64,000 bases of DNA, taken from NCBI RefSeq assembly GCF_900112525.1, contig NZ_FOMD01000004.1, positions 434,001 through 498,000 of the forward strand. The letters run 5' to 3'. The position numbers were made by a program, and so were the translations under genes. Under the pieces are notes generated by a model. It worked only from the letters and a program-made list of their open reading frames with translations. It did no database searches and was not told where the DNA came from. Below are positions 1-64,000 of this stretch, in pieces (the stretch's first letter is position 1; the number at the start of each line of letters is the position of its first letter). Source of the DNA: Klenkia taihuensis. GTDB taxonomy: Bacteria; Actinomycetota; Actinomycetes; Mycobacteriales; Geodermatophilaceae.

Positions 1-603
1 GGCAACCTCCGCTCGGTCGAGCGCGCCGTCGCCCGGGTGGGTGCCGACGTCGAGGTGACCGCCGACCCGCACGCCGCGCTCGAGGCCGACGGCCTCGTCG
101 TCCCCGGGGTCGGCGCGTTCGCGGCCTGCATGACCGGCCTGCGCGCGGTCGACGGGCCGCGGATCATCGGCAAGCGGCTGGCCGGTGGCCGGCCGGTGCT
201 GGGCATCTGCGTGGGCATGCAGGTGCTCTTCGACCGCGGCATCGAGCACGGCTACGACGCCGAGGGCTGCGCCGAGTGGCCGGGGACCGTCGAGGAGCTG
301 CACGCCCCGGTGCTGCCGCACATGGGCTGGAACACCGTCGAGGCCGCGGCGGGCAGCGAGCTGTTCGCCGGCATCGAGGACCAGCGCTTCTACTTCGTGC
401 ACTCCTACGGGGTGCGCGACTTCCCGCTCGGCCGCGACGGCACCGGCCCGCTGAAGCCGCCGGCGGTGACCTGGGCCGAGCACGGCGACCGGTTCGTCGC
501 CGCGGTGGAGAACGGGGCGCTCAAGGCCACCCAGTTCCACCCGGAGAAGTCCGGGGACGCCGGGGCGGCGCTGCTCACCAACTGGCTGCGCACCCTCGAC
601 TGA
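1..603 (+). CDS. hisH: Imidazole glycerol phosphate synthase, glutamine amidotransferase subunit (5' end missing)
   Basis: This is the glutaminase half of IGP synthase. It releases ammonia from glutamine and passes it to HisF, which forms imidazole glycerol phosphate and AICAR in histidine synthesis. The window opens inside the gene: the first base is already in frame ([10 protein letters not shown]), so roughly the first dozen residues are missing. The nucleophilic Cys is in LGICVGMQ and the His/Glu pair is in FHPEKS, the triad of class I glutamine amidotransferases. The gene ends three bases before a convergent oxidoreductase, so its partners hisA and hisF lie beyond a two-gene interruption. 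Confidence 0.95.
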
Positions 604-606
604 GGC

Positions 607-1653
607 TCACTGCAGCGGGAAGGGCGGCTGCAGCCACCAGGGGGAGTCGAGCACCTCGACCCGGTCCACCCACTTGACCCACCACACGCCGCGCCGTCCC
701 GGGGCGACCAGCCGCACCGGGGCGCCGTGGCCGGGGGACAGCGGCCGGCCGGCGGCGTGCGTGGCCAGCAGGGTGCCGCCGGCGTCGCGCAGCGGGACCC
801 GCCGGGAGAAGCCGGTCACCGAGGTGACGAGCAGGCACTGCGCCCCGTCGACCGCGCCGAGGTGGTCGGTGACCAGCCGGGCCAGCGTGGTGCCGCGCCA
901 GTCCTGGTCGGCGTACCAGCCGCCGGTGCAGTCCAGCCGGGCCCGCACCGCGTCGCCGCGGTCGAGGTCGGCCACGGGGACGACGACCTCCCGCCCGCCG
1001 CCGGTGAGCGTGACCGAGGTGCCGACGGCGTCGGGGACGGTGTCCGAGGCCCACTGGGTGACCGGCATGGCGGTCGGGTCGTCGGTGCCGCGCTCGTGGG
1101 AGCCGGTGCCGCTGCGCCGGGCCCCGGGTGCGCCGGTGACCCGCCAGACGCCCTCGGTCAGGGCCCACAGGGCCAGCGAGCCGCCGGCCAGCGCGCCGGT
1201 GCCCAGCAGCGTGCGGCGGGACAGGTCGACCCGGCGCGGCCGCTGGTGCCGGCCCCAGGTGTGCGCGACGAGGGCGAGGACCAGCACGACCGCCGCGCCC
1301 ACGTGCACCTGCAGGGCGGCGACCGGCGTCCCCGAGGTGGCCCAGATGCCGGCCGCGCCGGCGGCGTGCAGCACGCCGCTGAGCACGCAGACCGCGACGA
1401 GACCGGTCAGCCAGTAGGCGGCGGACGGGGCGCGCAGCTGCGGCGGCTTGGCCCGCGCCCGGCGGACGACGACGGTCTTCCACGGCACCAGCAGCAGCAG
1501 ACCCAGCCCGGCTGCGCCGTGCGCGACCGCGACCACCCGGCCGGCCAGCGGGGTGCCGACGGCGAACCCGAGCACCCCGGTGCCGCCGGCGAGCAGCAGG
1601 AGCCCGAGCAGGGCCAGGTTGGACCGGCGTCCCGCCCGCTGCAGCCCCCGCAC
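607..1653 (-). CDS. Membrane-anchored molybdopterin-dependent oxidoreductase (sulfite-oxidase fold)
   Basis: The 348-residue protein has two parts. The N-terminal ~160 residues hold about four hydrophobic helices with His residues between them. The C-terminal ~190 residues resemble the Moco domain of the sulfite oxidase/YedY family, including the likely molybdenum-ligand Cys in RLDCTGGWYADQDW and the late motif GRRGVWWVKWVDRVEV. It probably acts as a membrane-bound periplasmic reductase or oxidase; the substrate cannot be read from the sequence. Its stop is 4 bases from the hisH stop and its start is 4 bases from the stop of the upstream nitroreductase, so the two minus-strand genes look like one transcript. 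Confidence 0.78.
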   Translation of the reverse strand: MRGLQRAGRRSNLALLGLLLLAGGTGVLGFAVGTPLAGRVVAVAHGAAGLGLLLLVPWKTVVVRRARAKPPQLRAPSAAYWLTGLVAVCVLSGVLHAAGAAGIWATSGTPVAALQVHVGAAVVLVLALVAHTWGRHQRPRRVDLSRRTLLGTGALAGGSLALWALTEGVWRVTGAPGARRSGTGSHERGTDDPTAMPVTQWASDTVPDAVGTSVTLTGGGREVVVPVADLDRGDAVRARLDCTGGWYADQDWRGTTLARLVTDHLGAVDGAQCLLVTSVTGFSRRVPLRDAGGTLLATHAAGRPLSPGHGAPVRLVAPGRRGVWWVKWVDRVEVLDSPWWLQPPFPLQ

Positions 1654-1657
1654 GGGT

Positions 1658-2275
1658 TCAGTGTGCGCCGGTGGCGCCCCAGTGCCCGCGGTGCACGACC
1701 TCGTCGACCCCGCGCCGTCCCCGGCGCAGCGACGGGGAGCGCCTGTCCTCGGTGCCGGGGTAGCCGACGGACACGCAGCCGACCGGCCGGTACCCGTCGG
1801 GGACGCCGAAGGCCTGCCGCAGCGCGGGCACCCGCTCGGGCGGGACGCCGAAGAAGCAGGCGCCCAGGCCCTCGTCGACGGCGGTCAGCAGCACCAGGAG
1901 CGAGGCCATGCCGGTGTCGACGTCCCAGTAGGGCACCGGCCAGCGGGCCTCGTCGCGGTCGGTCCAGCCCTTGTCGGGCTCGGCGTAGCGGTCCAGGTAG
2001 GCCGCCTTGTGGCTGAACGGCACGACCAGCAGCGGGGCGCGCCGCATCCGGGTCAGCCAGCCGTCGGGCGCGCCGCCGTCGGTGGTGGCCGCCCAGAAGC
2101 GGTCCCGCTCCTCGGCGGTCTCCAGCACGAGGAACGCCCAGCCCTGGCTGAACCCGGCGCTGGGGGCGCGCAGCGCGTGGGCCAGCAGCCGCTCCCGGAC
2201 CTCGGGCGGCACCGGCCGGTCGGGGTCGTAGTCGCGCACCATCCGCCGCCGTCGCAGCACCTCGGAGAACTCCAC
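1658..2275 (-). CDS. Nitroreductase-family flavoprotein
   Basis: The 205-residue protein begins MEFSEVLRRRRMVRDYDPDRPVPPE, the arginine-rich FMN-binding opening typical of nitroreductase-fold enzymes. It continues with LRAPSAGFSQGWAF, where the conserved Ser/Gln region contacts flavin. Members reduce nitro compounds, quinones or related substrates with NAD(P)H, or F420 in some actinobacteria; this one cannot be assigned further. It is the first gene of a minus-strand pair with the Moco oxidoreductase, transcribed away from hisA. The pair separates hisH from hisA, an arrangement that looks like a later insertion into the his cluster. Confidence 0.82.
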   Translation of the reverse strand: MEFSEVLRRRRMVRDYDPDRPVPPEVRERLLAHALRAPSAGFSQGWAFLVLETAEERDRFWAATTDGGAPDGWLTRMRRAPLLVVPFSHKAAYLDRYAEPDKGWTDRDEARWPVPYWDVDTGMASLLVLLTAVDEGLGACFFGVPPERVPALRQAFGVPDGYRPVGCVSVGYPGTEDRRSPSLRRGRRGVDEVVHRGHWGATGAH

Positions 2276-2299
2276 CCTGCCGAGCCTGCCCGCCCACTC

Positions 2300-2370
2300 T
2301 TGATCTTGCAGAACCGCAACGCCGCCCCACCGGCCGCCCGCGCGCCACCGTTGCGCTCCTGCATGGTCAA
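2300..2370. repeat. Imperfect inverted repeat, 22-bp arms, between nitroreductase and hisA
   Basis: The arms at 2300-2321 and 2349-2370 match at 18 of 22 positions when one is reverse-complemented, including the shared cores TGCAG and CGCAACG. The 27-base spacer is very GC-rich. It lies between divergent genes, so it could be an operator, or a REP-like dispersed palindrome. No second copy was noticed in the window. Confidence 0.55.
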
Positions 2371-2423
2371 CAGCGGGGAGCGGGCGGGGAGCGGGCGCGG
2401 CGGGGGTGACCCGGGCCGCTGCC

Positions 2424-2429
2424 TAGGCT
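2424..2429 (+). promoter_or_regulatory. -10 element of a leaderless hisA promoter
   Basis: TAGGCT (TANNNT) ends 6 bases before the GTG start of hisA, which places the expected transcription start on or beside the start codon. No Shine-Dalgarno sequence precedes that GTG. Confidence 0.6.
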
Positions 2430-2435
2430 GTCATC

Positions 2436-3173
2436 GTGCCGAAGCTGCAGCTGCTCCCCGCCGTCGACGTCGCCGACGGCCAGGCCGTCCGCCTGGTCCA
2501 GGGGGAGGCCGGCAGCGAGACCTCCTACGGCGAGCCCCTCGAGGCCGCGCTGACCTGGCAGCGGGACGGCGCCGAGTGGGTGCACCTGGTCGACCTCGAC
2601 GCCGCCTTCGGCCGCGGCTCCAACCGCGAGCTGCTGGCCCGGGTGGTCGGAGAGCTCGACGTCGACGTGGAGCTCTCCGGCGGCATCCGCGACGACGCCT
2701 CGCTGGAGGCCGCGCTGGCCACCGGCTGCCGGCGGGTCAACCTGGGCACCGCGGCGCTGGAGTCCCCCGAGTGGTGCGCCCGGGCGATCGCCGAGCACGG
2801 CGACCGGATCGCCGTCGGCCTCGACGTCCGCGGCACCCGGCTGGCCGCCCGCGGCTGGACCCGCGAGGGCGGCGAGCTCTACGAGACCCTCGCCCGCCTG
2901 GACGCCGAGGGCTGCGCCCGCTACGTGGTCACCGACATCACCAAGGACGGCACGCTGCGCGGCCCCAACCTGGACCTGCTGCGCGAGGTCTGCGCCGCCA
3001 CCGACCGGCCGGTCATCGCCTCCGGCGGGGTCAGCAGCCTCGACGACATCCGGGCCCTGGCCGGCCTGACCGGCGTCGGCGTCGAGGGCGCCATCGTCGG
3101 CAAGGCGCTCTACGCCGGGCAGTTCACCCTGCCGCAGGCGCTGGCGCTGACCGAGGAGGAGGCGGCCCGGTGA
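2436..3173 (+). CDS. priA: Bifunctional phosphoribosyl isomerase A (HisA/TrpF activity, PriA type)
   Basis: A 245-residue (beta/alpha)8 barrel that isomerises ProFAR to PRFAR in histidine synthesis. In actinobacteria the same enzyme (PriA) usually also isomerises phosphoribosylanthranilate for tryptophan. The N-terminal catalytic Asp is in [10 protein letters not shown] and the C-terminal one in [11 protein letters not shown]; phosphate-loop motifs such as IASGGVSS follow. No separate trpF is seen in the trp genes downstream, which supports dual function. The GTG start follows a TANNNT box by 6 bases. The stop overlaps the GTG of the ridA-like gene, indicating translational coupling. Confidence 0.93.
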
Positions 3174-3559
3174 TCGCCTGGCGGGTGGGTTCCGGCGGGC
3201 GCTACGAGGACGTGGTCGGCTACTGCCGCGTGGTCCGGGCCGGCGAGCTGGTGTGGGTCAGCGGCACCACCGGCACCCGCGACGGCGTGCTGGTCGAGGG
3301 CGGCGCCGTCGAGCAGATGCGGCAGGCCCTGACCAACGTGGTCGCCGCGCTGGACAGCGCCGGGTCCAGCGTCGCCGACGTCGTCCGCACCCGCGTCTAC
3401 GTCACCGACATCTCCACCTGGGAGGAGGTCGGGCGGGTGCACGCGGAGTTCTTCGGCCGGCACCGGCCCGCCACGACCATGGTCGAGGTCAGCCGGCTCG
3501 TCGACCCGGCCATGCTGGTCGAGGTCGAGGCCGACGCGTTCGTGGGGTTCGGCCGGTGA
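3170..3559 (+). CDS. RidA-family (YjgF/YER057c) protein inside the his operon
   Basis: The 129-residue protein starts at the GTG that overlaps the hisA stop. Family marks are the segment [11 protein letters not shown], a run of [13 protein letters not shown], and [24 protein letters not shown] followed by RPATTMVEV, where the conserved Arg sits before YVTD. RidA proteins form trimers and hydrolyse reactive enamine or imine intermediates to ketones. It is overlapped by hisA upstream and hisF downstream, so it is made together with the two central his enzymes. Whether it protects against an intermediate of this pathway or of general amino-acid metabolism is not visible in the sequence. Confidence 0.88.
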
Positions 3560-4353
3560 GCCTCGCCGTCCGTGTCATCCCCTGCCTGGACGTCGACGCC
3601 GGCCGGGTGGTCAAGGGCGTCAACTTCGTCGACCTGCGCGACGCCGGCGACCCGGTCGAGATGGCCCGGGTCTACGACGCCGAGGGCGCCGACGAGCTGA
3701 CCTTCCTCGACATCACCGCCTCCTCCGGTGACCGCGCCACCACCTACGACGTCGTCTCCCGCACCGCCGAGAGCGTGTTCATCCCGCTCACCGTCGGCGG
3801 TGGTGTGCGCACCGTCGACGACGTGGACAAGCTGCTGCGCGCCGGGGCGGACAAGGTCGCGGTCAACACCGCCGCCGTCGCCCGGCCCGAGCTCATCGCG
3901 GAGATCGCCGACCGGTACGGCAACCAGGTGCTCGTGCTGTCGCTGGACGCCCGGCGCTGCGCCGGCGACGCCGCCACCGACTCCGGCTACGAGATCACCA
4001 CCCACGGCGGGCGCCGCGGCACCGGCCGGGACGCCGTCGAGTGGGTCGTCGAGGCCGCCCGGCTGGGTGTGGGCGAGGTGCTGCTGAACTCCATGGACGC
4101 CGACGGCACCAAGGCCGGCTTCGACCTGGCCATGATCGAGGCGGTGCGCCGCGAGGTGGCCGTGCCGGTCATCGCCAGCGGGGGAGCCGGCGCAGCCGAC
4201 CACTTCGCCCCCGCGGTCGCCGCCGGTGCCGACGCGGTGCTGGCGGCCAGCGTCTTCCACTTCGGCGACCTGCGGATCGGCGACGTCAAGCACGCGCTGG
4301 ACGCCGCCGGGGTCCCGGTCCGCCACGAGGCGGACCGGCCGCTGGGCGACTAG
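3556..4353 (+). CDS. hisF: Imidazole glycerol phosphate synthase, cyclase subunit
   Basis: The 265-residue barrel starts at a GTG overlapping the ridA-like stop. It uses ammonia from HisH to close the imidazole ring of PRFAR, giving IGP and AICAR. The catalytic Asp residues are visible in [18 protein letters not shown] and [15 protein letters not shown], and the phosphate-binding loop in VIASGGAG. This is the last gene of the plus-strand his run; it stops 7 bases from the stop of the convergent TIGR03085 gene. Confidence 0.96.
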
Positions 4354-4360
4354 GGCCCGG

Positions 4361-4957
4361 TCAGGAGACCTCCACCCGGGCGACGGCGTCCCGGCCGGAC
4401 GCCCACAGCAGGACCTCCAGCGGCTCGCCGGTCACCGTGGTGGCCGGCGTCCCCGACCGCAGGGTGCGGGTGGCCCCGGTGTCCGACCGGCGGACCACCA
4501 GCCCACCGCCGCGCGGCCGGGTGCGGGCGAGCACCGGCACCTGGCCCCACAGGAAGTCCTGCGCGGCGCGCGGCAGCTCCCGCGGCGTCCACCCCGGCTG
4601 CGCCCGCCGGACGTCCTCGTGGTGGATGGTCATCTCCGCGCCGTTGACCAGCCGGTCCACCGGGTCCCACGCGGTCGGCAGGAACGCCGGCGGGCCGCTG
4701 CGCACCTGGTCCAGCAGCTCCGGCCACGGGGTGCCGCGCCGCCACCGGTCGGACACGTGCGCCGTCCAGCGGGCGAACGGGCCACCGAGGACCGCGCCCG
4801 GGGCGGCGTCGGGGCGCCGGTCGCGCACCACGAGGTGCACGGCGAGGTCGGCCGTCGTCCAGCCCTCGCAGCAGGTCGGCTGGTCCGGACCCAGGTCGGC
4901 GAGCAGGTCGGCGAGCGCCGCGCGCTCGGTGCGGGACAGCGCGGGGGAGTCGGTCAC
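4361..4957 (-). CDS. TIGR03085-family protein (mycothiol-dependent DinB/maleylpyruvate-isomerase-like)
   Basis: The protein matches the TIGR03085 pattern: RTERAALADLL near the start, then CEGWTTADLAVHLVVRDRRPD, and EMTIHHEDVRRAQPGW. The His residues of these motifs are the usual metal ligands of the DinB/MDMPI four-helix fold, found in mycothiol-using actinobacteria. The function is unknown beyond a likely metal-binding role. The GTG at 4957 is chosen because family members begin just before SRTERAAL; an upstream start at 5008 would add 17 atypical residues. A weak TACAAC lies 7 bases upstream of this GTG, consistent with a leaderless start. Confidence 0.75.
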   Translation of the reverse strand: MTDSPALSRTERAALADLLADLGPDQPTCCEGWTTADLAVHLVVRDRRPDAAPGAVLGGPFARWTAHVSDRWRRGTPWPELLDQVRSGPPAFLPTAWDPVDRLVNGAEMTIHHEDVRRAQPGWTPRELPRAAQDFLWGQVPVLARTRPRGGGLVVRRSDTGATRTLRSGTPATTVTGEPLEVLLWASGRDAVARVEVS

Positions 4958-5011
4958 GCGGACCGTTGTACCGCGCCGACCAAATCCCGTAGCTCGGGTA
5001 ACGACCACGGG

Positions 5012-5017
5012 TAGTCT
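5012..5017 (+). promoter_or_regulatory. Putative -10 box of the ABC exporter operon
   Basis: TAGTCT lies about 40 bases before the GTG of the first ABC gene. A GGGAG Shine-Dalgarno stands just before that GTG, so this would be a leadered transcript. No clear -35 box was recognised. Confidence 0.35.
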
Positions 5018-5055
5018 CAGGGAACACCCAGCAGCACCACCCCGTAGGGAGACGC

Positions 5056-6909
5056 GTGTCCGCGCGCAGCACAGGCAACACCGTCGTCCGCAGCGAACGG
5101 GACCAGAAGAAGGTCATGCGCCGGGGGTTCCGGCACGTCGGCCGGGCCATCTCCGAGCAGCGCGGCATGTTCACCCTCGCCGTCCTCGGCAGCAGCCTCT
5201 ACGCGGCCATGACCGTGGCCAGCGCCTACGTCATCGGCGGCATCACCGAGCGGGTCGTGCTGCCCTCCTTCGAGCGCGGCTCGACCACCGCCGGCGCGCT
5301 CACGCTGGCCGCCGTCGCGATCCTCGTCGTCGCCGTCCTCAAGATCATCGGGATCATCGGCCGGCGGCTGTTCGCCGGCATCATGAGCTTCCGGCTGCAG
5401 GCCGAGTACCGCCGCCGGGTCACCGGGCAGTACCTGCGGCTGCCGCTGTCCTGGCACCAGCGCCACCCCACCGGCCAGCTGCTGAGCAACGCCAACTCCG
5501 ACGTCGAGGCCAGCTGGTTCTTCGTCTCCCCGCTGCCCTTCGCCTGCGGCGCGCTGGTCATGGTGGCCATCACCGTCGTCGCGCTGTTCCTCACCGACCC
5601 GCTGCTGGCCCTCGTCGGCCTGGTCGTCTTCCCGCTGGTCTTCGTGGCCAACGCCCTCTACTCGCAGGTGATGAGCCCGCGGATGGCGAAGGCGCAGCAG
5701 CTGCGCGCCGAGGTCTCGGAGATCGCGCACGAGTCCTTCGACGCCGCCCTGGTGGTCAAGACCCTGGGCCGCGAGGCCGAGGAGACCCGCCGGTTCGCCG
5801 GCAGCGCCGACGAGCTGCGCGACGGCCTGGTCGCCGTCGGCCGGGTCCGCGGGCTGTTCGACCCGATCATGGAGGCGCTGCCCAACCTCGGCACCCTCGC
5901 CGTCCTGCTGGTCGGGGCGAACCAGGTGGCCAACGGCGCAACCAACGCCGGCGACCTGGTCTCCATCGCCTACCTGTTCACCCTGCTCGCGCTGCCCATC
6001 CGGGCGATCGGCTGGGTGCTGGCCGACCTGCCCCGCGCGATGGCCGGGTTCGACCGGGTCACGCCGGTGCTGCAGGCCGAGGGGGAGACCCCGCACGGCC
6101 CCGACGCCGCCCCCGCCGGCACCGGCGGCGCCGGCGTCGGCGTGCAGGCCGTCGACTTCGGCCACGTCGACGCCGACGGCCGGGCGAACCAGGTGCTGCA
6201 CGGCGTCACCTTCGAGGTGGAGGCCGGCCGGACCATCGCCGTCGTCGGCCCCACCGGCTCGGGCAAGTCCACCCTCGCCGGGCTGCTGGTGCGCCTGGTC
6301 GACCCGCACAGCGGTGCGGTCCTGCTCGACGGCGTGGACCTCCGCAGCCTCCGCGAGGGCGAGGTCGCCGGGCAGGCCGCCTTCGTCGCGCAGGGCACCT
6401 TCCTCTTCGACGACACCGTGCGCGGCAACATCACCCTCGGCGCGGACTTCACCGACGCGCAGGTGCACGAGGCGCTGCGGGTCGCCGCCGCCGAGGACTT
6501 CGTCGACCGGCTCCCCGAGGGCCTGGACACCAAGGTCGGCGAGCGCGGCGCCAGCCTCTCCGGCGGCCAGCGGCAGCGGCTCGCGCTGGCCCGCGCCGTC
6601 GTCCGCCGGCCCCGCCTGCTGGTGATGGACGACGCCACCAGCGCCGTGGACCCCAGCGTCGAGGCCCGCATCCTCGACGCGCTGCGCACCACCGACGCGC
6701 CGGCCACGGTCGTCGTCGTGGCCTACCGGCAGGCCACGATCTCGCTCGCCGACGAGGTGCTGTGGATCGACCGCGGCCGCCTGGTCGCCCGCGGCAGCCA
6801 CGCCGAGCTGCTCGCCCGGGTGCCCGGCTACGCCAAGCTGGTGCAGGCCTACCAGCCACCGGACGAGGTCACCCCCGCCGAGCCCGAGCCGGCCGGGGCG
6901 CAGGCGTGA
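5056..6909 (+). CDS. ABC exporter subunit with degenerate ATP site (transmembrane + ATPase)
   Basis: The 617-residue half-transporter has an N-terminal six-helix exporter domain (about residues 1-340) and a C-terminal ATPase. Walker A GPTGSGKST begins near residue 398, and the signature LSGGQ near 501 is canonical. The catalytic site is not: Walker B reads VMDD, with Asp526 where the catalytic Glu should be, and the H-loop reads AYRQ, with Tyr557 instead of His. These changes mark the weak-site subunit of heterodimeric exporters such as TM287/288, TmrAB or BmrCD. Its stop overlaps the start of the second subunit. The substrate is unknown (drug or lipid are possible). Confidence 0.88.
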   Translation: MSARSTGNTVVRSERDQKKVMRRGFRHVGRAISEQRGMFTLAVLGSSLYAAMTVASAYVIGGITERVVLPSFERGSTTAGALTLAAVAILVVAVLKIIGIIGRRLFAGIMSFRLQAEYRRRVTGQYLRLPLSWHQRHPTGQLLSNANSDVEASWFFVSPLPFACGALVMVAITVVALFLTDPLLALVGLVVFPLVFVANALYSQVMSPRMAKAQQLRAEVSEIAHESFDAALVVKTLGREAEETRRFAGSADELRDGLVAVGRVRGLFDPIMEALPNLGTLAVLLVGANQVANGATNAGDLVSIAYLFTLLALPIRAIGWVLADLPRAMAGFDRVTPVLQAEGETPHGPDAAPAGTGGAGVGVQAVDFGHVDADGRANQVLHGVTFEVEAGRTIAVVGPTGSGKSTLAGLLVRLVDPHSGAVLLDGVDLRSLREGEVAGQAAFVAQGTFLFDDTVRGNITLGADFTDAQVHEALRVAAAEDFVDRLPEGLDTKVGERGASLSGGQRQRLALARAVVRRPRLLVMDDATSAVDPSVEARILDALRTTDAPATVVVVAYRQATISLADEVLWIDRGRLVARGSHAELLARVPGYAKLVQAYQPPDEVTPAEPEPAGAQA

Positions 6910-8699
6910 CCGCCGTGACCGAGCGGGCCACGGAGTCCGCCACCGGCACCCTGCGCCGCGGCCTGCGGATGATGCCGGAGTTCCGCCGCGGCCTGCCGGT
7001 GACCTTCGCCCTCGCCCTGGTCGCCACCGCCGGCCGCGTCGTCGTCCCCATCGCCGTGCAGCAGACCCTCGACCGCGGCCTGGGCGCCGACGGCGGCCCC
7101 GACATCCCGCTGGTCCGCGAGCTGGTCGCGGTGTGCGCCGTCGTCGTGCTGATCACCGCGTTCGCGGTCTACCGGATGAACGTGCGGCTGTTCCGCACCA
7201 CCGAGACGGCGCTGGCGGGCCTGCGGGTGCGCGCCTTCCGGCACGTGCACGACCTGTCGGTGCTGCACCAGCAGGGCGAGCGCCGCGGCAACCTGGTCTC
7301 CCGGGTCACCAGCGACGTCGACCAGCTGTCGGTCTTCATGCAGTGGGGCGGCGTGCTCGGCCTGGTCAGCCTCGGCCAGCTCGTCGTCGCCACCGTGGTG
7401 ATGTTCTTCTACAGCTGGCAGCTGACCCTGCTGGTGCTGGTCTGCTTCGTGCCCCTGGGCTACGCGGTGAAGTGGTTCGCCAAGCGCCTGGCCGAGGTCT
7501 ACGGCGTGGTCCGCGAGCGGGTCGGCGACGTCCTGGCCGCGGTGGGGGAGTCCGTCGTCGGCGCCCCGACCGTGCGCGCCTACGGCGTCCGCGCCCGCAC
7601 CGCCGCCCGCATCGACACCGCCATCGACCGGCACTACCGGGCCTCCGTGCAGGCCCAGCGCACCACCGCCGGGGTCTACGTGAGCGGGGAGTTCGTCGCC
7701 GCGGTCGCCAACGCCGCCGTCGTCGTGGTCGGCGTGCTGCTCGGCGTCGGCGGGCAGATCTCGGCCGGCACGCTGGTCGCCTTCCTGTTCCTGGTCACCC
7801 TGTTCGTGGCCCCGGTGCAGACCGCCAGCGAGGTGCTCAACGAGGCGCAGAACGCCGTCGCCGGGTTCCGCCGGGTGCTCGACGTGCTGGACACCGAGCC
7901 CGACGTGCAGGACCCCGCCGACGGCCGGCAGCTGCCCCCGGGCCCGCTGGGCGTCCGGTTCGACCACGTCACCTTCCGGTACGCCCCCGGCGCCCGCGCC
8001 GCGCTGGACGACGTGGACCTGGAGATCGCCCCGCGCACCCGCGTCGCCGTGGTGGGCGAGACCGGGTCCGGCAAGACCACCTTCGCCAAGCTGCTCACCC
8101 GGCTGATGGACCCCGCCGAGGGCCGGGTGCTGGTCGGCGGCGTGCCGCTGGACCGGGTGGCCTTCTCCTCGCTGCGCGAGCGGGTGGTCATGGTGCCCCA
8201 GGACGGGTTCCTCTTCGACGCCTCCGTGGCCGACAACGTCCGCTACGGCAAGCCGGGCATGACCGACGCGCACATCGCCGCCGCCTTCGACGAGCTGGGC
8301 CTGGGCGGGTGGGTCGAGGGCCTGCCCGACGGCGTGGCCACCCAGGTCGGCCAGCGCGGGGAGTCGTTGTCGGCGGGGGAGCGGCAGCTGGTCGCCGTCG
8401 CCCGCGCCTACGTCGCCGACCCCGACCTGCTGGTGCTCGACGAGGCCACCAGCGCCGTCGACCCGGCCACCGAGGCCCGGCTCACCCGGGCGCTGGACCT
8501 GCTCACCGACGGCCGGACGACGATCACCATCGCGCACCGGCTGTCCACCGCCGAGCGCGCCGACGAGGTGCTGGTGGTCGACGCCGGCCGGGTGGTGCAG
8601 CGCGGCCGGCACGCCGACCTGGTCGACGTCCCCGGGGTCTACGCGGGGCTGCACGCCTCCTGGCGCCGGTCCTCCGGCGGGGCGGTCACGCCGGTCTGA
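6906..8699 (+). CDS. ABC exporter subunit with catalytic ATP site
   Basis: The 597-residue partner of the preceding gene starts at the overlapping GTG. It has a six-helix exporter domain and an ATPase with Walker A GETGSGKTT (near 384), Walker B VLDEATS with Glu513, and an intact H-loop AHR (His544). Its signature motif is altered to LSAGE (near 488). In a heterodimer this signature would face the degenerate Walker site of the partner, while the partner's good LSGGQ faces this intact site. The pair therefore gives one working and one weak ATP site. No accessory gene is linked, so the cargo is unknown. Confidence 0.88.
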   Translation: MTAVTERATESATGTLRRGLRMMPEFRRGLPVTFALALVATAGRVVVPIAVQQTLDRGLGADGGPDIPLVRELVAVCAVVVLITAFAVYRMNVRLFRTTETALAGLRVRAFRHVHDLSVLHQQGERRGNLVSRVTSDVDQLSVFMQWGGVLGLVSLGQLVVATVVMFFYSWQLTLLVLVCFVPLGYAVKWFAKRLAEVYGVVRERVGDVLAAVGESVVGAPTVRAYGVRARTAARIDTAIDRHYRASVQAQRTTAGVYVSGEFVAAVANAAVVVVGVLLGVGGQISAGTLVAFLFLVTLFVAPVQTASEVLNEAQNAVAGFRRVLDVLDTEPDVQDPADGRQLPPGPLGVRFDHVTFRYAPGARAALDDVDLEIAPRTRVAVVGETGSGKTTFAKLLTRLMDPAEGRVLVGGVPLDRVAFSSLRERVVMVPQDGFLFDASVADNVRYGKPGMTDAHIAAAFDELGLGGWVEGLPDGVATQVGQRGESLSAGERQLVAVARAYVADPDLLVLDEATSAVDPATEARLTRALDLLTDGRTTITIAHRLSTAERADEVLVVDAGRVVQRGRHADLVDVPGVYAGLHASWRRSSGGAVTPV

Positions 8700-8711
8700 C
8701 CTGCGAGGACC

Positions 8712-8717
8712 TACCGT
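8712..8717 (+). promoter_or_regulatory. -10 element of a leaderless promoter
   Basis: TACCGT is followed by 6 bases and then the ATG of the small membrane protein gene. No Shine-Dalgarno is present. Confidence 0.55.
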
Positions 8718-8723
8718 CTGCCC

Positions 8724-9137
8724 ATGACCGCACCGCAGCCACCCGTCCGCAGGGTCCCGCCGATCCCGGCCGGGCTGGCGGTGGTGTGCGCGCTGCTGGG
8801 GGCGCTGCCGGTCGCGGTGTTCTCGTTCGTCGTCGGGGCCTTCTCGGCGGCGTCCGGCGTCTGGCAGGGCGTGCTGCTCGGCCTGGTGCCGGGCGCCGTG
8901 GCCGTGCTGGTCGTGGCCGGCACCGTGCTGCTGCTCACCGGGCGGTCGTGGCGGGTGCTGGTGGTGGGCTCGGTGCTCACCCTGGCGCTGGTGGTCTGGG
9001 CGCTGGCCCAGGGTGCGGCCTCGGGCGACACCGGGTCGGTCGTCGTGCTGGTGGCCGGCCCGCTGGCCGCGGCCCTGCTGGCCTCGCTGCCCTCGGTGCG
9101 CGCCTGGGTGGACGCGCGGCGGGCCGCCCGGGTGTGA
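8724..9137 (+). CDS. Small four-helix membrane protein, unknown function
   Basis: The 137-residue product has a short proline-rich cytoplasmic start and about four hydrophobic helices, and ends in a basic tail (VRAWVDARRAARV). No family was recognised. It resembles the product of the gene at 9623 in topology and in matching segments: GRSWRVLVVG against GRGWVVLLVG, and GPLAAALLASLPSVRAW against GPLGGLVLAAQRPVRGW. The two may be paralogues separated by a cupin gene. The start is set by the TANNNT box 6 bases upstream. The stop codon lies in the loop of a strong hairpin. Confidence 0.6.
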   Translation: MTAPQPPVRRVPPIPAGLAVVCALLGALPVAVFSFVVGAFSAASGVWQGVLLGLVPGAVAVLVVAGTVLLLTGRSWRVLVVGSVLTLALVVWALAQGAASGDTGSVVVLVAGPLAAALLASLPSVRAWVDARRAARV

Positions 9138-9152
9138 GGCCCGGGCGGCCCG
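9120..9152. terminator. Bidirectional hairpin with a stop codon in its loop
   Basis: A perfect 13-bp stem (9120-9132 with 9140-9152) has a 7-base loop that contains the TGA of the membrane protein gene. The convergent cupin gene stops 10 bases further on. It has no T-run, as is usual for actinobacterial terminators. Confidence 0.65.
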
Positions 9153-9162
9153 GCGGCGTGGC

Positions 9163-9567
9163 TCAGGCCGGCGGCTCGTCCTTGCCCGACTCCTCCAGCT
9201 CGTCGGCCTCCTCCTTGGTGTGGTGCACCGCGCCGTCGGCGTGGTCGGCCGGGCCGTAGACGGTGTAGAGCACCCAGGGGTTGGGGCCGTCGTTGACGAA
9301 GTTGTGCTTGGTCCCGGCCGGCACGACGACGATCTCGCCCGGCTTCACCGTCTTGGTCGAGCCCTCGATGACGGCCTTGCCGACGCCGCTGACGAAGCTG
9401 AGGATCTGGTCGTTCTCGTCGTGGACCTCCTCGCCGATCTCCCCGCCCGGCGGGATCGTCATGATCACCAGCTGGGTGTGCTCGCCGGTCCAGAGCACCC
9501 GACGGAAGTCGGCGCTCTTCTCGGCCACGGTCGCGATGTCGAAGTGCACGATGTCCTTGGCTGCCAT
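9163..9567 (-). CDS. Cupin-domain protein
   Basis: The 134-residue single-domain cupin carries two motifs: MTIPPGGEIGEEVHDENDQ (motif 1, with the metal-ligand positions Glu and His partly kept) and GEIVVVPAGTKHNFVN (motif 2, with the His ligand). The C-terminus is acidic (HTKEEADELEESGKDE). Such proteins bind metals or small sugars, or act as isomerases; no specific role can be given. The ATG at 9567 is preferred over an upstream in-frame start because a purine-rich AAGGGGG lies at the right distance and the protein then begins MAAKDIVHFD. Confidence 0.8.
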   Translation of the reverse strand: MAAKDIVHFDIATVAEKSADFRRVLWTGEHTQLVIMTIPPGGEIGEEVHDENDQILSFVSGVGKAVIEGSTKTVKPGEIVVVPAGTKHNFVNDGPNPWVLYTVYGPADHADGAVHHTKEEADELEESGKDEPPA

Positions 9568-9622
9568 GCGCACCCCCTTGCCCCGCACCGATGTGGATCA
9601 TGCGGGCCTACGCTGTCGGCCC

Positions 9623-10093
9623 ATGGCGAAGTCGTCCCGCTCCGCGCCCGTCCGGCGCTCGCCCCGGGCGGCCCGGCCCACCGCCGCCCGGGCGGCCCGG
9701 ACGCCGCTGGTCCCCGAGCGGCCGGTCGCCGCCGTCTGCGCCGCCGTGTTCGGCGTCCTGGTGACCGCCGAGGTGCTCTACCTGACCTGGCTGCTGGTGG
9801 CCCCCGACGCCGACCTGGTCGCCGTGCCGCGCTGGCTGGCCCTGGTCCTGGTCGCCGTCGCGCTGGTGCCGCTGGCCGGCGCGGTGCTGACCGTCCTCGG
9901 CCGCGGGCGGGGCTGGGTGGTGCTGCTCGTCGGGTGCGTCGTGCCGCTGCTCGGGCTGCTGGGCGTGGCCGTGCTGTTCGGCTCGCTGGGGGCGGGCTCG
10001 GCGACCTGGTGGGCGCTGCTGCTGGCCCTCGGCCCGCTGGGCGGGCTGGTGCTCGCCGCACAGCGCCCCGTGCGCGGGTGGACGGCTCGCTAA
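9623..10093 (+). CDS. Small four-helix membrane protein, possible paralogue of the 8724 gene
   Basis: The 156-residue product has an Arg/Ala/Pro-rich N-terminal 35 residues, then about four transmembrane helices (VAAVCAAVFGVLVTAEVLYL and three more) and a short end RPVRGWTAR. No known family was recognised. The position of the hydrophobic segments and the segments noted for the 8724 gene suggest common origin. TACGCT occurs 8 bases before the ATG, close to the leaderless pattern used by its neighbours. Only 10 bases separate it from the FAD dehydrogenase gene, which has its own -10 box inside the end of this gene. Confidence 0.55.
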   Translation: MAKSSRSAPVRRSPRAARPTAARAARTPLVPERPVAAVCAAVFGVLVTAEVLYLTWLLVAPDADLVAVPRWLALVLVAVALVPLAGAVLTVLGRGRGWVVLLVGCVVPLLGLLGVAVLFGSLGAGSATWWALLLALGPLGGLVLAAQRPVRGWTAR

Positions 10094-10096
10094 CCT
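10091..10096 (+). promoter_or_regulatory. -10 element of a leaderless promoter (FAD dehydrogenase)
   Basis: TAACCT is followed by 7 bases and the GTG start. It overlaps the stop codon of the preceding small membrane protein gene. Confidence 0.55.
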
Positions 10097-10103
10097 CCTC
10101 CCC

Positions 10104-11762
10104 GTGACCACCGACACAGCCGACGTCGTCGTCGTGGGGGCGGGCCTGGCCGGCCTCGTCGCCACCGCCGAGCTCGCCGACGCCGGCAAGCGGGTGCTGC
10201 TGCTGGACGCCGAGCCCGAGCAGAACCTGGGCGGCCAGGCGTTCTGGAGCTTCGGCGGGCTGTTCCTCGTCGACTCCCCCGAGCAGCGCCGCCTGCGGGT
10301 CCACGACTCCCTGGAGCTCGCCCGGCAGGACTGGCTGGGCACCGCCGGCTTCGACCGCCCCGAGGACCACTGGCCGCGGCAGTGGGCCGAGGCCTACCTG
10401 CAGTTCGCCGCGGGGGAGAAGCGGTCCTGGCTGCACCAGCAGGGCATCCGGTTCTTCCCCGTCGTCGGCTGGGCCGAGCGCGGCGGCTACACCGCCACCG
10501 GGCACGGCAACTCCGTGCCCCGCTTCCACATCGTCTGGGGCACCGGCCCCGGGGTCGTGGCGCCCTTCGAGCGCCGGGTGCGCGAGGCCGCCGGCCGCGG
10601 CCTGGTCGAGTTCCGGTTCCGGCACCGGGTCACCGGCCTGGTCACCAGCGGCGGTGCGGTCACCGGCGTGCGCGGCGAGGTGCTCGAGCCCGACGGCGCC
10701 CCGCGCGGGGAGGCCACCTCCCGCACCGCGACCGGGGAGTTCGAGGTCGCCGCGCAGGCCGTCGTCCTCACCACCGGCGGCATCGGCGCCAACCACGAGC
10801 TGGTCCGCCGCAACTGGCCGGCCCGCCTGGGACCCGCGCCGCAGCGGCTGCTCTCGGGGGTGCCCGCGCACGTCGACGGGTCCGGGCTGCTGGCCGCCGA
10901 GGCCGCCGGCGCCAGCGTGGTCAACCCCGACCGGATGTGGCACTACACCGAGGGCATCGAGAACCACTCGCCGATCTGGGCCCGGCACGGCATCCGGATC
11001 CTCCCCGGCCCCAGCTCGCTGTGGCTGGACGCCACCGGCAAGCGGCTGCCCGTCCCGCTCTACCCCGGCTTCGACACCCTCGGCACGCTGGCCCACATCG
11101 GCACCACCGGCCACGAGCACACCTGGTTCGTGCTGGACCAGAAGATCGTGGAGAAGGAGTTCACCCTGTCGGGGTCCGAGCAGAACCCCGACCTCACCGG
11201 CAAGGACCTCAAGCTGCTGCTCACCCGGGTCCGCAAGGGTGCGGCCGCCCCGGTGCAGGCGTTCCTGGACAAGGGCGTGGACTTCGTGACCGCGTCGACC
11301 GTCGCCGAGCTGGTCGAGGGCATGAACCGGGTCACCGGCGGCACCCCGCGGCTGGACCCCGCCGTGGTGGAGGCCGAGATCGTCGCCCGCGACCGGGAGA
11401 TGGCCAACACCTTCTCCAAGGACGGCCAGGTCACCGCCATCCGGGCCGCCCGCCGCTTCCTCGGGGACAAGCTCATCCGGGTGGTGCCGCCGCACCGGAT
11501 GCTGGACCCGAAGAACGGCCCGCTCGTCGCCGTCCGGCTCAACCTGCTCACCCGCAAGACCCTCGGCGGGCTGGAGACCGACCTGTCCGGCCGGGTGCTG
11601 CAGCCCGGCGGCGAGGTGTTCGGCGGCCTGTACGCCGCCGGCGAGGTCTCCGGGTTCGGCGGCGGCGGGGTGCACGGCTACCGGTCCCTGGAGGGCACCT
11701 TCCTCGGCGGCTGCCTCTTCTCCGGCCGCGTCGCCGGCCGGGCGGTGGCCGCGGCCCTGTGA
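10104..11762 (+). CDS. FAD-binding dehydrogenase (KsdD/fumarate-reductase flavoprotein family)
   Basis: The 552-residue flavoprotein opens with the dinucleotide-binding motif VVVGAGLAGLVATAEL followed by the acidic end of the second strand (LLLDAE). It ends with a second FAD segment (GGLYAAGEVSGFGGGG) and GTFLGGCLFSGRVAGR. Overall order and length fit the actinobacterial FAD-binding dehydrogenases related to 3-ketosteroid dehydrogenase and fumarate reductase (M. tuberculosis Rv0785 type). The substrate is unknown. It is expressed from its own leaderless promoter and followed by a 343-base intergenic region rich in repeats. Confidence 0.85.
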   Translation: MTTDTADVVVVGAGLAGLVATAELADAGKRVLLLDAEPEQNLGGQAFWSFGGLFLVDSPEQRRLRVHDSLELARQDWLGTAGFDRPEDHWPRQWAEAYLQFAAGEKRSWLHQQGIRFFPVVGWAERGGYTATGHGNSVPRFHIVWGTGPGVVAPFERRVREAAGRGLVEFRFRHRVTGLVTSGGAVTGVRGEVLEPDGAPRGEATSRTATGEFEVAAQAVVLTTGGIGANHELVRRNWPARLGPAPQRLLSGVPAHVDGSGLLAAEAAGASVVNPDRMWHYTEGIENHSPIWARHGIRILPGPSSLWLDATGKRLPVPLYPGFDTLGTLAHIGTTGHEHTWFVLDQKIVEKEFTLSGSEQNPDLTGKDLKLLLTRVRKGAAAPVQAFLDKGVDFVTASTVAELVEGMNRVTGGTPRLDPAVVEAEIVARDREMANTFSKDGQVTAIRAARRFLGDKLIRVVPPHRMLDPKNGPLVAVRLNLLTRKTLGGLETDLSGRVLQPGGEVFGGLYAAGEVSGFGGGGVHGYRSLEGTFLGGCLFSGRVAGRAVAAAL

Positions 11763-11771
11763 CACGGCGGA

Positions 11772-11820
11772 CCTCCGGGTCGCACCGCGGCCAGGTGCCG
11801 TGCCTCCGGGGCGACGAGCG
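11772..11820 (+). repeat. 49-bp dispersed repeat, copy A
   Basis: It matches copy B at 40061-40109 at about 39 of 49 positions without gaps. The first 22 bases (CCTCCGGRTCGCACCGCGGCCA) and the last 10 (GCGACGAGCG) are nearly identical and the middle is variable. Both copies lie 10-18 bases after a plus-strand stop codon. Confidence 0.65.
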
Positions 11821-11871
11821 TGTCGGTCCTCGGGTGTCGTCCCGGCTCCCCGCGCGGGGCATCCCCCCAGT

Positions 11872-11918
11872 GCACGACTGCGGTGGTCATGCGGGTCCGA
11901 TGACCACCGCAGTCGTGC
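11872..11918. repeat. Perfect 19-bp inverted repeat with 9-base loop
   Basis: Arms 11872-11890 and 11900-11918 are exact reverse complements. The stem is far longer than needed for termination, and the sequence is not particularly GC-biased for this genome. It could be a REP-like element, a protein-binding palindrome, or the terminator of the FAD dehydrogenase. Confidence 0.75.
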
Positions 11919-12105
11919 TCTCGGCGTCGAGCGTGCAGGCACGGCCCGCCGGGCCCGTTGCCGGGGGCTGCAGCTGCACACTCGCGCCCGACGAGCCGGC
12001 CGCGCTGCGCGACCGGTGTCCGTCGGCCGGGGGCAGGTCCGCACGACCACCGCTCCCGGGCGGGCGGTGGCCGCCGCGTTGTAGCCGCGCGGGACACTGG
12101 AGCAC

Positions 12106-12459
12106 GTGCCCGACCTCGACCCCGCCGTCGCCGACCTGCTCGCCCGCACCCCCGACGGCCTGGTCGCCGCCGTGGCCCAGCAGCACGACACCGGCGAGGT
12201 GCTGATGCTGGCCTGGATGGACGACGAGGCGCTGCGCCGCACGCTGGCCACCGGCGAGGCCACCTACTGGTCGCGCAGCCGCGGCGAGTACTGGGTCAAG
12301 GGCGCCACCAGCGGCCACCGGCAGGCCGTGCGCGCGGTCCGGCTGGACTGCGACGGCGACGCGCTGCTGCTGCTGGTCGACCAGACCGGCCCGGCCTGCC
12401 ACACCGGCGAGCGCACCTGCTTCCACCGCCCGCTGGAGGTGTCCCGTGCGGCTGGGTGA
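12106..12459 (+). CDS. hisI: Phosphoribosyl-AMP cyclohydrolase
   Basis: The 117-residue enzyme opens the adenine ring of PR-AMP to give ProFAR, the substrate of HisA. Visible signatures are [33 protein letters not shown], the metal site DCDGD, and the Cys pair in CHTGERTCF that binds zinc. It is a stand-alone cyclohydrolase without a HisE domain, as usual in actinobacteria. Its 3' end overlaps the GTG of trpE by 14 bases, tying late histidine synthesis to tryptophan synthesis. GACACT 7 bases before the GTG fits a weak leaderless promoter. Confidence 0.95.
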
Positions 12460-13945
12460 GACCACCCCCTTCGACGCGCTGGGCGCCGGCCCCGTCGTCC
12501 CGGTCACCCGGCGGCTGCTCGCGGACTCCGAGACCGCGGTCGGGGTGTACCGCAAGCTGGCCGGCAACCGGCCCGGCACCGTCCTGCTGGAGTCGGCCGA
12601 GCAGGGCAAGCAGTGGTCGCGGTACAGCTTCGTCGGCGTGCGCAGCGCCGGGGTGCTCACCGAGACCGGCGGGCGCACCCAGTGGCTGGGGGAGACCCTG
12701 CCCGGGTTCACCGACGACCTCCCCGACGACCCGCTGGCCGCCGTCCGCACCCTGGCCCGGCGGCTGCGCACCCCGCGCGCGGCCGGGCTGCCGCCGCTGA
12801 CCGGCGGCCTGGTCGGCTACCTGGGGTACGACGTCGTCCGGCGGCTGGAGCGGCTGCCCGACACCGCCGAGGACGACCTCGGCATGCCCGAGCTGGCGAT
12901 GAGCCTGGTCACCGACCTGGCGGTCCTGGACCACCACGACGCCACCGTGCTGCTCATCGCCAACGCGTTCAGCCGCACCCGCGAGGCCTACGACGACGCC
13001 GTCGCCCGGCTGGACGCGATGGCCGCCGACCTCACCCAGGCCGCCCCGCCCGGGGTGGCCGCGCTGGTCACCGCCGACCCGGCCACGGTCTACGACGCCG
13101 TCACCAGCAACATGGCGCCCGGGGCGTTCCAGGCCGGCGTGGAGGCGGTGCGCGAGCACGTCCGCGCGGGCGACGTGTTCCAGACGGTGCTCGCGCAGCG
13201 GTTCAGCCGGCCCACCGGCGTCGACGCGCTGGACCTCTACCGGGTGCTGCGGGCGTCGAACCCCTCGCCGTACATGTACCTGCTGCGCTTCGCCGGCCGC
13301 GAGTCGCCCTTCGACGTCGTCGGCTCCTCCCCGGAGGCGCTGGTCACCGTCACCGGCGACGCCGCGGTGGTGCACCCGCCGGCCGGCACGCGCCCCCGCG
13401 GCGGCACCCCCGAGGAGGACGCCCGGCTCACCGAGGAGCTGCTCGCCGACCCCAAGGAGCGCTCCGAGCACGTGATGCTGGTCGACCTGGCCCGCAACGA
13501 CCTGGGCCGGGTCTGCGAGCCCGGCACCGTCGAGGTCGCGGACTTCATGCGGGTCGAGCGGTACAGCCACGTCATGCACCTGGTCTCCACCGTCGCCGGC
13601 CGGCTGGCCGAGGGCCGCGACGCCCTGGACGTCTTCGACGCGACCTTCCCCGCCGGCACCGTCTCCGGGGCGCCCAAGCCGCGGGCGATGGAGGTCATCG
13701 AGTCCCTCGAGCCCACCCGCCGGGCGCTGTACGCCGGCACGGTCGGCTACGTCGACGCCAGCGGCGACATGGACATGGCCATCGCCATCCGCACCGCCGT
13801 GCTGCACGACGGCACCGCCTACGTGCAGGCCGGCGCCGGCGTGGTGGCCGACAGCGACGCCGACGCCGAGGAGGCCGAGACCCGGCACAAGGCCCGCGCG
13901 GTGCTGTCGGCGATCGCGACCGCCGAGGGGCTGCGCGAGCTGTGA
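12446..13945 (+). CDS. trpE: Anthranilate synthase component I
   Basis: The 499-residue protein converts chorismate to anthranilate, the first step of tryptophan synthesis. The chorismate-binding half shows [35 protein letters not shown] and [22 protein letters not shown], ending with [18 protein letters not shown] and [22 protein letters not shown]. The N-terminal half carries an [14 protein letters not shown] segment, part of the Trp feedback site in this family. The glutamine amidotransferase subunit (trpG) is not in this window. It starts inside hisI and ends overlapping the membrane protein gene. Confidence 0.95.
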
Positions 13946-14565
13946 ACCCCCGCCGTGAGCTCACCGCCGCGGTGCTGCTGTGCGCGGTGGCCGGCGGGCT
14001 GGCCCTGTCGGCCGGCGGGCAGTCCTGGGCCGCGGTCACCGTCACCCGCCCGGCGCCCCTGCCGCCGGTGGACACCGCGCTCACCGGCAGCGCGCTGGCG
14101 CCGCTGGTGCCCGCCGCGGGCCTGCTGCTGCTGGCCGCGGCGGTCGCGCTGTTCGCCGTCCGCAGCTGGGGCCGGGTGGTGGTCGGGGTGCTGGTCGTGG
14201 CCGCCGGCGTCGCCCTGGGGACGGCGGCGGTGCGCACCCTCACCGGCACGCTCACCGTCGACCCGGCGGACCTGGGCAGCCAGATCGGGCTGGACCGGGC
14301 GGAGGTCGTCGTGGACCCGTCGGTGGGCTGGCCGGTGCTGGCGCTGCTGGCCGGGGTGCTCGGCGTGCTCGGCGGGCTGCTCGTGGTGCTGCGCGGGCGC
14401 GGCTGGCCGGGCCTGGGCCAGCGCTACCAGCGCACCGGCGCGGAGACCGGGCGGGCCGCCCCGAGGGCCCCGCGCCGTCCCGAGACCGCCGAGGACCGGC
14501 ACCAGGCCGCGTGGAAGGCGCTCGACGGCGGCACCGACCCGACCGTGGACGATGCGGAACGGTGA
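13942..14565 (+). CDS. Trp operon-associated membrane protein (TIGR02234 type)
   Basis: The 207-residue membrane protein lies between trpE and trpC. It shows the family start with a helix followed by [10 protein letters not shown] (the conserved GxxW segment), then three more helices and a charged C-terminal tail with QRYQRTG. The GTG start overlaps the trpE stop. Proteins of this family are found in the trp clusters of many actinobacteria; a role in handling aromatic amino acids or the membrane side of the pathway is only a guess from location. Confidence 0.85.
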
Positions 14566-14596
14566 CCCGCAGGAATGGTCACCCGCACCACGTCTC

Positions 14597-14602
14597 TAGA
14601 GT
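14597..14602 (+). promoter_or_regulatory. Putative -10 box before the trpC leader ORF
   Basis: TAGAGT would start transcription near 14609, about 29 bases before the leader ORF. A short stem-loop (CACCG at 14608 with CGGTG ending at 14624) would sit at the RNA 5' end, just before the GAGGGAG ribosome-binding site. Confidence 0.4.
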
Positions 14603-14637
14603 GTCGTCACCGATCCGACCGGTGAGGGAGCAGCCCG

Positions 14638-14676
14638 ATGAACGAGTCCACCGTCGACCTGGAGCACCGGTCGTGA
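14638..14676 (+). CDS. 12-codon ORF translationally coupled to trpC
   Basis: The ORF encodes [12 protein letters not shown]. It has a good Shine-Dalgarno (GAGGGAG, 7 bases before ATG), and its TGA overlaps the GTG start of trpC, which itself lacks a ribosome-binding site outside this ORF. There is no Trp codon, so it is not a classic attenuator peptide. It may simply deliver ribosomes to trpC. Whether the peptide has any function is unknown. Confidence 0.45.
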
Positions 14677-15482
14677 ACGTCCTGATGGACATCGTCGCCG
14701 GCGTCCGCGAGGACGTCGCCGCCCGCCAGGCGGCCACCCCGCTGGCCGAGGTGCAGGCCGCCGCCCGTGACGCCCGCCCCGCGCTGGACGCACTGGCCGC
14801 GCTGCGCGCCCCCGGCGTCGGCGTCATCGCCGAGGTCAAGCGCACCAGCCCCTCCAAGGGCGCGCTGGCCCCCATCGACGACCCCGCCTCGCTCGCCGCC
14901 CGCTACGCCGACGGCGGCGCCCGGGTGATCAGCGTGCTCACCGAGCGGCGCCGCTTCCACGGCAGCCAGGCCGACCTCGCCGCCGTCCGCGCCGCGGTCG
15001 ACGTCCCGGTGCTGTGCAAGGACTTCATCGTCTCCAGCTACCAGGTGCACGAGGCCCGGGCGATCGGCGCCGACGTCGTGCTGCTCATCGTCGGCGCGCT
15101 GGAGCAGAACGCCCTGGTCGGCCTGCGCGAGCGCATCGAGTCCCTGGGCATGACCGCGCTGGTCGAGGTGCACACCGAGGCCGAGGCCTCGCGCGCCCTG
15201 GAGGCCGGGGCGTCGGTGATCGGGGTCAACGCCCGCGACCTGACGACGCTCGAGATGCACCACGAGACCTTCGAGCGGATCGCCCCCGGGCTGCCGACCG
15301 AGGTCGTCAAGGTGGCCGCCTCCGGGGTCCGCGGCCCGCGCGACCTGATCAAGTACGCCGGTGCCGGGGCCGACGCGGTGCTGGTCGGCGAAGGGCTGGT
15401 CACCGCTCCCGACGCCCGCCAGGCGGTCGCCGACCTGGTCACGGCGGGGTCGCACCCGGCCACCCCCCGCGCCACCCGCTGA
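14673..15482 (+). CDS. trpC: Indole-3-glycerol phosphate synthase
   Basis: The 269-residue barrel enzyme closes CdRP to indole-3-glycerol phosphate. The N-terminal helix VREDVAARQ is followed by the catalytic set: [13 protein letters not shown] (first Lys), [22 protein letters not shown] (second Lys), [12 protein letters not shown] (Glu), [12 protein letters not shown] and [11 protein letters not shown]. It is a single-function enzyme with no fused TrpF domain, in keeping with PriA covering that step. The GTG at 14673 is used because it overlaps the stop of the coupled 12-codon ORF and gives a normal N-terminus. Confidence 0.95.
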
Positions 15483-15506
15483 CGCAGCCGGGCCACACTG
15501 GAGGGC

Positions 15507-16861
<1,355 letters not shown>

Positions 16862-16865
<4 letters not shown>

Positions 16866-17674
16866 CCGTCCCGCCCAACCGCCCCAGGACCGGCCTCGCG
16901 GAACGCATCGGCGCCGCGCGCGCCGAGGGCCGGTCGGCGCTCATCGCCTACCTGCCCGTCGGCTACCCCGACGTCCCCACCTCGATCGAGGCCATGGTCG
17001 CCGCGGTCGAGGGCGGCGCGGACGTCGTGGAGATCGGCGTCCCGTACTCCGACCCCGGCATGGACGGCCCCACCATCCAGGAGGCCGTCGACGTCGCCGT
17101 GCGCGCCGGCACCGGCATGGCCGACGTGCTCGCCGCGGTCGCCGCGGTCGCCGACGCCGGCGCCGTCCCGGTGGTGATGAGCTACTGGAACCCCATCGAG
17201 CGCTACGGCGTCGAGCGGTTCGCCACCGACCTGGCCGCCGCCGGGGGAGCGGGGGCCATCACCCCCGACCTCATCCCCGACGAGGCCGGCGAGTGGATCA
17301 GCGCCAGCGACGCCGCCGGCCTGGACCGGGTCTTCCTGGTCGCGCCGTCCTCGACCGACACCCGGCTGGCCGCCACCGTGCAGGCGTGCCGCGGCTTCGT
17401 CTACGCCGCCTCCACCATGGGCGTCACCGGCACCCGGGCCACGGTCGGGGACACCGCGCAGGTGCTGGTCGACCGCACCCGCGGGGTGGGCTCCGACGTC
17501 CCGGTCTGCGTGGGCCTGGGCGTGAGCGACGGCGACCAGGCCGCCGAGGTCGCCGCCTTCGCCGACGGCGTCATCGTGGGCTCGGCCTACGTCCGCCAGC
17601 TGCTCGACGGCCACGGCGCCGAGGGCGTGCGCCGGCTGTCCGAGGACCTCGCGGCCGGGGTCCGGCGCCGGTGA
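16862..17674 (+). CDS. trpA: Tryptophan synthase alpha chain
   Basis: The 270-residue barrel releases indole from indole-3-glycerol phosphate and channels it to TrpB. The catalytic Glu is in [19 protein letters not shown]; the second catalytic Asp position is replaced by the form [15 protein letters not shown]. Phosphate-binding glycines lie in VTGTRA and [13 protein letters not shown]. The GTG start overlaps the trpB stop, and the gene's own stop overlaps lgt. Confidence 0.95.
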
Positions 17675-18612
17675 CCGCCGACCTGCTCGCCTCGATCCCC
17701 AGCCCCGCGCAGGGGGTGTGGCACCTCGGCCCGTTCCCGCTGCGGGCCTACGCGCTGTGCATCATCGCCGGCATCGTGCTGGCCGCCTGGATCGCCGAGA
17801 AGCGGTTCGTCGCCCGCGGCGGCGCCCCCGGCGACGTGCTCGACATCGCCGTGTGGGCGGTGCCCTTCGGCATCGTCGGCGGCCGGCTCTACCACGTCGT
17901 CACCACGCCCGAGCCCTACTGGGGCGCGGACGGCGACCCGGTGCGGGCGCTCTACATCTGGGAGGGCGGCCTGGGCATCTGGGGCGCCGTCGCCCTGGGC
18001 GGGGTGGGCGCCTGGATCGCCTGCCGGCGCCGCGGCATCCCGCTGCCGGTGTTCGCCGACGCCCTCGCGCCCGGGCTGCTCGTCGCCCAGGCGGTCGGCC
18101 GGCTGGGCAACTGGTTCAACCAGGAGCTCTTCGGCCGGCCCACCGACCTGCCGTGGGGCCTGGAGATCGCCCCCCGGTTCCGCCCGGCCGGCTTCGAGCA
18201 GTTCGCCACCTTCCAGCCCACGTTCCTCTACGAGCTGCTGTGGAACCTCGCCGCCGCGGCCGTGGTGGTCTGGGCCGACCGCCGGTTCCAGCTCTCCCAC
18301 GGACGGGCCTTCGCCCTCTACGTGGCGCTGTACTGCCTGGGCCGCGGCTGGATCGAGATGCTGCGCATCGACACCGCCGAGCAGTTCCTCGGGCTGCGGC
18401 TCAACGTGTTCACCGCCGTCGTCGTCGGGCTGGCCGCCGTGGCCTACCTGGTGCTGCAGCGGGGCCGCCCCCGCGAGCACCTCACCCGGGGCGCCGGCGC
18501 AGCGGCCTCGACCGACCGCGACGCCGCCGCCAACACGGGCCGGACCAGCGACAACGTCGTTTCCGACGAGGCGGACGGGTCGCCGGCCCGGGAGACCCGC
18601 ACCGACCCCTGA
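17671..18612 (+). CDS. lgt: Prolipoprotein diacylglyceryl transferase
   Basis: The 313-residue multi-helix membrane enzyme moves diacylglycerol from phosphatidylglycerol to the lipobox Cys of preprolipoproteins. The family signature is present as [16 protein letters not shown], with the essential HG-type region near [13 protein letters not shown] and the Arg of [10 protein letters not shown]. About 50 C-terminal residues (after REHLTRG) are hydrophilic and probably disordered. It is co-translated with trpA, a linkage seen in other actinobacteria; it is expected to process lipoproteins such as the binding protein at 30070. Confidence 0.95.
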
Positions 18613-18664
18613 GGGAGACGTTCGCCTCACCGGACGAGCATGTCGCCGGGGTGTCGGTTCTGTG

Positions 18665-18934
18665 TACTCTCGGCGCGCAGCCACCCGGCGATCCCGGGTG
18701 GCCGACGAACGTCGGAACCGGGCCAGTGACGCCCCGCGCCACGACAGCCCCCGAGCGGCCCCCGGGCCGCGCGGCACCCCGGCGGTCCGGCCACCCCAGC
18801 CCAGTCGTCGACCCACCGAACCACGCGGTGAGCCAGTCCCCTGCCCGCCCCTGACCACCCGGCCGGGCCCACCCGGGCCCCCGACGACGATCCGGCCACC
18901 GGACGTCGGAGGACCCGCCGTCGACGGGAGTGAC
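18665..18934 (+). promoter_or_regulatory. Promoter and ~260-base structured 5' leader of gltBD
   Basis: TACTCT at 18665-18670 is the likely -10; the following CGGCG is shared with the thrS promoter at 49801. The predicted RNA begins with two consecutive hairpins: a perfect 9-bp stem (18680-18688 with 18694-18702), then a 5-bp stem around GAAC (to 18715). The remaining ~210 bases are C-rich and contain no convincing ORF. The lgt-gltB gap (322 bases) is filled by this region. It does not match a riboswitch I can name. Confidence 0.45.
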
Positions 18935-21900
18935 ATGTCCACCTCCTCAGTGCCCACCCCGGCAGCCGCGCCCGCCACCCGCGTGCCGTTCTCCGCCGTG
19001 CCCGCCGCCAGCGGCCTGTACGACCCGGCCAACGAGCACGACGCCTGCGGTGTCGCCTTCGTCGCCGACGCCCAGGGCCGCCGCAGCCGCTCGATCGTGT
19101 CGATGGGCCTCACGGCGCTGCACAACCTCGACCACCGCGGCGCCGCGGGCTCCGAGCCCAACTCCGGCGACGGCGCGGGCATCCTGACCCAGGTTCCCGA
19201 CGTGCTGCTGCGCGCGGTCACCGACTTCGACCTGCCGCCGCTGGGGGAGTACGCCGTCGGCGTCGCCTTCCTGCCCCGCGACGAGGCCCAGCGCGCCGAC
19301 CGGGTCGCCGACGTCGCCCGCATCGCCGCCGAGGAGGGCCTGGTCGTCCTGGGCTGGCGCGAGCTGCCCGTGGACCCCGAGGGCGCCGACATCGGCCCCA
19401 CCGCGCTGGCGGTCATGCCGCACTTCGCCCAGGTCTTCGTCGCCGAGGCCACGGCCGCCCGCGCCGACGAGACCGCCTTCGGCGGCCGGCAGGCCCCCCA
19501 CGGCGTCACCCGGCTGGAGCGGCGCTCCTTCGTGCTGCGCAAGCGCGCCGAGCGCGCCGCCGAGGAGGCGGGCAGCTCGCTGTACTTCGCCTCGCTGTCC
19601 TCCCGCACCATCACCTACAAGGGCATGCTGACCACCGACCAGCTGCCCGCGTTCTTCCCCGACCTGACCGACGAGCGCTACAGCTCGGCGATCGCGCTGG
19701 TGCACAGCCGGTTCTCCACCAACACCTTCCCGAGCTGGCCGCTGGCCCACCCGTTCCGGGCCATCGCGCACAACGGCGAGATCAACACCATCAAGGGCAA
19801 CCGCAACCGCATGCGGGCCCGCGAGGCCAAGCTCGCCACCGACCTGTTCGACGGCCCGGCCGGCCCGGCCACCGAGCTCGGCCTGGAGCGGATCTTCCCC
19901 GTCACCGCCGCCGACTTCAGCGACTCGGCGACCTTCGACGAGGTGCTCGAGCTGCTGCACCTGTCGGGCCGCTCGCTGCCGCACGCGGTGCTGATGATGA
20001 TCCCCGAGGCGTGGGAGAACCACGCCGAGATGGACGCCGCCCGCCGCGCGTTCTACCGCTTCCACTCCGCGGTCATGGAGCCCTGGGACGGGCCGGCCTG
20101 CGTCTGCTTCACCGACGGCACCCTGATCGGCGCCGTCCTGGACCGCAACGGCCTGCGCCCCGGGCGCTGGTGGCGGACCAAGGACGACGTGGTCGTGCTC
20201 GCCTCCGAGGTCGGCGTGCTGGACATCCCCGCCGCCGACGTCGTGGCCAAGGGCCGCCTCAAGCCCGGCCGGATGTTCCTGCTGGACACCTCGCAGGGCC
20301 GGCTGGTCCCCGACGACGAGGTCAAGGGCGCCCTGGCCGCCGAGCACCCCTACGACGACTGGCTGCACGCCGGGCTGATCCACCTGCCCTCGCTGCCCGA
20401 GCGCCGCCGCTCCCGGCCCAGCCACGAGTCCGTGGTCCGCCGCCAGCTGCTGTTCGGCTACACCGAGGAGCAGCTGCGGGTGCTGCTGCAGCCGATGGCC
20501 GCCAGCGGCGCCGAGCCGATCGGCTCCATGGGCACCGACACCCCGGTCGCGGCGCTGTCGGACCGCTCCCGGCTGCTCTACGACTACTTCGGCCAGCTGT
20601 TCGCCCAGGTCACCAACCCGCCGCTGGACGCCATCCGCGAGGAGCTGGTCACCAGCCTGGGCCGCACCTTCGGCCCGGAGCAGAACCTGCTGCAGCCCAC
20701 CCCGGCGTCCTGCCGGCAGGTCGTGCTGCCCTTCCCGGTCATCGACAACGACGAGCTGGCCAAGATCCTGCACATCGACGACGACGGCGACCTGCCCGGC
20801 TTCGCCGCCGTCCGGATCACCGGCCACTTCGACGTCGACGGCGGCGGCGCGGCCCTGGAGCAGGCGATCGCGGACCTGCAGACCAAGGTCAGCAAGGCCA
20901 TCGCGGCCGGCGCCCGGGTCATCGTGCTCTCCGACCGCGACTGCGACGAGAAGCGCGCCCCCATCCCGTCGCTGCTGATGACCGCGGCGGTCCACCACCA
21001 CCTGGTGCGCGAGCGCACCCGGATGGAGGTCGGCCTGGTCGTGGAGTCCGGCGACTGCCGCGAGGTGCACCACGTCGCGCTGCTGCTGGGCTACGGCGCG
21101 GCCGCGGTCAACCCCTACCTGGCCTTCGAGAGCGTCGAGGACCTCATCCGCGACGGCCTGCTCACCGGCGTGCAGCCGGCCCAGGCCGTGCGCAACGTGG
21201 TCAAGGCCATGGGCAAGGGCGTCCTGAAGGTCATGAGCAAGATGGGCATCAGCACCGTCGGCTCGTACACGATGGCGCAGATCTTCGAGGCCGTCGGCCT
21301 CTCGCACGACGTCGTGGAGAAGTACTTCACCGGGACGTCGTCGACCCTGGGCGGCGTCGGTCTGGACGTGCTGGCCGAGGAGGTGGCCATGCGCCACCGC
21401 CGCGCCTACCCGACCAACCCGACCGAGGTCGCGCACCGCAAGCTCACCGTGGGCGGTGAGTACCAGTGGCGCCGCGAGGGCGAGATCCACCTGTTCAACC
21501 CCGAGACGGTGTTCCTGCTGCAGCACGCCACCCGCTCGCGGCAGTACGACGTCTTCCAGAAGTACACCGACGCGGTCGACCAGCTCTCCCGCGACGCCTC
21601 CACGCTGCGCGGCCTGTTCACCTTCAAGGACGGCGTCCGCCCGCCGGTGCCGCTCGAGGAGGTCGAGCCGGCCAGCGAGATCGTCAAGCGGTTCTCCACC
21701 GGGGCGATGAGCTACGGCTCCATCTCCCAGGAGGCGCACCAGACCCTCGCCATCGCGATGAACCGCCTCGGCGGCAAGTCCAACACCGGCGAGGGCGGCG
21801 AGGACCCCGACCGCTTCACCCCCGACGAGAACGGCGACCTGCGCCGCTCGGCGATCAAGCAGGTGGCCAGCGGCCGGTTCGGCGTGACCAGCGAGTACCT

Positions 21901-23599
21901 GGTCAACGCCGACGACATCCAGATCAAGATGGCCCAGGGCGCCAAGCCCGGCGAGGGCGGCCAGCTGCCCGGGTCCAAGGTCTACCCGTGGGTGGCCCGG
22001 ACCCGGCACTCCACCCCCGGCGTCGGCCTGATCTCCCCGCCGCCGCACCACGACATCTACTCGATCGAGGACCTCAAGCAGCTCATCCACGACCTCAAGA
22101 ACGCCAACGACGAGGCGCGCGTCCACGTCAAGCTGGTGTCCGAGGTCGGCGTGGGCACGGTCGCGGCGGGTGTCTCCAAGGCGCACGCCGACGTCGTCCT
22201 GATCTCCGGGCACGACGGCGGCACCGGTGCCGCGCCGCTGACCTCGCTCAAGCACGCCGGCTCCCCGTGGGAGCTGGGGCTGGCCGAGACCCAGCAGACC
22301 CTGCTGGTCAACGGGCTGCGCGACCGCATCACCGTGCAGGTCGACGGCCAGATGAAGACCGGCCGGGACGTCGTCATCGCCGCGCTGCTGGGCGGTGAGG
22401 AGTTCGGCTTCGCCACCGCGCCCCTGGTGGTCAGCGGCTGCGTGATGATGCGCGTCTGCCACCTGGACACCTGCCCCGTCGGCGTCGCGACCCAGAACCC
22501 GGAGCTGCGCAAGCGGTTCACCGGGCAGCCGGAGTTCGTCGTCACCTTCTTCGAGTTCCTGGCCGAGCAGGTGCGCGAGCTGCTCGCGCAGCTGGGCTTC
22601 CGCTCGATCGAGGAGGCCGTCGGCCAGGTCGAGGTCCTCGAGACCCGCGCCGCGGTCGACCACTGGAAGGCCGCCGGGCTGGACCTCGCGCCGGTGCTGG
22701 CCCTGCCCGAGCTGCCCGAGGGCGCCCCGCGCCGCCGGGTGCGCGGCCAGGACCACGGCCTGGACGTCGCGCTGGACCAGACGCTCATCCAGCTGTGCGA
22801 GGGCGCGCTGCTCGACGCGCGGCCGGTGAGCCTGCAGCTGCCGGTGCGCAACGTCAACCGCACCGTCGGCACGATGCTGGGCGCGATGGTCACCCGCCGC
22901 TACGGCGGCCAGGGTCTGCCCGAGGGCACCATCGACCTCACCTTCGAGGGGTCGGCCGGGCAGTCCTTCGGCGCCTTCGTGCCGCGCGGGATCACCCTGC
23001 GCCTGCTCGGCGACGCCAACGACTACGTCGGCAAGGGCCTGTCCGGCGGGCGGATCGTCGTCCGTCCCGACCCCGCGGCCAGCTTCGCCGCCGAGGACGC
23101 CGTCATCGCCGGCAACGTCATCGGCTACGGGGCCACGGGCGGGGAGATCTTCCTGCGCGGCCGGGTCGGCGAGCGGTTCTGCGTGCGCAACTCCGGCGCG
23201 CTGGCCGTCGTGGAGGGTGTGGGCGACCACGCCTGCGAGTACATGACCGGCGGCCGGGCAGTCATCCTCGGCGAGACCGGGCGCAACGTCGCCGCGGGCA
23301 TGAGCGGCGGCATCGCCTACGTGCTGGACCTGGCCACCCACCGGGTCAACGGCGAGATGGTCGACGTCGAGGCGCTCTCGGGTGAGGACTCGCAGTGGCT
23401 GCGCGAGGTGCTCACCCGCTACCGCGAGGAGACCGGCTCGACCGTGGCCGCCTCGCTGCTGGCCGACTGGGGCCGCTGGTCCGAGCGGTTCAGCGTGATC
23501 ATGCCGCGGGACTACCGCCGCGCCCTGGAGGCCCGCCGGGCCGCCGAGGCCGCCGGGTACGACGTGGATCGAGCTGTGATGGAGGCGGCACGTGGCTGA
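18935..23599 (+). CDS. gltB: Glutamate synthase (NADPH), large subunit
   Basis: The 1554-residue enzyme makes two glutamates from glutamine and 2-oxoglutarate. The mature N-terminal nucleophile is Cys38 in [10 protein letters not shown] after a 37-residue propeptide; the class II amidotransferase domain continues with [18 protein letters not shown]. Central and FMN/synthase domains show [17 protein letters not shown] and [20 protein letters not shown]. The 3Fe-4S cysteines are in [18 protein letters not shown], and the C-terminal beta-helix has GGRIVVRPD and [12 protein letters not shown]. The ATG at 18935 has GGGAG before it. It overlaps gltD by 8 bases. Confidence 0.96.
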
Positions 23600-25076
23600 C
23601 AGCACCGGGTTCCTGAAGTACGAGCGGGCCACCCCGCCGCGGCGTCCGGTCGACGTCCGCATCCGCGACTGGAAGGAGGTCTACCTCGAGCGCCAGAACG
23701 GCGGCGAGGAGGCCTTCTCCACCGCGGCCCTGCGCACGCAGGCCGCGCGCTGCATGGACTGCGGCATCCCGTTCTGCCACCACGGCTGCCCGCTGGGGAA
23801 CCTCATCCCCGAGTGGAACGACCTGGTGCGCCGGGACGACTGGCGCGAGGCCATCGAGCGGCTGCACGCCACGAACAACTTCCCGGAGTTCACCGGGCGG
23901 TTGTGCCCGGCGCCCTGCGAGGGGTCCTGCGTCCTGAACCTCACCGAGGCGCCGGTGACCATCAAGCAGGTCGAGGTCGAGATCATCGACCGCGCCTTCG
24001 CCGAGGGCTGGGTCACCCCGCAGCCGCCGGCGGAGCTGTCGGGCAAGAAGGTCGCCGTGGTCGGCTCCGGCCCCGCCGGGCTGGCCGCCGCCCAGCAGCT
24101 GACCCGCGCCGGGCACGAGGTCACCGTCTACGAGCGGGCCGACGCCATCGGCGGGCTGATGCGCTACGGCATCCCCGAGTTCAAGATGGAGAAGCGCCAC
24201 CTGGACCGGCGGCTGGACCAGATGCGCGCCGAGGGCACCCGGTTCGTCACCGGTGTCGAGGTCGGGGCGCCCGGGTCGGACCTGTCGGTCGAGCAGCTGC
24301 GCGAGGACTTCGACGCCGTCGTCCTCGCCGGCGGCGCGACCATCGGCCGCGACCTGCCCGCCCCGGGCCGGGAACTGGCCGGCATCCACCTGGCGATGGA
24401 GTTCCTGCCCTACGGCAACCGGCAGGGCCTGGGCCAGCTCGACGACCCGCCGATCAACGCCGCCGGCAAGCACGTGGTGATCATCGGCGGCGGCGACACC
24501 GGCGCGGACTGCCTGGGCACCTCGCACCGGCAGGGCGCGGCCTCGGTCGCGCAGCTGGAGATCATGCCCGAGCCGCCGACCTCGCGGGGGGCGAAGAACC
24601 CCTGGCCGACCTACCCGATGATCATGCGGGTGTCCTCGGCGCACGAGGAGGGCGGTGACCGGGTCTACGCGGTCAACACCGAGCGGTTCGTCGACGACGG
24701 CCAGGGCCACGTCAAGGCCGTGCTCGTGCACGACGTCGAGATGGTCGACGGGAAGTTCACCAAGGTCGAGGGCACCGAGCGCGAGCTCCCCGCCGACCTG
24801 GTCTTCCTGGCCATGGGCTTCACCGGCGCGCAGAAGGAGGGCCTCGTCGAGGGCCTCGGCGTCGAGGTCGACGGCCGCGGCAACGTGGTCCGCGACGCGG
24901 AGTTCATGTCCACCGTCCCGGGCGTGTTCGTCGCCGGTGACATGGGTCGCGGTCAGTCGCTCATCGTCTGGGCGATCGCCGAGGGCCGCGCCGCCGCCGG
25001 CGCCGTCGACACCTGGCTGACCGGCTCGTCGTTGCTGCCCCGGCCGATCACCCCGACGGCCGTCGCACTGCGCTGA
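23592..25076 (+). CDS. gltD: Glutamate synthase (NADPH), small subunit
   Basis: The 494-residue flavoprotein takes electrons from NADPH to the large subunit. Two N-terminal 4Fe-4S cysteine clusters are visible: [17 protein letters not shown] and [12 protein letters not shown]. They are followed by the FAD fold [17 protein letters not shown], the NADPH fold [14 protein letters not shown] and the final FAD motif [19 protein letters not shown]. The GTG lies inside the end of gltB and is preceded by GGAGG, so the subunits are co-translated. Confidence 0.96.
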
Positions 25077-25105
25077 CCTGCACGTAGACGTCCGAGACGT
25101 CTCCC

Positions 25106-25150
25106 GCGACACCCCCTGGACCCGGTCGCCCGGCGTCCCGGGGGTGTCGC
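25106..25150 (+). terminator. Terminator of gltBD
   Basis: A perfect 11-bp stem (25106-25116 with 25140-25150) encloses 23 bases. It starts 30 bases after the gltD stop and ends 10 bases before the pyk -10 box, so it separates the two operons. Confidence 0.65.
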
Positions 25151-25159
25151 CGTCTGCAC

Positions 25160-25165
25160 TAGCGT
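25160..25165 (+). promoter_or_regulatory. -10 element of a leaderless pyk promoter
   Basis: TAGCGT is followed by 7 bases and the ATG at 25173. This decides the pyk start against an in-frame GTG 9 bases upstream that overlaps the box. Confidence 0.6.
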
Positions 25166-25172
25166 GGTGGGC

Positions 25173-26588
25173 ATGAGCCGTCGCGCCAAGATCGTCTGCA
25201 CGCTGGGACCCGCGGTCGGGTCCGCCGAGCAGATCACCGCCCTCGTCGAGTCCGGGATGGACGTCGCCCGGCTGAACTTCAGCCACGGCGAGCACGCCGA
25301 CCACGAGCGCAACTACCACCTGGTCCGGCAGGCCTCCGACAAGGTCGGGCACGCCGTCGCCGTCCTCGCCGACCTGCAGGGCCCCAAGATCCGCCTCGGC
25401 CGCTTCAAGGACGGCCCGGTGACCTGGGAGACCGGCTCGCGGGTCTGCATCACCGTCGAGGACGTCGAGGGCACCGCCGAGCGGGTCGGCACCACCTACA
25501 AGAACCTGGCCAACGACGTCCGCGTCGGCGACCGGCTGCTCGTCGACGACGGCAACCTGGCGCTGACCTGCGTCGAGGTCGACGGCCCCGACGTGTGGTG
25601 CCTGGTCCTCGAGGGCGGCACGGTCAGCAACAACAAGGGCCTGTCGCTGCCCGGCGTCGCCGTCAGCGTCCCGGCGCTGAGCGAGAAGGACGCCGCCGAC
25701 CTGCGGTTCGCGCTGAGCCTGTCGGTGGACTTCGTCGCGCTGTCCTTCGTGCGCCGCGCCGAGGACGTCGAGCTGGTGCGCGAGATCATGCGCCAGGAGG
25801 ACGTCGAGGTCCCGGTCATCGCCAAGCTGGAGAAGCCCGAGGCGGTGGAGAACCTCGAGGCCATCGTCGAGGCCTTCGACGGCATCATGGTCGCCCGCGG
25901 CGACCTGGGCGTGGAGCTCCCGCTCGAGCAGGTGCCGCTGGTGCAGAAGCGCGCCGTGCAGGCCGCCCGCGAGCGCAACAAGCCGGTCATCGTCGCCACC
26001 CAGATGCTGGAGTCGATGATCACCTCCTCGCGGCCCACCCGCGCCGAGGCCTCCGACGTCGCCAACGCCGTCCTCGACGGCGCCGACGCGGTCATGCTGT
26101 CGGGGGAGACCTCGGTCGGGAAGTTCCCCATCGCCGCGGTGCGCACCATGGAGCGGATCATCGACGCCGTCGAGACCGACGCCGTGCGGGTGCCCGAGCT
26201 CACGCGGCCCTCCCGGTCCCGCTCGGGCGCGATCGTGCGGGCCGCCCGCGAGGTGGGCGAGGCCCTGGACGTGAACGCGCTGGCCGCGTTCACCATGACC
26301 GGGGACACGGTGCGCCGGCTGGCCGCGCTGCACACCCGGCTGCCCATCCTGGCCTTCACCACCGACCCCCGGGTGCGCAGCCGGATGGCGCTGTCCTGGG
26401 GCGTGGAGACGTTCCTCGTGCCCCAGGTCGGGCACACCGACGACATGGTCGGCCAGGTCGACTTCTCGCTGCTGTCCATCGGCCGGCTCAAGGAGGGCGA
26501 CCGGGTGGTCGTCGTCGCCGGCTCGCCGCCCAACGTGCAGGGCTCGACCAACCTGATCCGGGTGCACGAGATCGGCACGCACGCTTGA
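25173..26588 (+). CDS. pyk: Pyruvate kinase
   Basis: The 471-residue glycolytic enzyme transfers phosphate from phosphoenolpyruvate to ADP. It opens RRAKIVCTLGPA and shows MDVARLNFSHG, DLQGPKIRLG, the active-site Lys/Glu region VPVIAKLEKPEAVEN, the metal site IMVARGDLGVELP, and NKPVIVATQMLESMI with TRAEASDVANAVLDG. The C-terminal domain lacks any phosphotransferase extension. The start is fixed by the TANNNT box 7 bases upstream. The stop overlaps the TTG of the thioesterase gene. Confidence 0.96.
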   Translation: MSRRAKIVCTLGPAVGSAEQITALVESGMDVARLNFSHGEHADHERNYHLVRQASDKVGHAVAVLADLQGPKIRLGRFKDGPVTWETGSRVCITVEDVEGTAERVGTTYKNLANDVRVGDRLLVDDGNLALTCVEVDGPDVWCLVLEGGTVSNNKGLSLPGVAVSVPALSEKDAADLRFALSLSVDFVALSFVRRAEDVELVREIMRQEDVEVPVIAKLEKPEAVENLEAIVEAFDGIMVARGDLGVELPLEQVPLVQKRAVQAARERNKPVIVATQMLESMITSSRPTRAEASDVANAVLDGADAVMLSGETSVGKFPIAAVRTMERIIDAVETDAVRVPELTRPSRSRSGAIVRAAREVGEALDVNALAAFTMTGDTVRRLAALHTRLPILAFTTDPRVRSRMALSWGVETFLVPQVGHTDDMVGQVDFSLLSIGRLKEGDRVVVVAGSPPNVQGSTNLIRVHEIGTHA

Positions 26589-27454
26589 CCGACTCGCACG
26601 CGGCGGCGCTGCTCGAGGTCCTGTCCCTCGAGCAGCGCGAGCCCGACCTGTTCGTCGGCTGGACGCCGGAGACGCCGCTGCAGCGCATCTTCGGCGGCCA
26701 GGTGGCCGCGCAGTCGCTGACCGCCGCCACCCGCACCGTGCCGGCGGGCCGCGGGGTGCACTCCCTGCACTCCTACTTCCTGCGCCCGGGCGACCCGCAC
26801 ACCGAGATCCGCTTCGAGGTCGACCGGATCCGCGAGGGCCGCACCTTCAGCACCCGCCGCGTGCTGGCCAAGCAGACCCGCAAGGGCGAGGACGTCGCCA
26901 TCTTCGCCCTGACCGCCGACTTCACCGCCGGCGAGCGGGCGGTGGTCGAGCACTCGCTGGCGATGCCGGAGGTGCCCGGCCCCGAGGGGCTGCCCGGCAT
27001 CGACGAGGTCGCCGCGGCCCACCCCGGCCGGGCCACCGGTGCGCGGGCGCTGGCCGTCGCGGTGGAGCAGCGCTACCTCGAGGACCCCTTCGACCCCACC
27101 CCGAAGGTGGCGCCGCACACCCAGAGCCGCGGCTGGTTCCGGGTGACCGGCCGGCTGCCCGACGACGAGGGCGTGCACGCCGCGGCGCTGACCTTCGTCT
27201 CCGACCTCACGCTGCTGTCGGCCGGGCTCGCGCGGGTCGGCGGCGGCTGGGGCGGGGAGACCGTGGGTGCCAGCCTGGACCACGCGGTGTGGTTCCACCG
27301 CCCGGTGCGCGCCGACGACTGGTTCCTCTACGAGACCGACAGCCCGGCCGCGGTGGCCGGGCGTGCCATGTGCCTGGGCCAGATCTGGGCCCAGGACGGC
27401 ACCCACGTCGCGACCGTGGCCCAGGAGGGCCTCATCCGGTCACTGAAGGGCTGA
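26585..27454 (+). CDS. tesB: Acyl-CoA thioesterase II (TesB type)
   Basis: The 289-residue double-hotdog enzyme hydrolyses acyl-CoA. It has the TesB pattern: LLEVLSLEQREPDLFVG near the start, QRIFGGQVAAQSLTAA, VHSLHSYFLRPGDP, and in the second half SLDHAVWFHRPVRADDWFLYE (catalytic Asp region) with QEGLIR at the end. TTG at 26585 overlaps the pyk stop (TTGA) and is the only start giving a complete N-terminus, so translational coupling to pyk is likely. Its last 15 bases overlap the end of the convergent decarboxylase gene. Confidence 0.9.
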   Translation: MTDSHAAALLEVLSLEQREPDLFVGWTPETPLQRIFGGQVAAQSLTAATRTVPAGRGVHSLHSYFLRPGDPHTEIRFEVDRIREGRTFSTRRVLAKQTRKGEDVAIFALTADFTAGERAVVEHSLAMPEVPGPEGLPGIDEVAAAHPGRATGARALAVAVEQRYLEDPFDPTPKVAPHTQSRGWFRVTGRLPDDEGVHAAALTFVSDLTLLSAGLARVGGGWGGETVGASLDHAVWFHRPVRADDWFLYETDSPAAVAGRAMCLGQIWAQDGTHVATVAQEGLIRSLKG

Positions 27455-29065
27455 GCCCTCCTCGGTGGGCTCCCCGGTCGGCTGCTCGGCGGCGGGGTCC
27501 ACCTCGGGCACGGTCTGCAGCTCCACCGGCTGGGGCTCCTGCGCCGCCGCGCGCTCGGCCTCCGCGGCCCGGGTGCGCTCCTCGCGCTCGGCGGTGGCGG
27601 TGCGCTCGGCCTCGGCCGCGGCCTCGGCGAAGTCCGCGGCCAGCCAGTCGTGGTTCTCCCGCAGCAGGGCCCACAGCCGCTCCACGTGCCGGCGCTGGGT
27701 GGCCGGTGCGCCGATCGCGACCCGCAGCACCACCTCGCCGGACACGGTGGTGTGGGTCAGGAAGACCTCGCCGCCGTCGACGAGGCGCTCCAGCAGGGTC
27801 ATGGTGGCGACGTCGGCGTCCACCCCGCGGGCCCAGCGGGGCTTGAGGCAGACCAGCGACAGCGGGTGCGGCGCGACGACGTCGAACCGGTCGTCGGCGC
27901 CGACCCAGCCGGCCAGCTCCTGGGCCAGCGCGACGTGGGCGCGCACGTGCTCGCGCAGGCCCTCGGCCCCGTACCAGCGCAGCACGGTCCACAGCTTCAG
28001 CGCCCGGAAGCGGCGGCCGAGCTCGATCTGCCAGTCGCGGTAGTCCACCACCGCGCCGCTGTCGGTGGCCGGGTTGCGCAGGTACTCGGGCAGGATCGCC
28101 AGCGCGCCGGTCAGCGCGGCCCGGTCGGCGGTGAAGAAGAGGGTGGCGTCGAACCCGGTGAGCAGCCACTTGTGCGCGTCGGTGGTGTAGCTGTCGGCCC
28201 ACTCCACGCCGTCCTGCAGGTGCCGCAGCTCCGGGGCCACCGCGGCGACCCCGGCCCAGGCGGCGTCCACGTGCAGCCACACGCCGCGGTCGCGGCAGAT
28301 CGGGCCCAGGGCGGCCAGCGGGTCGAACGCGCCGGTGGACGTCGTCCCCACCGTGGCGCAGACCAGCACGGGGGTGAACCCGCGGGCGACGTCGGAGTCC
28401 AGCCGGCGGGCGAGCTCCTCGGGGCGCATGGCCAGGTCGCCGTCCACCGGCACGACCCGGACGGCGTCAGTGCCCAGGCCGGCGATGCGGGCGGCCTTCT
28501 CCATGCTGGAGTGCGTCTGCGCCGAGACGTAGACGGTCATCGCGCCGGGCTCGACCCCGCTGCGCACGGTGCGCCCGCCGGTGGCCCGGTGCAGCGCGGC
28601 GAGCAGGGCGACCAGGTTGGCCCCGGAGCTGGAGTCCTGCACGACGCCGCCGCCGGTGCTGCCGTGGGTAAAGGCCTCCGGCAGGCCGAGCAGCTCGACG
28701 AACCAGTCCATGACGTGCTGCTCGAGCTCGGTGCAGGCCGGGCTGGTGATCCAGGACATGCCCTGCACGCCGAGCACCGAGCTGACCAGGTCGCCGAGCA
28801 CCGAGGGCCCGGAGGTGTTGGCCGGGAAGTACCCGTAGAAGCCGGGGTGCTGCCAGTGCGTCAGCCCGGGGACCACGACCCGCTCCAGGTCGGCCAGGAC
28901 GGCGTCGATGCCCTCGCCCTGCTCGGGGGGCGACGCGGGGAGGGCGGCACGGACGTCGCCGGGCGACACCTGCGACCGCACGGGCAGCGACTCCACCCGG
29001 GCCATGTGGTCGGCCGCCCAGTCGACGACCTGGTGGCCGAACCGCCGGAACTCCTCAGGGGTCAT
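27440..29065 (-). CDS. PLP-dependent decarboxylase (aromatic amino-acid decarboxylase family)
   Basis: The 541-residue group II decarboxylase-type protein has the family opening EEFRRFGHQVVDWAADH and HPGFYGYFPANTSGPSVLGD. The PLP Lys299 follows His298 in TTDAHKWLLTGFD, and the cofactor Asp is in WLHVDAAWAG. Family members decarboxylate aromatic amino acids such as Trp, Tyr, Phe or DOPA; the exact substrate is not readable. The last ~60 residues are a Glu/Ala-rich extension (probable helix then disordered) absent from standard enzymes. The ATG at 29065 is chosen by homology. Confidence 0.88.
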   Translation of the reverse strand: MTPEEFRRFGHQVVDWAADHMARVESLPVRSQVSPGDVRAALPASPPEQGEGIDAVLADLERVVVPGLTHWQHPGFYGYFPANTSGPSVLGDLVSSVLGVQGMSWITSPACTELEQHVMDWFVELLGLPEAFTHGSTGGGVVQDSSSGANLVALLAALHRATGGRTVRSGVEPGAMTVYVSAQTHSSMEKAARIAGLGTDAVRVVPVDGDLAMRPEELARRLDSDVARGFTPVLVCATVGTTSTGAFDPLAALGPICRDRGVWLHVDAAWAGVAAVAPELRHLQDGVEWADSYTTDAHKWLLTGFDATLFFTADRAALTGALAILPEYLRNPATDSGAVVDYRDWQIELGRRFRALKLWTVLRWYGAEGLREHVRAHVALAQELAGWVGADDRFDVVAPHPLSLVCLKPRWARGVDADVATMTLLERLVDGGEVFLTHTTVSGEVVLRVAIGAPATQRRHVERLWALLRENHDWLAADFAEAAAEAERTATAEREERTRAAEAERAAAQEPQPVELQTVPEVDPAAEQPTGEPTEEGSALQ

Positions 29066-29116
29066 GTGTCCCGTCACGGGACTGAACCTAGGCGGTGCGC
29101 GCCCGGTGCCGTCCTG

Positions 29117-29190
29117 TGCCCCCGGTCCGATTCGAACGGACACTGTGCGGGTTTTGAATCCGCTCCCTCTGCCAGTTGGGGTACGGGGGC
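29117..29190 (-). tRNA. tRNA-Leu(CAA) of unusual class-I size
   Basis: The 73-base cloverleaf plus discriminator A has a 7-bp acceptor stem (GCCCCCG/CGGGGGC), a 3-bp D stem and the T arm GTCCG-TTCGAAT-CGGAC. The anticodon loop is TTCAAAA, reading CAA (Leu, UUG codons); its stem has four pairs and one A-C mismatch beside the loop. The variable region is only 5 bases, whereas normal Leu tRNAs have a long variable arm. CCA is not encoded. It stands alone between the decarboxylase and the response regulator. Confidence 0.8.
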
Positions 29191-29230
29191 CCGTGGCGGA
29201 GAGTACGGCGCGGTGGACGGCCGGCATCGA

Positions 29231-29236
29231 TAGGGT
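29231..29236 (+). promoter_or_regulatory. -10 element of a leaderless promoter (response regulator)
   Basis: TAGGGT is followed by 7 bases and the GTG start of the regulator. Confidence 0.6.
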
Positions 29237-29243
29237 GAGCCAC

Positions 29244-29846
29244 GTGAGCACGCAGCCGACCCGGGTCCTCATCGCCGAGGACGAGGCCCTCATCCGCCTC
29301 GACCTCAAGGAGATGCTCGAGGAGGAGGGGTACGTCGTCGTCGGCGAGGTCGGCGACGGCCAGGCCGCGGTCGACTCCGCCCGCGAGCTCCGCCCCGACC
29401 TGGTCGTCCTGGACGTGCAGATGCCCGTCCTCGACGGGCTGAGCGCCGCCGAGCAGATCGCCGCCGCGCGCATCGCGCCGGTGATCGTGCTGACCGCCTT
29501 CTCCCAGCGCGAGCTGGTCGAGCGGGCCCGCGACGCCGGCGCCATGGCCTACCTGGTCAAGCCGTTCTCCAAGGCCGACCTGGTGCCCGCCATCGAGGTG
29601 GCCGTCGGCCGCTTCCAGGAGATGGCCGCGCTGGACGCCGAGGTCGGCGACCTCAAGGAGCGGCTGGAGGCGCGCAAGGTCGTCGAGCAGGCCAAGGGCA
29701 AGCTGATGGCCGACCGCGGCATCACCGAGGCCGAGGCCTTCCGCTGGATCCAGCGCACCGCGATGAACGAGCGGACGTCGATGAAGGCCGTGGCGCAGCT
29801 GGTGCTCGCCGGCGAGGCCGGCCCGGCGGAGGCCGCGACCTCCTGA
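29244..29846 (+). CDS. pdtaR: ANTAR-domain response regulator (PdtaR type)
   Basis: The 200-residue regulator has a receiver domain with acidic pocket AEDE near residue 11, phospho-acceptor Asp57 in LVVLDVQMP, Thr84 and Lys106 (YLVKPF). A short coiled linker (DAEVGDLKERLEARK) leads to a C-terminal ANTAR domain (about 138-190) with KVVEQAKGKLMADRGITEAEAFRWIQRTA. ANTAR proteins bind paired RNA hairpins and prevent transcription termination. It matches the M. tuberculosis PdtaR/Rv1626 architecture, normally phosphorylated by the orphan kinase PdtaS. The kinase gene is not here. Confidence 0.9.
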   Translation: MSTQPTRVLIAEDEALIRLDLKEMLEEEGYVVVGEVGDGQAAVDSARELRPDLVVLDVQMPVLDGLSAAEQIAAARIAPVIVLTAFSQRELVERARDAGAMAYLVKPFSKADLVPAIEVAVGRFQEMAALDAEVGDLKERLEARKVVEQAKGKLMADRGITEAEAFRWIQRTAMNERTSMKAVAQLVLAGEAGPAEAATS

Positions 29847-30069
29847 CCCGGTCCGGCCCGGTCCCGCCCGGGTCGTCCCGGCTGGGGTGGGTGTGTCGCC
29901 TGTGCGTCGGGGACGTTGCTGAGGTCACAAGCGGATCACGGTGCGGACCGAAGGGCCGATCCGGTCCCGGTTGACGGTTAGGTTCCTGCCACTGACCGGA
30001 CAGGTCGGGGTGCTACGGCGCCCGGATCGGCCCGGCGGAGCGATGAACCACCACACTGGGAGTCACTTG

Positions 30070-31404
30070 ATGCGCACTGGCACCTTCGCCCGCGCCGTCG
30101 CCGTGTCCGGTGCCGTCCTGCTCGCTGCGACCGCCTGTGGCGGCGGCAGCGACAGCGACGACGCCGCGGCCACCGGCGGCGGGGACGGCGGCAGCAAGCA
30201 GGTCAACGTCTACGGCACCGACGGCAACATGGGCAACGCCCTGGGTGAGGACTTCACCGAGGAGGGCGCCCTGGCCGGCATGAAGGGCACCACGCCCCTC
30301 ACCGAGCTGGGGTCGGACTTCACCGACCGGCTGCTCGAGGTCGACCCGGAGCTGCAGGACTACAACTACGCCGGTGAGTCCTACGACGCGGTCATCATCA
30401 CCGCGCTGGCGGCGCAGGCCGCGGGCAGCAACCAGGCCACCGTGTTCGGGCCCTACGTCAACGGCATGACCGTCGGCGGCGACAAGTGCTCGGACTTCCA
30501 GGCCTGCCTGGACATCATCAACGCCGGCGGGAACGTCGACTACGACGGCATCACCGGTCCGCTGAGCTTCACCGACGCCGGTGAGCCGGCCGAGGCGTCC
30601 TTCGGCCTGCTGCAGTTCGGCGAGGACAACCAGCTCGACGACAGCCTGACCGAGTTCGTGCTCGCCGGTGACGAGGCCAACGCCACCACCGACGAAGGCC
30701 CGGCCTACGCCGCTCCCGGCACCACCGGCCAGACGCTGACCATCGGCACCCTGCTGCCGCTGACCGGCAACCTGGCCTTCCTCGGCCCGCCGGAGGTCGC
30801 CGGCGTCCAGCTGGCGATCAACGACATCAACGCCGCCGGTGGCGTCTTCGGCACCGACGTGGCCCTCGTCGAGGGTGACTCCGGTGACGCCTCGACCGAC
30901 ACCGCCACCCAGACCGTGGACCGCCTGCTGCAGTCGGGCGTCAACGCGATCATCGGTGCGGCGTCCTCGGGCGTGAGCCTCACCGTCATCGACGCCATCA
31001 CCGGCGCCGGTGTCCTGGAGTTCTCCCCGGCGAACACCTCCGACCAGTTCACCACCTACAACGACCAGGGGCTGTACTTCCGCACCGCGCCCCCGGACAC
31101 GCTGCAGGCCCGTGCGCTGGCCGACCTGATCGGCGCCGACGGCAACAACACGGTCGGGATCCTCGCGATCAACGACCCGTACGGCACCGGCCTGGCCGAG
31201 AACACCCTGAACAACCTGGTGAGCGACGGTCTGTCCGAGGACAGCATCCAGTCGATCACCTACGACCCGCAGGCCGCCAACTTCGACTCCGAGGTGCAGC
31301 GGATGGTGGACTTCAACCCCGACGCCATCGTGGTGATCGGCTTCGAGGAGTCCTCGCGGATCATCCAGGCGCTCAACGCCCAGGGCATCGGCCCCCAGCG
31401 CTGA
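30070..31404 (+). CDS. Branched-chain amino-acid-type ABC binding lipoprotein with circularly permuted lobes
   Basis: The 444-residue lipoprotein has a Tat-less signal ending at lipobox-like LAATAC (Cys23), so Lgt should lipidate it. The mature protein has the material of one LivJ/LivK-type binding protein in reversed order. Residues ~44-215 (VYGTDGNMGNALG ... GPLSFTDAGEPAEASFG) are the normal C-terminal lobe; after a linker (TTDEGPAYAAPGTTG), residues 221-444 are the normal N-terminal lobe (LTIGTLLPLTGNLAFLG ... VIGFEESSRIIQALNAQGIG). The chain ends exactly where VNVYGTDG would normally follow. ATG 30070 has GGGAG upstream. Its permease operon (livHMGF) is on the opposite strand about 1 kb away. 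Confidence 0.88.
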   Translation: MRTGTFARAVAVSGAVLLAATACGGGSDSDDAAATGGGDGGSKQVNVYGTDGNMGNALGEDFTEEGALAGMKGTTPLTELGSDFTDRLLEVDPELQDYNYAGESYDAVIITALAAQAAGSNQATVFGPYVNGMTVGGDKCSDFQACLDIINAGGNVDYDGITGPLSFTDAGEPAEASFGLLQFGEDNQLDDSLTEFVLAGDEANATTDEGPAYAAPGTTGQTLTIGTLLPLTGNLAFLGPPEVAGVQLAINDINAAGGVFGTDVALVEGDSGDASTDTATQTVDRLLQSGVNAIIGAASSGVSLTVIDAITGAGVLEFSPANTSDQFTTYNDQGLYFRTAPPDTLQARALADLIGADGNNTVGILAINDPYGTGLAENTLNNLVSDGLSEDSIQSITYDPQAANFDSEVQRMVDFNPDAIVVIGFEESSRIIQALNAQGIGPQR

Positions 31405-31456
31405 GCGCTGAGACCGATCCAGCGCTGAGCGCTGAGACCGATGCAGCGCTGATCTA
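31396..31456 (+). repeat. 24-bp tandem repeat, about 2.5 copies, across the stop codon
   Basis: Units begin at 31396, 31420 and 31444 (CAGCGCTGAGCGCTGAGACC plus GATC or GATG). The first unit contains the stop codon of the binding protein and the later ones place further stops. Inside each unit GCGCTGA is itself doubled. It sits at the point where the missing C-terminal lobe would have followed. Confidence 0.8.
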
Positions 31457-31471
31457 GCCGACAGCACACGG

Positions 31472-31505
31472 AACGGCCCGGCCCCCGCGAGGGAGCCGGG
31501 CCGTT
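31472..31505. terminator. Bidirectional terminator
   Basis: A perfect 11-bp stem (31472-31482 with 31495-31505) flanked by AA and TT lies between the binding-protein gene and the convergent membrane protein gene. It can serve both strands. Confidence 0.75.
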
Positions 31506-31511
31506 CTGCGT

Positions 31512-31937
31512 TCAGCCCAGGACCAGCCACACCCCGGCGGCCAGCCCGGCCGTGGCGGCGGCGACCCGCACGGAGTCCACCCGCAGCAGCCGCCGGTGCG
31601 CCCCGGCGTCCCAGCCGCGGTCCAGCACCCGGTGCTGGGGCACCGCGCCCAGCCAGGTCGCCCCCAGCACGACGGCCAGGCACACCGCGCCGGCCAGCAC
31701 GGGGACGGCGGGGGCGGACCCGCGGAGAGCCAGCACGAGCAGCCAGCAGGTGGTGACGCCCTGCCCGGCGAACAGTGGCCCCACCACCCGGCTGATCCGC
31801 TGTTGGTGGGCCCGCTCGTACTCGGCGAACCCGTCCCCGACGCGGGCCATCTGCGGGTACACCACGACCCGGACGGTCCACTGGAACCCCGCGTAGGCGG
31901 CGACCAGGACCAGGTGGGCGACGGCGAGCGCGGTCAC
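31512..31937 (-). CDS. Four-helix membrane protein, unknown function
   Basis: The 141-residue protein has four transmembrane helices and a conserved-looking cytoplasmic segment VVYPQMARVGDGFAEYERAHQQRISRVVGP between helices 1 and 2. That pattern (YPQ...AYHxxH..RI..VVGP) occurs in small uncharacterised actinobacterial membrane proteins. The GTG start overlaps the stop of the upstream gene at 31934, so both are made together. No link to the neighbouring transport genes is evident. Confidence 0.7.
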   Translation of the reverse strand: MTALAVAHLVLVAAYAGFQWTVRVVVYPQMARVGDGFAEYERAHQQRISRVVGPLFAGQGVTTCWLLVLALRGSAPAVPVLAGAVCLAVVLGATWLGAVPQHRVLDRGWDAGAHRRLLRVDSVRVAAATAGLAAGVWLVLG

Positions 31938-32251
31938 CGGCCGTCCTTGGCCGGCTTGCCGCGCCAGGTGAGGCTCTGCGCGTCCAGCGCGCGCAGCAGC
32001 GGGTCGCCCTCGGCGTCGATGCGCTCGGCGAGGGCGACGGCGGCGGCCAGCCGGTCGTCGTCCAGCTGGGCGAAGGCGGGGGAGCGGCGGCGGTCCAGCA
32101 CGTCGTACCAACGGCCACCGACGGCGTGGTCGAGCACGACGCGGCCGAAGCAGTGGTCGGCGGTGACCACCCAGCCCTCGGCGCGGGCGCGGGCGGGCAG
32201 CCGGTGCAGCACCAGCTCCCGGTAGCGGGCCAGCAGCTGCTCCCGGGTCAC
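31934..32251 (-). CDS. Conserved actinobacterial hypothetical protein
   Basis: The ~105-residue soluble protein contains ELVLHRLPARARAEGWVV, ADHCFGRVVLDHAVGGRWYDVL and a C-terminal SLTWRGKPAKDGR. I recognise the pattern DHCFGRxxLD...W as that of a small uncharacterised actinobacterial family, without known function. The GTG at 32251 (VTREQLLARY) is preferred; a start at 32299 would add 16 proline-rich residues. It is coupled to the downstream membrane protein by a GTGA overlap. Confidence 0.6.
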   Translation of the reverse strand: MTREQLLARYRELVLHRLPARARAEGWVVTADHCFGRVVLDHAVGGRWYDVLDRRRSPAFAQLDDDRLAAAVALAERIDAEGDPLLRALDAQSLTWRGKPAKDGR

Positions 32252-32299
32252 CGGGTGGGGTCGGGGGGTGGGGCCGGGGGGCACGGCCCATGACAGCAC

Positions 32300-32334
32300 G
32301 GTGCCGGCCGTCCCGCGTGGGGACGACCGGCACC
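32300..32334 (-). terminator. Terminator of livHMGF
   Basis: A 15-bp stem with a single C-A mismatch (32300-32314 with 32320-32334) and a 5-base loop lies 68 bases after the livF stop. Confidence 0.6.
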
Positions 32335-32401
32335 GGGTGGAACGGCTACGTCGCGGGGTCCCGGCGCGCGCGGAGCGTGCGTCGGGGGGCGACGTGGTCC
32401 C

Positions 32402-33249
32402 TCACTGGGCCTTGGCGAGGGTGCCCAGGTAGAGCTCGACGACCTTGGGGTCGTTCATCAGCGCCTTGCCCTTGTCGGTGTAGGCGTTGCGGCCCTGGTC
32501 GAGGACGTAGCCGCGGTCGCAGATCTGCAGGCACCGCCGGGCGTTCTGCTCGACCATGATGATCGAGACCCCGGTGGCGTTGATCCGCCGGCAGCGGATG
32601 AACACCTCGTCCTGGTAGGCCGGCGACAGACCGGCCGAGGGCTCGTCGAGCAGCAGCACCGACGGGTCCATCATCAGCGCCCGGCCCATGGCCACCATCT
32701 GGCGCTCACCGCCCGACAGCGCCCCGGCCTTGCCGTTGCGCCGCTCGCCGAGCAGCGGGAACAGGTCGATGACGTAGTCGAAGCGCTCCTTGAACGTCTT
32801 GGGCCGCAGGTAGACGCCCATCTGCATGTTCTCCGCGATGGTGAGCGAGGGGAACACGTTGTTGTTCTGCGGCACGTAGCCCACGCCCAGCTGCACCAGC
32901 TTGTGCGCCGGGGCCGAGGTGATGTCCTCCCCGCGCAGGGTCACCGCGCCCGACCGCACGGGGATGAGCCCGAACAGGGTCTTGAGCAGCGTGGACTTCC
33001 CGGCGCCGTTGGGGCCGATGATGCCCACCAGCTCGCCGTCCTGCAGGTAGAAGTCACAGCCCCGCAGGATGTTGACCCCGGGTACGTAGCCGGCGACCAG
33101 GTCGTCGGCGCGCACCAGCGCACCCTCGGCGAGCTTGAGGTGCTCCTCGCGGGTGGCGGCCTTCTCGGCCGGCGACAGCTCGCCGGTCGTCGCGGTGTCG
33201 GCGCGGGTCAGGTCCTCGCCGGACTCGTCGACCTCGAACAACGGGTCGC

Positions 33250-33253
<4 letters not shown>
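32402..33253 (-). CDS. livF: Branched-chain amino-acid ABC transporter, ATPase LivF
   Basis: The 283-residue ATPase powers branched-chain amino-acid (or related amide) import. It shows Walker A IIGPNGAGKSTLLKT, Q-loop YVPQNNNVFPSLTIAENM, signature LSGGERQMVAMGRAL, Walker B LLLDEPSAGLSP and H-loop replaced by the LivF-typical VEQNARRCLQI. It is about 45 residues longer than standard LivF because of an acidic N-terminal extension (EVDESGEDLTRADTATTG) before the fold. It overlaps the livG stop (ATGA). Confidence 0.93.
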
Positions 33254-34240
<987 letters not shown>

Positions 34241-34251
<11 letters not shown>

Positions 34252-35239
34252 CGAGCATCACCTCTCGTCGGTCACCGAAGATGCCCTGCGGCCGGAAGAC
34301 CAGCAGGAGCATCAACCCGATGCCGACCAGCACGAAACGGATCTGGGCCACGTCGGTGGAGGACAGCAGGGCGTCGGGGATGACGCCGTTGCTGATCAGT
34401 GCCCGCAGGAAGGTGTCGGCGAACTGCAGGATGAACAGCAGGATGATCGACCCGACGACCGGGCCGAGCACCCGCGCCGCGCCACCCAGGATGAGGGCGG
34501 CGTAGGCGAGGAACGTGTTCGCGTTCTGGTACTGGTCGGGGATGGCCGACCCGGTGCCGACGGCGTAGACCATGCCGCCCAGCGCACCGAAGACCGCGCC
34601 GAGGACCAGGGCCTGCATCTTGTAGTTGTAGACGTTCTTGCCCAGCGCGCGGACGGCGTCCTCGTCCTCGCGGATGGCCTTGAGCACGCGGCCCCAGGGG
34701 CTGCGCATGAGCGCCCAGACCAGCAGGCAGGACAGCGCCACCAGGACCCAGCCGACCACGGCCACCCACAGCTCGCCGCCGCTCCACGAGGTGCCCAGGA
34801 TCCGGTAGCGGGTCTGGGTGTCCCAGGGGGCCAGGGCGATGAAGCTCTGGTTGAACGCCGACAGGCCGCGGGTGCCGTTGGTGACCGGTGTGGCCGAGAC
34901 CGACCGGAACAGCAGCCGCAGGCCCTCGGCCGTGGCGATCGTGACGATCGCCAGGTAGTCCGCCCGCAGCCGCAGCGTGGGCAGGCCCAGCAGCAGGGCC
35001 AGGACGACCGCCGCGGCGATGCCGACGAGCACGCCGACCCAGAAGGGCAGGCCCCACTGGCTGACGGAGATGGCGATGCCGAACCCGCCCAGCATGGCGA
35101 AGGCGATCTGGCCGAAGTTGAGCAGGCCGGTGTAGCCGAAGTGGACGTTGATCCCGATGGCCAGCAGCGCGAAGAAGATGGCCTGGAACCCCAGGCCGGA
35201 CTTCACGCCGATGAGCAGGGCGTCGATCAGGTCGCTCAT
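34241..35239 (-). CDS. livM: Branched-chain amino-acid ABC transporter permease LivM
   Basis: The 332-residue permease has about ten helices. LivM hallmarks are GYTGLLNFGQIAFAMLGGF near the start, [25 protein letters not shown], the ATPase-coupling loop GRVLKAIREDEDAVRALGKN, and a C-terminal LVFRPQGIFG. It pairs with LivH in the membrane. It begins 4 bases after the livH stop and ends inside livG. Confidence 0.94.
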
Positions 35240-35243
35240 CGGC

Positions 35244-36539
35244 TCAACCGATCCGGGCCCGGCTGCCCAGGATGCCCTGGGGCCGGATGACGAGGATGAC
35301 GATCAAGAGGAGCAGACCTCCGACGTACTTGGTGTCGTCCGGGATGACCAGGGTGGACATCTGGACGAACACACCGATGATGACGCTCCCGACCAGGGCG
35401 CCGTAGGCGGTGCCCAGGCCACCGAGGGTGACGCCGGCGAACATGAGCAGCAGCAGGCGGAAACCCATGTCCCACTGCACCTGGTCGGACAGGCCGAGCA
35501 GCACGCCGCCGAGGGCCGCGAGCGCGCCGCCCATCATCCAGACGACCAGGATGACCCGGTTGACGTCGATGCCGGAGGACGCGGCCAGGTCGCGGTTGTC
35601 CGAGACGGCCCGCATGGCCTTGCCGATCTTGGTGCGCTGCAGCATGAGGGCGACCAGCACCAGGACCACGACGGCGATGACGATGGTCGCCAGCGCCCGG
35701 TTGGTGAGGGTGAAGACGCCGTAGTCCACCGCTCGCTGCGACTGGTACTCGGCGTAGGGGTTGGAGAACCCGCCGTAGACGATCTGGATGGCGTAGCGCA
35801 GCAGCAGCGACAGGCCGATCGAGACCACGAGGGCGGCGACGAGCCCGGTGCCGCGCCGGCGCAGCGGCCGCCACAGCGCCAGCTCGTTGAGCGCACCCAC
35901 CCCGGCGCCGACCACCATGGCGATGAGCGTGGCCGCGATCAGCGGCACCCCGCCCTGCACGTTGACGTACCAGGCGACGATCGCGCCGATGGTGACCAGC
36001 TCGCCGTGCGCGAAGTTGGTGAGCCCGGTGGTCCCGAAGATCAGCGACAGGCCGACCGCGCAGACGGCGATGATGAGGCCGAACCGCAGGCCGTCGACCA
36101 GCAGCTGCACGGCGCGGATGGTGCTGCCGCCGCCGCCGCTGGAGCCGTCCTGCAGGCCGAAGTTGACCGGTTGCTGCCGGCCGGTGTCGACGGTGACCGT
36201 GCGCTCGGCGCCCTGGGGGCCCAGCGTCACGCCGTCGGGCAGCGACTCGGCGTCGATGCTGACCGTGTACTGGCCCGCGCCGTCGGGCAGCGGGATGTCG
36301 AACCGCCCGTCGTCGTCGGTCTCCACCGAGTCGACCTCGTCACCGGAGGAGTCGGTGACGGTGACCTCGATGCCGGCGATGGGGCCCGAGCGGCTGGTCT
36401 GCAGGGTGCCGCGGACGGACTCGCCCTCGGCGCTGGCGATGCCCGCGGGCAGCAGCGCGGCGAAGACGGCGGCCAGGATGCCGACGAGCATCGTCAGGGC
36501 GAACGCCCGGCGACCTCGCCCACCCGACCGGGCCCGCAC
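35244..36539 (-). CDS. livH: LivH permease with an N-terminal secreted beta-sandwich-like domain
   Basis: The 431-residue product has an N-terminal signal segment (residues ~1-36: basic region, then LTMLVGILAAVFAALLPAGIASA). An extracytoplasmic domain (~37-125) follows, with the carboxypeptidase-regulatory/transthyretin-like pattern: GPIAGIEVTVTDSSG, SVETDDDGRFDIPLPDGAGQYTVSID. After a Ser/Gly linker comes a complete LivH permease (GLIIAVCAVGLSLIFGTTGLTNFAHGELVTIGA ... VLVIRPQGILG). Usual LivH is ~290 residues with no such domain. GTG 36539 has AGGGGG 7 bases upstream and puts the signal at the N-terminus; GTG 36626 is an alternative. Confidence 0.9.
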   Translation of the reverse strand: MRARSGGRGRRAFALTMLVGILAAVFAALLPAGIASAEGESVRGTLQTSRSGPIAGIEVTVTDSSGDEVDSVETDDDGRFDIPLPDGAGQYTVSIDAESLPDGVTLGPQGAERTVTVDTGRQQPVNFGLQDGSSGGGGSTIRAVQLLVDGLRFGLIIAVCAVGLSLIFGTTGLTNFAHGELVTIGAIVAWYVNVQGGVPLIAATLIAMVVGAGVGALNELALWRPLRRRGTGLVAALVVSIGLSLLLRYAIQIVYGGFSNPYAEYQSQRAVDYGVFTLTNRALATIVIAVVVLVLVALMLQRTKIGKAMRAVSDNRDLAASSGIDVNRVILVVWMMGGALAALGGVLLGLSDQVQWDMGFRLLLLMFAGVTLGGLGTAYGALVGSVIIGVFVQMSTLVIPDDTKYVGGLLLLIVILVIRPQGILGSRARIG

Positions 36540-36840
36540 GCGCCGGCCCCCTGCTCGTGGGTCCGGGGACCCCGGGGGGCCCGTCCGGGCACCGTGCACA
36601 TGGGCACGGTGGGGTGCGTGCGTCACTCGACCTCCTGGGCCGTCGGGGGGAGTGCGGACGCCGGTGCCCGGCCGGGGGTGGCCCGGTGGACAGCCGGTGA
36701 CCGCAGGACGATCGGGTGCGGACCCTAACCCACCTGTGTGTCGGTCCTGGGTCCTCGTACGTGTCCCGTGACACAACTGCGACCTGCCGGACCGGGCGCA
36801 GCCGGTCCGACCCGGGCCCGCTCGGGTCCGGGCGACCTGC
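36540..36840. promoter_or_regulatory. livH promoter region with a small palindrome
   Basis: No gene is seen in these 301 bases. On the minus strand TAGGGT (36722-36727) is the likely -10 box of livHMGF, giving a leader of about 175 bases to the chosen start. About 35 bases upstream of it a palindrome GTGTC-CCGT-GACAC (36761-36774) could bind a regulator. The rest is GC-rich and unremarkable. Confidence 0.45.
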
Positions 36841-37242
36841 TCAGCGGCTGCGCACCATGGTGGTCAGCCGGGCGCTGGCCGTCGGGCGGCCCTGGTCGTC
36901 GGTGACCTGGATGAGGAAGGTGGCCAGCGTCCGCCCCCGCCGCACGGGTGTGCAGACCGCGGTCACCGTGCCGCCGGTGGCCCCGCGCAGGTAGCTGACG
37001 TTGAGCTCCACGCCGACCACCTGGCCGTCGGGGCCGGCGTGCAGCGCCCCCGCCCAGGAGCCCACCGTCTCGGCCAGCGCGCAGGTCGCCCCGCCGTGGA
37101 GCAGGCCGAAGGGCTGCTCGTTGCCGGCCACCGGCATGGTGGCCACCAACCGGTCCGGGTCGAAGTCGACGATCTCGATGCCGAGCTTGGCGTCGAGCGG
37201 GCTCAGGTCGGCGGGTGCCCAGTCGGGGCGGGGGGTGCTCAC
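36841..37242 (-). CDS. PaaI-family hotdog thioesterase
   Basis: The 133-residue single-hotdog protein carries the PaaI-type motif NEQPFGLLHGGATCALAETVGSWA (HGG with the catalytic Asp/Glu region). It continues with VGVELNVSYLRGATGG and the C-terminal strand TLATFLIQVTDDQGRPTASARLTTMV. Such enzymes hydrolyse aryl- or acyl-CoA thioesters; hydroxybenzoyl-CoA and phenylacetyl-CoA derivatives are known substrates in the family. The GTG at 37242 is fixed by TAGCGT 7 bases upstream on the minus strand, divergent from the polA promoter. Confidence 0.85.
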   Translation of the reverse strand: MSTPRPDWAPADLSPLDAKLGIEIVDFDPDRLVATMPVAGNEQPFGLLHGGATCALAETVGSWAGALHAGPDGQVVGVELNVSYLRGATGGTVTAVCTPVRRGRTLATFLIQVTDDQGRPTASARLTTMVRSR

Positions 37243-37249
37243 GGGGCGC

Positions 37250-37255
37250 ACGCTA
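37250..37255 (-). promoter_or_regulatory. -10 element of a leaderless promoter (thioesterase)
   Basis: On the minus strand TAGCGT is followed by 7 bases and the GTG at 37242. It faces away from the polA box only 34 bases off. Confidence 0.6.
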
Positions 37256-37288
37256 ACCAGCGGCCCCGGTGTTGTCGTACCCCCGCCA

Positions 37289-37294
37289 TACGAT
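37289..37294 (+). promoter_or_regulatory. -10 element of a leaderless polA promoter
   Basis: TACGAT is followed by 7 bases and the ATG at 37302. An ATG overlapping the box itself (37293) would be in the same frame but leaves no promoter, so 37302 is preferred. Confidence 0.6.
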
Positions 37295-37301
37295 GACCAC
37301 G

Positions 37302-40043
37302 ATGTCTGCACCGGTGTCCGAGACGGCCTCCCCATCCACCGCTGCCGCGGCGGGCCAGCGCCCGCGGCTGCTGCTGCTCGACGGCCACTCGCTGGCCTAC
37401 CGCGCGTTCTTCGCGCTGCCCGTCGAGAACTTCTCCACCACCACCGGGCAGCCCACCAACGCCGTCTACGGCTTCACCTCGATGCTCATCAACGTGCTGC
37501 GCGACGAGGCGCCCACGCACCTGGCGGTGGCCTTCGACGTCGGCCGCAAGACCTTCCGCAGCGAGATCTACGCCGAGTACAAGGCCAACCGCTCCGAGAG
37601 CCCCACCGACTTCCGCGGCCAGGTCTCCCTCATCCAGGAGGTGCTGGCGGCGCTGCACGTCCCGGTGCTCACCGCCGAGGGCTACGAGGCCGACGACGTC
37701 ATCGCCACCCTCACCGTGCAGGCCGTCGAGTCCGGCATGGACGTGCTGATCTGCACCGGCGACCGCGACGCCCTGCAGCTGGTGAACGAGCACGTCACCG
37801 TGCTCTACCCGCGCAAGGGCGTCTCCGACCTGACCCGCTTCACCCCCGAGGCGGTCGAGGAGAAGTACGGCCTGAGCCCGGTGCAGTACCCCGACTTCGC
37901 GGCGCTGCGCGGCGACCCGTCGGACAACCTGCCCGGCATCCCGAGCGTGGGGGAGAAGACCGCCGCCAAGTGGGTCCGCGAGTACGGCTCGCTCGACGCC
38001 CTCGTCGACCAGGTCGACACCGTCAAGGGCAAGGTCGGGGAGAAGCTGCGCGAGCACCTGTCCTCGGTGCTGCAGAACCGGCGGCTCACCGAGCTCGACC
38101 GCACCGTGGCCCTCGAGCTGCACCCCACCGACCTCGCCGTCCAGGCCTGGGACCGCAACGAGGTGCACACCCTCTTCGACAACCTGCAGTTCCGGGTGCT
38201 GCGCGACCGGCTGTTCGCCACCCTGTCCAGCGCCGAGCCCGAGGTCGACGGCGGCTTCGACGTCACCGTCGACGACGTCGCCCCCGGCGAGCTCGGCGGG
38301 TGGCTGTCCACCCACGGCCGCGCCGGGCACACCGGCGTCGTCTTCCGCGGCCGCTGGGGCCGCGGCACCGGTGAGCTGTCCGGCATCGCGCTGGCCGCCG
38401 CCGACGACCACACCGTCTTCGTCGACCTCGGCCCCTCGCTGGACACCGCCGACGAGCAGGCACTGGCCGCCTGGCTCGCCGACCCCACCGCCCGCAAGGT
38501 CGTGCACGAGGAGAAGGGCCCGCTGCTGGCCGTCTGGGCCCGCGGCTGGGAGCTCGAGGGCGAGGTCAGCGACACCGCGCTGGCCGCCTACCTGGCCCTG
38601 CCCGGCCAGCGGTCCTTCGACCTCGCCGACCTCTCCGTCCGGTACCTGCGCCGCGAGCTCACCGACGCCGCCCCCGCCGAGCAGCAGCTCACGCTCGACG
38701 GCCTGGGCCCCACCGAGGACGACGTCGCCCGCGACGCAGCCCTCGCCGACGCCCGGAAGGCCGTCGCCGTCAACGACCTCTCCGACGCCCTCGAGCAGCT
38801 GCTCGGCCAGAAGGGCGGCGACGCGCTGCTCACCGACCTCGAGCTGCCGCTGACCAAGGTGCTGGCCCGCATGGAGGCCCGCGGCATCGCCGCCGACCTC
38901 GACCTGCTGCACGACCTGCAGTCCGAGTTCGCCGGCAAGGTCGCCGAGGCCGCCGCCGACGCCTACGAGGCCATCGGCACCGAGATCAACCTCGGCTCGC
39001 CCAAGCAGCTGCAGGCCGTCCTGTTCGACCAGCTCGGCCTGCCGAAGACCAAGAAGAACAAGACCGGCTACACCACCGACGCCGACGCGCTCGCCTGGCT
39101 GCAGGAGACCAGCCCGCACCCCTTCCTCGAGGCGCTGCTCCGGCACCGCGACGTCACCCGGCTGCGCACCGTCATCGACGGCCTCATCCCGATGGTCGAC
39201 GACGCCGGCCGCATCCACACCACGTTCCAGCAGACCATCGCCGCCACCGGCCGGCTGTCGTCGGTCGACCCCAACCTGCAGAACATCCCCATCCGGTCGG
39301 CCGAGGGCCGGCGCATCCGGCAGGCCTTCGTCGTGGGCGCGGGCTACGAGTCGCTGATGACCGCCGACTACAGCCAGATCGAGATGCGGATCATGGCCCA
39401 CCTCTCCGAGGACGCCGGCCTCATCGAGGCCTTCACCTCGGGGGAGGACCTGCACACCTTCGTCGCCGCCCGCGCCTTCGACATCCCCATCGAGCAGGTC
39501 GACCCCGAGATGCGCCGCCGGATCAAGGCGATGAGCTACGGCCTGGCCTACGGCCTCTCCGCCTACGGCCTGTCCCAGCAGCTGAAGATCACCCCCGAGG
39601 AGGCCCGCGTGCAGATGCAGGCCTACTTCGAGCGCTTCGGCGGCATCCGCGACTACCTCGACACCGTCGTCGACGACGCCCGGCAGACCGGCTACACCCA
39701 GACCACCATGGGCCGCCGCCGGTACCTGCCCGACCTCACCAGCGACAACAAGCAGCGCCGCGACATGGCCGAGCGGATGGCCCTCAACGCCCCCATCCAG
39801 GGCTCGGCCGCCGACGTCATCAAGGTCGCCATGCTCAACGTCGAGCGCCGCATCGCCGAGCGCGGCCTGACCAGCCGGATGCTGCTGCAGGTGCACGACG
39901 AACTCGTGCTCGAGGTCGCCCCCGGCGAGCGCGAGCAGCTCGAGGAGCTCGTCCGCACCGAGATGGCCGGCGCGGCCCAGCTGTCCGTGGCGCTGGACGT
40001 CTCCGTCGGCGTCGGCCAGAGCTGGGACCAGGCCGCGCACTGA
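37302..40043 (+). CDS. polA: DNA polymerase I
   Basis: The 913-residue repair and Okazaki-processing polymerase has three parts. A 5'-3' exonuclease (residues ~20-310) shows LLLLDGHSLAYRAFFALP and TGDRDALQLV. A middle domain without the DEDD residues of a 3'-5' proofreading exonuclease follows, as is usual in actinobacteria. The C-terminal polymerase has motif A MTADYSQIEMRIMAHLS, motif B RRRIKAMSYGLAYGLSAYG and motif C QVHDELVLEV. The start is set by a TANNNT box 7 bases upstream. It is followed by the dispersed repeat copy B. Confidence 0.96.
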   Translation: MSAPVSETASPSTAAAAGQRPRLLLLDGHSLAYRAFFALPVENFSTTTGQPTNAVYGFTSMLINVLRDEAPTHLAVAFDVGRKTFRSEIYAEYKANRSESPTDFRGQVSLIQEVLAALHVPVLTAEGYEADDVIATLTVQAVESGMDVLICTGDRDALQLVNEHVTVLYPRKGVSDLTRFTPEAVEEKYGLSPVQYPDFAALRGDPSDNLPGIPSVGEKTAAKWVREYGSLDALVDQVDTVKGKVGEKLREHLSSVLQNRRLTELDRTVALELHPTDLAVQAWDRNEVHTLFDNLQFRVLRDRLFATLSSAEPEVDGGFDVTVDDVAPGELGGWLSTHGRAGHTGVVFRGRWGRGTGELSGIALAAADDHTVFVDLGPSLDTADEQALAAWLADPTARKVVHEEKGPLLAVWARGWELEGEVSDTALAAYLALPGQRSFDLADLSVRYLRRELTDAAPAEQQLTLDGLGPTEDDVARDAALADARKAVAVNDLSDALEQLLGQKGGDALLTDLELPLTKVLARMEARGIAADLDLLHDLQSEFAGKVAEAAADAYEAIGTEINLGSPKQLQAVLFDQLGLPKTKKNKTGYTTDADALAWLQETSPHPFLEALLRHRDVTRLRTVIDGLIPMVDDAGRIHTTFQQTIAATGRLSSVDPNLQNIPIRSAEGRRIRQAFVVGAGYESLMTADYSQIEMRIMAHLSEDAGLIEAFTSGEDLHTFVAARAFDIPIEQVDPEMRRRIKAMSYGLAYGLSAYGLSQQLKITPEEARVQMQAYFERFGGIRDYLDTVVDDARQTGYTQTTMGRRRYLPDLTSDNKQRRDMAERMALNAPIQGSAADVIKVAMLNVERRIAERGLTSRMLLQVHDELVLEVAPGEREQLEELVRTEMAGAAQLSVALDVSVGVGQSWDQAAH

Positions 40044-40060
40044 GCTGAGCTCATCGCGAT

Positions 40061-40109
40061 CCTCCGGATCGCACCGCGGCCAACGGCCGTTCCCCTCCTG
40101 CGACGAGCG
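40061..40109 (+). repeat. 49-bp dispersed repeat, copy B
   Basis: This is the partner of 11772-11820, at about 80% identity with no gaps. It begins within a short perfect hairpin (GCGATCC-TCC-GGATCGC, 40056-40072) of which copy A retains a degenerate version. It lies 18 bases after the polA stop. Confidence 0.65.
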
Positions 40110-40144
40110 ATGCTGCTCCCGCCTCGGGGTGGGGGCGCTCGTGC

Positions 40145-40178
40145 CTCGATCCCCACCCGTCGGCGGGTGGGGGTCGAG
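40145..40178 (+). terminator. Probable polA terminator
   Basis: A 14-bp stem with one G-U pair (40145-40158 with 40165-40178) has a 6-base loop. The GGGGTGGGGG run just upstream (about 40126) could pair with the same CCCCACCC arm, so two exclusive hairpins are possible. Confidence 0.5.
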
Positions 40179-40283
40179 CCGCGTCTCGGGGACCCTGCAG
40201 GCCCCGCTCGGCGCGGTTCCGGGCCCGCGTCCGTGCGGTCCTCGGCCCTGCCGCATGAGCTGCGGGCGAGGCAGGATGCGGAC

Positions 40284-41954
40284 ATGAGGCTTGTGGACCG
40301 GGTGGCGTCGCGGGTGCTGGGGCTGCCTCGGGCGAGCTCCACCTACACCGTCGAGCGCGGGTTGAGGGTTCCGATGCGGGACGGCGTCGAGCTGGTGGCC
40401 GACCGGTACGTCCCCGACGGGCCCGTGCTGGGCACCCTGCTGGTGCGCGGCCCCTACGGGCGGGCGATGCCGTTCTCGCTGCTGTTCGCCACCGTCTACG
40501 CCGCCCGCGGCTACCAGGTCGTGCTGCAGAGCGTCCGCGGCACGTTCGGGTCCGGCGACGAGTTCCAGCCCATGTTCCGCGAGGTCGACGACGGCGCCGA
40601 CACCGTCGCCTGGTTGCTGGCCCAGCCCTGGTCCACCGGCACCTTCGGCACTGTCGGGCTGTCCTACCTCGGCTTCACCCAGTGGGCCCTGCTCGCCGAC
40701 CCGCCCGAGGAGCTGGTCGCCTCCGTCGTCCTGGTCGGCCCGCACGACTTCTCCCGCGCCACCTGGGGCACCGGCGCCTTCACCGTCAACGACTTCCTCG
40801 GCTGGAGCGACATGGTCGCCCACCAGGAGGACCCCGGCCGGCTGCGCGGCCTCCTGCGTCAGGCCACCGCCGCCCGCCGCCTGGGCCCTGCGCTGGACGC
40901 CCTGCCCCTCGGCGACGCCGGGGAACGGCTGCTCGCCGGCCGCGGCCGCTGGTACCGGGACTGGGTCGCCCACCCCGACCGGGACGACCCCTGGTGGGCC
41001 CCCGTCCAGCTCGACCGCGCCCTGGACCGCGCCCGGGTCCCCGTCCTGCTCGTCGGCGGCTGGCAGGACCTCTTCCTCGACCAGACCCTCGACCAGTACC
41101 GGAGGTTGAGGGGTGCCGGTGCCGACGTCGCGCTCACGGTGGGTCCCTGGACCCACGTGGAGACCCTGTCCCGGGGCGGCGGCCTCGTCACCCGCGAGTC
41201 CCTGGACTGGCTCGGCGAGCACCTCGCCGGCACCGGCCCCCGGCGGCGACCCGCCCCGGTGCACGTGCACGTCACCGGCGCCGGCGAGTGGCGCTGGCTG
41301 CCCGACTGGCCCCCGGCCACCACCGACCGCACCCTCTTCCTCGCCGGCCGCGGCCGGCTCGCCGACACCGCCCCCGGCCCGGACGCCGCCCCCGCCACCT
41401 TCACCGCCGACCCGGCGCAGCCCACGCCCAGCATCGGCGGCCGGCTGCTGGACAACCGCAGCGGCGGCTACGCCGACGACACCGCCCTGGCCGGACGGGC
41501 CGACGTCGTCGCCTGGCTGTCCGACCCGCTGCCGGCCGACCTCGAGGTGCTGGGCGCGCCCGTCGTCGAGCTGCACCACGGCACCGACGTCGGCCACGTC
41601 GACGTCGCCGTCCGGCTGTCCCAGGTCGACCGGCGCGGCCGGTCCCGCAACGTCAGCGACGGCTACACCCGGCTGGTGCCCGGCGACCCCGGCACCGACG
41701 CCGACGGCGGGGTCGTGCGGCTGGAGCTGGACGCCGTCGCGCACCGCTTCCCGGCCGGCTCGCGGCTGCGGCTGGTCGTCGCCGGGTCCTCGCACCCGCA
41801 CTGGACGCGCAACCCCGGCACCGGCGAGCCGCCGGTGACCGCCGTGCGCACCGTGCGCTCCACCCGCACGGTCACCGTCGCCGGCGGGGCGTCCCGCCTG
41901 GTGCTCCCGGTCAGCCCGGCAGGTCGCACACCAGGACCATCGTCCCGGGGATGA
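40284..41954 (+). CDS. CocE/NonD-family hydrolase
   Basis: The 556-residue serine hydrolase is of the cocaine-esterase/X-prolyl-dipeptidyl-peptidase type. An alpha/beta-hydrolase core shows VPMRDGVELVADRYVP, SVRGTFGSGDEF, nucleophile Ser127 in GTVGLSYLGF, Asp262 in GGWQDLFLDQ and His291 in GPWTH. The C-terminal jelly-roll domain follows (GAPVVELHHGTDVGHVDVAVRLSQV ... AGSRLRLVVAGSSHPHWTRNPGTGE). Family members cleave esters or N-terminal dipeptides; the substrate here is unknown. The ATG is preceded by CAGGAT at 6 bases. The last 44 bases overlap the convergent methyltransferase. Confidence 0.88.
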   Translation: MRLVDRVASRVLGLPRASSTYTVERGLRVPMRDGVELVADRYVPDGPVLGTLLVRGPYGRAMPFSLLFATVYAARGYQVVLQSVRGTFGSGDEFQPMFREVDDGADTVAWLLAQPWSTGTFGTVGLSYLGFTQWALLADPPEELVASVVLVGPHDFSRATWGTGAFTVNDFLGWSDMVAHQEDPGRLRGLLRQATAARRLGPALDALPLGDAGERLLAGRGRWYRDWVAHPDRDDPWWAPVQLDRALDRARVPVLLVGGWQDLFLDQTLDQYRRLRGAGADVALTVGPWTHVETLSRGGGLVTRESLDWLGEHLAGTGPRRRPAPVHVHVTGAGEWRWLPDWPPATTDRTLFLAGRGRLADTAPGPDAAPATFTADPAQPTPSIGGRLLDNRSGGYADDTALAGRADVVAWLSDPLPADLEVLGAPVVELHHGTDVGHVDVAVRLSQVDRRGRSRNVSDGYTRLVPGDPGTDADGGVVRLELDAVAHRFPAGSRLRLVVAGSSHPHWTRNPGTGEPPVTAVRTVRSTRTVTVAGGASRLVLPVSPAGRTPGPSSRG

Positions 41955-42756
41955 GCGCGGCGCGGGCCGCCGACCACTGGCCCCAGGTCTCGGTCCGCCC
42001 CGGCACCCACTCGGGCTCGAGCAGGTCGGTGAGCACGAAGCCCGCGGCGACCACGTCGCGGACCCAGTCGCCGACCGTGCGGTGGTGCTCGACGTAGGTG
42101 ACGCGGTCGGCGCCGTCGGTCTCCACGTAGGGCGTGCGGTCGAAGTAGGAGCCCACCACGGTCAGGTCGGCCGGGTCGGGGGAGTCGGGGAACGGCCAGC
42201 GCAGCGGGTGGTTCACCGACGCCACGAACCGGCCGCCGGGCCGCAGCACCCGCGCGACCTCGGCCAGCGCCCCGCGCACGTCGGCGACGAAGGGCAGCCC
42301 GCCGAACGCGGAGCAGGCCAGGTCCACCGCGTCGTCGGCGAGCGGCAGCGCCCCGGCGTCGGCCTGCAGCAGGGTGGGGGACAGGCCGGTGGCGCCGTTG
42401 AGCTCCCGGGCGCGGGCGAGCATCCCGGCCGAGAGGTCCAGGGCCACCACCTGCGCACCGGCCGCGGTCAGCCAGCGCGCGCACGGCGCGGACCCGCACC
42501 CCACCTCCAGCACCCGCCGCCCGGCGACGTCCCCCAGCAGGTGCGCGTCGGACTCCCGCAACCCCTCCGGGCCCCACAGGAAGTCCGCGTCCCCGAGGTC
42601 GGCGCCGTGCTCGGCCAGGTAGGCCGGCGCCGCGGCGTCCCACCAGGCCCGGTTCGCCCGCACGGACTCGGGGCCGTCGACCGCCCGGCGCTCCACCCCG
42701 CCGGCCAGGGGGTAGCCGTCGGAGGCCAGCGGCAGCGGGGGCGGGTCGGCGGGCAT
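41911..42756 (-). CDS. Class I SAM-dependent methyltransferase
   Basis: The 281-residue methyltransferase has SAM motif I VLEVGCGSAPCARWL, the acidic motif II VALDLSAGML, motif III QADAGALPLADDAVDLACSAFGGLPF and the post-motif VLRPGGRFVASVNHPLRW. The N-terminal ~70 residues (RANRAWWDAAAPAYLAEHG) resemble small-molecule methyltransferases of actinobacteria. The acceptor is unknown. On the minus strand CACCAT stands 6 bases before the ATG, a near-match to the leaderless pattern. Confidence 0.87.
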   Translation of the reverse strand: MPADPPPLPLASDGYPLAGGVERRAVDGPESVRANRAWWDAAAPAYLAEHGADLGDADFLWGPEGLRESDAHLLGDVAGRRVLEVGCGSAPCARWLTAAGAQVVALDLSAGMLARARELNGATGLSPTLLQADAGALPLADDAVDLACSAFGGLPFVADVRGALAEVARVLRPGGRFVASVNHPLRWPFPDSPDPADLTVVGSYFDRTPYVETDGADRVTYVEHHRTVGDWVRDVVAAGFVLTDLLEPEWVPGRTETWGQWSAARAALIPGTMVLVCDLPG

Positions 42757-42823
42757 CCGGGCATGGTGGCACGGCCGGTGCCGGGCGACGGGACCGTGGT
42801 GGACCCGCTCCGGACCGGGTGCG

Positions 42824-42829
42824 TACCAT
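42824..42829 (+). promoter_or_regulatory. Putative -10 box of rpsA
   Basis: TACCAT predicts an rpsA transcript with a leader of about 128 bases. The leader is pyrimidine-rich and no strong hairpin was recognised in it. Confidence 0.45.
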
Positions 42830-42963
42830 GGAGGGGCGCCAGAGGTCTGTGCGCTGGGCCCCCTTCGTGCGGGTTCTCTCCCGAGCCTCTCCCGTGGTCC
42901 ACGGCCGGTCGGTCGTGGGTCGTCCCTGTCCCTCCACACCCCCCGTCCGGAGCACTCGACCAC

Positions 42964-44445
42964 ATGACCTCCACCCAGGTCCGTCCCGACAGCACCACCC
43001 CGCAGGTCGCCGTGAACGACATCGGCACCGAAGAGGACTTCCTCGCGGCCATCGACCAGACGATCAAGTACTTCAACGACGGCGACATCGTCGAGGGCGT
43101 CATCGTCAAGGTCGACCGCGACGAGGTGCTGCTGGACATCGGCTACAAGACCGAGGGCGTCATCCCCTCGCGCGAGCTGTCCATCAAGCACGACGTCGAC
43201 CCCAACGAGGTCGTCACCGTCGGCGACGAGGTGGAAGCCCTCGTCCTCCAGAAGGAGGACAAGGAAGGCCGGCTGATCCTGTCCAAGAAGCGCGCGCAGT
43301 ACGAGCGCGCCTGGGGCACGATCGAGGCGAAGAAGGAAGCCGACGAGGTCGTCACCGGCACCGTCATCGAGGTCGTCAAGGGCGGCCTGATCCTCGACAT
43401 CGGCCTGCGCGGGTTCCTCCCCGCCTCGCTGGTCGAGATGCGCCGCGTCCGCGACCTGCAGCCCTACGTGGGCCGTGAGCTCGAGGCCAAGATCATCGAG
43501 CTGGACAAGAACCGCAACAACGTGGTCCTGTCCCGTCGCCAGTGGCTGGAGCAGACCCAGTCCGAGGTGCGCAGCGAGTTCCTCAACAAGCTCGCCAAGG
43601 GCCAGGTCCGCAGCGGTCAGGTCTCCTCGATCGTCAACTTCGGTGCCTTCGTGGACCTGGGCGGCGTCGACGGCCTGGTGCACGTCTCCGAGCTGTCCTG
43701 GAAGCACATCGACCACCCGTCCGAGGTCGTCGAGGTCGGCCAGGAGGTCACCGTCGAGGTCCTCGACGTCGACCTGGACCGCGAGCGCGTCTCCCTGTCG
43801 CTGAAGGCGACGCAGGAGGACCCGTGGCGCCAGTTCGCCCGCACGCACCAGATCGGGCAGGTCGTGCCCGGCAAGGTCACCAAGCTGGTGCCCTTCGGTG
43901 CGTTCGTGCGCGTCGACGAGGGCATCGAGGGCCTGGTGCACATCTCGGAGCTGGCCGAGCGCCACGTCGAGATCCCCGAGCAGGTCGCCCAGGTCGGCGA
44001 CGAGATCCTGGTCAAGGTCATCGACATCGACCTGGACCGCCGCCGGATCTCGCTGTCGCTGAAGCAGGCCAACGAGGGCGTCATCGCCGAGGACGACCAG
44101 TTCGACCCGGCCGCCTACGGCATGGCCGCGTCCTACGACGAGCAGGGCAACTACGTCTACCCCGAGGGCTTCGACGCCGAGACCGGCGAGTGGCTCGAGG
44201 GCTACGAGGAGGCCCGCGAGACCTGGGAGCGGCAGTACGCCGAGGCCCAGGCCCGCTTCGAGGCGCACCAGAAGCAGATCGTCGCGGCCCGCGAGGCCGA
44301 CGCCGAGGCTGCGGCCGGTGGCAGCTACTCCAGCGACGCCCCGGCCGAGGGTGGCTCGTCCACGAGCTCGTCCTCCGGCGGCGGCACCCTGGCCTCCGAC
44401 GAGGCCCTGGCCGCCCTGCGCGCCAAGCTCGCCGGCGGCGAGTGA
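42964..44445 (+). CDS. rpsA: 30S ribosomal protein S1
   Basis: The 493-residue protein has four S1 RNA-binding repeats (about residues 40-105, 120-190, 210-280 and 295-365): GDIVEGVIVKVDRDEVLLDIGYKTEG, GTVIEVVKGGLILDIGLRGFLPAS, GQVSSIVNFGAFVDLGGVDGLVH and GKVTKLVPFGAFVRVDEGIEGLVH. It helps mRNA engage the ribosome. The four-repeat form with a Glu/Ala/Ser-rich C-terminal tail is typical of actinobacteria rather than the six-repeat E. coli protein. Three strong hairpins follow the gene. Confidence 0.95.
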   Translation: MTSTQVRPDSTTPQVAVNDIGTEEDFLAAIDQTIKYFNDGDIVEGVIVKVDRDEVLLDIGYKTEGVIPSRELSIKHDVDPNEVVTVGDEVEALVLQKEDKEGRLILSKKRAQYERAWGTIEAKKEADEVVTGTVIEVVKGGLILDIGLRGFLPASLVEMRRVRDLQPYVGRELEAKIIELDKNRNNVVLSRRQWLEQTQSEVRSEFLNKLAKGQVRSGQVSSIVNFGAFVDLGGVDGLVHVSELSWKHIDHPSEVVEVGQEVTVEVLDVDLDRERVSLSLKATQEDPWRQFARTHQIGQVVPGKVTKLVPFGAFVRVDEGIEGLVHISELAERHVEIPEQVAQVGDEILVKVIDIDLDRRRISLSLKQANEGVIAEDDQFDPAAYGMAASYDEQGNYVYPEGFDAETGEWLEGYEEARETWERQYAEAQARFEAHQKQIVAAREADAEAAAGGSYSSDAPAEGGSSTSSSSGGGTLASDEALAALRAKLAGGE

Positions 44446-44464
44446 CCGCACCGCACCAGCACGA

Positions 44465-44502
44465 CGGAGCGCCGTCCACCCCCCGGGGTGGGCGGCGCTC
44501 CG
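44465..44502. terminator. rpsA terminator hairpin 1
   Basis: An 18-bp stem with one G-U pair (44465-44482 with 44485-44502) lies 19 bases after the rpsA stop. Only 2 bases separate the arms, so the top pairs must open. Confidence 0.8.
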
Positions 44503-44538
44503 CCGTTCCCGGGGACGACCGTGCCGCGGGGACGGCGA

Positions 44539-44570
44539 CGTCCCCGTCCGGCGCGGGCCGGACGGGGACG
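44539..44570. terminator. Hairpin 2 between rpsA and the convergent small gene
   Basis: A perfect 13-bp stem (44539-44551 with 44558-44570) has a 6-base loop. Confidence 0.75.
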
Positions 44571-44571
44571 G

Positions 44572-44594
44572 CTGACCGGCCGGCGGCCGGTCAG
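44572..44594. terminator. Hairpin 3, next to the stop of the convergent small gene
   Basis: A perfect 10-bp stem (44572-44581 with 44585-44594) has a 3-base loop, 4 bases from the stop at 44599. It is probably the terminator of the minus-strand gene. Confidence 0.7.
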
Positions 44595-44598
44595 GGTG

Positions 44599-44868
44599 TC
44601 AGAGGCTGAGGATGATGGCGAACGCCGAGCGCGGGCGACCGCCGGCGTTGTTCAGGAAGTCCCAGGTGTGCCGGCCCGCGGGGACCGTGGGCAGCAGCGC
44701 GCGCAGCAGCGTCAGCAGGCCGGTGCGGGGCGTGCCGGCGCGCTCCAGGCGGGCGGCGACGGCGGGGAGGTCGGCGCAGCGGACCCCGCCGGGGACGTCG
44801 TGCCGGTGCCGACCCGGAGCGCGACGGCCGGCCGTGGCCTGGGACTCCAGCGTCGTGGAACGGGACAT
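44599..44868 (-). CDS. Small hypothetical protein (89 residues)
   Basis: The product is basic in its first half (RRAPGRHRHDVPGGVRC) and has a helix-prone middle (LPAVAARLERAGTPRTGLLTLLRALL). It ends TWDFLNNAGGRPRSAFAIILSL. I do not recognise a family. Support for a real gene: a clean ATG with a purine-rich sequence upstream, a -10-like TACGTT on the minus strand (44921-44926), and strong terminators at its end. It is transcribed toward rpsA and away from coaE. Confidence 0.6.
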   Translation of the reverse strand: MSRSTTLESQATAGRRAPGRHRHDVPGGVRCADLPAVAARLERAGTPRTGLLTLLRALLPTVPAGRHTWDFLNNAGGRPRSAFAIILSL

Positions 44869-45041
44869 GGTGGTGCCTGCCTCTCTGCGTGGCGCCCCGG
44901 TCCGTGGGGCGTCGAGGCAGAACGTAGGTCGTGGGGCGCGTGTGACTGGTGCGACGCGCCGGACGGCTGGGACGCACGGGCCGGTCGTGACCCGATCGTG
45001 ATGCCCGGGGCGTCCGCGGCCCGGTGTGGCAGGGTCCGACC

Positions 45042-45632
45042 ATGCTGAGGATCGGGTTGACCGGGGGCATCGGGTCGGGCAAGAGCACCGTCTCCGCCCT
45101 GCTCGTCGAGCGCGGCGCGGTGCTGGTGGACGCCGACGTCCTGGCCCGGGAGGTGGTGGCGCCCGGCACCCCGGGGCTGGCCGCCGTCGTCGAGGCGTTC
45201 GGTGAGGGCGTCCTCACCCCCGGCGGCGAGCTGGACCGCCCGGCGCTCGCCGCGGTGGTCTTCGCCGACCCCGCGCAGCGCGCCCGCCTGGACGGCGTCG
45301 TGCACCCGCTGGTGCGGGCCCGCGCCGCCGAGCTGGTCGCGCAGGCGCCCCAGGACGCCGTGGTGGTCCAGGACGTGCCCCTGCTGGTGGAGACCGGCCA
45401 GGCGGGCTCCTACGACCTCGTGGTGGTCGTCCAGGCGTCGCTGCCCGTCCGGCTGGAGCGCCTGGTGCAGCGGGGCATGACCGAGGAGGACGCCCGGGCC
45501 CGGATCGCCGGCCAGGCGACCGACGAGCAGCGGGCCGCGGTGGCCGACGTGCTGCTGCACAACGACGGCACCCGCGAGGAGCTCGCGGCCCAGGTCGAGG
45601 CCTTCTGGGCCGAGCGGGTCGCGGGCCGCTGA
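45042..45632 (+). CDS. coaE: Dephospho-CoA kinase
   Basis: The 196-residue P-loop kinase performs the last step of coenzyme A synthesis. It has the P-loop [26 protein letters not shown], and the lid region [16 protein letters not shown] followed by HNDGTREEL. Many actinobacterial CoaE proteins carry a fused GrpB-like C-terminal domain; this one does not. CAGGGT lies 6 bases before the ATG, a near-match to the leaderless pattern. Confidence 0.94.
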
Positions 45633-45637
45633 GACGA

Positions 45638-45671
45638 CGAAGGCCCCGGAGCTGCTGCTCCGGGGCCTTCG
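45638..45671. terminator. Bidirectional terminator between coaE and the tRNA operon
   Basis: A perfect 15-bp stem (45638-45652 with 45657-45671) has a 4-base loop, 5 bases after the coaE stop and 4 bases from the CCA end of the minus-strand tRNA-Val. Confidence 0.85.
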
Positions 45672-45674
45672 TGC

Positions 45675-45749
45675 TGGTGGGCGATACTGGGATCGAACCA
45701 GTGACCTCTTCCGTGTCAGGGAAGCGCGCTACCGCTGCGCCAATCGCCC
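45675..45749 (-). tRNA. tRNA-Val(GAC)
   Basis: The cloverleaf has acceptor GGGCGAT/ATCGCCC, anticodon arm CTTCC-CTGACAC-GGAAG (anticodon GAC) and T loop TTCGATC. Discriminator A is followed by an encoded CCA (45675-45677), the only tRNA in the window with CCA in the DNA. It is the last of a Gly-Cys-Val transcript. Confidence 0.95.
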
Positions 45750-45789
45750 GTGCTGCCCGACCCCCCTCGATCGAACCCGGGGGCCGTCG

Positions 45790-45860
45790 AGGTGGAGACG
45801 GGATTTGAACCCGTGTAGACGGCTTTGCAGGCCGTTGCCTCGCCTCTCGGCCACTCCACC
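45790..45860 (-). tRNA. tRNA-Cys(GCA)
   Basis: The acceptor is GGTGGAG/CTCCACC and the anticodon arm ACGGC-CTGCAAA-GCCGT gives GCA. Discriminator U73 is the usual Cys identity element. CCA is not encoded. Confidence 0.95.
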
Positions 45861-45899
45861 GCACACGAGCGCCGATCCGAAGATCGACGCCCGGTTCCG

Positions 45900-45971
45900 A
45901 GCGGATGACGGGATTCGAACCCGCGACCCTCACCTTGGCAAGGTGATGCTCTACCACTGAGCCACATCCGC
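45900..45971 (-). tRNA. tRNA-Gly(GCC)
   Basis: The acceptor is GCGGATG/CATCCGC and the anticodon arm TCACC-TTGCCAA-GGTGA gives GCC. Discriminator is U; CCA is not encoded. It is the first of the three tRNAs after the promoter. Confidence 0.95.
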
Positions 45972-45983
45972 AGTGCGTGGACA

Positions 45984-45989
45984 ACTCTA
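45984..45989 (-). promoter_or_regulatory. -10 box of the tRNA Gly-Cys-Val operon
   Basis: On the minus strand TAGAGT lies 12 bases before the tRNA-Gly 5' end. The -35 region falls beside the G-rich block at 46003-46035. Confidence 0.55.
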
Positions 45990-46002
45990 ACCGACCCTCC
46001 AC

Positions 46003-46035
46003 GGGGGGTTGCACGGGGGGTCCCCGGGGGGTGGG
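46003..46035 (+). other. G-quadruplex-capable G-run block
   Basis: Three runs of six G and one of three G are separated by 6, 5 and 1 bases, which fits the canonical G4 pattern. It lies between the tRNA-Gly promoter and the end of the SsgB-like gene. Confidence 0.5.
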
Positions 46036-46056
46036 CCACGAGGCGTCCGCGCTGGT

Positions 46057-46077
46057 CAGGGGGCTAGCGACCCCCTG
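46057..46077 (-). terminator. Hairpin with the SsgB-like stop codon in its loop
   Basis: A perfect 7-bp stem (46057-46063 with 46071-46077) has a 7-base loop that carries the TAG of the minus-strand gene, the same design as at 9120-9152. Confidence 0.5.
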
Positions 46078-46582
46078 TCTCGGGCCCCTCTCCCTGCAGC
46101 AGCGCCTGGAGCTCGTGGTCGACGTCGAGGGCGTCGGCCTCGCGGCCGATCGGCACCAGCCGCTCGGAGTCGGCCACGAACCCGGCCAGCACCGCGCGGG
46201 ACAGCTCGAACAGCGCGTGCCCGGACGGCGCCCGCAGCTCCAGGAACAGCACGTCGCCGGCGGTGCGCGCCGGCCACAGGCGGACGTCGCCGTCCCCGGC
46301 CGGGTGGGAGAGACCGGCGTGCAGCAGGTCGCGGGCGACCATCCACTCCACGCCGTCGTCCTCGCCGCCGGTGTCACCGCTCCCCAGGCCGGCGGCCGCC
46401 GGGTGCCGGGTACGGCGCTCGTCGACACCGGGCCGGGACGCGCGGCCGCCGAAGCGGATGCGCACCGCGTACGGGTCGGCGGCGTCGTAGGCGAGCACCG
46501 CCCGGACCTCGGTCCACGACGTCGGGCCCACCAGCTGCAGCACGGCCCGGGTCGAGCACCCGGGCACCACAGGACTCCCCAT
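46064..46582 (-). CDS. SsgA/SsgB-family cell-division and sporulation regulator
   Basis: The 172-residue protein matches the SsgA-like family: VRAVLAYDAADPYAVRIRF, VEWMVARDLLHAGLSHPAGDGDVRLWP, GDVLFLELRAPSGHALFEL and a C-terminal DVDHELQALL. In Streptomyces SsgB recruits FtsZ to sporulation septa. An insertion of about 25 residues (GVDERRTRHPAAAGLGSG...) sits in the first loop, between the conserved strands. Its position near thrS and a tRNA group resembles Streptomyces ssgB, as I recall it, so it is probably the SsgB orthologue. The ATG is the best start, though no ribosome-binding site is obvious. Confidence 0.83.
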   Translation of the reverse strand: MGSPVVPGCSTRAVLQLVGPTSWTEVRAVLAYDAADPYAVRIRFGGRASRPGVDERRTRHPAAAGLGSGDTGGEDDGVEWMVARDLLHAGLSHPAGDGDVRLWPARTAGDVLFLELRAPSGHALFELSRAVLAGFVADSERLVPIGREADALDVDHELQALLQGEGPETGGR

Positions 46583-46669
46583 GCCGACCCAACGAGCACC
46601 ACCCGGAGAGGTGACGCGCGCCCCCGGTCGAACCGAGGAGCGGGCCCGGTACGAACGTGGCGTGTGACC

Positions 46670-47293
46670 ATGGGACTCGTGACCAGACCTGCCCGGCGGG
46701 CCGACGACGCCGCCGCGGACGTCGAGCTGGTCCGTCGGCTGCGCGCGGGCGACCGCGGTGCCGTCGACGACTTCTACGAGCGCTTCCGGCGCCCCGCGTT
46801 CGCCCTCGCCCGCCGGGTGGTGGCCGACGACGTGCTGGCCGAGGACGTGCTGCAGGACGTGTTCCTCGCCGTCTGGAAGGACCCCGGCGCCTTCGACACC
46901 GCCCGGGGCAGCGTGGCGTCCTGGCTGCTGGCGATGGTGCACCACAAGGCGGTCGACGCGGTCCGGCGCGAGGAGTCCCACCGGCGGCGGCAGACCCGGG
47001 CCGAGGACGACCTGCGCATGTCCGAGCCGATCGCCAGCCGCGACGTCGAGGACGAGGCCGCCGACCGCGTCGTGTCCGAGCGGGTGCGCAGCGCGCTGCA
47101 GTCGCTGCCGGCGCCCCAGCGGGAGGCGCTGACGCTGGCCTACTACGGCGGCTACACCCAGCGGGAGGTGGCCGCGCTGACCGGCACCCCGCTGGGCACC
47201 GTCAAGACCCGCATGCTGGCAGGGATGCGCCGGCTCAAGGACACCCTCGGCGGGGCCGTGGGCTCCCTCGCGGTCGAGGGGGGCGCGCGATGA
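46670..47293 (+). CDS. ECF-type RNA polymerase sigma factor
   Basis: The ~207-residue sigma factor has region 2 (DVELVRRLRAGDRGAVDDFYERF ... DVLQDVFLAVWKDPGAFDTARGSVASWLLAMVHHKAVDAVRRE) and region 4 (LPAPQREALTLAYYGGYTQREVAALTGTPLGTVKTRMLAGMRRLK). It overlaps the ATG of an RskA-type anti-sigma factor, so it is of the SigK/RskA-like group that responds to envelope or redox stress. GTG 46664 and GTG 46679 are alternative starts. Confidence 0.92.
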   Translation: MGLVTRPARRADDAAADVELVRRLRAGDRGAVDDFYERFRRPAFALARRVVADDVLAEDVLQDVFLAVWKDPGAFDTARGSVASWLLAMVHHKAVDAVRREESHRRRQTRAEDDLRMSEPIASRDVEDEAADRVVSERVRSALQSLPAPQREALTLAYYGGYTQREVAALTGTPLGTVKTRMLAGMRRLKDTLGGAVGSLAVEGGAR

Positions 47294-48105
47294 GCGGGCG
47301 CGACCGGCGCGACGCCGGGCACGAGGCCTGGGACGAGCTGGCCGTGGGCTGGGCGCTGCACGCCCTGGAGCCCGAGGACGAGGCCGGGTTCGGCGCGCAC
47401 CTGGCCGGCTGCGACCGCTGCCGCACCACCGTGGCCGACACCACCGAGGTCATGGGCGCGATGGCCTCCGACCTGCCGCAGGCCGAGCCCTCGGAGGAGC
47501 TGCGGGAGCGGCTGCGCGCCGCCGTCGCCGCCACCGAGCAGGTGCACCGGCCCGCGCCGGCCAGCACCGGGCGGCCCACCGTCATCGCCGTCCCCACGCC
47601 GATCGGCGCGGCCACCCGGCGCACGGGCTGGCGCCGGGCGCCGCAGCTGCTGGTCGCGGCGGGCGTGGCCGCCGTCCTGGGCCTGGGGGCCTGGAACGTC
47701 GCCCTCACCCAGGACCGGGACGCCGCGCGGGCCACGGCGGCCAGCCAGGCGTCGATGATGTCGGCCCTGCTCGCCCCGGGCCAGATGTCGGTGGCGCGGA
47801 TGGAGTCCGACGGGCACACCGTGGCCACCGTGGTGGCCCACGACGGCCAGGCCCAGGTCGTCACCGACGGCATGTCCGCCAACGACACCACCGACAGCAC
47901 CTACGTGCTGTGGGGGCTGACCGACGACGGCGCGGTCCCGCTGGGGACCTTCGACGTGGTGTCCGACGCGACCGACCTGCGGACCGTAGGCTCCGACGCG
48001 ACCGGGCTGGACGACTACTCGGCGTACGCCATCAGCCTCGAGCCCGGTCGGTCGGCTCCGATCCAGCCGACCGACGTCGTGGCCCGAGGACAGGTGACCA
48101 GCTGA
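47290..48105 (+). CDS. Membrane anti-sigma factor (RskA type)
   Basis: The 271-residue protein begins with a cytoplasmic zinc-associated anti-sigma domain (WALHALEPEDEAGFGAHLAGCDRC, the H-x3-C-x2-C motif). A single helix (~residues 120-140, LLVAAGVAAVLGLGAW) follows. The extracytoplasmic RskA-like C-terminal domain reads MSARMESD-type strands, then DSTYVLWGLTDDGAVPLGTFDV and SAYAISLEPGRSAP. It should hold the adjacent sigma factor until regulated proteolysis. Its ATG overlaps the sigma stop. Confidence 0.92.
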   Translation: MSGRDRRDAGHEAWDELAVGWALHALEPEDEAGFGAHLAGCDRCRTTVADTTEVMGAMASDLPQAEPSEELRERLRAAVAATEQVHRPAPASTGRPTVIAVPTPIGAATRRTGWRRAPQLLVAAGVAAVLGLGAWNVALTQDRDAARATAASQASMMSALLAPGQMSVARMESDGHTVATVVAHDGQAQVVTDGMSANDTTDSTYVLWGLTDDGAVPLGTFDVVSDATDLRTVGSDATGLDDYSAYAISLEPGRSAPIQPTDVVARGQVTS

Positions 48106-48602
48106 GCGAGACCGAGAACCGGACGACGGCCGCCCCCGCGCCGGGCGGGCGGCGCCCCCGGGAGACCGAGCAGCAGCGGCGGACCCGCTACGACAGCGAC
48201 GACGTCGTGAGCCTGCGCGAGCGCATCGGCAGGCGGAAGTGGCGCCGCCGGCTGGCCGCCAGCAAGACCACCGACACCGCCTACCGGGCGGGGGTCGGCG
48301 TGGTCGGCTCGCTGCTGCTGGTCTTCGGGCTGGTCACCATCCCGCTGCCCGGGCCCGGCTGGCTCACCGTCATCGCCGCGCTGTTCGTGCTCGCCACGGA
48401 GTTCACCTGGGCCGAGCGGCTGCTGGAGTTCACCAAGCGCAACGTCAAGCGCTGGACCGACTGGCTGGGCCGCCAGCCGGTCTGGGTGCGGGTGCTGGTC
48501 GCGCTGGCCACCGCGGCGTTCGTCTACGGGGTCATCGTGGTCGTGCTGCACTTCCTCGGCGTCCCGTCCTGGGTGCCGGGGTGGGTGCCGATGTGGCGGT
48601 AG
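48102..48602 (+). CDS. TIGR02611-family membrane protein, possible CTG start
   Basis: The ~166-residue protein has a charged N-terminus and two helix pairs. The family core is AYRAGVGVVGSLLLVFGLVTIPLPGPGWLTVIAALFVLATEFTWAERLLEFTKRNVKRW. Function unknown; members often sit near cell-envelope genes. The frame has no ATG, GTG or TTG near its 5' end. CTG at 48102 overlaps the anti-sigma TGA (CTGA) and has AGGTGA 4 bases upstream, whereas GTG at 48207 would give a 131-residue protein with the core intact. The true start is uncertain. Confidence 0.75.
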   Translation: MSETENRTTAAPAPGGRRPRETEQQRRTRYDSDDVVSLRERIGRRKWRRRLAASKTTDTAYRAGVGVVGSLLLVFGLVTIPLPGPGWLTVIAALFVLATEFTWAERLLEFTKRNVKRWTDWLGRQPVWVRVLVALATAAFVYGVIVVVLHFLGVPSWVPGWVPMWR

Positions 48603-48634
48603 GCGTCTGGCACACTGGTCGCCGCACCGCAGCC

Positions 48635-48706
48635 GGGCGATTGGCTCAGCGGTAGAGCGCTTCGTTCACACCGAAGAGGTCACTGGTTCGATCCCAGTAT
48701 CGCCCA
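48635..48706 (+). tRNA. tRNA-Val(CAC)
   Basis: The acceptor GGGCGAT/ATCGCCC and T arm are identical to tRNA-Val(GAC) at 45675. The anticodon arm CTTCG-TTCACAC-CGAAG gives CAC. The sequence after discriminator A is CCC, so CCA is not encoded. Confidence 0.95.
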
Positions 48707-48712
48707 CCCCGA

Positions 48713-48744
48713 ACGGCCCCCGTCCTGCCCAGGACGGGGGCCGT
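48713..48744. terminator. Terminator between tRNA-Val and the convergent DHFR-fold gene
   Basis: A perfect 15-bp stem (48713-48727 with 48730-48744) with a 2-base gap lies 6 bases after the tRNA and 7 bases from the stop of the minus-strand gene. Confidence 0.8.
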
Positions 48745-48751
48745 CGGCGTC

Positions 48752-49288
48752 TCAGGCCGGCCCGTAGACCAGGTGCGCCACGCCGTTGCTCAGCTTCGTG
48801 GCGTCGACGAGGGTCAGCCGGGCCGGGTCCCCGCCCTCGGGGAACAGCCGGATCCCGCTGCGCACCGCCACCGGGTAGACGTAGAGGTGCAGCTCGTCGA
48901 CCAGGCCGTCGGCCACCAGCGCCCGCACCAGCGTCGCGCTGCCGCTGACGTAGAGGTCGTGCTCGGCCCTGAGCGCCTGCAGCCGGTCGACGTCGTAGGG
49001 CAGCACCTGCGCCGGGCCCCACCCCGGGTCGGTGAGCGACCCGGACACCACGTACTTGGTGGTGTCGTTGAAGAACGGCGCGCCCGGGTCGTCCTCGACG
49101 GTGCGGGTGGACCAGGCCGGGCCGAACATCTCGTAGGTCGTGCGGCCGAGCAGGATGCCGTCGGCGCCCGCGGTCAGCGCGCCGATGCTGGCGGCCAGGT
49201 CGTCGGGGAAGCCGAAGTCCATCGTCCACATCGGGGCGTCCACGACGCCGTCGACGGTGGTGAACTCGTGCACCTTGATGCTGCCCAT
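48752..49288 (-). CDS. Dihydrofolate reductase-fold (RibD C-terminal type) protein
   Basis: The 178-residue protein resembles the YyaP/YwjB-like DHFR superfamily. It starts [19 protein letters not shown] and has [63 protein letters not shown] and IRLFPEGG. Such proteins are probable NADPH reductases of unknown substrate, not the folate enzyme itself. The start ATG has GAGGAG about 10 bases upstream. It is convergent with tRNA-Val. Confidence 0.85.
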
Positions 49289-49380
49289 GGGGAGTCGCTC
49301 CTCGGTTCGGGGGGCTGTCGCGGGGGAGGACACCCGCGCTCGACGAGAATCATCGGTGCACCCGGCGGACGATGGTCGGC

Positions 49381-49752
49381 GTGACCGCCCAGCCCGACCG
49401 CGCCGGCCGGCTGGCCGCGGCGCTGGAGCGCGACGGGCCGACCTGCGTGTGGTGCGGGCGGACCTTCGACCGGCACGTGCGGCCCACCACCGAGCACGTG
49501 GTGCCGCGGGTGCGCGGCGGGCCGTCCTGGGCGGAGAACGAGGTCGCCGCGTGCAGTCGCTGCAACGCCGCACGCGGGCACCGCGGAGCGGTCGAGTGGC
49601 TGGGGGAGTGCCGGGCCCGGGGCTGGACGCCGGACGCCGAGCGGGTGGCCCGGGCGCTGGAGTCGCTGGCCGCGGCGGTCGCGGTCCGCGGCGGCCAGCG
49701 GCGGGCCCGGCCGCACCTCGATGCCCAGCTGCGGCGGCTGCGGGCCGGCTGA
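49381..49752 (+). CDS. HNH-domain endonuclease-like protein
   Basis: The 123-residue protein has two zinc Cys pairs around an HNH core: [26 protein letters not shown] and [25 protein letters not shown]. The His of TEHVVP and the Asn of ENE/RCN are the catalytic positions. HNH proteins of this size are common free-standing nucleases of unknown role; no restriction or toxin partner is linked. GACGAT stands 7 bases before the GTG start. Confidence 0.8.
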
Positions 49753-49800
49753 CCCCACCCGCGGGGGCCGAAGGCGGGGGAGACGGTCACCCGCGGGCCG

Positions 49801-49806
49801 TACTCT
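49801..49806 (+). promoter_or_regulatory. -10 box of the thrS operon
   Basis: TACTCT, followed by CGGCGG, is the same extended sequence as the gltB -10 region. It predicts a leader of about 50 bases to the thrS GTG, with no room for a T-box. Confidence 0.5.
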
Positions 49807-49862
49807 CGGCGGTGCCGAGCGCCCGTCCGTGGCGCACCCCGCACCTCCCGAGGAGTCCCGCC

Positions 49863-51893
49863 GTGCCAGCCGTGCCCGAAGCGCCCGCCGTCGCCGCCGT
49901 CCTGGTGCCCGCCGGCACCACGGCGACCCAGGCGCTCAAGGACGCCGGCGTGCCGCTCAAGGGCGCCGACGCCGCGGTCGTGGTCCGGGTGGACGGCGAG
50001 CTCAAGGACCTGGCCTGGGTGCCCGACGCCGACACCGAGGTGGAGCCGGTCGCGGCGTCCAGCGCCGACGGCCGCGCGGTCATCCGGCACTCCGCCGCGC
50101 ACGTGCTCGCCCAGGCCGTGCAGGACCTGTTCCCCGGCACCCGGCTGGGCATCGGCCCGCCGGTGGTGGACGGCTTCTACTACGACGTCGACCCGGAGAA
50201 GCCCTTCACCCCCGAGGACCTGCAGGCCATCGAGAAGCGGATGCAGGCCATCGTCCGCGAGGGCCAGTTCTTCGCCCGCCGGGAGATCTCCGACGACGAC
50301 GCCCGCGCCGAGCTCGCCCACGAGCCCTACAAGCTGGAGCTGATCGGGCTCAAGGGCGGGGCCGGGGAGGCCGCCGAGGGTGCCGACGTCGAGGTGGGCG
50401 GCGCCCAGCTGACCATGTACGACAACCTCGACCCGAGGTCGAGGGAGCGGGTCTGGACGGACCTGTGCCGCGGCCCGCACCTGCCCCGCACCAGCGCCAT
50501 CCCGGCCTTCGCGCTGACCCGGGTGGCCGCCGCCTACTGGCGCGGCAACGAGAAGAACCCGCAGCTGCAGCGCGTGTACGGCACGGCGTGGGAGTCCAAG
50601 GACGCGCTCAAGGCCTACCAGGACCACCTGGCCGAGGCCGAGCGCCGCGACCACCGCCGGCTGGGCGTGGAGCTGGACCTGTTCAGCTTCCCCGACGAGA
50701 TCGGCTCCGGCCTGGCCGTGTTCCACCCCAAGGGCGGGGTGGTCAAGCGCGAGATGGAGGACTACGTCCGCCGCCGGCACATCGAGGAGGGCTTCTCCTA
50801 CGTCGGCAGCCCGCACATCTCCAAGGGCGGGCTGTTCGAGACCTCGGGCCACCTGCCGTACTACGAGGACACCATGTTCCCGGCCATGGACCTGGAGAAC
50901 TCGAAGTACTACCTCAAGGCCATGAACTGCCCGATGCACAACCTGATCTTCCGGTCGCGCGGGCGGTCCTACCGCGAGCTGCCGCTGCGGTTCTTCGAGT
51001 TCGGGTCGGTGTACCGGTACGAGAAGTCCGGCGTCGTGCACGGCCTGACCCGGGTGCGCGGGCTGACCCAGGACGACTCCCACTCCTACGTCACCCCCGA
51101 GGGCGCCCCGGGGGAGATCGCGCACCTGCTGGCCTTCGTGCTCGGCCTGCTCAAGGACTTCGGCCTGGACGACTACTACCTGGAGCTGTCCACCCGCGGG
51201 GACTCCGACAAGTTCATCGGCTCCGACGAGGAGTGGGACGTCGCCACCCGGGTGCTGGAGGACGCGGCGAAGGAGACCGGCCTGGAGCTCGTGCCCGACC
51301 CGGGCGGCGCGGCCTTCTACGGCCCGAAGATCTCCGTGCAGGCCCGGGACGCCATCGGCCGCACCTGGCAGATGTCGACCATCCAGTACGACTTCAACCA
51401 GCCCGCCCGCTTCGGTCTGGAGTTCAGCGCCGCCGACGGCACCCGCCAGCAGCCGGTGATGATCCACTCGGCGAAGTTCGGCTCCATCGAGCGGTTCTTC
51501 GGCGTCCTCACCGAGCACTACGCCGGCGCGTTCCCGGCGTGGCTGGCCCCGGTGCAGGTGCTCGGCATCCCGATCACCGACGACCAGGTGCCCTACCTCG
51601 CCGACGTCGCCCGGCAGCTGCGCGCCCGCGGCATCCGGGTGGAGATCGACGACTCCGACGACCGGATGCAGAAGAAGATCCGCACCGCCTCCAAGCAGAA
51701 GGTGCCCTTCGTGCTCATCGCCGGGGCCACCGACGCCGAGGCCGGGGCGGTGTCCTTCCGCTACCGCGACGGCAGCCAGCGCAACGGCGTCCCGGTCGAG
51801 GACGCCGTCGAGGCGGTCGTGCAGTGGGTGGCCGACCGGCGCAACGACGACCCGGTCGCCCCCGCGGAGAGCCCGGCGGAGAGCACCGCGTGA
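49863..51893 (+). CDS. thrS: Threonyl-tRNA synthetase
   Basis: The 676-residue class II synthetase has an N-terminal TGS-like domain (~10-70) and an editing domain with [10 protein letters not shown] and a late CRGPHLPRT segment. The catalytic core shows zinc Cys in MNCPMHNL, motif 2 [16 protein letters not shown]-type sequence with [11 protein letters not shown], and motif 3 [10 protein letters not shown]. An anticodon-binding domain follows ([13 protein letters not shown] ... [16 protein letters not shown]). GTG 49863 has GAGGAG 8 bases upstream. It starts a five-gene overlapping run that continues into phosphatidylinositol mannoside synthesis. Confidence 0.95.
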
Positions 51894-52429
51894 ACCCCGA
51901 CGCGGGCGGGCCGACGACGGTCTTCGAGCAGCTGTGGACGCCCTACCGGATGGCCTACATCCAGGGCGAGGGCAAGCCCACCGGTGACCACGACTGCCCG
52001 TTCTGCCTCATCCCGCAGATGGGCGACGAGGACGGGCTGGTCGTGGCCCGTGGCGAGCTGGTCTTCGCGGTGCTCAACAAGTTCCCCTACAACGCCGGCC
52101 ACCTGATGGTCGTGCCCTACCGGCACGTCGCCGACTACACCGGCCTCACCGACGCCGAGGTCGCCGAGCTGGGTGCCTTCACCCAGACCGCCATGCGCGT
52201 GGTGCGTCAGGTCAGCGGCGCGCACGGGTTCAACGTGGGGATGAACCAGGGCGCGGTCGCCGGGGCCGGCATCGCCGACCACCTGCACCAGCACGCCGTC
52301 CCGCGGTGGGGCGGGGACACCAACTTCATGCCGGTGCTCGGCCTGACCCGGGTGCTGCCCCAGGTGCTCACCGACACCCGTGGCCTGCTGGCCGACGCCT
52401 GGCCCGCGACGGCGGGGGACGCCGGCTGA
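51890..52429 (+). CDS. HIT-family hydrolase (Ap4A phosphorylase-like)
   Basis: The 179-residue HIT protein shows the zinc-type cysteines in [10 protein letters not shown], the body [24 protein letters not shown] and the catalytic triad [10 protein letters not shown]. Position between thrS and pgsA is that of M. tuberculosis Rv2613c, which is a diadenosine tetraphosphate phosphorylase. Ap4A is a by-product of aminoacyl-tRNA synthetases, so coupling to thrS (GTG overlapping its stop) is sensible. Activity is inferred. Confidence 0.88.
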
Positions 52430-53043
52430 TGCTCGGGGTCAACCTGCGGCCGGCGGTCGCCCGCGTCTGGGCCCCCGTCGTCCGCACCCTCCTGCGGGCC
52501 GGCGTCACCGCCGACACCGTCACCCTGCTCGGCACCGTCGGCGCGGTGGCCTCGGCGGTGTTCCTCATCGGCAACGGCGTGCTGTTCTGGGGCGCCTTCG
52601 CGGTCACCGTCTTCGTGCTGCTGGACATGCTCGACGGCGCGCTGGCCCGCGCCCGCGGCGGCGGGTCGGTGTTCGGCGCGGTGCTGGACTCCACCGGCGA
52701 CCGCGCGGCCGACGCCGCCATCTTCGCCGCGCTGGCCTGGTGGTTCTCCGGGGGCGGGGACAACCGCATGGTCGTCTGGCTGGCGCTGACCTGCCTGGTG
52801 CTGGGCGTGCTGACCTCCTACGTCAAGGCCCGCGCCGAGGGCATGGGCCTGACCTGCGACGTCGGCCTGGTCGAGCGCACCGAGCGGCTGATCCTGGTGC
52901 TGGTGGGCACCGGCTTCCTGGGCCTGGGCATCCCCTACGCGCTGCAGGTGTGCCTGTGGGTGCTGCTGGTCGGCAGCACGATCACCGTCGGCCAGCGGTT
53001 CGTCGAGGTCCACCGGCAGTCGCAGGGCCGCACGCTGCCGTGA
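52429..53043 (+). CDS. pgsA: Phosphatidylinositol phosphate synthase (CDP-alcohol phosphotransferase)
   Basis: The 204-residue membrane enzyme joins CDP-diacylglycerol to inositol phosphate. The CDP-alcohol signature with its Asp residues is DMLDGALARARGGGSVFGAVLDSTGDRAAD. About six helices are present. Location directly before the PIM acyltransferase and PimA fits the inositol lipid synthase of actinobacteria rather than PG-phosphate synthase. The ATG shares an A with the TGA of the HIT gene. Confidence 0.92.
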   Translation: MLGVNLRPAVARVWAPVVRTLLRAGVTADTVTLLGTVGAVASAVFLIGNGVLFWGAFAVTVFVLLDMLDGALARARGGGSVFGAVLDSTGDRAADAAIFAALAWWFSGGGDNRMVVWLALTCLVLGVLTSYVKARAEGMGLTCDVGLVERTERLILVLVGTGFLGLGIPYALQVCLWVLLVGSTITVGQRFVEVHRQSQGRTLP

Positions 53044-53969
53044 GCGGGCTGGGCAACCGGCTCGGCGACCGGCTGGTCGACGCCGGCTACGCCGCGGGCT
53101 GGGGCGCGGTCAAGGCGCTGCCCGAGCCGGTGGCCCGCACCGCCTTCGACCGCGCCGGGGCCTGGGCCGCCGACCGCGACGGGCGCGGCACCCGGCAGCT
53201 GCGGGCCAACCTGCGGGTGGTCACCGGCCTGACCGGGGACGCCCTCGACGAGCTCACCCGCGACGCCGTCCGGTCCTACGCCCGGTACTGGCTGGAGGCC
53301 TTCCGGCTGCCCACCCTCGGCGTCCCCCGGCTGCTGGCCGGCACCACCGTCGTCGGCACCGAGCACCTGGACGCCGCCCGCGCCGCCGGCCGGCCGGTCG
53401 TGCTCGCCCTCCCGCACAGCGGCAACTGGGACGCCGCCGGGGTCTGGTTCGTCGACTGGCTGGACGGGCCGTTCATGACCGTGGCCGAGCGGCTGCGGCC
53501 GGAGGCGCTGTACGAGCGGTTCCTGGCCTACCGGGAGTCCCTCGGGTTCCGGGTCGTGCCGCTGACCGGCGGCGACCGGCCCAGCTCCACCGTGCTCGGC
53601 GAGTGGCTGGCCGCCGGCCGCTCGGCGTGCCTGCTCGTGGACCGCGACCTGTCCGCCTCGGGCATCCCGGTCACCTTCTTCGGCCGGCCCACCACGATGC
53701 CCGGCGGCCCCGCGCTGCTGGCCGCCCGCCACGGTGCCGCGCTGCACCCGGTGGTCTCCCACTTCGACGGCGCCGGCTGGCGGCACACCGTGCACGCCGA
53801 GGTCGACGTGCACGGCGCCGGCCGGCTGCGCGACCGGGTGCACGCCGGCATGCAGGGCGTCGCGGACGCCTTCGCCGTCAGCATCGCCGAGCGCCCCGTC
53901 GACTGGCACCAGCTCGGCCGGATCTGGGCCGACGTCCTGCCCGACCCCGAGCGGGGGAGCCGGCCGTGA
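53040..53969 (+). CDS. patA: Phosphatidylinositol mannoside acyltransferase
   Basis: The 309-residue acyltransferase of the LpxL/HtrB superfamily has the catalytic motif VVLALPHSGNWDAAG (HxxxxD) and later VPLTGGDRPSS, LVDRDLSASGIPVTFFGR and GPALLAARHGAALHPVV. In this position it acylates the mannose of PIM1/PIM2. The GTG overlaps the pgsA stop and its stop overlaps pimA. Confidence 0.92.
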   Translation: MSGLGNRLGDRLVDAGYAAGWGAVKALPEPVARTAFDRAGAWAADRDGRGTRQLRANLRVVTGLTGDALDELTRDAVRSYARYWLEAFRLPTLGVPRLLAGTTVVGTEHLDAARAAGRPVVLALPHSGNWDAAGVWFVDWLDGPFMTVAERLRPEALYERFLAYRESLGFRVVPLTGGDRPSSTVLGEWLAAGRSACLLVDRDLSASGIPVTFFGRPTTMPGGPALLAARHGAALHPVVSHFDGAGWRHTVHAEVDVHGAGRLRDRVHAGMQGVADAFAVSIAERPVDWHQLGRIWADVLPDPERGSRP

Positions 53970-55177
53970 GGGTCGGCCTGGTCTGCCCGTACAACTGGGA
54001 CGTCCCCGGTGGCGTGCAGTACCACGTGCGCGACCTCGCCGAGACCCTGCGCGGCATGGGCCACGAGGTCGACGTCCTCACCCCGGCCGAGCAGGAGGAG
54101 TCGCTGCCGCCCGGCGCCACCTGGGCCGGGCGGGCCATCCCCATCCCCTACAACGGCTCGATGGCCAGCTGGCAGTTCGGGGTGCTGTCGGCCGCCCGCA
54201 CCCGGCGGTGGCTGCGCGAGGGCCACTTCGACGTGGTGCACGTGCACGAGCCGGCGCCGCCGTCGGTCGCGCTGCTGGTCTGCATGATCGCCGACGGCCC
54301 CATCGTGGCCACCTTCCACGCAGCCTCCGTGCGCTCCAAGGTGCTGGCCGCCTGGGGCCCGGTGGTGCGGCCCTGGTTGGAGCGCATCGCCGGCCGGATC
54401 GCGGTGTCGGACTTCGCCCGCCGGCTGCAGGTCGAGCACGTGGGCGGCGACGCCGTGGTCATCCCCAACGGGGTGCAGGTCGCCGCCTTCGCCGAGGGCC
54501 CACGGCTGCCCGCCGCCGAGCACGACGGGCCCACCGTCGGGTTCCTGGGCCGGTACGACGAGCCCCGCAAGGGCCTGCCGGTGCTGCTGGAGGCCATGCG
54601 CAGCGTGGTCCGCGAGCTGCCGGGGGCCCGGCTGCTGGTCGCCGGCCGGGGCGACCCCGACGAGCTGCGGGCCCTGGTCGGCCCCGACCTGGAGCCCGCC
54701 GTCGTCCTGCTCGGCGAGCTGGACGAGGCCGACAAGGCCGCGTTCCTGCGCACCGTCGACGTGTACTGCGCGCCCAACCTGATGGGGGAGAGCTTCGGGG
54801 TGGTGCTGGTCGAGGCCATGGCCGCCGGCGCGCCGGTGGTCGCCGCCGATCTCGACGCCTTCGCCCGGGTGCTCGCCGACGGCGACGCCGGGGTGCTGGT
54901 GCGCCGCGGCGACGCCACCGCGCTGGCCCGGGTGCTGGTCGACCTGCTCGGCGACCCCGACCGGCGGGCGCAGCTGACCGCAGCCGGCCACGACCGCGCC
55001 CAGGACTTCGACTGGGGCACCCTGGCCGCCCGGATCGTGGACGTCTACGAGACCGTCGCGCCCCCCGGCGGCGGCGAGGTGACCGCCCACGGCGCCGACG
55101 AGGACCCGCTGCCGGCCGAGCCGACCGCCCCCACCCGGATGGATGGCTTCCTGCCGCGCTGGTTGCGCCGGTCCTGA
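53966..55177 (+). CDS. pimA: Phosphatidylinositol alpha-mannosyltransferase
   Basis: The 403-residue GT4 GT-B glycosyltransferase adds the first mannose to phosphatidylinositol. The N-terminal domain opens VRVGLVCPYNWDVPGGVQYHVRDLA, with an acceptor segment FDVVHVHEPAPPSVALL. The C-terminal nucleotide-sugar domain shows GFLGRYDEPRKGLPVLLEA and the EX7E motif in GESFGVVLVEAMAAGAPVVA. About 30 extra hydrophilic residues at the C-terminus end in RWLRRS. It is the last of the thrS run. Confidence 0.94.
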   Translation: MRVGLVCPYNWDVPGGVQYHVRDLAETLRGMGHEVDVLTPAEQEESLPPGATWAGRAIPIPYNGSMASWQFGVLSAARTRRWLREGHFDVVHVHEPAPPSVALLVCMIADGPIVATFHAASVRSKVLAAWGPVVRPWLERIAGRIAVSDFARRLQVEHVGGDAVVIPNGVQVAAFAEGPRLPAAEHDGPTVGFLGRYDEPRKGLPVLLEAMRSVVRELPGARLLVAGRGDPDELRALVGPDLEPAVVLLGELDEADKAAFLRTVDVYCAPNLMGESFGVVLVEAMAAGAPVVAADLDAFARVLADGDAGVLVRRGDATALARVLVDLLGDPDRRAQLTAAGHDRAQDFDWGTLAARIVDVYETVAPPGGGEVTAHGADEDPLPAEPTAPTRMDGFLPRWLRRS

Positions 55178-55188
55178 CACCGCGCCGG

Positions 55189-55194
55189 TAGCGT
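55189..55194 (+). promoter_or_regulatory. -10 element of a leaderless promoter (LemA-like gene)
   Basis: TAGCGT is followed by 7 bases and the GTG at 55202. Confidence 0.6.
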
Positions 55195-55201
55195 CCCGGC
55201 C

Positions 55202-55726
55202 GTGACCTCGACGAGCTGGGTGCTGCTGGCCCTCGCCGTCCTGGTGGTCCTGCTGCTGGCGTGGGCGGCGTTCACGCTGACCCGGCTGCGCCGGCTGGCC
55301 GGCCGCGTCGACCGGGCCTGGGTCACCCTCGAGGGCACGCTGGCCCGCCGGGCCGAGCTGGCCGACGCCGTGGCCCGCGAGCACGCCGACGAGCTGGGCC
55401 CGCTGCGGGCGGACGCGCTGCGCAGCGCGGCGGCCGCCGCCCGCCGGCCCTCCGGCGGCGACCGCGAGGTGGCCGAGAACGCCCTGGGCCGGCTGGTCCG
55501 CGAGCTGCCCGAGCCGCTGCGCGCCCCCGAGCTGGACGACGCCGGCTGGCGGGTGGGCCTGGCCCGGCGGTTCTACAACGACGCCGTCCGGGACACCCGG
55601 GCGCTGCGGCGCCGACCTGGCCCGCGCACGCTGCGGCTGCACGCCCGCCGCCCGATGCCGCGGTTCTTCGACATCGACGACGGCCTGGACGCCGTCGTCG
55701 GCACCGGGCCCGCCGGCCGCGGCTGA
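55202..55726 (+). CDS. LemA-like membrane protein
   Basis: The 174-residue protein has one N-terminal helix ([19 protein letters not shown]). A helical cytoplasmic or periplasmic domain follows, with [30 protein letters not shown] and [20 protein letters not shown]. These match the LemA pattern (RVDxAWxxIxxxLxRRxDL ... RFYNDAV). LemA proteins have no clear function. It lies between pimA and pdxS with its own leaderless promoter. Confidence 0.72.
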
Positions 55727-55734
55727 CCCGCTCC

Positions 55735-55740
55735 TACGAT
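55735..55740 (+). promoter_or_regulatory. -10 box of pdxST
   Basis: TACGAT predicts transcription from about 55747 and a short leader of about 33 bases carrying GTGAGG as ribosome-binding site for the GTG at 55780. Confidence 0.5.
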
Positions 55741-55779
55741 GGGTCGACCACAACCGACGTCGACCCCGTGAGGCGCACC

Positions 55780-56682
55780 GTGTCCGAGACCCCCGTCCCT
55801 CCCAGCACCGGCACCGACCGCGTGAAGCGCGGCATGGCCGAGCAGCTCAAGGGCGGCGTCATCATGGACGTCGTCGACGCCGCGCAGGCCCGCATCGCCG
55901 AGGACGCCGGCGCCGTCGCCGTCATGGCCCTGGAGCGGGTGCCCGCCGACATCCGCGCGCAGGGCGGCATCGCGCGGATGAGCGACCCCGACATGATCCA
56001 GGGGATCATCGACGCGGTCTCCATCCCGGTGATGGCCAAGGCCCGCATCGGCCACTTCGTCGAGGCGCAGGTGCTGCAGTCCCTCGGCGTGGACTACATC
56101 GACGAGTCCGAGGTGCTCACCCCGGCCGACGAGGCGCACCACATCGTCAAGACCGACTTCACCGTGCCCTTCGTCTGCGGCGCCACCAACCTGGGCGAGG
56201 CGCTGCGCCGGATCTCCGAGGGCGCGGCGATGATCCGCTCCAAGGGCGAGGCCGGCACCGGCAACGTCGTCGAGGCCACCCGGCACATGCGCTCGCTGCG
56301 CTCGGGCATCCGCAAGCTCACCACGCTGGACGAGACCGAGCTGTTCGTCGCGGCCAAGGAGCTGCAGGCGCCCTACGAGCTCGTGGCCGAGGTGGCCCGC
56401 ACCGGCAAGCTCCCCGTCGTGCTGTTCACCGCCGGCGGCATCGCCACCCCGGCCGACGCGGCGATGATGATGCAGCTGGGCGCCGAGGGCGTGTTCGTCG
56501 GCTCGGGCATCTTCAAGTCCGGCGACCCGGCCCAGCGCGCGGCCGCGATCGTGCAGGCCACCACCTTCCACGACGACCCGGCGGTGATCGCCAAGGTCAG
56601 CCGCGGGCTGGGCGAGGCCATGGTCGGCCTCAACGTCGACACCCTGCCGGCGGACCAGAAGTACAGCTCCCGCGGGTGGTGA
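55780..56682 (+). CDS. pdxS: Pyridoxal 5'-phosphate synthase, synthase subunit
   Basis: The 300-residue barrel condenses ribose 5-phosphate, glyceraldehyde 3-phosphate and ammonia into PLP. Hallmarks are [42 protein letters not shown] (second catalytic Lys), [18 protein letters not shown] and [29 protein letters not shown] 55780 is preferred because GTGAGG stands 6 bases upstream; GTG 55768 would add four residues. It forms a complex with the next gene's product. Confidence 0.95.
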
Positions 56683-57313
56683 GCGCCCCGGTCGTCGGGG
56701 TGCTGGCGCTGCAGGGCGACGTCCGGGAGCACCGCGCCGTCCTGGAGCAGCAGGGTGCGCGCACCGTCGCCGTCCGGCGGCCCGAGGAGCTCGCCGGCGT
56801 CGACGGACTCGTGCTGCCCGGCGGTGAGTCCACGACGATCGCCAAGCTCGCCGACCGGTGGGGCCTGCTGGAGCCGCTGCGCACCGCGGTGCGCAGCGGG
56901 CTGCCGGCCTACGGCTCGTGCGCGGGGATGATCCTGCTGGCCGACCGGCTGCTCGATGCCCCCGCCGACCAGCAGACCATCGGCGGCCTGGACGCCACCG
57001 TGCGCCGCAACGCCTTCGGCCGGCAGGTCGACAGCTTCGAGTCCGAGGTCGACGTGGCGGGGCTCCCCGGCGGCCCGGTGCACGCGGTGTTCATCCGCGC
57101 GCCCTGGGTCGAGGAGGCCGGGCCGGGGGTGCAGGTCCTCGGCCGGGTCTCGGGCGGGCCGGCCGACGGTAGGATCGTCGCGGTCCGCCAGGGCGACGTG
57201 GTCGCCACCAGCTTCCACCCGGAGCTCACCGGCGACACCCGCATGCACCGGTTCTTCGTGGATCTGGTGCGCGAACGCCGTGGCGGACGACGACCTGCGA
57301 GCGAGGAGACACG

Positions 57314-57317
<4 letters not shown>
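56679..57317 (+). CDS. pdxT: Pyridoxal 5'-phosphate synthase, glutaminase subunit
   Basis: The 212-residue class I glutamine amidotransferase feeds ammonia to PdxS. It shows [27 protein letters not shown], nucleophile Cys in [18 protein letters not shown] and the His/Glu pair in [10 protein letters not shown]. The GTG overlaps the pdxS stop and the stop overlaps the yebC ATG. Confidence 0.95.
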
Positions 57318-58066
<749 letters not shown>

Positions 58067-58103
58067 GCTGTCGAACGTCTGTTCGCACAGTGAGGGGTTG
58101 TCG

Positions 58104-58703
58104 GTGCGCGTGCTCGGGATCGACCCGGGGTTGACCCGGTGCGGGTGGGGCGTGGTCGACGGACGCCCCGGTGCCCGGCCCACCGCGGTCGGCGTCGGCG
58201 TCGTCCGCAGCGACCACACCCTGGCCCTGGAGCTGCGGCTGCTCGAGCTGCACACCGCGGTCACCGCGCTGGTGCGCGAGCACCGGCCCGACGTGGTGGC
58301 CATCGAGCGGGTCTTCCAGCAGAACAACAAGGGGACGGCGACGGGTACCGCGCAGGCCGCCGGCGTGGCCGCCCTCGCCGCCGCGCAGGCCAGCCGGCCG
58401 GTGCACTGGCACACCCCGAGCGAGGTCAAGGCCGCCATCTCCGGCAGCGGCCGGGCCGACAAGGAGCAGGTCACGCTGATGGTCACCCGGGTCCTGGGCC
58501 TGGACACCCCGCCCAAGCCCGCCGACGCCGCCGACGCGCTGGCGCTGGCGGTCTGCCACGTGTGGCGCGGGCCCACCCAGGACCGGCTGCGGGTCGCCGC
58601 GCTGGCCGCCGGCGCCGGGGTCGGCGCCGCCGCGCCGCTGTCGGTGGCCACCCGCTCGGCCGTGCGCCCGGGCCGCTGGCAGGGCATCGGGAGCGGGCGG
58701 TGA
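58104..58703 (+). CDS. ruvC: Holliday junction resolvase RuvC
   Basis: The 199-residue endonuclease cuts Holliday junctions made by RuvAB. Catalytic acidic residues are Asp in [14 protein letters not shown], Glu in [16 protein letters not shown] and Asp in [16 protein letters not shown]. It has about 30 extra C-terminal residues rich in Ala. GTG 58104 is chosen because GAGGGG lies 6 bases upstream; a TTG at 58098 is possible. Confidence 0.95.
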
Positions 58704-59350
58704 TCGCCAGCGTCGCCGGCCGGGTCGCCGCGGTCAGCCCCGACGGCGCCGTCGTCGAGGTCGGCGGGATCGGCCTGGCCGTGCAGTGCATCCCGGGCAC
58801 CATCGCCCGGCTGCAGGTGGGGGAGTCCGCCCGGCTGGCCACCAGCCTGGTGGTGCGCGAGGACTCGCTGACCCTCTACGGGTTCGCCGACGACGACGAG
58901 CGCCAGCTGTTCGAGCTGCTGCAGACCGCCAACGGCGTGGGCCCCCGCCTGGCGCAGGCCGTGCTGGCCATCCACCCGCCCCGCGACGTGCGCCGCGCGG
59001 TGGCCACCGGCGACCTCAAGGCGCTCATGCAGGTGCCCGGCATCGGCAAGAAGGGCGCCGAGCGGCTGGTCCTGGAGCTGCGCGACCGGCTCGGCGCGCC
59101 CACCGGCGACGTCAGCCTGGACGCCGTCGCGGCCGCCGCGGGCGCCACCGGCTCGGCCGCGGTCGCCCCCGTCGCGCCCTGGCGGGACCAGCTGACCACC
59201 GCGCTGGTGGGCCTGGGCTGGACGGTCCGCGAGGCCGAGGGGGCGCTGGGCCAGCTCGCGCCGGTCGTGGAGGAGCAGATCGCCGCCACCGGCTCGGTGG
59301 ACATCGCCGTCCTGCTGCGCCAGGCGCTGCGCCTGCTGGGTCGGTCGTGA
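58700..59350 (+). CDS. ruvA: Holliday junction helicase subunit RuvA
   Basis: The 216-residue protein binds four-way junctions as a tetramer. Domain I shows [29 protein letters not shown] and [19 protein letters not shown]. The helix-hairpin-helix pair is [16 protein letters not shown] and [18 protein letters not shown]. The RuvB-binding domain III is [15 protein letters not shown]. The GTG overlaps the ruvC stop. Confidence 0.95.
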
Positions 59351-59360
59351 GGGGCCGGTC

Positions 59361-60434
59361 GTGACCGAGTCCGACGCCAGCCCCTGGGCCGGTGACGAGG
59401 AGCGCGTCGTCGAGTCGGCGCTGCGCCCGCACTCGCTGGCCGAGTTCGTCGGCCAGCCCAAGGTGGCTCGCCAGCTCGACCTGGTGCTCGAGGGCGCCAA
59501 GCGGCGCGGCCGGCCGCCGGACCACGTGCTGCTGTCGGGCCCGCCCGGGCTGGGCAAGACGTCGCTGGCGCTGATCATCGGCGCCGAGCTGGGCACCGCC
59601 GTCAAGATCACCTCCGGGCCGGCCATCGAGCGGTCCGGCGACCTCGCGGCGATGCTGTCCAACCTCGGCGAGGGCGACGTCCTGTTCATCGACGAGATCC
59701 ACCGCATCGCCCGGCCCGCCGAGGAACTGCTCTACATGGCGATGGAGGACTTCCGGGTCGACGTCGTCGTCGGCAAGGGCCCCGGCGCCACCGCCATCCC
59801 GCTGGAGATCTCGCCGTTCACCCTGGTCGGTGCCACCACCCGCGCCGGGCTGCTCACCGGCCCGCTGCGCGACCGGTTCGGGTTCGTCGGGCAGATGGAG
59901 TTCTACTCGACCGCCGACCTGCAGTCGGTGCTGCGGCGCAGCGCCGACCTGCTCGGCGTGGCCATCGACGAGGACGGGTCGGCCGAGATCGCCGGCCGGT
60001 CCCGCGGCACCCCCCGCATCGCCAACCGGCTGCTGCGCCGGGTCCGCGACTACGCCGAGGTGCGCGCCGACGGCCGGATCACCCAGCCCGTCGCCCGCGC
60101 CGCGCTGGCGCTCTACGACGTCGACGAGCTCGGCCTGGACCGGCTGGACCGCGAGGTGCTGCACGCCCTGGTGGTCAAGTTCAACGGCGGCCCGGTCGGC
60201 GTCGCCACGCTCGCGGTCGCCGTGGGGGAGGAGCCGCACACGGTCGAGGAGGTCTGCGAACCGTTCCTGGTGCGCGCCGGCCTGCTGGCCCGCACCCCGC
60301 GCGGCCGGGTGGCCACCGAGGCCGCCTGGGCCCACCTGGGGCTCCCGGTCCCTGACGGCGTGTGGCTGCGCGGTGGGATCCCGCAGGGCGCGCCCGGCGA
60401 CCAGCCTGCACCGCCCACCCTGTTCGACGCCTAG
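59361..60434 (+). CDS. ruvB: Holliday junction helicase motor RuvB
   Basis: The 357-residue AAA+ ATPase drives branch migration. It shows [20 protein letters not shown], Walker [15 protein letters not shown], Walker [18 protein letters not shown], sensor [20 protein letters not shown], and arginine-finger/sensor 2 region [19 protein letters not shown] with a winged-helix C-terminus. GTG lies 10 bases after ruvA with GGGGCCGG before it. Its stop codon is part of TAGACT, a possible -10 for yajC. Confidence 0.96.
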
Positions 60435-60587
60435 ACTGCTCGGCGCTGGCGCGCCCGCCCCTGGGTGACGCGCGCCCTGCGCCGGTCGCGCCCGTGGGCG
60501 CACCGCAGCCCTGAGTCCCCCGAGCGGCCGCCACCCGGTGGCCGCACAACCGCGCCGAACGGGGCGCGGTGGAGAGGCACGACAACC

Positions 60588-60950
60588 GTGGAGCAGTTCT
60601 TCCCGCTCATCCTGCTGGTGCTGGCCTTCGCGCTGCTCATCGTGCTGCCCGCCCGGCAGCGCAAGAAGATGGCCGCGAACGCCCAGAAGCTGCAGGAGTC
60701 GCTGAGCGTCGGCACCCCGGTCATGCTGACCAGCGGTCTGCACGGCACCGTCGCCGGCTTCGGCGAGGGCACCGTCGACATCGAGATCGCCCCCGGCGTC
60801 GTCGCCACCTTCGCCCGCCCGGCCGTCATGGAGGTCCGCACGCCCGACGGCGCGGTGCTCGATGCACAGGCCGGCGAGGTCGTCCCGCCGCGCGACGAGC
60901 GCAGCGGCCTGGTCGACGGCGACGGCGACCCGACCGACCGCAAGGCCTGA
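60588..60950 (+). CDS. yajC: Preprotein translocase subunit YajC
   Basis: The 120-residue single-helix protein of the SecDF-YajC complex has the N-terminal helix FFPLILLVLAFALLIVLPARQRKK, then QKLQESLSVGTPVMLTSGLHGTVAGFGEGTVDIEIAPGVVATFARPAVMEV. The C-terminus is acidic and variable. GTG 60588 has GGAGAGG about 10 bases upstream. It is followed directly by secD. Confidence 0.94.
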   Translation: MEQFFPLILLVLAFALLIVLPARQRKKMAANAQKLQESLSVGTPVMLTSGLHGTVAGFGEGTVDIEIAPGVVATFARPAVMEVRTPDGAVLDAQAGEVVPPRDERSGLVDGDGDPTDRKA

Positions 60951-60951
60951 C

Positions 60952-62757
60952 GTGGCTGCCCGCCCGCTCCGGGCGTCGCGGTACTTCGCGGCGTTCGTCC
61001 TGGTCGTGGCCGTCCTGTACGGCCTCATCTTCTTCACCGGCTCGCAGCGCACCCCGCAGCTGGGCCTGGACCTGCAGGGCGGCACCACGGTGACGCTCAC
61101 CGCGCAGGTGCCCGGAGGCGGCACGCCCAGCCGCGAGGACCTGGAGCTGGCGCGGCAGATCATCGAGCAGCGGGTCAACGGCCTCGGCGTCGCCGAGGCC
61201 GAGGTGGTGACCGAGGGCAACTCGAACATCATCATCTCCGTCCCCGGCGACGACGGCGACCAGGCCCGCGAGCTGGGCCAGACCGCGCAGCTGCGGTTCC
61301 GCCCGGTGGTGCAGGGCCCCGAGCCCGCCACCCCGGCCGACCCGTCCGCGACGCCGTCGGCCACCCCCACCGACGGCAGCGCACCCACCGACGGCAGCGC
61401 ACCCACCACCGAACCCGGGGACACCGCGGCCCCGGCGTCCCCGACCGACGGCGCCGCGCCCACCAGCGACCCGGCCGCCACCTCGGCCCCGGCGCCGGAC
61501 TCCCTGGCCGCCGACGACTCGACGTCGCCCTCCAGCGAGGCCGCGCCGACGACGGACGCCGCGCCGACCTCCGGTGCCCCCTCCTCCGGCGGTGCGCCCG
61601 CCTCCGACGGCGCGGCGCCCACCCCCGTCACCCAGGAGCAGGCCACCGCGGAGTACGCGACGCTGACCTGTTCCACCGACCAGACCGGTGCCGCCGACGT
61701 CGACCTGCCCGAGTCCTACCTGGCCGCCTGCTCCGAGGACGGGACCGCCAAGTACCTGCTCGGCCCGGCCGTCATCGAGGGCACCGACATCACCTCGGCC
61801 AGCGCGGGCACCGTCGCGCAGACCGGCGAGTGGATCGTCACCGTCGACTTCAACTCCCAGGCCTCCTCGACCTGGGCCACCTACACCGCCCAGGCCGCGC
61901 AGGCCGGTGCCGCCGTGGCCATCGTGCTGGACGGCCGCGTGGTCTCCGCCCCGACCGTGCAGAGCGCGATCACCGGCGGCAGCACCCAGATCACCGGCAA
62001 CTTCTCCCAGACCGACGCGCAGACGCTGGCCAACCAGCTGGAGTACGGCGCCCTGCCGCTCACCTTCACCCAGGCCACCGCGCAGACCATCACCACCGAG
62101 CTCGGCGCCGAGCAGCTCGAGGCAGGGCTCATCGCCGGTGCCATCGGCATCGCGCTGGTCTTCCTCTACGCGCTGCTCTACTACCGCCTGCTCGGCCTGG
62201 TGATGATCGCCAGCCTGGTGCTGTCGGCGGTCGTGGTCTACGCCAGCCTGGTGCTGCTGGGCCGGGAGATCGGCTTCACCCTGAGCCTGGCGGGCATCGC
62301 CGGGTTCATCGTCAGCATCGGCATCACGGCCGACTCCTTCGTCGTGTACTTCGAACGGCTCAAGGACGAGATCCGCGAGGGCCGCACGCTGCGCAGCGCC
62401 GTCCCGCGGGCGTGGGTGCGGGCCCGCCGCACGATCCTGTCGGCCGACGCGGTCAGCTTCCTGGCCGCGGCCATCCTCTACGTGCTGGCGATCGGCGACG
62501 TGAAGGGCTTCGCGTTCACCCTGGGCCTGTCCACGGTGCTGGACCTGATCGTCGTCTTCCTCTTCACCCACCCGCTGATGGCGGTGCTCAGCCGGTTCAA
62601 GGGCTTCGGCTCCAGCCGGTTCTCCGGGCTCGGCGCCGTCGACGTCACCCGCCGGCCCGCCGCGGCGCCGCGGCCCGGGCAGCGCCCGACCGCGACGGCG
62701 GGCGCGACCAGCGCGTCGTCCAGCGGCGCGACCAGCAGCGACAGGAGCGACCGATGA
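60952..62757 (+). CDS. secD: Preprotein translocase subunit SecD
   Basis: The 601-residue membrane protein uses the proton gradient to pull exported proteins outward. The first helix is followed by LGLDLQGGTTVTLTAQ and RQIIEQRVNGLGVAEAEV. The large periplasmic part carries an insertion (~127-225) almost entirely of Pro, Ala, Thr, Ser, Asp and Gly, including a doubled 18-bp unit (TDGSAP twice). The conserved base FNSQASSTWATYTAQ and the RND-like helices (LSLAGIAGFIVSIGITADSFVVYFERLKDE) then follow. GTG lies one base after the yajC stop. Confidence 0.95.
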   Translation: MAARPLRASRYFAAFVLVVAVLYGLIFFTGSQRTPQLGLDLQGGTTVTLTAQVPGGGTPSREDLELARQIIEQRVNGLGVAEAEVVTEGNSNIIISVPGDDGDQARELGQTAQLRFRPVVQGPEPATPADPSATPSATPTDGSAPTDGSAPTTEPGDTAAPASPTDGAAPTSDPAATSAPAPDSLAADDSTSPSSEAAPTTDAAPTSGAPSSGGAPASDGAAPTPVTQEQATAEYATLTCSTDQTGAADVDLPESYLAACSEDGTAKYLLGPAVIEGTDITSASAGTVAQTGEWIVTVDFNSQASSTWATYTAQAAQAGAAVAIVLDGRVVSAPTVQSAITGGSTQITGNFSQTDAQTLANQLEYGALPLTFTQATAQTITTELGAEQLEAGLIAGAIGIALVFLYALLYYRLLGLVMIASLVLSAVVVYASLVLLGREIGFTLSLAGIAGFIVSIGITADSFVVYFERLKDEIREGRTLRSAVPRAWVRARRTILSADAVSFLAAAILYVLAIGDVKGFAFTLGLSTVLDLIVVFLFTHPLMAVLSRFKGFGSSRFSGLGAVDVTRRPAAAPRPGQRPTATAGATSASSSGATSSDRSDR

Positions 62758-64000
62758 CCGGCACCCCCCGCGAGGGCCGCACCGACGACGAGCTGCTCGA
62801 CGAGACCGACGCCGAGGTCCGTGCCGACGCCGCGGCCGACGCCGACGACGACGCCCTCGCCGAGGCCGGCCTGCCCACCGAGGACGGCGACCAGCCCGCC
62901 CCGCGGAGGAAGGCCTCGCTGGCGCACCGGCTCTACAACGGCGAGGCCGGTCTGGACGTCGTCGGCCGCAGCCGCTTCTGGTACAAGGTCACCGCCGTGG
63001 TGATGCTGATCTGCATCGCCTCGATGGTGTTCCGCGGGTTCAACTTCGGCATCGACTTCGAGGGCGGCAACAGCTTCCGGCTGCCCGGTGGCACCGAGCA
63101 GCTGGCCGGCATCCGCGAGGCGGCCGAGTCCGCCGGCGCCGACGTCTCCACCGTGCAGGTGGTCGGCGGCGACACCGTGCTGCTGCGCACCGGCGCGCTG
63201 GACAACGCCGGCGAGACCGCCGTCGTCTCCGCCATCGCCGACGCCGCCGGGGTGGACGCCACCCAGGTGAGCCCGGAGGCGGTCAGCGCCGACTGGGGCC
63301 GGGACATCACCGACCAGGCGCTCATCGCCCTGGTGGTCTTCCTGGCCGCGGTCGTGGTGTTCCTGGCCATCCGGTTCCAGCCCAAGATGGCGGTGGGCGC
63401 GATCGCCGCGCTGGTGCACGACATCGTGCTCACCGCCGGCATCTACTCCCTGGTCGGCTTCGAGGTCACCCCCTCGACCGTCATCGGCTTCCTCACCATC
63501 CTCGGCTTCAGCCTCTACGACACCGTCGTCGTCTTCGACAAGGTCGACGAGAACGTCAAGGACCTGGAGAAGGGCGCCCGGATGACCTGGGGCGAGGCGG
63601 CCAACCTCGCGGTCAACCAGACCCTCATGCGCTCGATCAACACCTCGGTCATCGCGCTGCTGCCGGTCCTCGGCCTGCTCGTCGTCGGCGTCGGCCTGCT
63701 CGGCGTCGGCACGCTGCAGGACCTCGCGCTGGTGCTCACCGTCGGCCTGGCCGCGGGCACCTACAGCTCGATCTTCCTGGCCACCCCGATCCTCGCCGAC
63801 CTCAAGGCCCGCGAGCCCGGCGTCCAGGCCCTGGCCAAGCGCGTGCAGGCCCGCCGGGCCGCCGAGGCCCGGGCGGCCCGCGCCGGCGTCCCCGCCGGCC
63901 CGGTGGCCAGCGCCCGCCGGGCCCGCCGCGCGCCTTCCCCGGTCGCGGTCGCCGAGCACGACGAGCTGCCCGAGCGCCCCGAGGCGGTCGAGCAGGTCGA
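62754..64000 (+). CDS. secF: Preprotein translocase subunit SecF (3' end cut by window)
   Basis: At least 415 residues of the SecD partner are present. The acidic N-terminal lead (~65 residues, DADDDALAEAGLPTEDGDQ) comes before the first helix, then FNFGIDFEGGNSFRLP. The six-helix core shows HDIVLTAGIYSLVGFEVTPSTVIGFLTILGFSLYDTVVVFDKVDEN and NQTLMRSINTSVIALLPVL. The window ends in the charged C-terminal tail with no stop reached. The ATG overlaps the secD stop. Confidence 0.95.
   Translation, partial: MTGTPREGRTDDELLDETDAEVRADAAADADDDALAEAGLPTEDGDQPAPRRKASLAHRLYNGEAGLDVVGRSRFWYKVTAVVMLICIASMVFRGFNFGIDFEGGNSFRLPGGTEQLAGIREAAESAGADVSTVQVVGGDTVLLRTGALDNAGETAVVSAIADAAGVDATQVSPEAVSADWGRDITDQALIALVVFLAAVVVFLAIRFQPKMAVGAIAALVHDIVLTAGIYSLVGFEVTPSTVIGFLTILGFSLYDTVVVFDKVDENVKDLEKGARMTWGEAANLAVNQTLMRSINTSVIALLPVLGLLVVGVGLLGVGTLQDLALVLTVGLAAGTYSSIFLATPILADLKAREPGVQALAKRVQARRAAEARAARAGVPAGPVASARRARRAPSPVAVAEHDELPERPEAVEQV

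Follow-up and report, generated by a model that had tools for sequence, protein, structure and literature searches.

The window, a stretch of 64,000 nucleotides of Klenkia taihuensis DNA, contains a gene for a type I substrate-binding lipoprotein whose two segments stand in the reverse of the canonical HAAT/LivJ-LivK chain order. The gene is a single open reading frame, as an earlier note on the same DNA had stated, and lies tail-to-tail with livF-livG-livM-livH (32402-36653), that is, it is encoded together with LivHMGF-type permease and ATPase genes (Table 1). The signal peptide ends in a cysteine at residue 23, which we take from its motif to be the lipobox cysteine, and a glycine-rich spacer separates it from segment A, which opens KQVNVYGTDGNMGN and is about 163 residues long. 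A linker follows, and then segment B (about 224 residues), which opens GQTLTIGTLLPLTG and closes QGIGPQR. The permuted gene's stop codon lies within an exact 24-base tandem repeat (CCAGCGCTGAGCGCTGAGACCGAT; 31395-31442). Between the two convergent genes there is an inverted repeat (31466-31511; 21-base arms, 86% complementary, 4-base spacing), for which a terminator scan gave no terminator.

Table 1 Features of the permuted binding-protein gene and the adjoining liv genes
Feature	Coordinates	Strand	Remarks
Permuted type I substrate-binding lipoprotein gene, 444 aa	30070..31404	+	single open frame
Signal peptide and presumed lipobox cysteine (residues 1-23, ...LLAATAC)	30070..30138	+	read from sequence
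Segment A (residues 43-205), normally C-terminal ~40% of fold; strand VYGTDG first	30196..30684	+	
Linker (residues ~206-219), old C-terminus to old N-terminus	30685..30726	+	
Segment B (residues 220-444), normally N-terminal ~60% of fold; ...QGIGPQR last, at cut	30727..31401	+	
LivF-like ATPase	32402..33352	-	start approximate; convergent with binding-protein gene
LivG-like ATPase	33250..34251	-	
LivM-like permease	34241..35239	-	
LivH-like permease, N-terminal CarboxypepD_reg domain	35244..36653	-	start approximate

Searching the whole protein against Pfam placed residues 222-442 on positions 1-217 of the 343 of Peripla_BP_6 (E = 7.7e-33). Segment A searched alone (30196-30726) gave no Peripla_BP_6 match and aligned to positions 226-350 of the 353 of ANF_receptor (E = 3e-6), the back part of that profile, which is related to Peripla_BP_6. 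As segment A corresponds to the back of a profile and segment B to the front, the halves are complementary, and the possibility that the protein carries the same half twice is ruled out by these positions; this was the separate-profile check that the earlier note had proposed. The segment limits given there (44-215 and 221-444) needed adjusting, mainly for the first, and now stand at about 43-205 and 220-444 with a linker at about 206-219. The match to the Peripla_BP_6/HAAT family extends across the whole fold when ANF_receptor and the conventional orthologues described below are taken for segment A, and these profiles and orthologues uphold the LivJ/LivK-type (HAAT) assignment. The branched-chain specificity claimed with it does not follow: the protein scores 63.4 bits with NCBIfam PRK15404 (LivK proper), where the cut-off is 477, and permutation and distance both depress this score.

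In the closest conventional relatives, segment B runs to ...GIGP and, after a few residues, into VYGTDGN... and then segment A. The permuted protein meets its stop codon two residues past GIGP, and its folded part opens with the strand expected next, so that the chain ends where its front segment would continue (...GIGPQR against conventional GIGP then VYGTDGN), just as had been noticed from the sequence. We kept 80 loci out of 129 relatives, with records including Klenkia, Geodermatophilus, Blastococcus and Modestobacter; 65 have the same permuted order, 1 has a second permuted form and 14 are conventional. Compared with these 14 (L105-L118; from Mycolicibacterium, Pseudonocardia, Millisia, an Egibacteraceae MAG and others), segment A is 43-62% and segment B 58-65% identical, in the opposite order, which together with the order of the Pfam profiles establishes that the swapped arrangement is real. 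For structure work we built a permuted alignment from the window's gene and 36 of the 65 first-form loci, and a conventional alignment from 13 of the 14 conventional loci; hhalign joined the two in one collinear block, 177-401 to 12-236. The VYGTDGN aspartate is among many residues that are invariant in the 37 aligned sequences.

The permuted order is widespread. A near full-length match in that order was found in 92 of 112 Geodermatophilaceae genomes, the window's own included, with no near full-length match in the other 20, some of which are incomplete; the earlier impression of an order special to this genome therefore falls, and the proposed search of related genomes for the same order gave a positive answer. 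An assembly artefact or chimeric contig, which the earlier note had raised and argued against, is ruled out by these relatives and is left with practically no probability, as the genomes with the permuted order include single-contig assemblies (for example G079 and G022) and the window's own genome has a diverged second copy in the same order (69% identical, on another contig, G000:C10:317121-318449; L006, L168). This genome also has four full-length conventional Peripla_BP_6 matches; two further weak matches, L007 and L008, look from their frames to be an iron-alcohol-dehydrogenase-like protein and a ribose-type binding protein. Three other genomes of the family (G085, G104 and G088; loci L165, L166 and L167) carry an additional, distant conventional homologue, 41-45% identical in segment B, which sits in a co-directional livHMGF-SBP array. 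In 9 pairwise comparisons of permuted genes dN/dS was 0.29-0.51, below 1 in all 9, indicating that the gene is maintained.

We next considered the genomic setting across a wider set of open reading frames, sorted by segment order with profiles of segments A and B into 146 permuted, 6 second-form and 70 conventional. A tail-to-tail livF lies within 4 kb of 121 of the 146, 5 of the 6 and 58 of the 70, respectively, counts in which contig or locus ends cut some off and in which the 146 include repeats (90 are distinct by segment B). Permuted and conventional genes share this layout, so the rearrangement happened in, or was exchanged into, the orthologous place. The LivH frame used for the window has its CarboxypepD_reg domain at residues 79-168, ahead of the membrane part; by eye, LivH frames with a long N-terminus mostly match this domain (not L187, L189, L195 and L201), and conventional loci carry it as well as permuted ones, which rules out a tie between the domain and the permutation.

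Family f16, in which an order-level search found at least 67 genomes with a permuted match, differs in its setting. Eight f16 loci examined (L149, L151-L156 and L158) have no liv genes within about 6 kb on either side, and none occurs in the fetched flanks of the second permuted copy in the window's own genome (L168). Nine f16 genomes were searched for LivH: G408 and G312 have a close LivH elsewhere with its own conventional binding protein beside it, and G426, G396, G273, G169, G193, G223 and G303 gave no LivH match above 36% identity. These loci would fit a decayed or non-transport relative, a receptor or decoy and not the importer's binding subunit. Such a role is quite unlikely for the window's protein, given that in Geodermatophilaceae, f49, f39 and f41 the liv locus has the permuted gene as its binding-protein gene, and given its low dN/dS and its many invariant residues, the VYGTDGN aspartate included.

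Structure prediction, another check proposed in the earlier note, supported the permutation and corrected the account of it. The AlphaFold model of the permuted protein (pLDDT 88.9, pTM 0.89) opens with the strand after the cut and closes with the helix before it, and its list of secondary-structure elements is essentially the conventional list rotated. Mapped onto the model of the conventional orthologue L110 (pLDDT 85.8), the cut comes after helix 218-227 and before strand 237-241. Foldseek alignment, which is collinear, covered 208-282 columns at TMq 0.33-0.49 for the permuted model among the 50 PDB matches listed, and 365-434 columns at TMq 0.60-0.77 for the conventional model. The claim of a LivJ/LivK-type circular permutation thus stands on profile order, conventional orthologues about 60% identical at the same locus, the confidently predicted rotated fold and the family-wide order.

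The idea that the two segments are the two lobes did not survive. The end of segment B corresponds approximately to residue 219 of LivJ (1z15), with the cut there or just after, behind a helix and ahead of the strand VYGTD; by the lobe limits of LivJ, this residue is presumably inside the C-lobe, which would place the cut within that lobe and not between lobes. Type I binding proteins usually have three lobe cross-overs (PMC4990184). Three such cross-overs and a cut within one lobe make the picture of two swapped whole lobes too simple. The lipid tether would shift from the N-lobe to the C-lobe. In alignments the VYGTDGN aspartate pairs with that of ...GGDG... (LivJ entry 4gnr) and that of ...SGDG... 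(3ipc), a residue that in this family probably contacts the amino group of the ligand; the new folded start lies a few residues ahead of it.

To examine how often the order changed, we computed trees of permuted and conventional genes. The first has 83 rows (31 permuted, including L102, and 52 conventional) drawn from 200 two-segment open reading frames and uses both segments over 383 columns; most Geodermatophilaceae, L101, L105 and L150 were omitted. A second, of 88 rows out of 222 open reading frames, takes in more of the phylum and omits most Geodermatophilaceae and 17 named loci that were redundant or long-branched (L192). Mapping segment order onto the 83-row tree takes 5 changes to account for the permuted rows, and well-supported branches force 4 of these. 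Trees of segment A alone and of segment B alone likewise give 5 changes, 4 forced. Requiring all permuted rows to form one clade made the fit 258.6 log units worse on the 83-row tree (p-AU = 4.6e-69) and 276.9 log units worse on the 88-row tree (p = 1.5e-38); the subgroups in all other clade tests were named after inspection of the trees.

The permuted rows occupy separate places: Geodermatophilaceae with one f13 MAG; f16; f49 with f39; L171 (f41); and the second form. Support for f49 with f39 is 94/94 (83 rows) and 100/96 (88 rows). L171, a lineage resting on one f41 genome, groups with two conventional f41 genes in a set that has starred support. Both lineages lie among conventional genes in the other half of the 88-row tree, with starred support, and placing f49, f39 and L171 together as a clade is rejected (p = 1.9e-5). 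A clade of Geodermatophilaceae and f16 was not rejected on the 83-row tree (p-AU = 0.479), and these two groups may share one event; the f16 stem is long (0.92-1.03 in these trees) and some rows have an odd letter make-up. Adding the second form to that clade is disfavoured, with p = 0.0028 when L102 alone represents it and p = 0.023 with five rows. The position of the cut in the first form is nearly constant: in the 24 first-form rows of the 88-row tree the C-terminus lies 2-4 residues past the aligned end of segment B, and the ends mostly read ...GIGP plus two or three residues.

In the second form the cut lies about 20-22 residues further on. Its folded part opens near ...LxGMKGT (GVRGT in L209) and ends like ...YGTDGNMGNALGENFDAGK. 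A phylum search of 346 genomes, 54 with a match at 1e-30, found it in G790, G987, G970, G874 and G932, in addition to the Acidimicrobiales MAG locus L102, all outside the window's class. L209 was first form by the profile rule and was reassigned from its ends. Five of the six second-form rows make one clade (100/98), with L209 apart; a clade of all six is weakly rejected (p = 0.036). The L209 gene stands head-to-head with liv genes. In L102 the two segments are separated by an out-of-frame stretch, which is either a sequencing error or decay, and the frames of the other five run through without a stop.

Thus, the permutation seems to have recurred, three or four times near the same loop and also at a second site outside the window's class. 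Stated more fully, one orthologous importer gene of Actinomycetota was permuted independently at least four times, by two neighbouring cuts that flank the strand of a conserved, probably ligand-contacting aspartate; we hold this to be probable, with appreciable room for doubt. The alternative is that the gene was permuted once, long ago, and that the conventional order was later restored several times or that horizontally acquired conventional genes took the place of permuted ones. It gains from the fact that the tree method is blind to gain versus loss, from the acceptable Geodermatophilaceae and f16 clade, and from a 32-row set (95/85) of the 88-row tree, which unites five second-form rows, Geodermatophilaceae, f16 and a mycobacterial-type conventional clade and could be explained by a single gain, a single reversal and a displaced cut. 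Set against this are the rejection of a single permuted clade by 259-277 log units, the extra steps demanded by f49 with f39 and by L171 in the other half of the tree, the different cut of the second form, and the disfavoured clade of that form with Geodermatophilaceae and f16. Moreover, every return would need another rearrangement at the exact original ends. We therefore regard a single ancient permutation as rather unlikely.

Circular permutations ordinarily arise by tandem duplication, fusion and trimming, and an origin of the window's gene by tandem duplication and deletion is plausible. No duplication intermediate, with two copies of one segment in frame, was found among 224 open reading frames with a segment match of at least 25 bits. 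In a comparison of linkers with 16 N-terminal spacers of sister conventional proteins, 17 of 73 distinct Geodermatophilaceae-type linkers and 3 of 9 from f16 reached shuffle p ≤ 0.05, against 2 of 73 for the N-terminal spacers of the permuted proteins used as a control, the rows being related and not independent. When all 70 conventional spacers were used, the counts were 0 of 6 for f49/f39, 0 of 1 for L171 and 1 of 6 for the second form. The resemblance is suggestive at best that the linker may be a remnant of the conventional N-terminal spacer.

A fusion of two different genes, with segments of different origins, would also yield a swapped order, and without duplicating one gene. Fusion was suggested for part of Tp0684 by its authors (PMC4990184), and for L102 and L169 the nearest conventional rows differ between the segment A and segment B trees. 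The segment-only trees nevertheless give an equal number of separated groups, and the nearest rows of the window's gene are its Geodermatophilaceae relatives in both, which makes fusion very unlikely.

Together, these results lead us to a reading to which we give a probability of about 0.84: the permuted gene encodes the lipid-anchored binding protein of the neighbouring LivHMGF-type (HAAT) importer and was permuted by duplication, recurrently. In the orthologous liv locus a duplication, tandem or partial, would have fused the old C- and N-termini, after which the outer pieces would have been lost, and such events would have taken place several times in Actinomycetota, presumably because the cut stretch tolerates new chain ends. 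As in other Venus-flytrap proteins, the permuted protein would close around its ligand, and it would dock to LivHM as the conventional orthologues do, since only the chain ends and the tether would have moved. The lipid anchor would now lead into the strand of the VYGTDGN aspartate, probably part of the C-lobe, and not into the first strand of the N-lobe.

Most known natural circular permutations are single old events that lack a closely related unpermuted counterpart. DNA methyltransferases are another family with independent recurrent permutations; they differ from the window protein in having another fold and in not being a transporter subunit. Conventional LivJ/LivK-type proteins (4gnr, 3ipc and 1z15) share the fold family of the window protein by sequence and predicted structure, and differ in segment order, in the positions of both chain ends and in the linker. 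The orthologues L105-L118 have the same locus layout where it is visible, with their segments in ordinary LivJ/LivK order.

The nearest precedent is Tp0684 (MglB-2) of Treponema pallidum, a natural circular permutation of a type I sugar-binding protein for which the subclass 'Type Ic / Cluster Bc' was proposed (PMC4990184). There the N-lobe has its first three strands close to the C-terminus, the strand order of the C-lobe is unaffected, and a fourth lobe cross-over results (PMC4990184). Tp0684 resembles the window protein as a naturally permuted, lipid-tethered type I binding protein attributed to an ABC importer, and its authors too discuss how the permutation alters where the tether sits with respect to the pocket (PMC4990184). 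It belongs to the sugar (MglB) family whereas the window protein is LivJ-like, and its cut moves three N-lobe strands whereas ours falls near LivJ residue 219, after a helix and before what is probably a C-lobe strand, and is not the Type Ic cut. Conventional orthologues about 60% identical at the same locus, and apparent recurrence, further set the window protein apart from Tp0684. Judged from titles and the beginnings of abstracts, in literature coverage with most subscription journals outside it, Tp0684 was the sole natural binding-protein permutation recognised. What is new is a permuted LivJ-like protein with a cut different from that of Tp0684; natural permutation of a type I protein is itself known.

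If the recurrence is true, repetition at one spot suggests either that selection favoured an anchor on the other lobe or that the structure has a hot spot where new chain ends arise, and permuted and unpermuted orthologues at one locus amount to a natural experiment on binding-protein topology. Such pairs would permit direct tests of what chain topology and the place of the anchor do to ligand closure and to docking with an ABC importer, as well as tests of how permutations arise. Collinear profiles may detect only part of a permuted protein, as Peripla_BP_6 did here.
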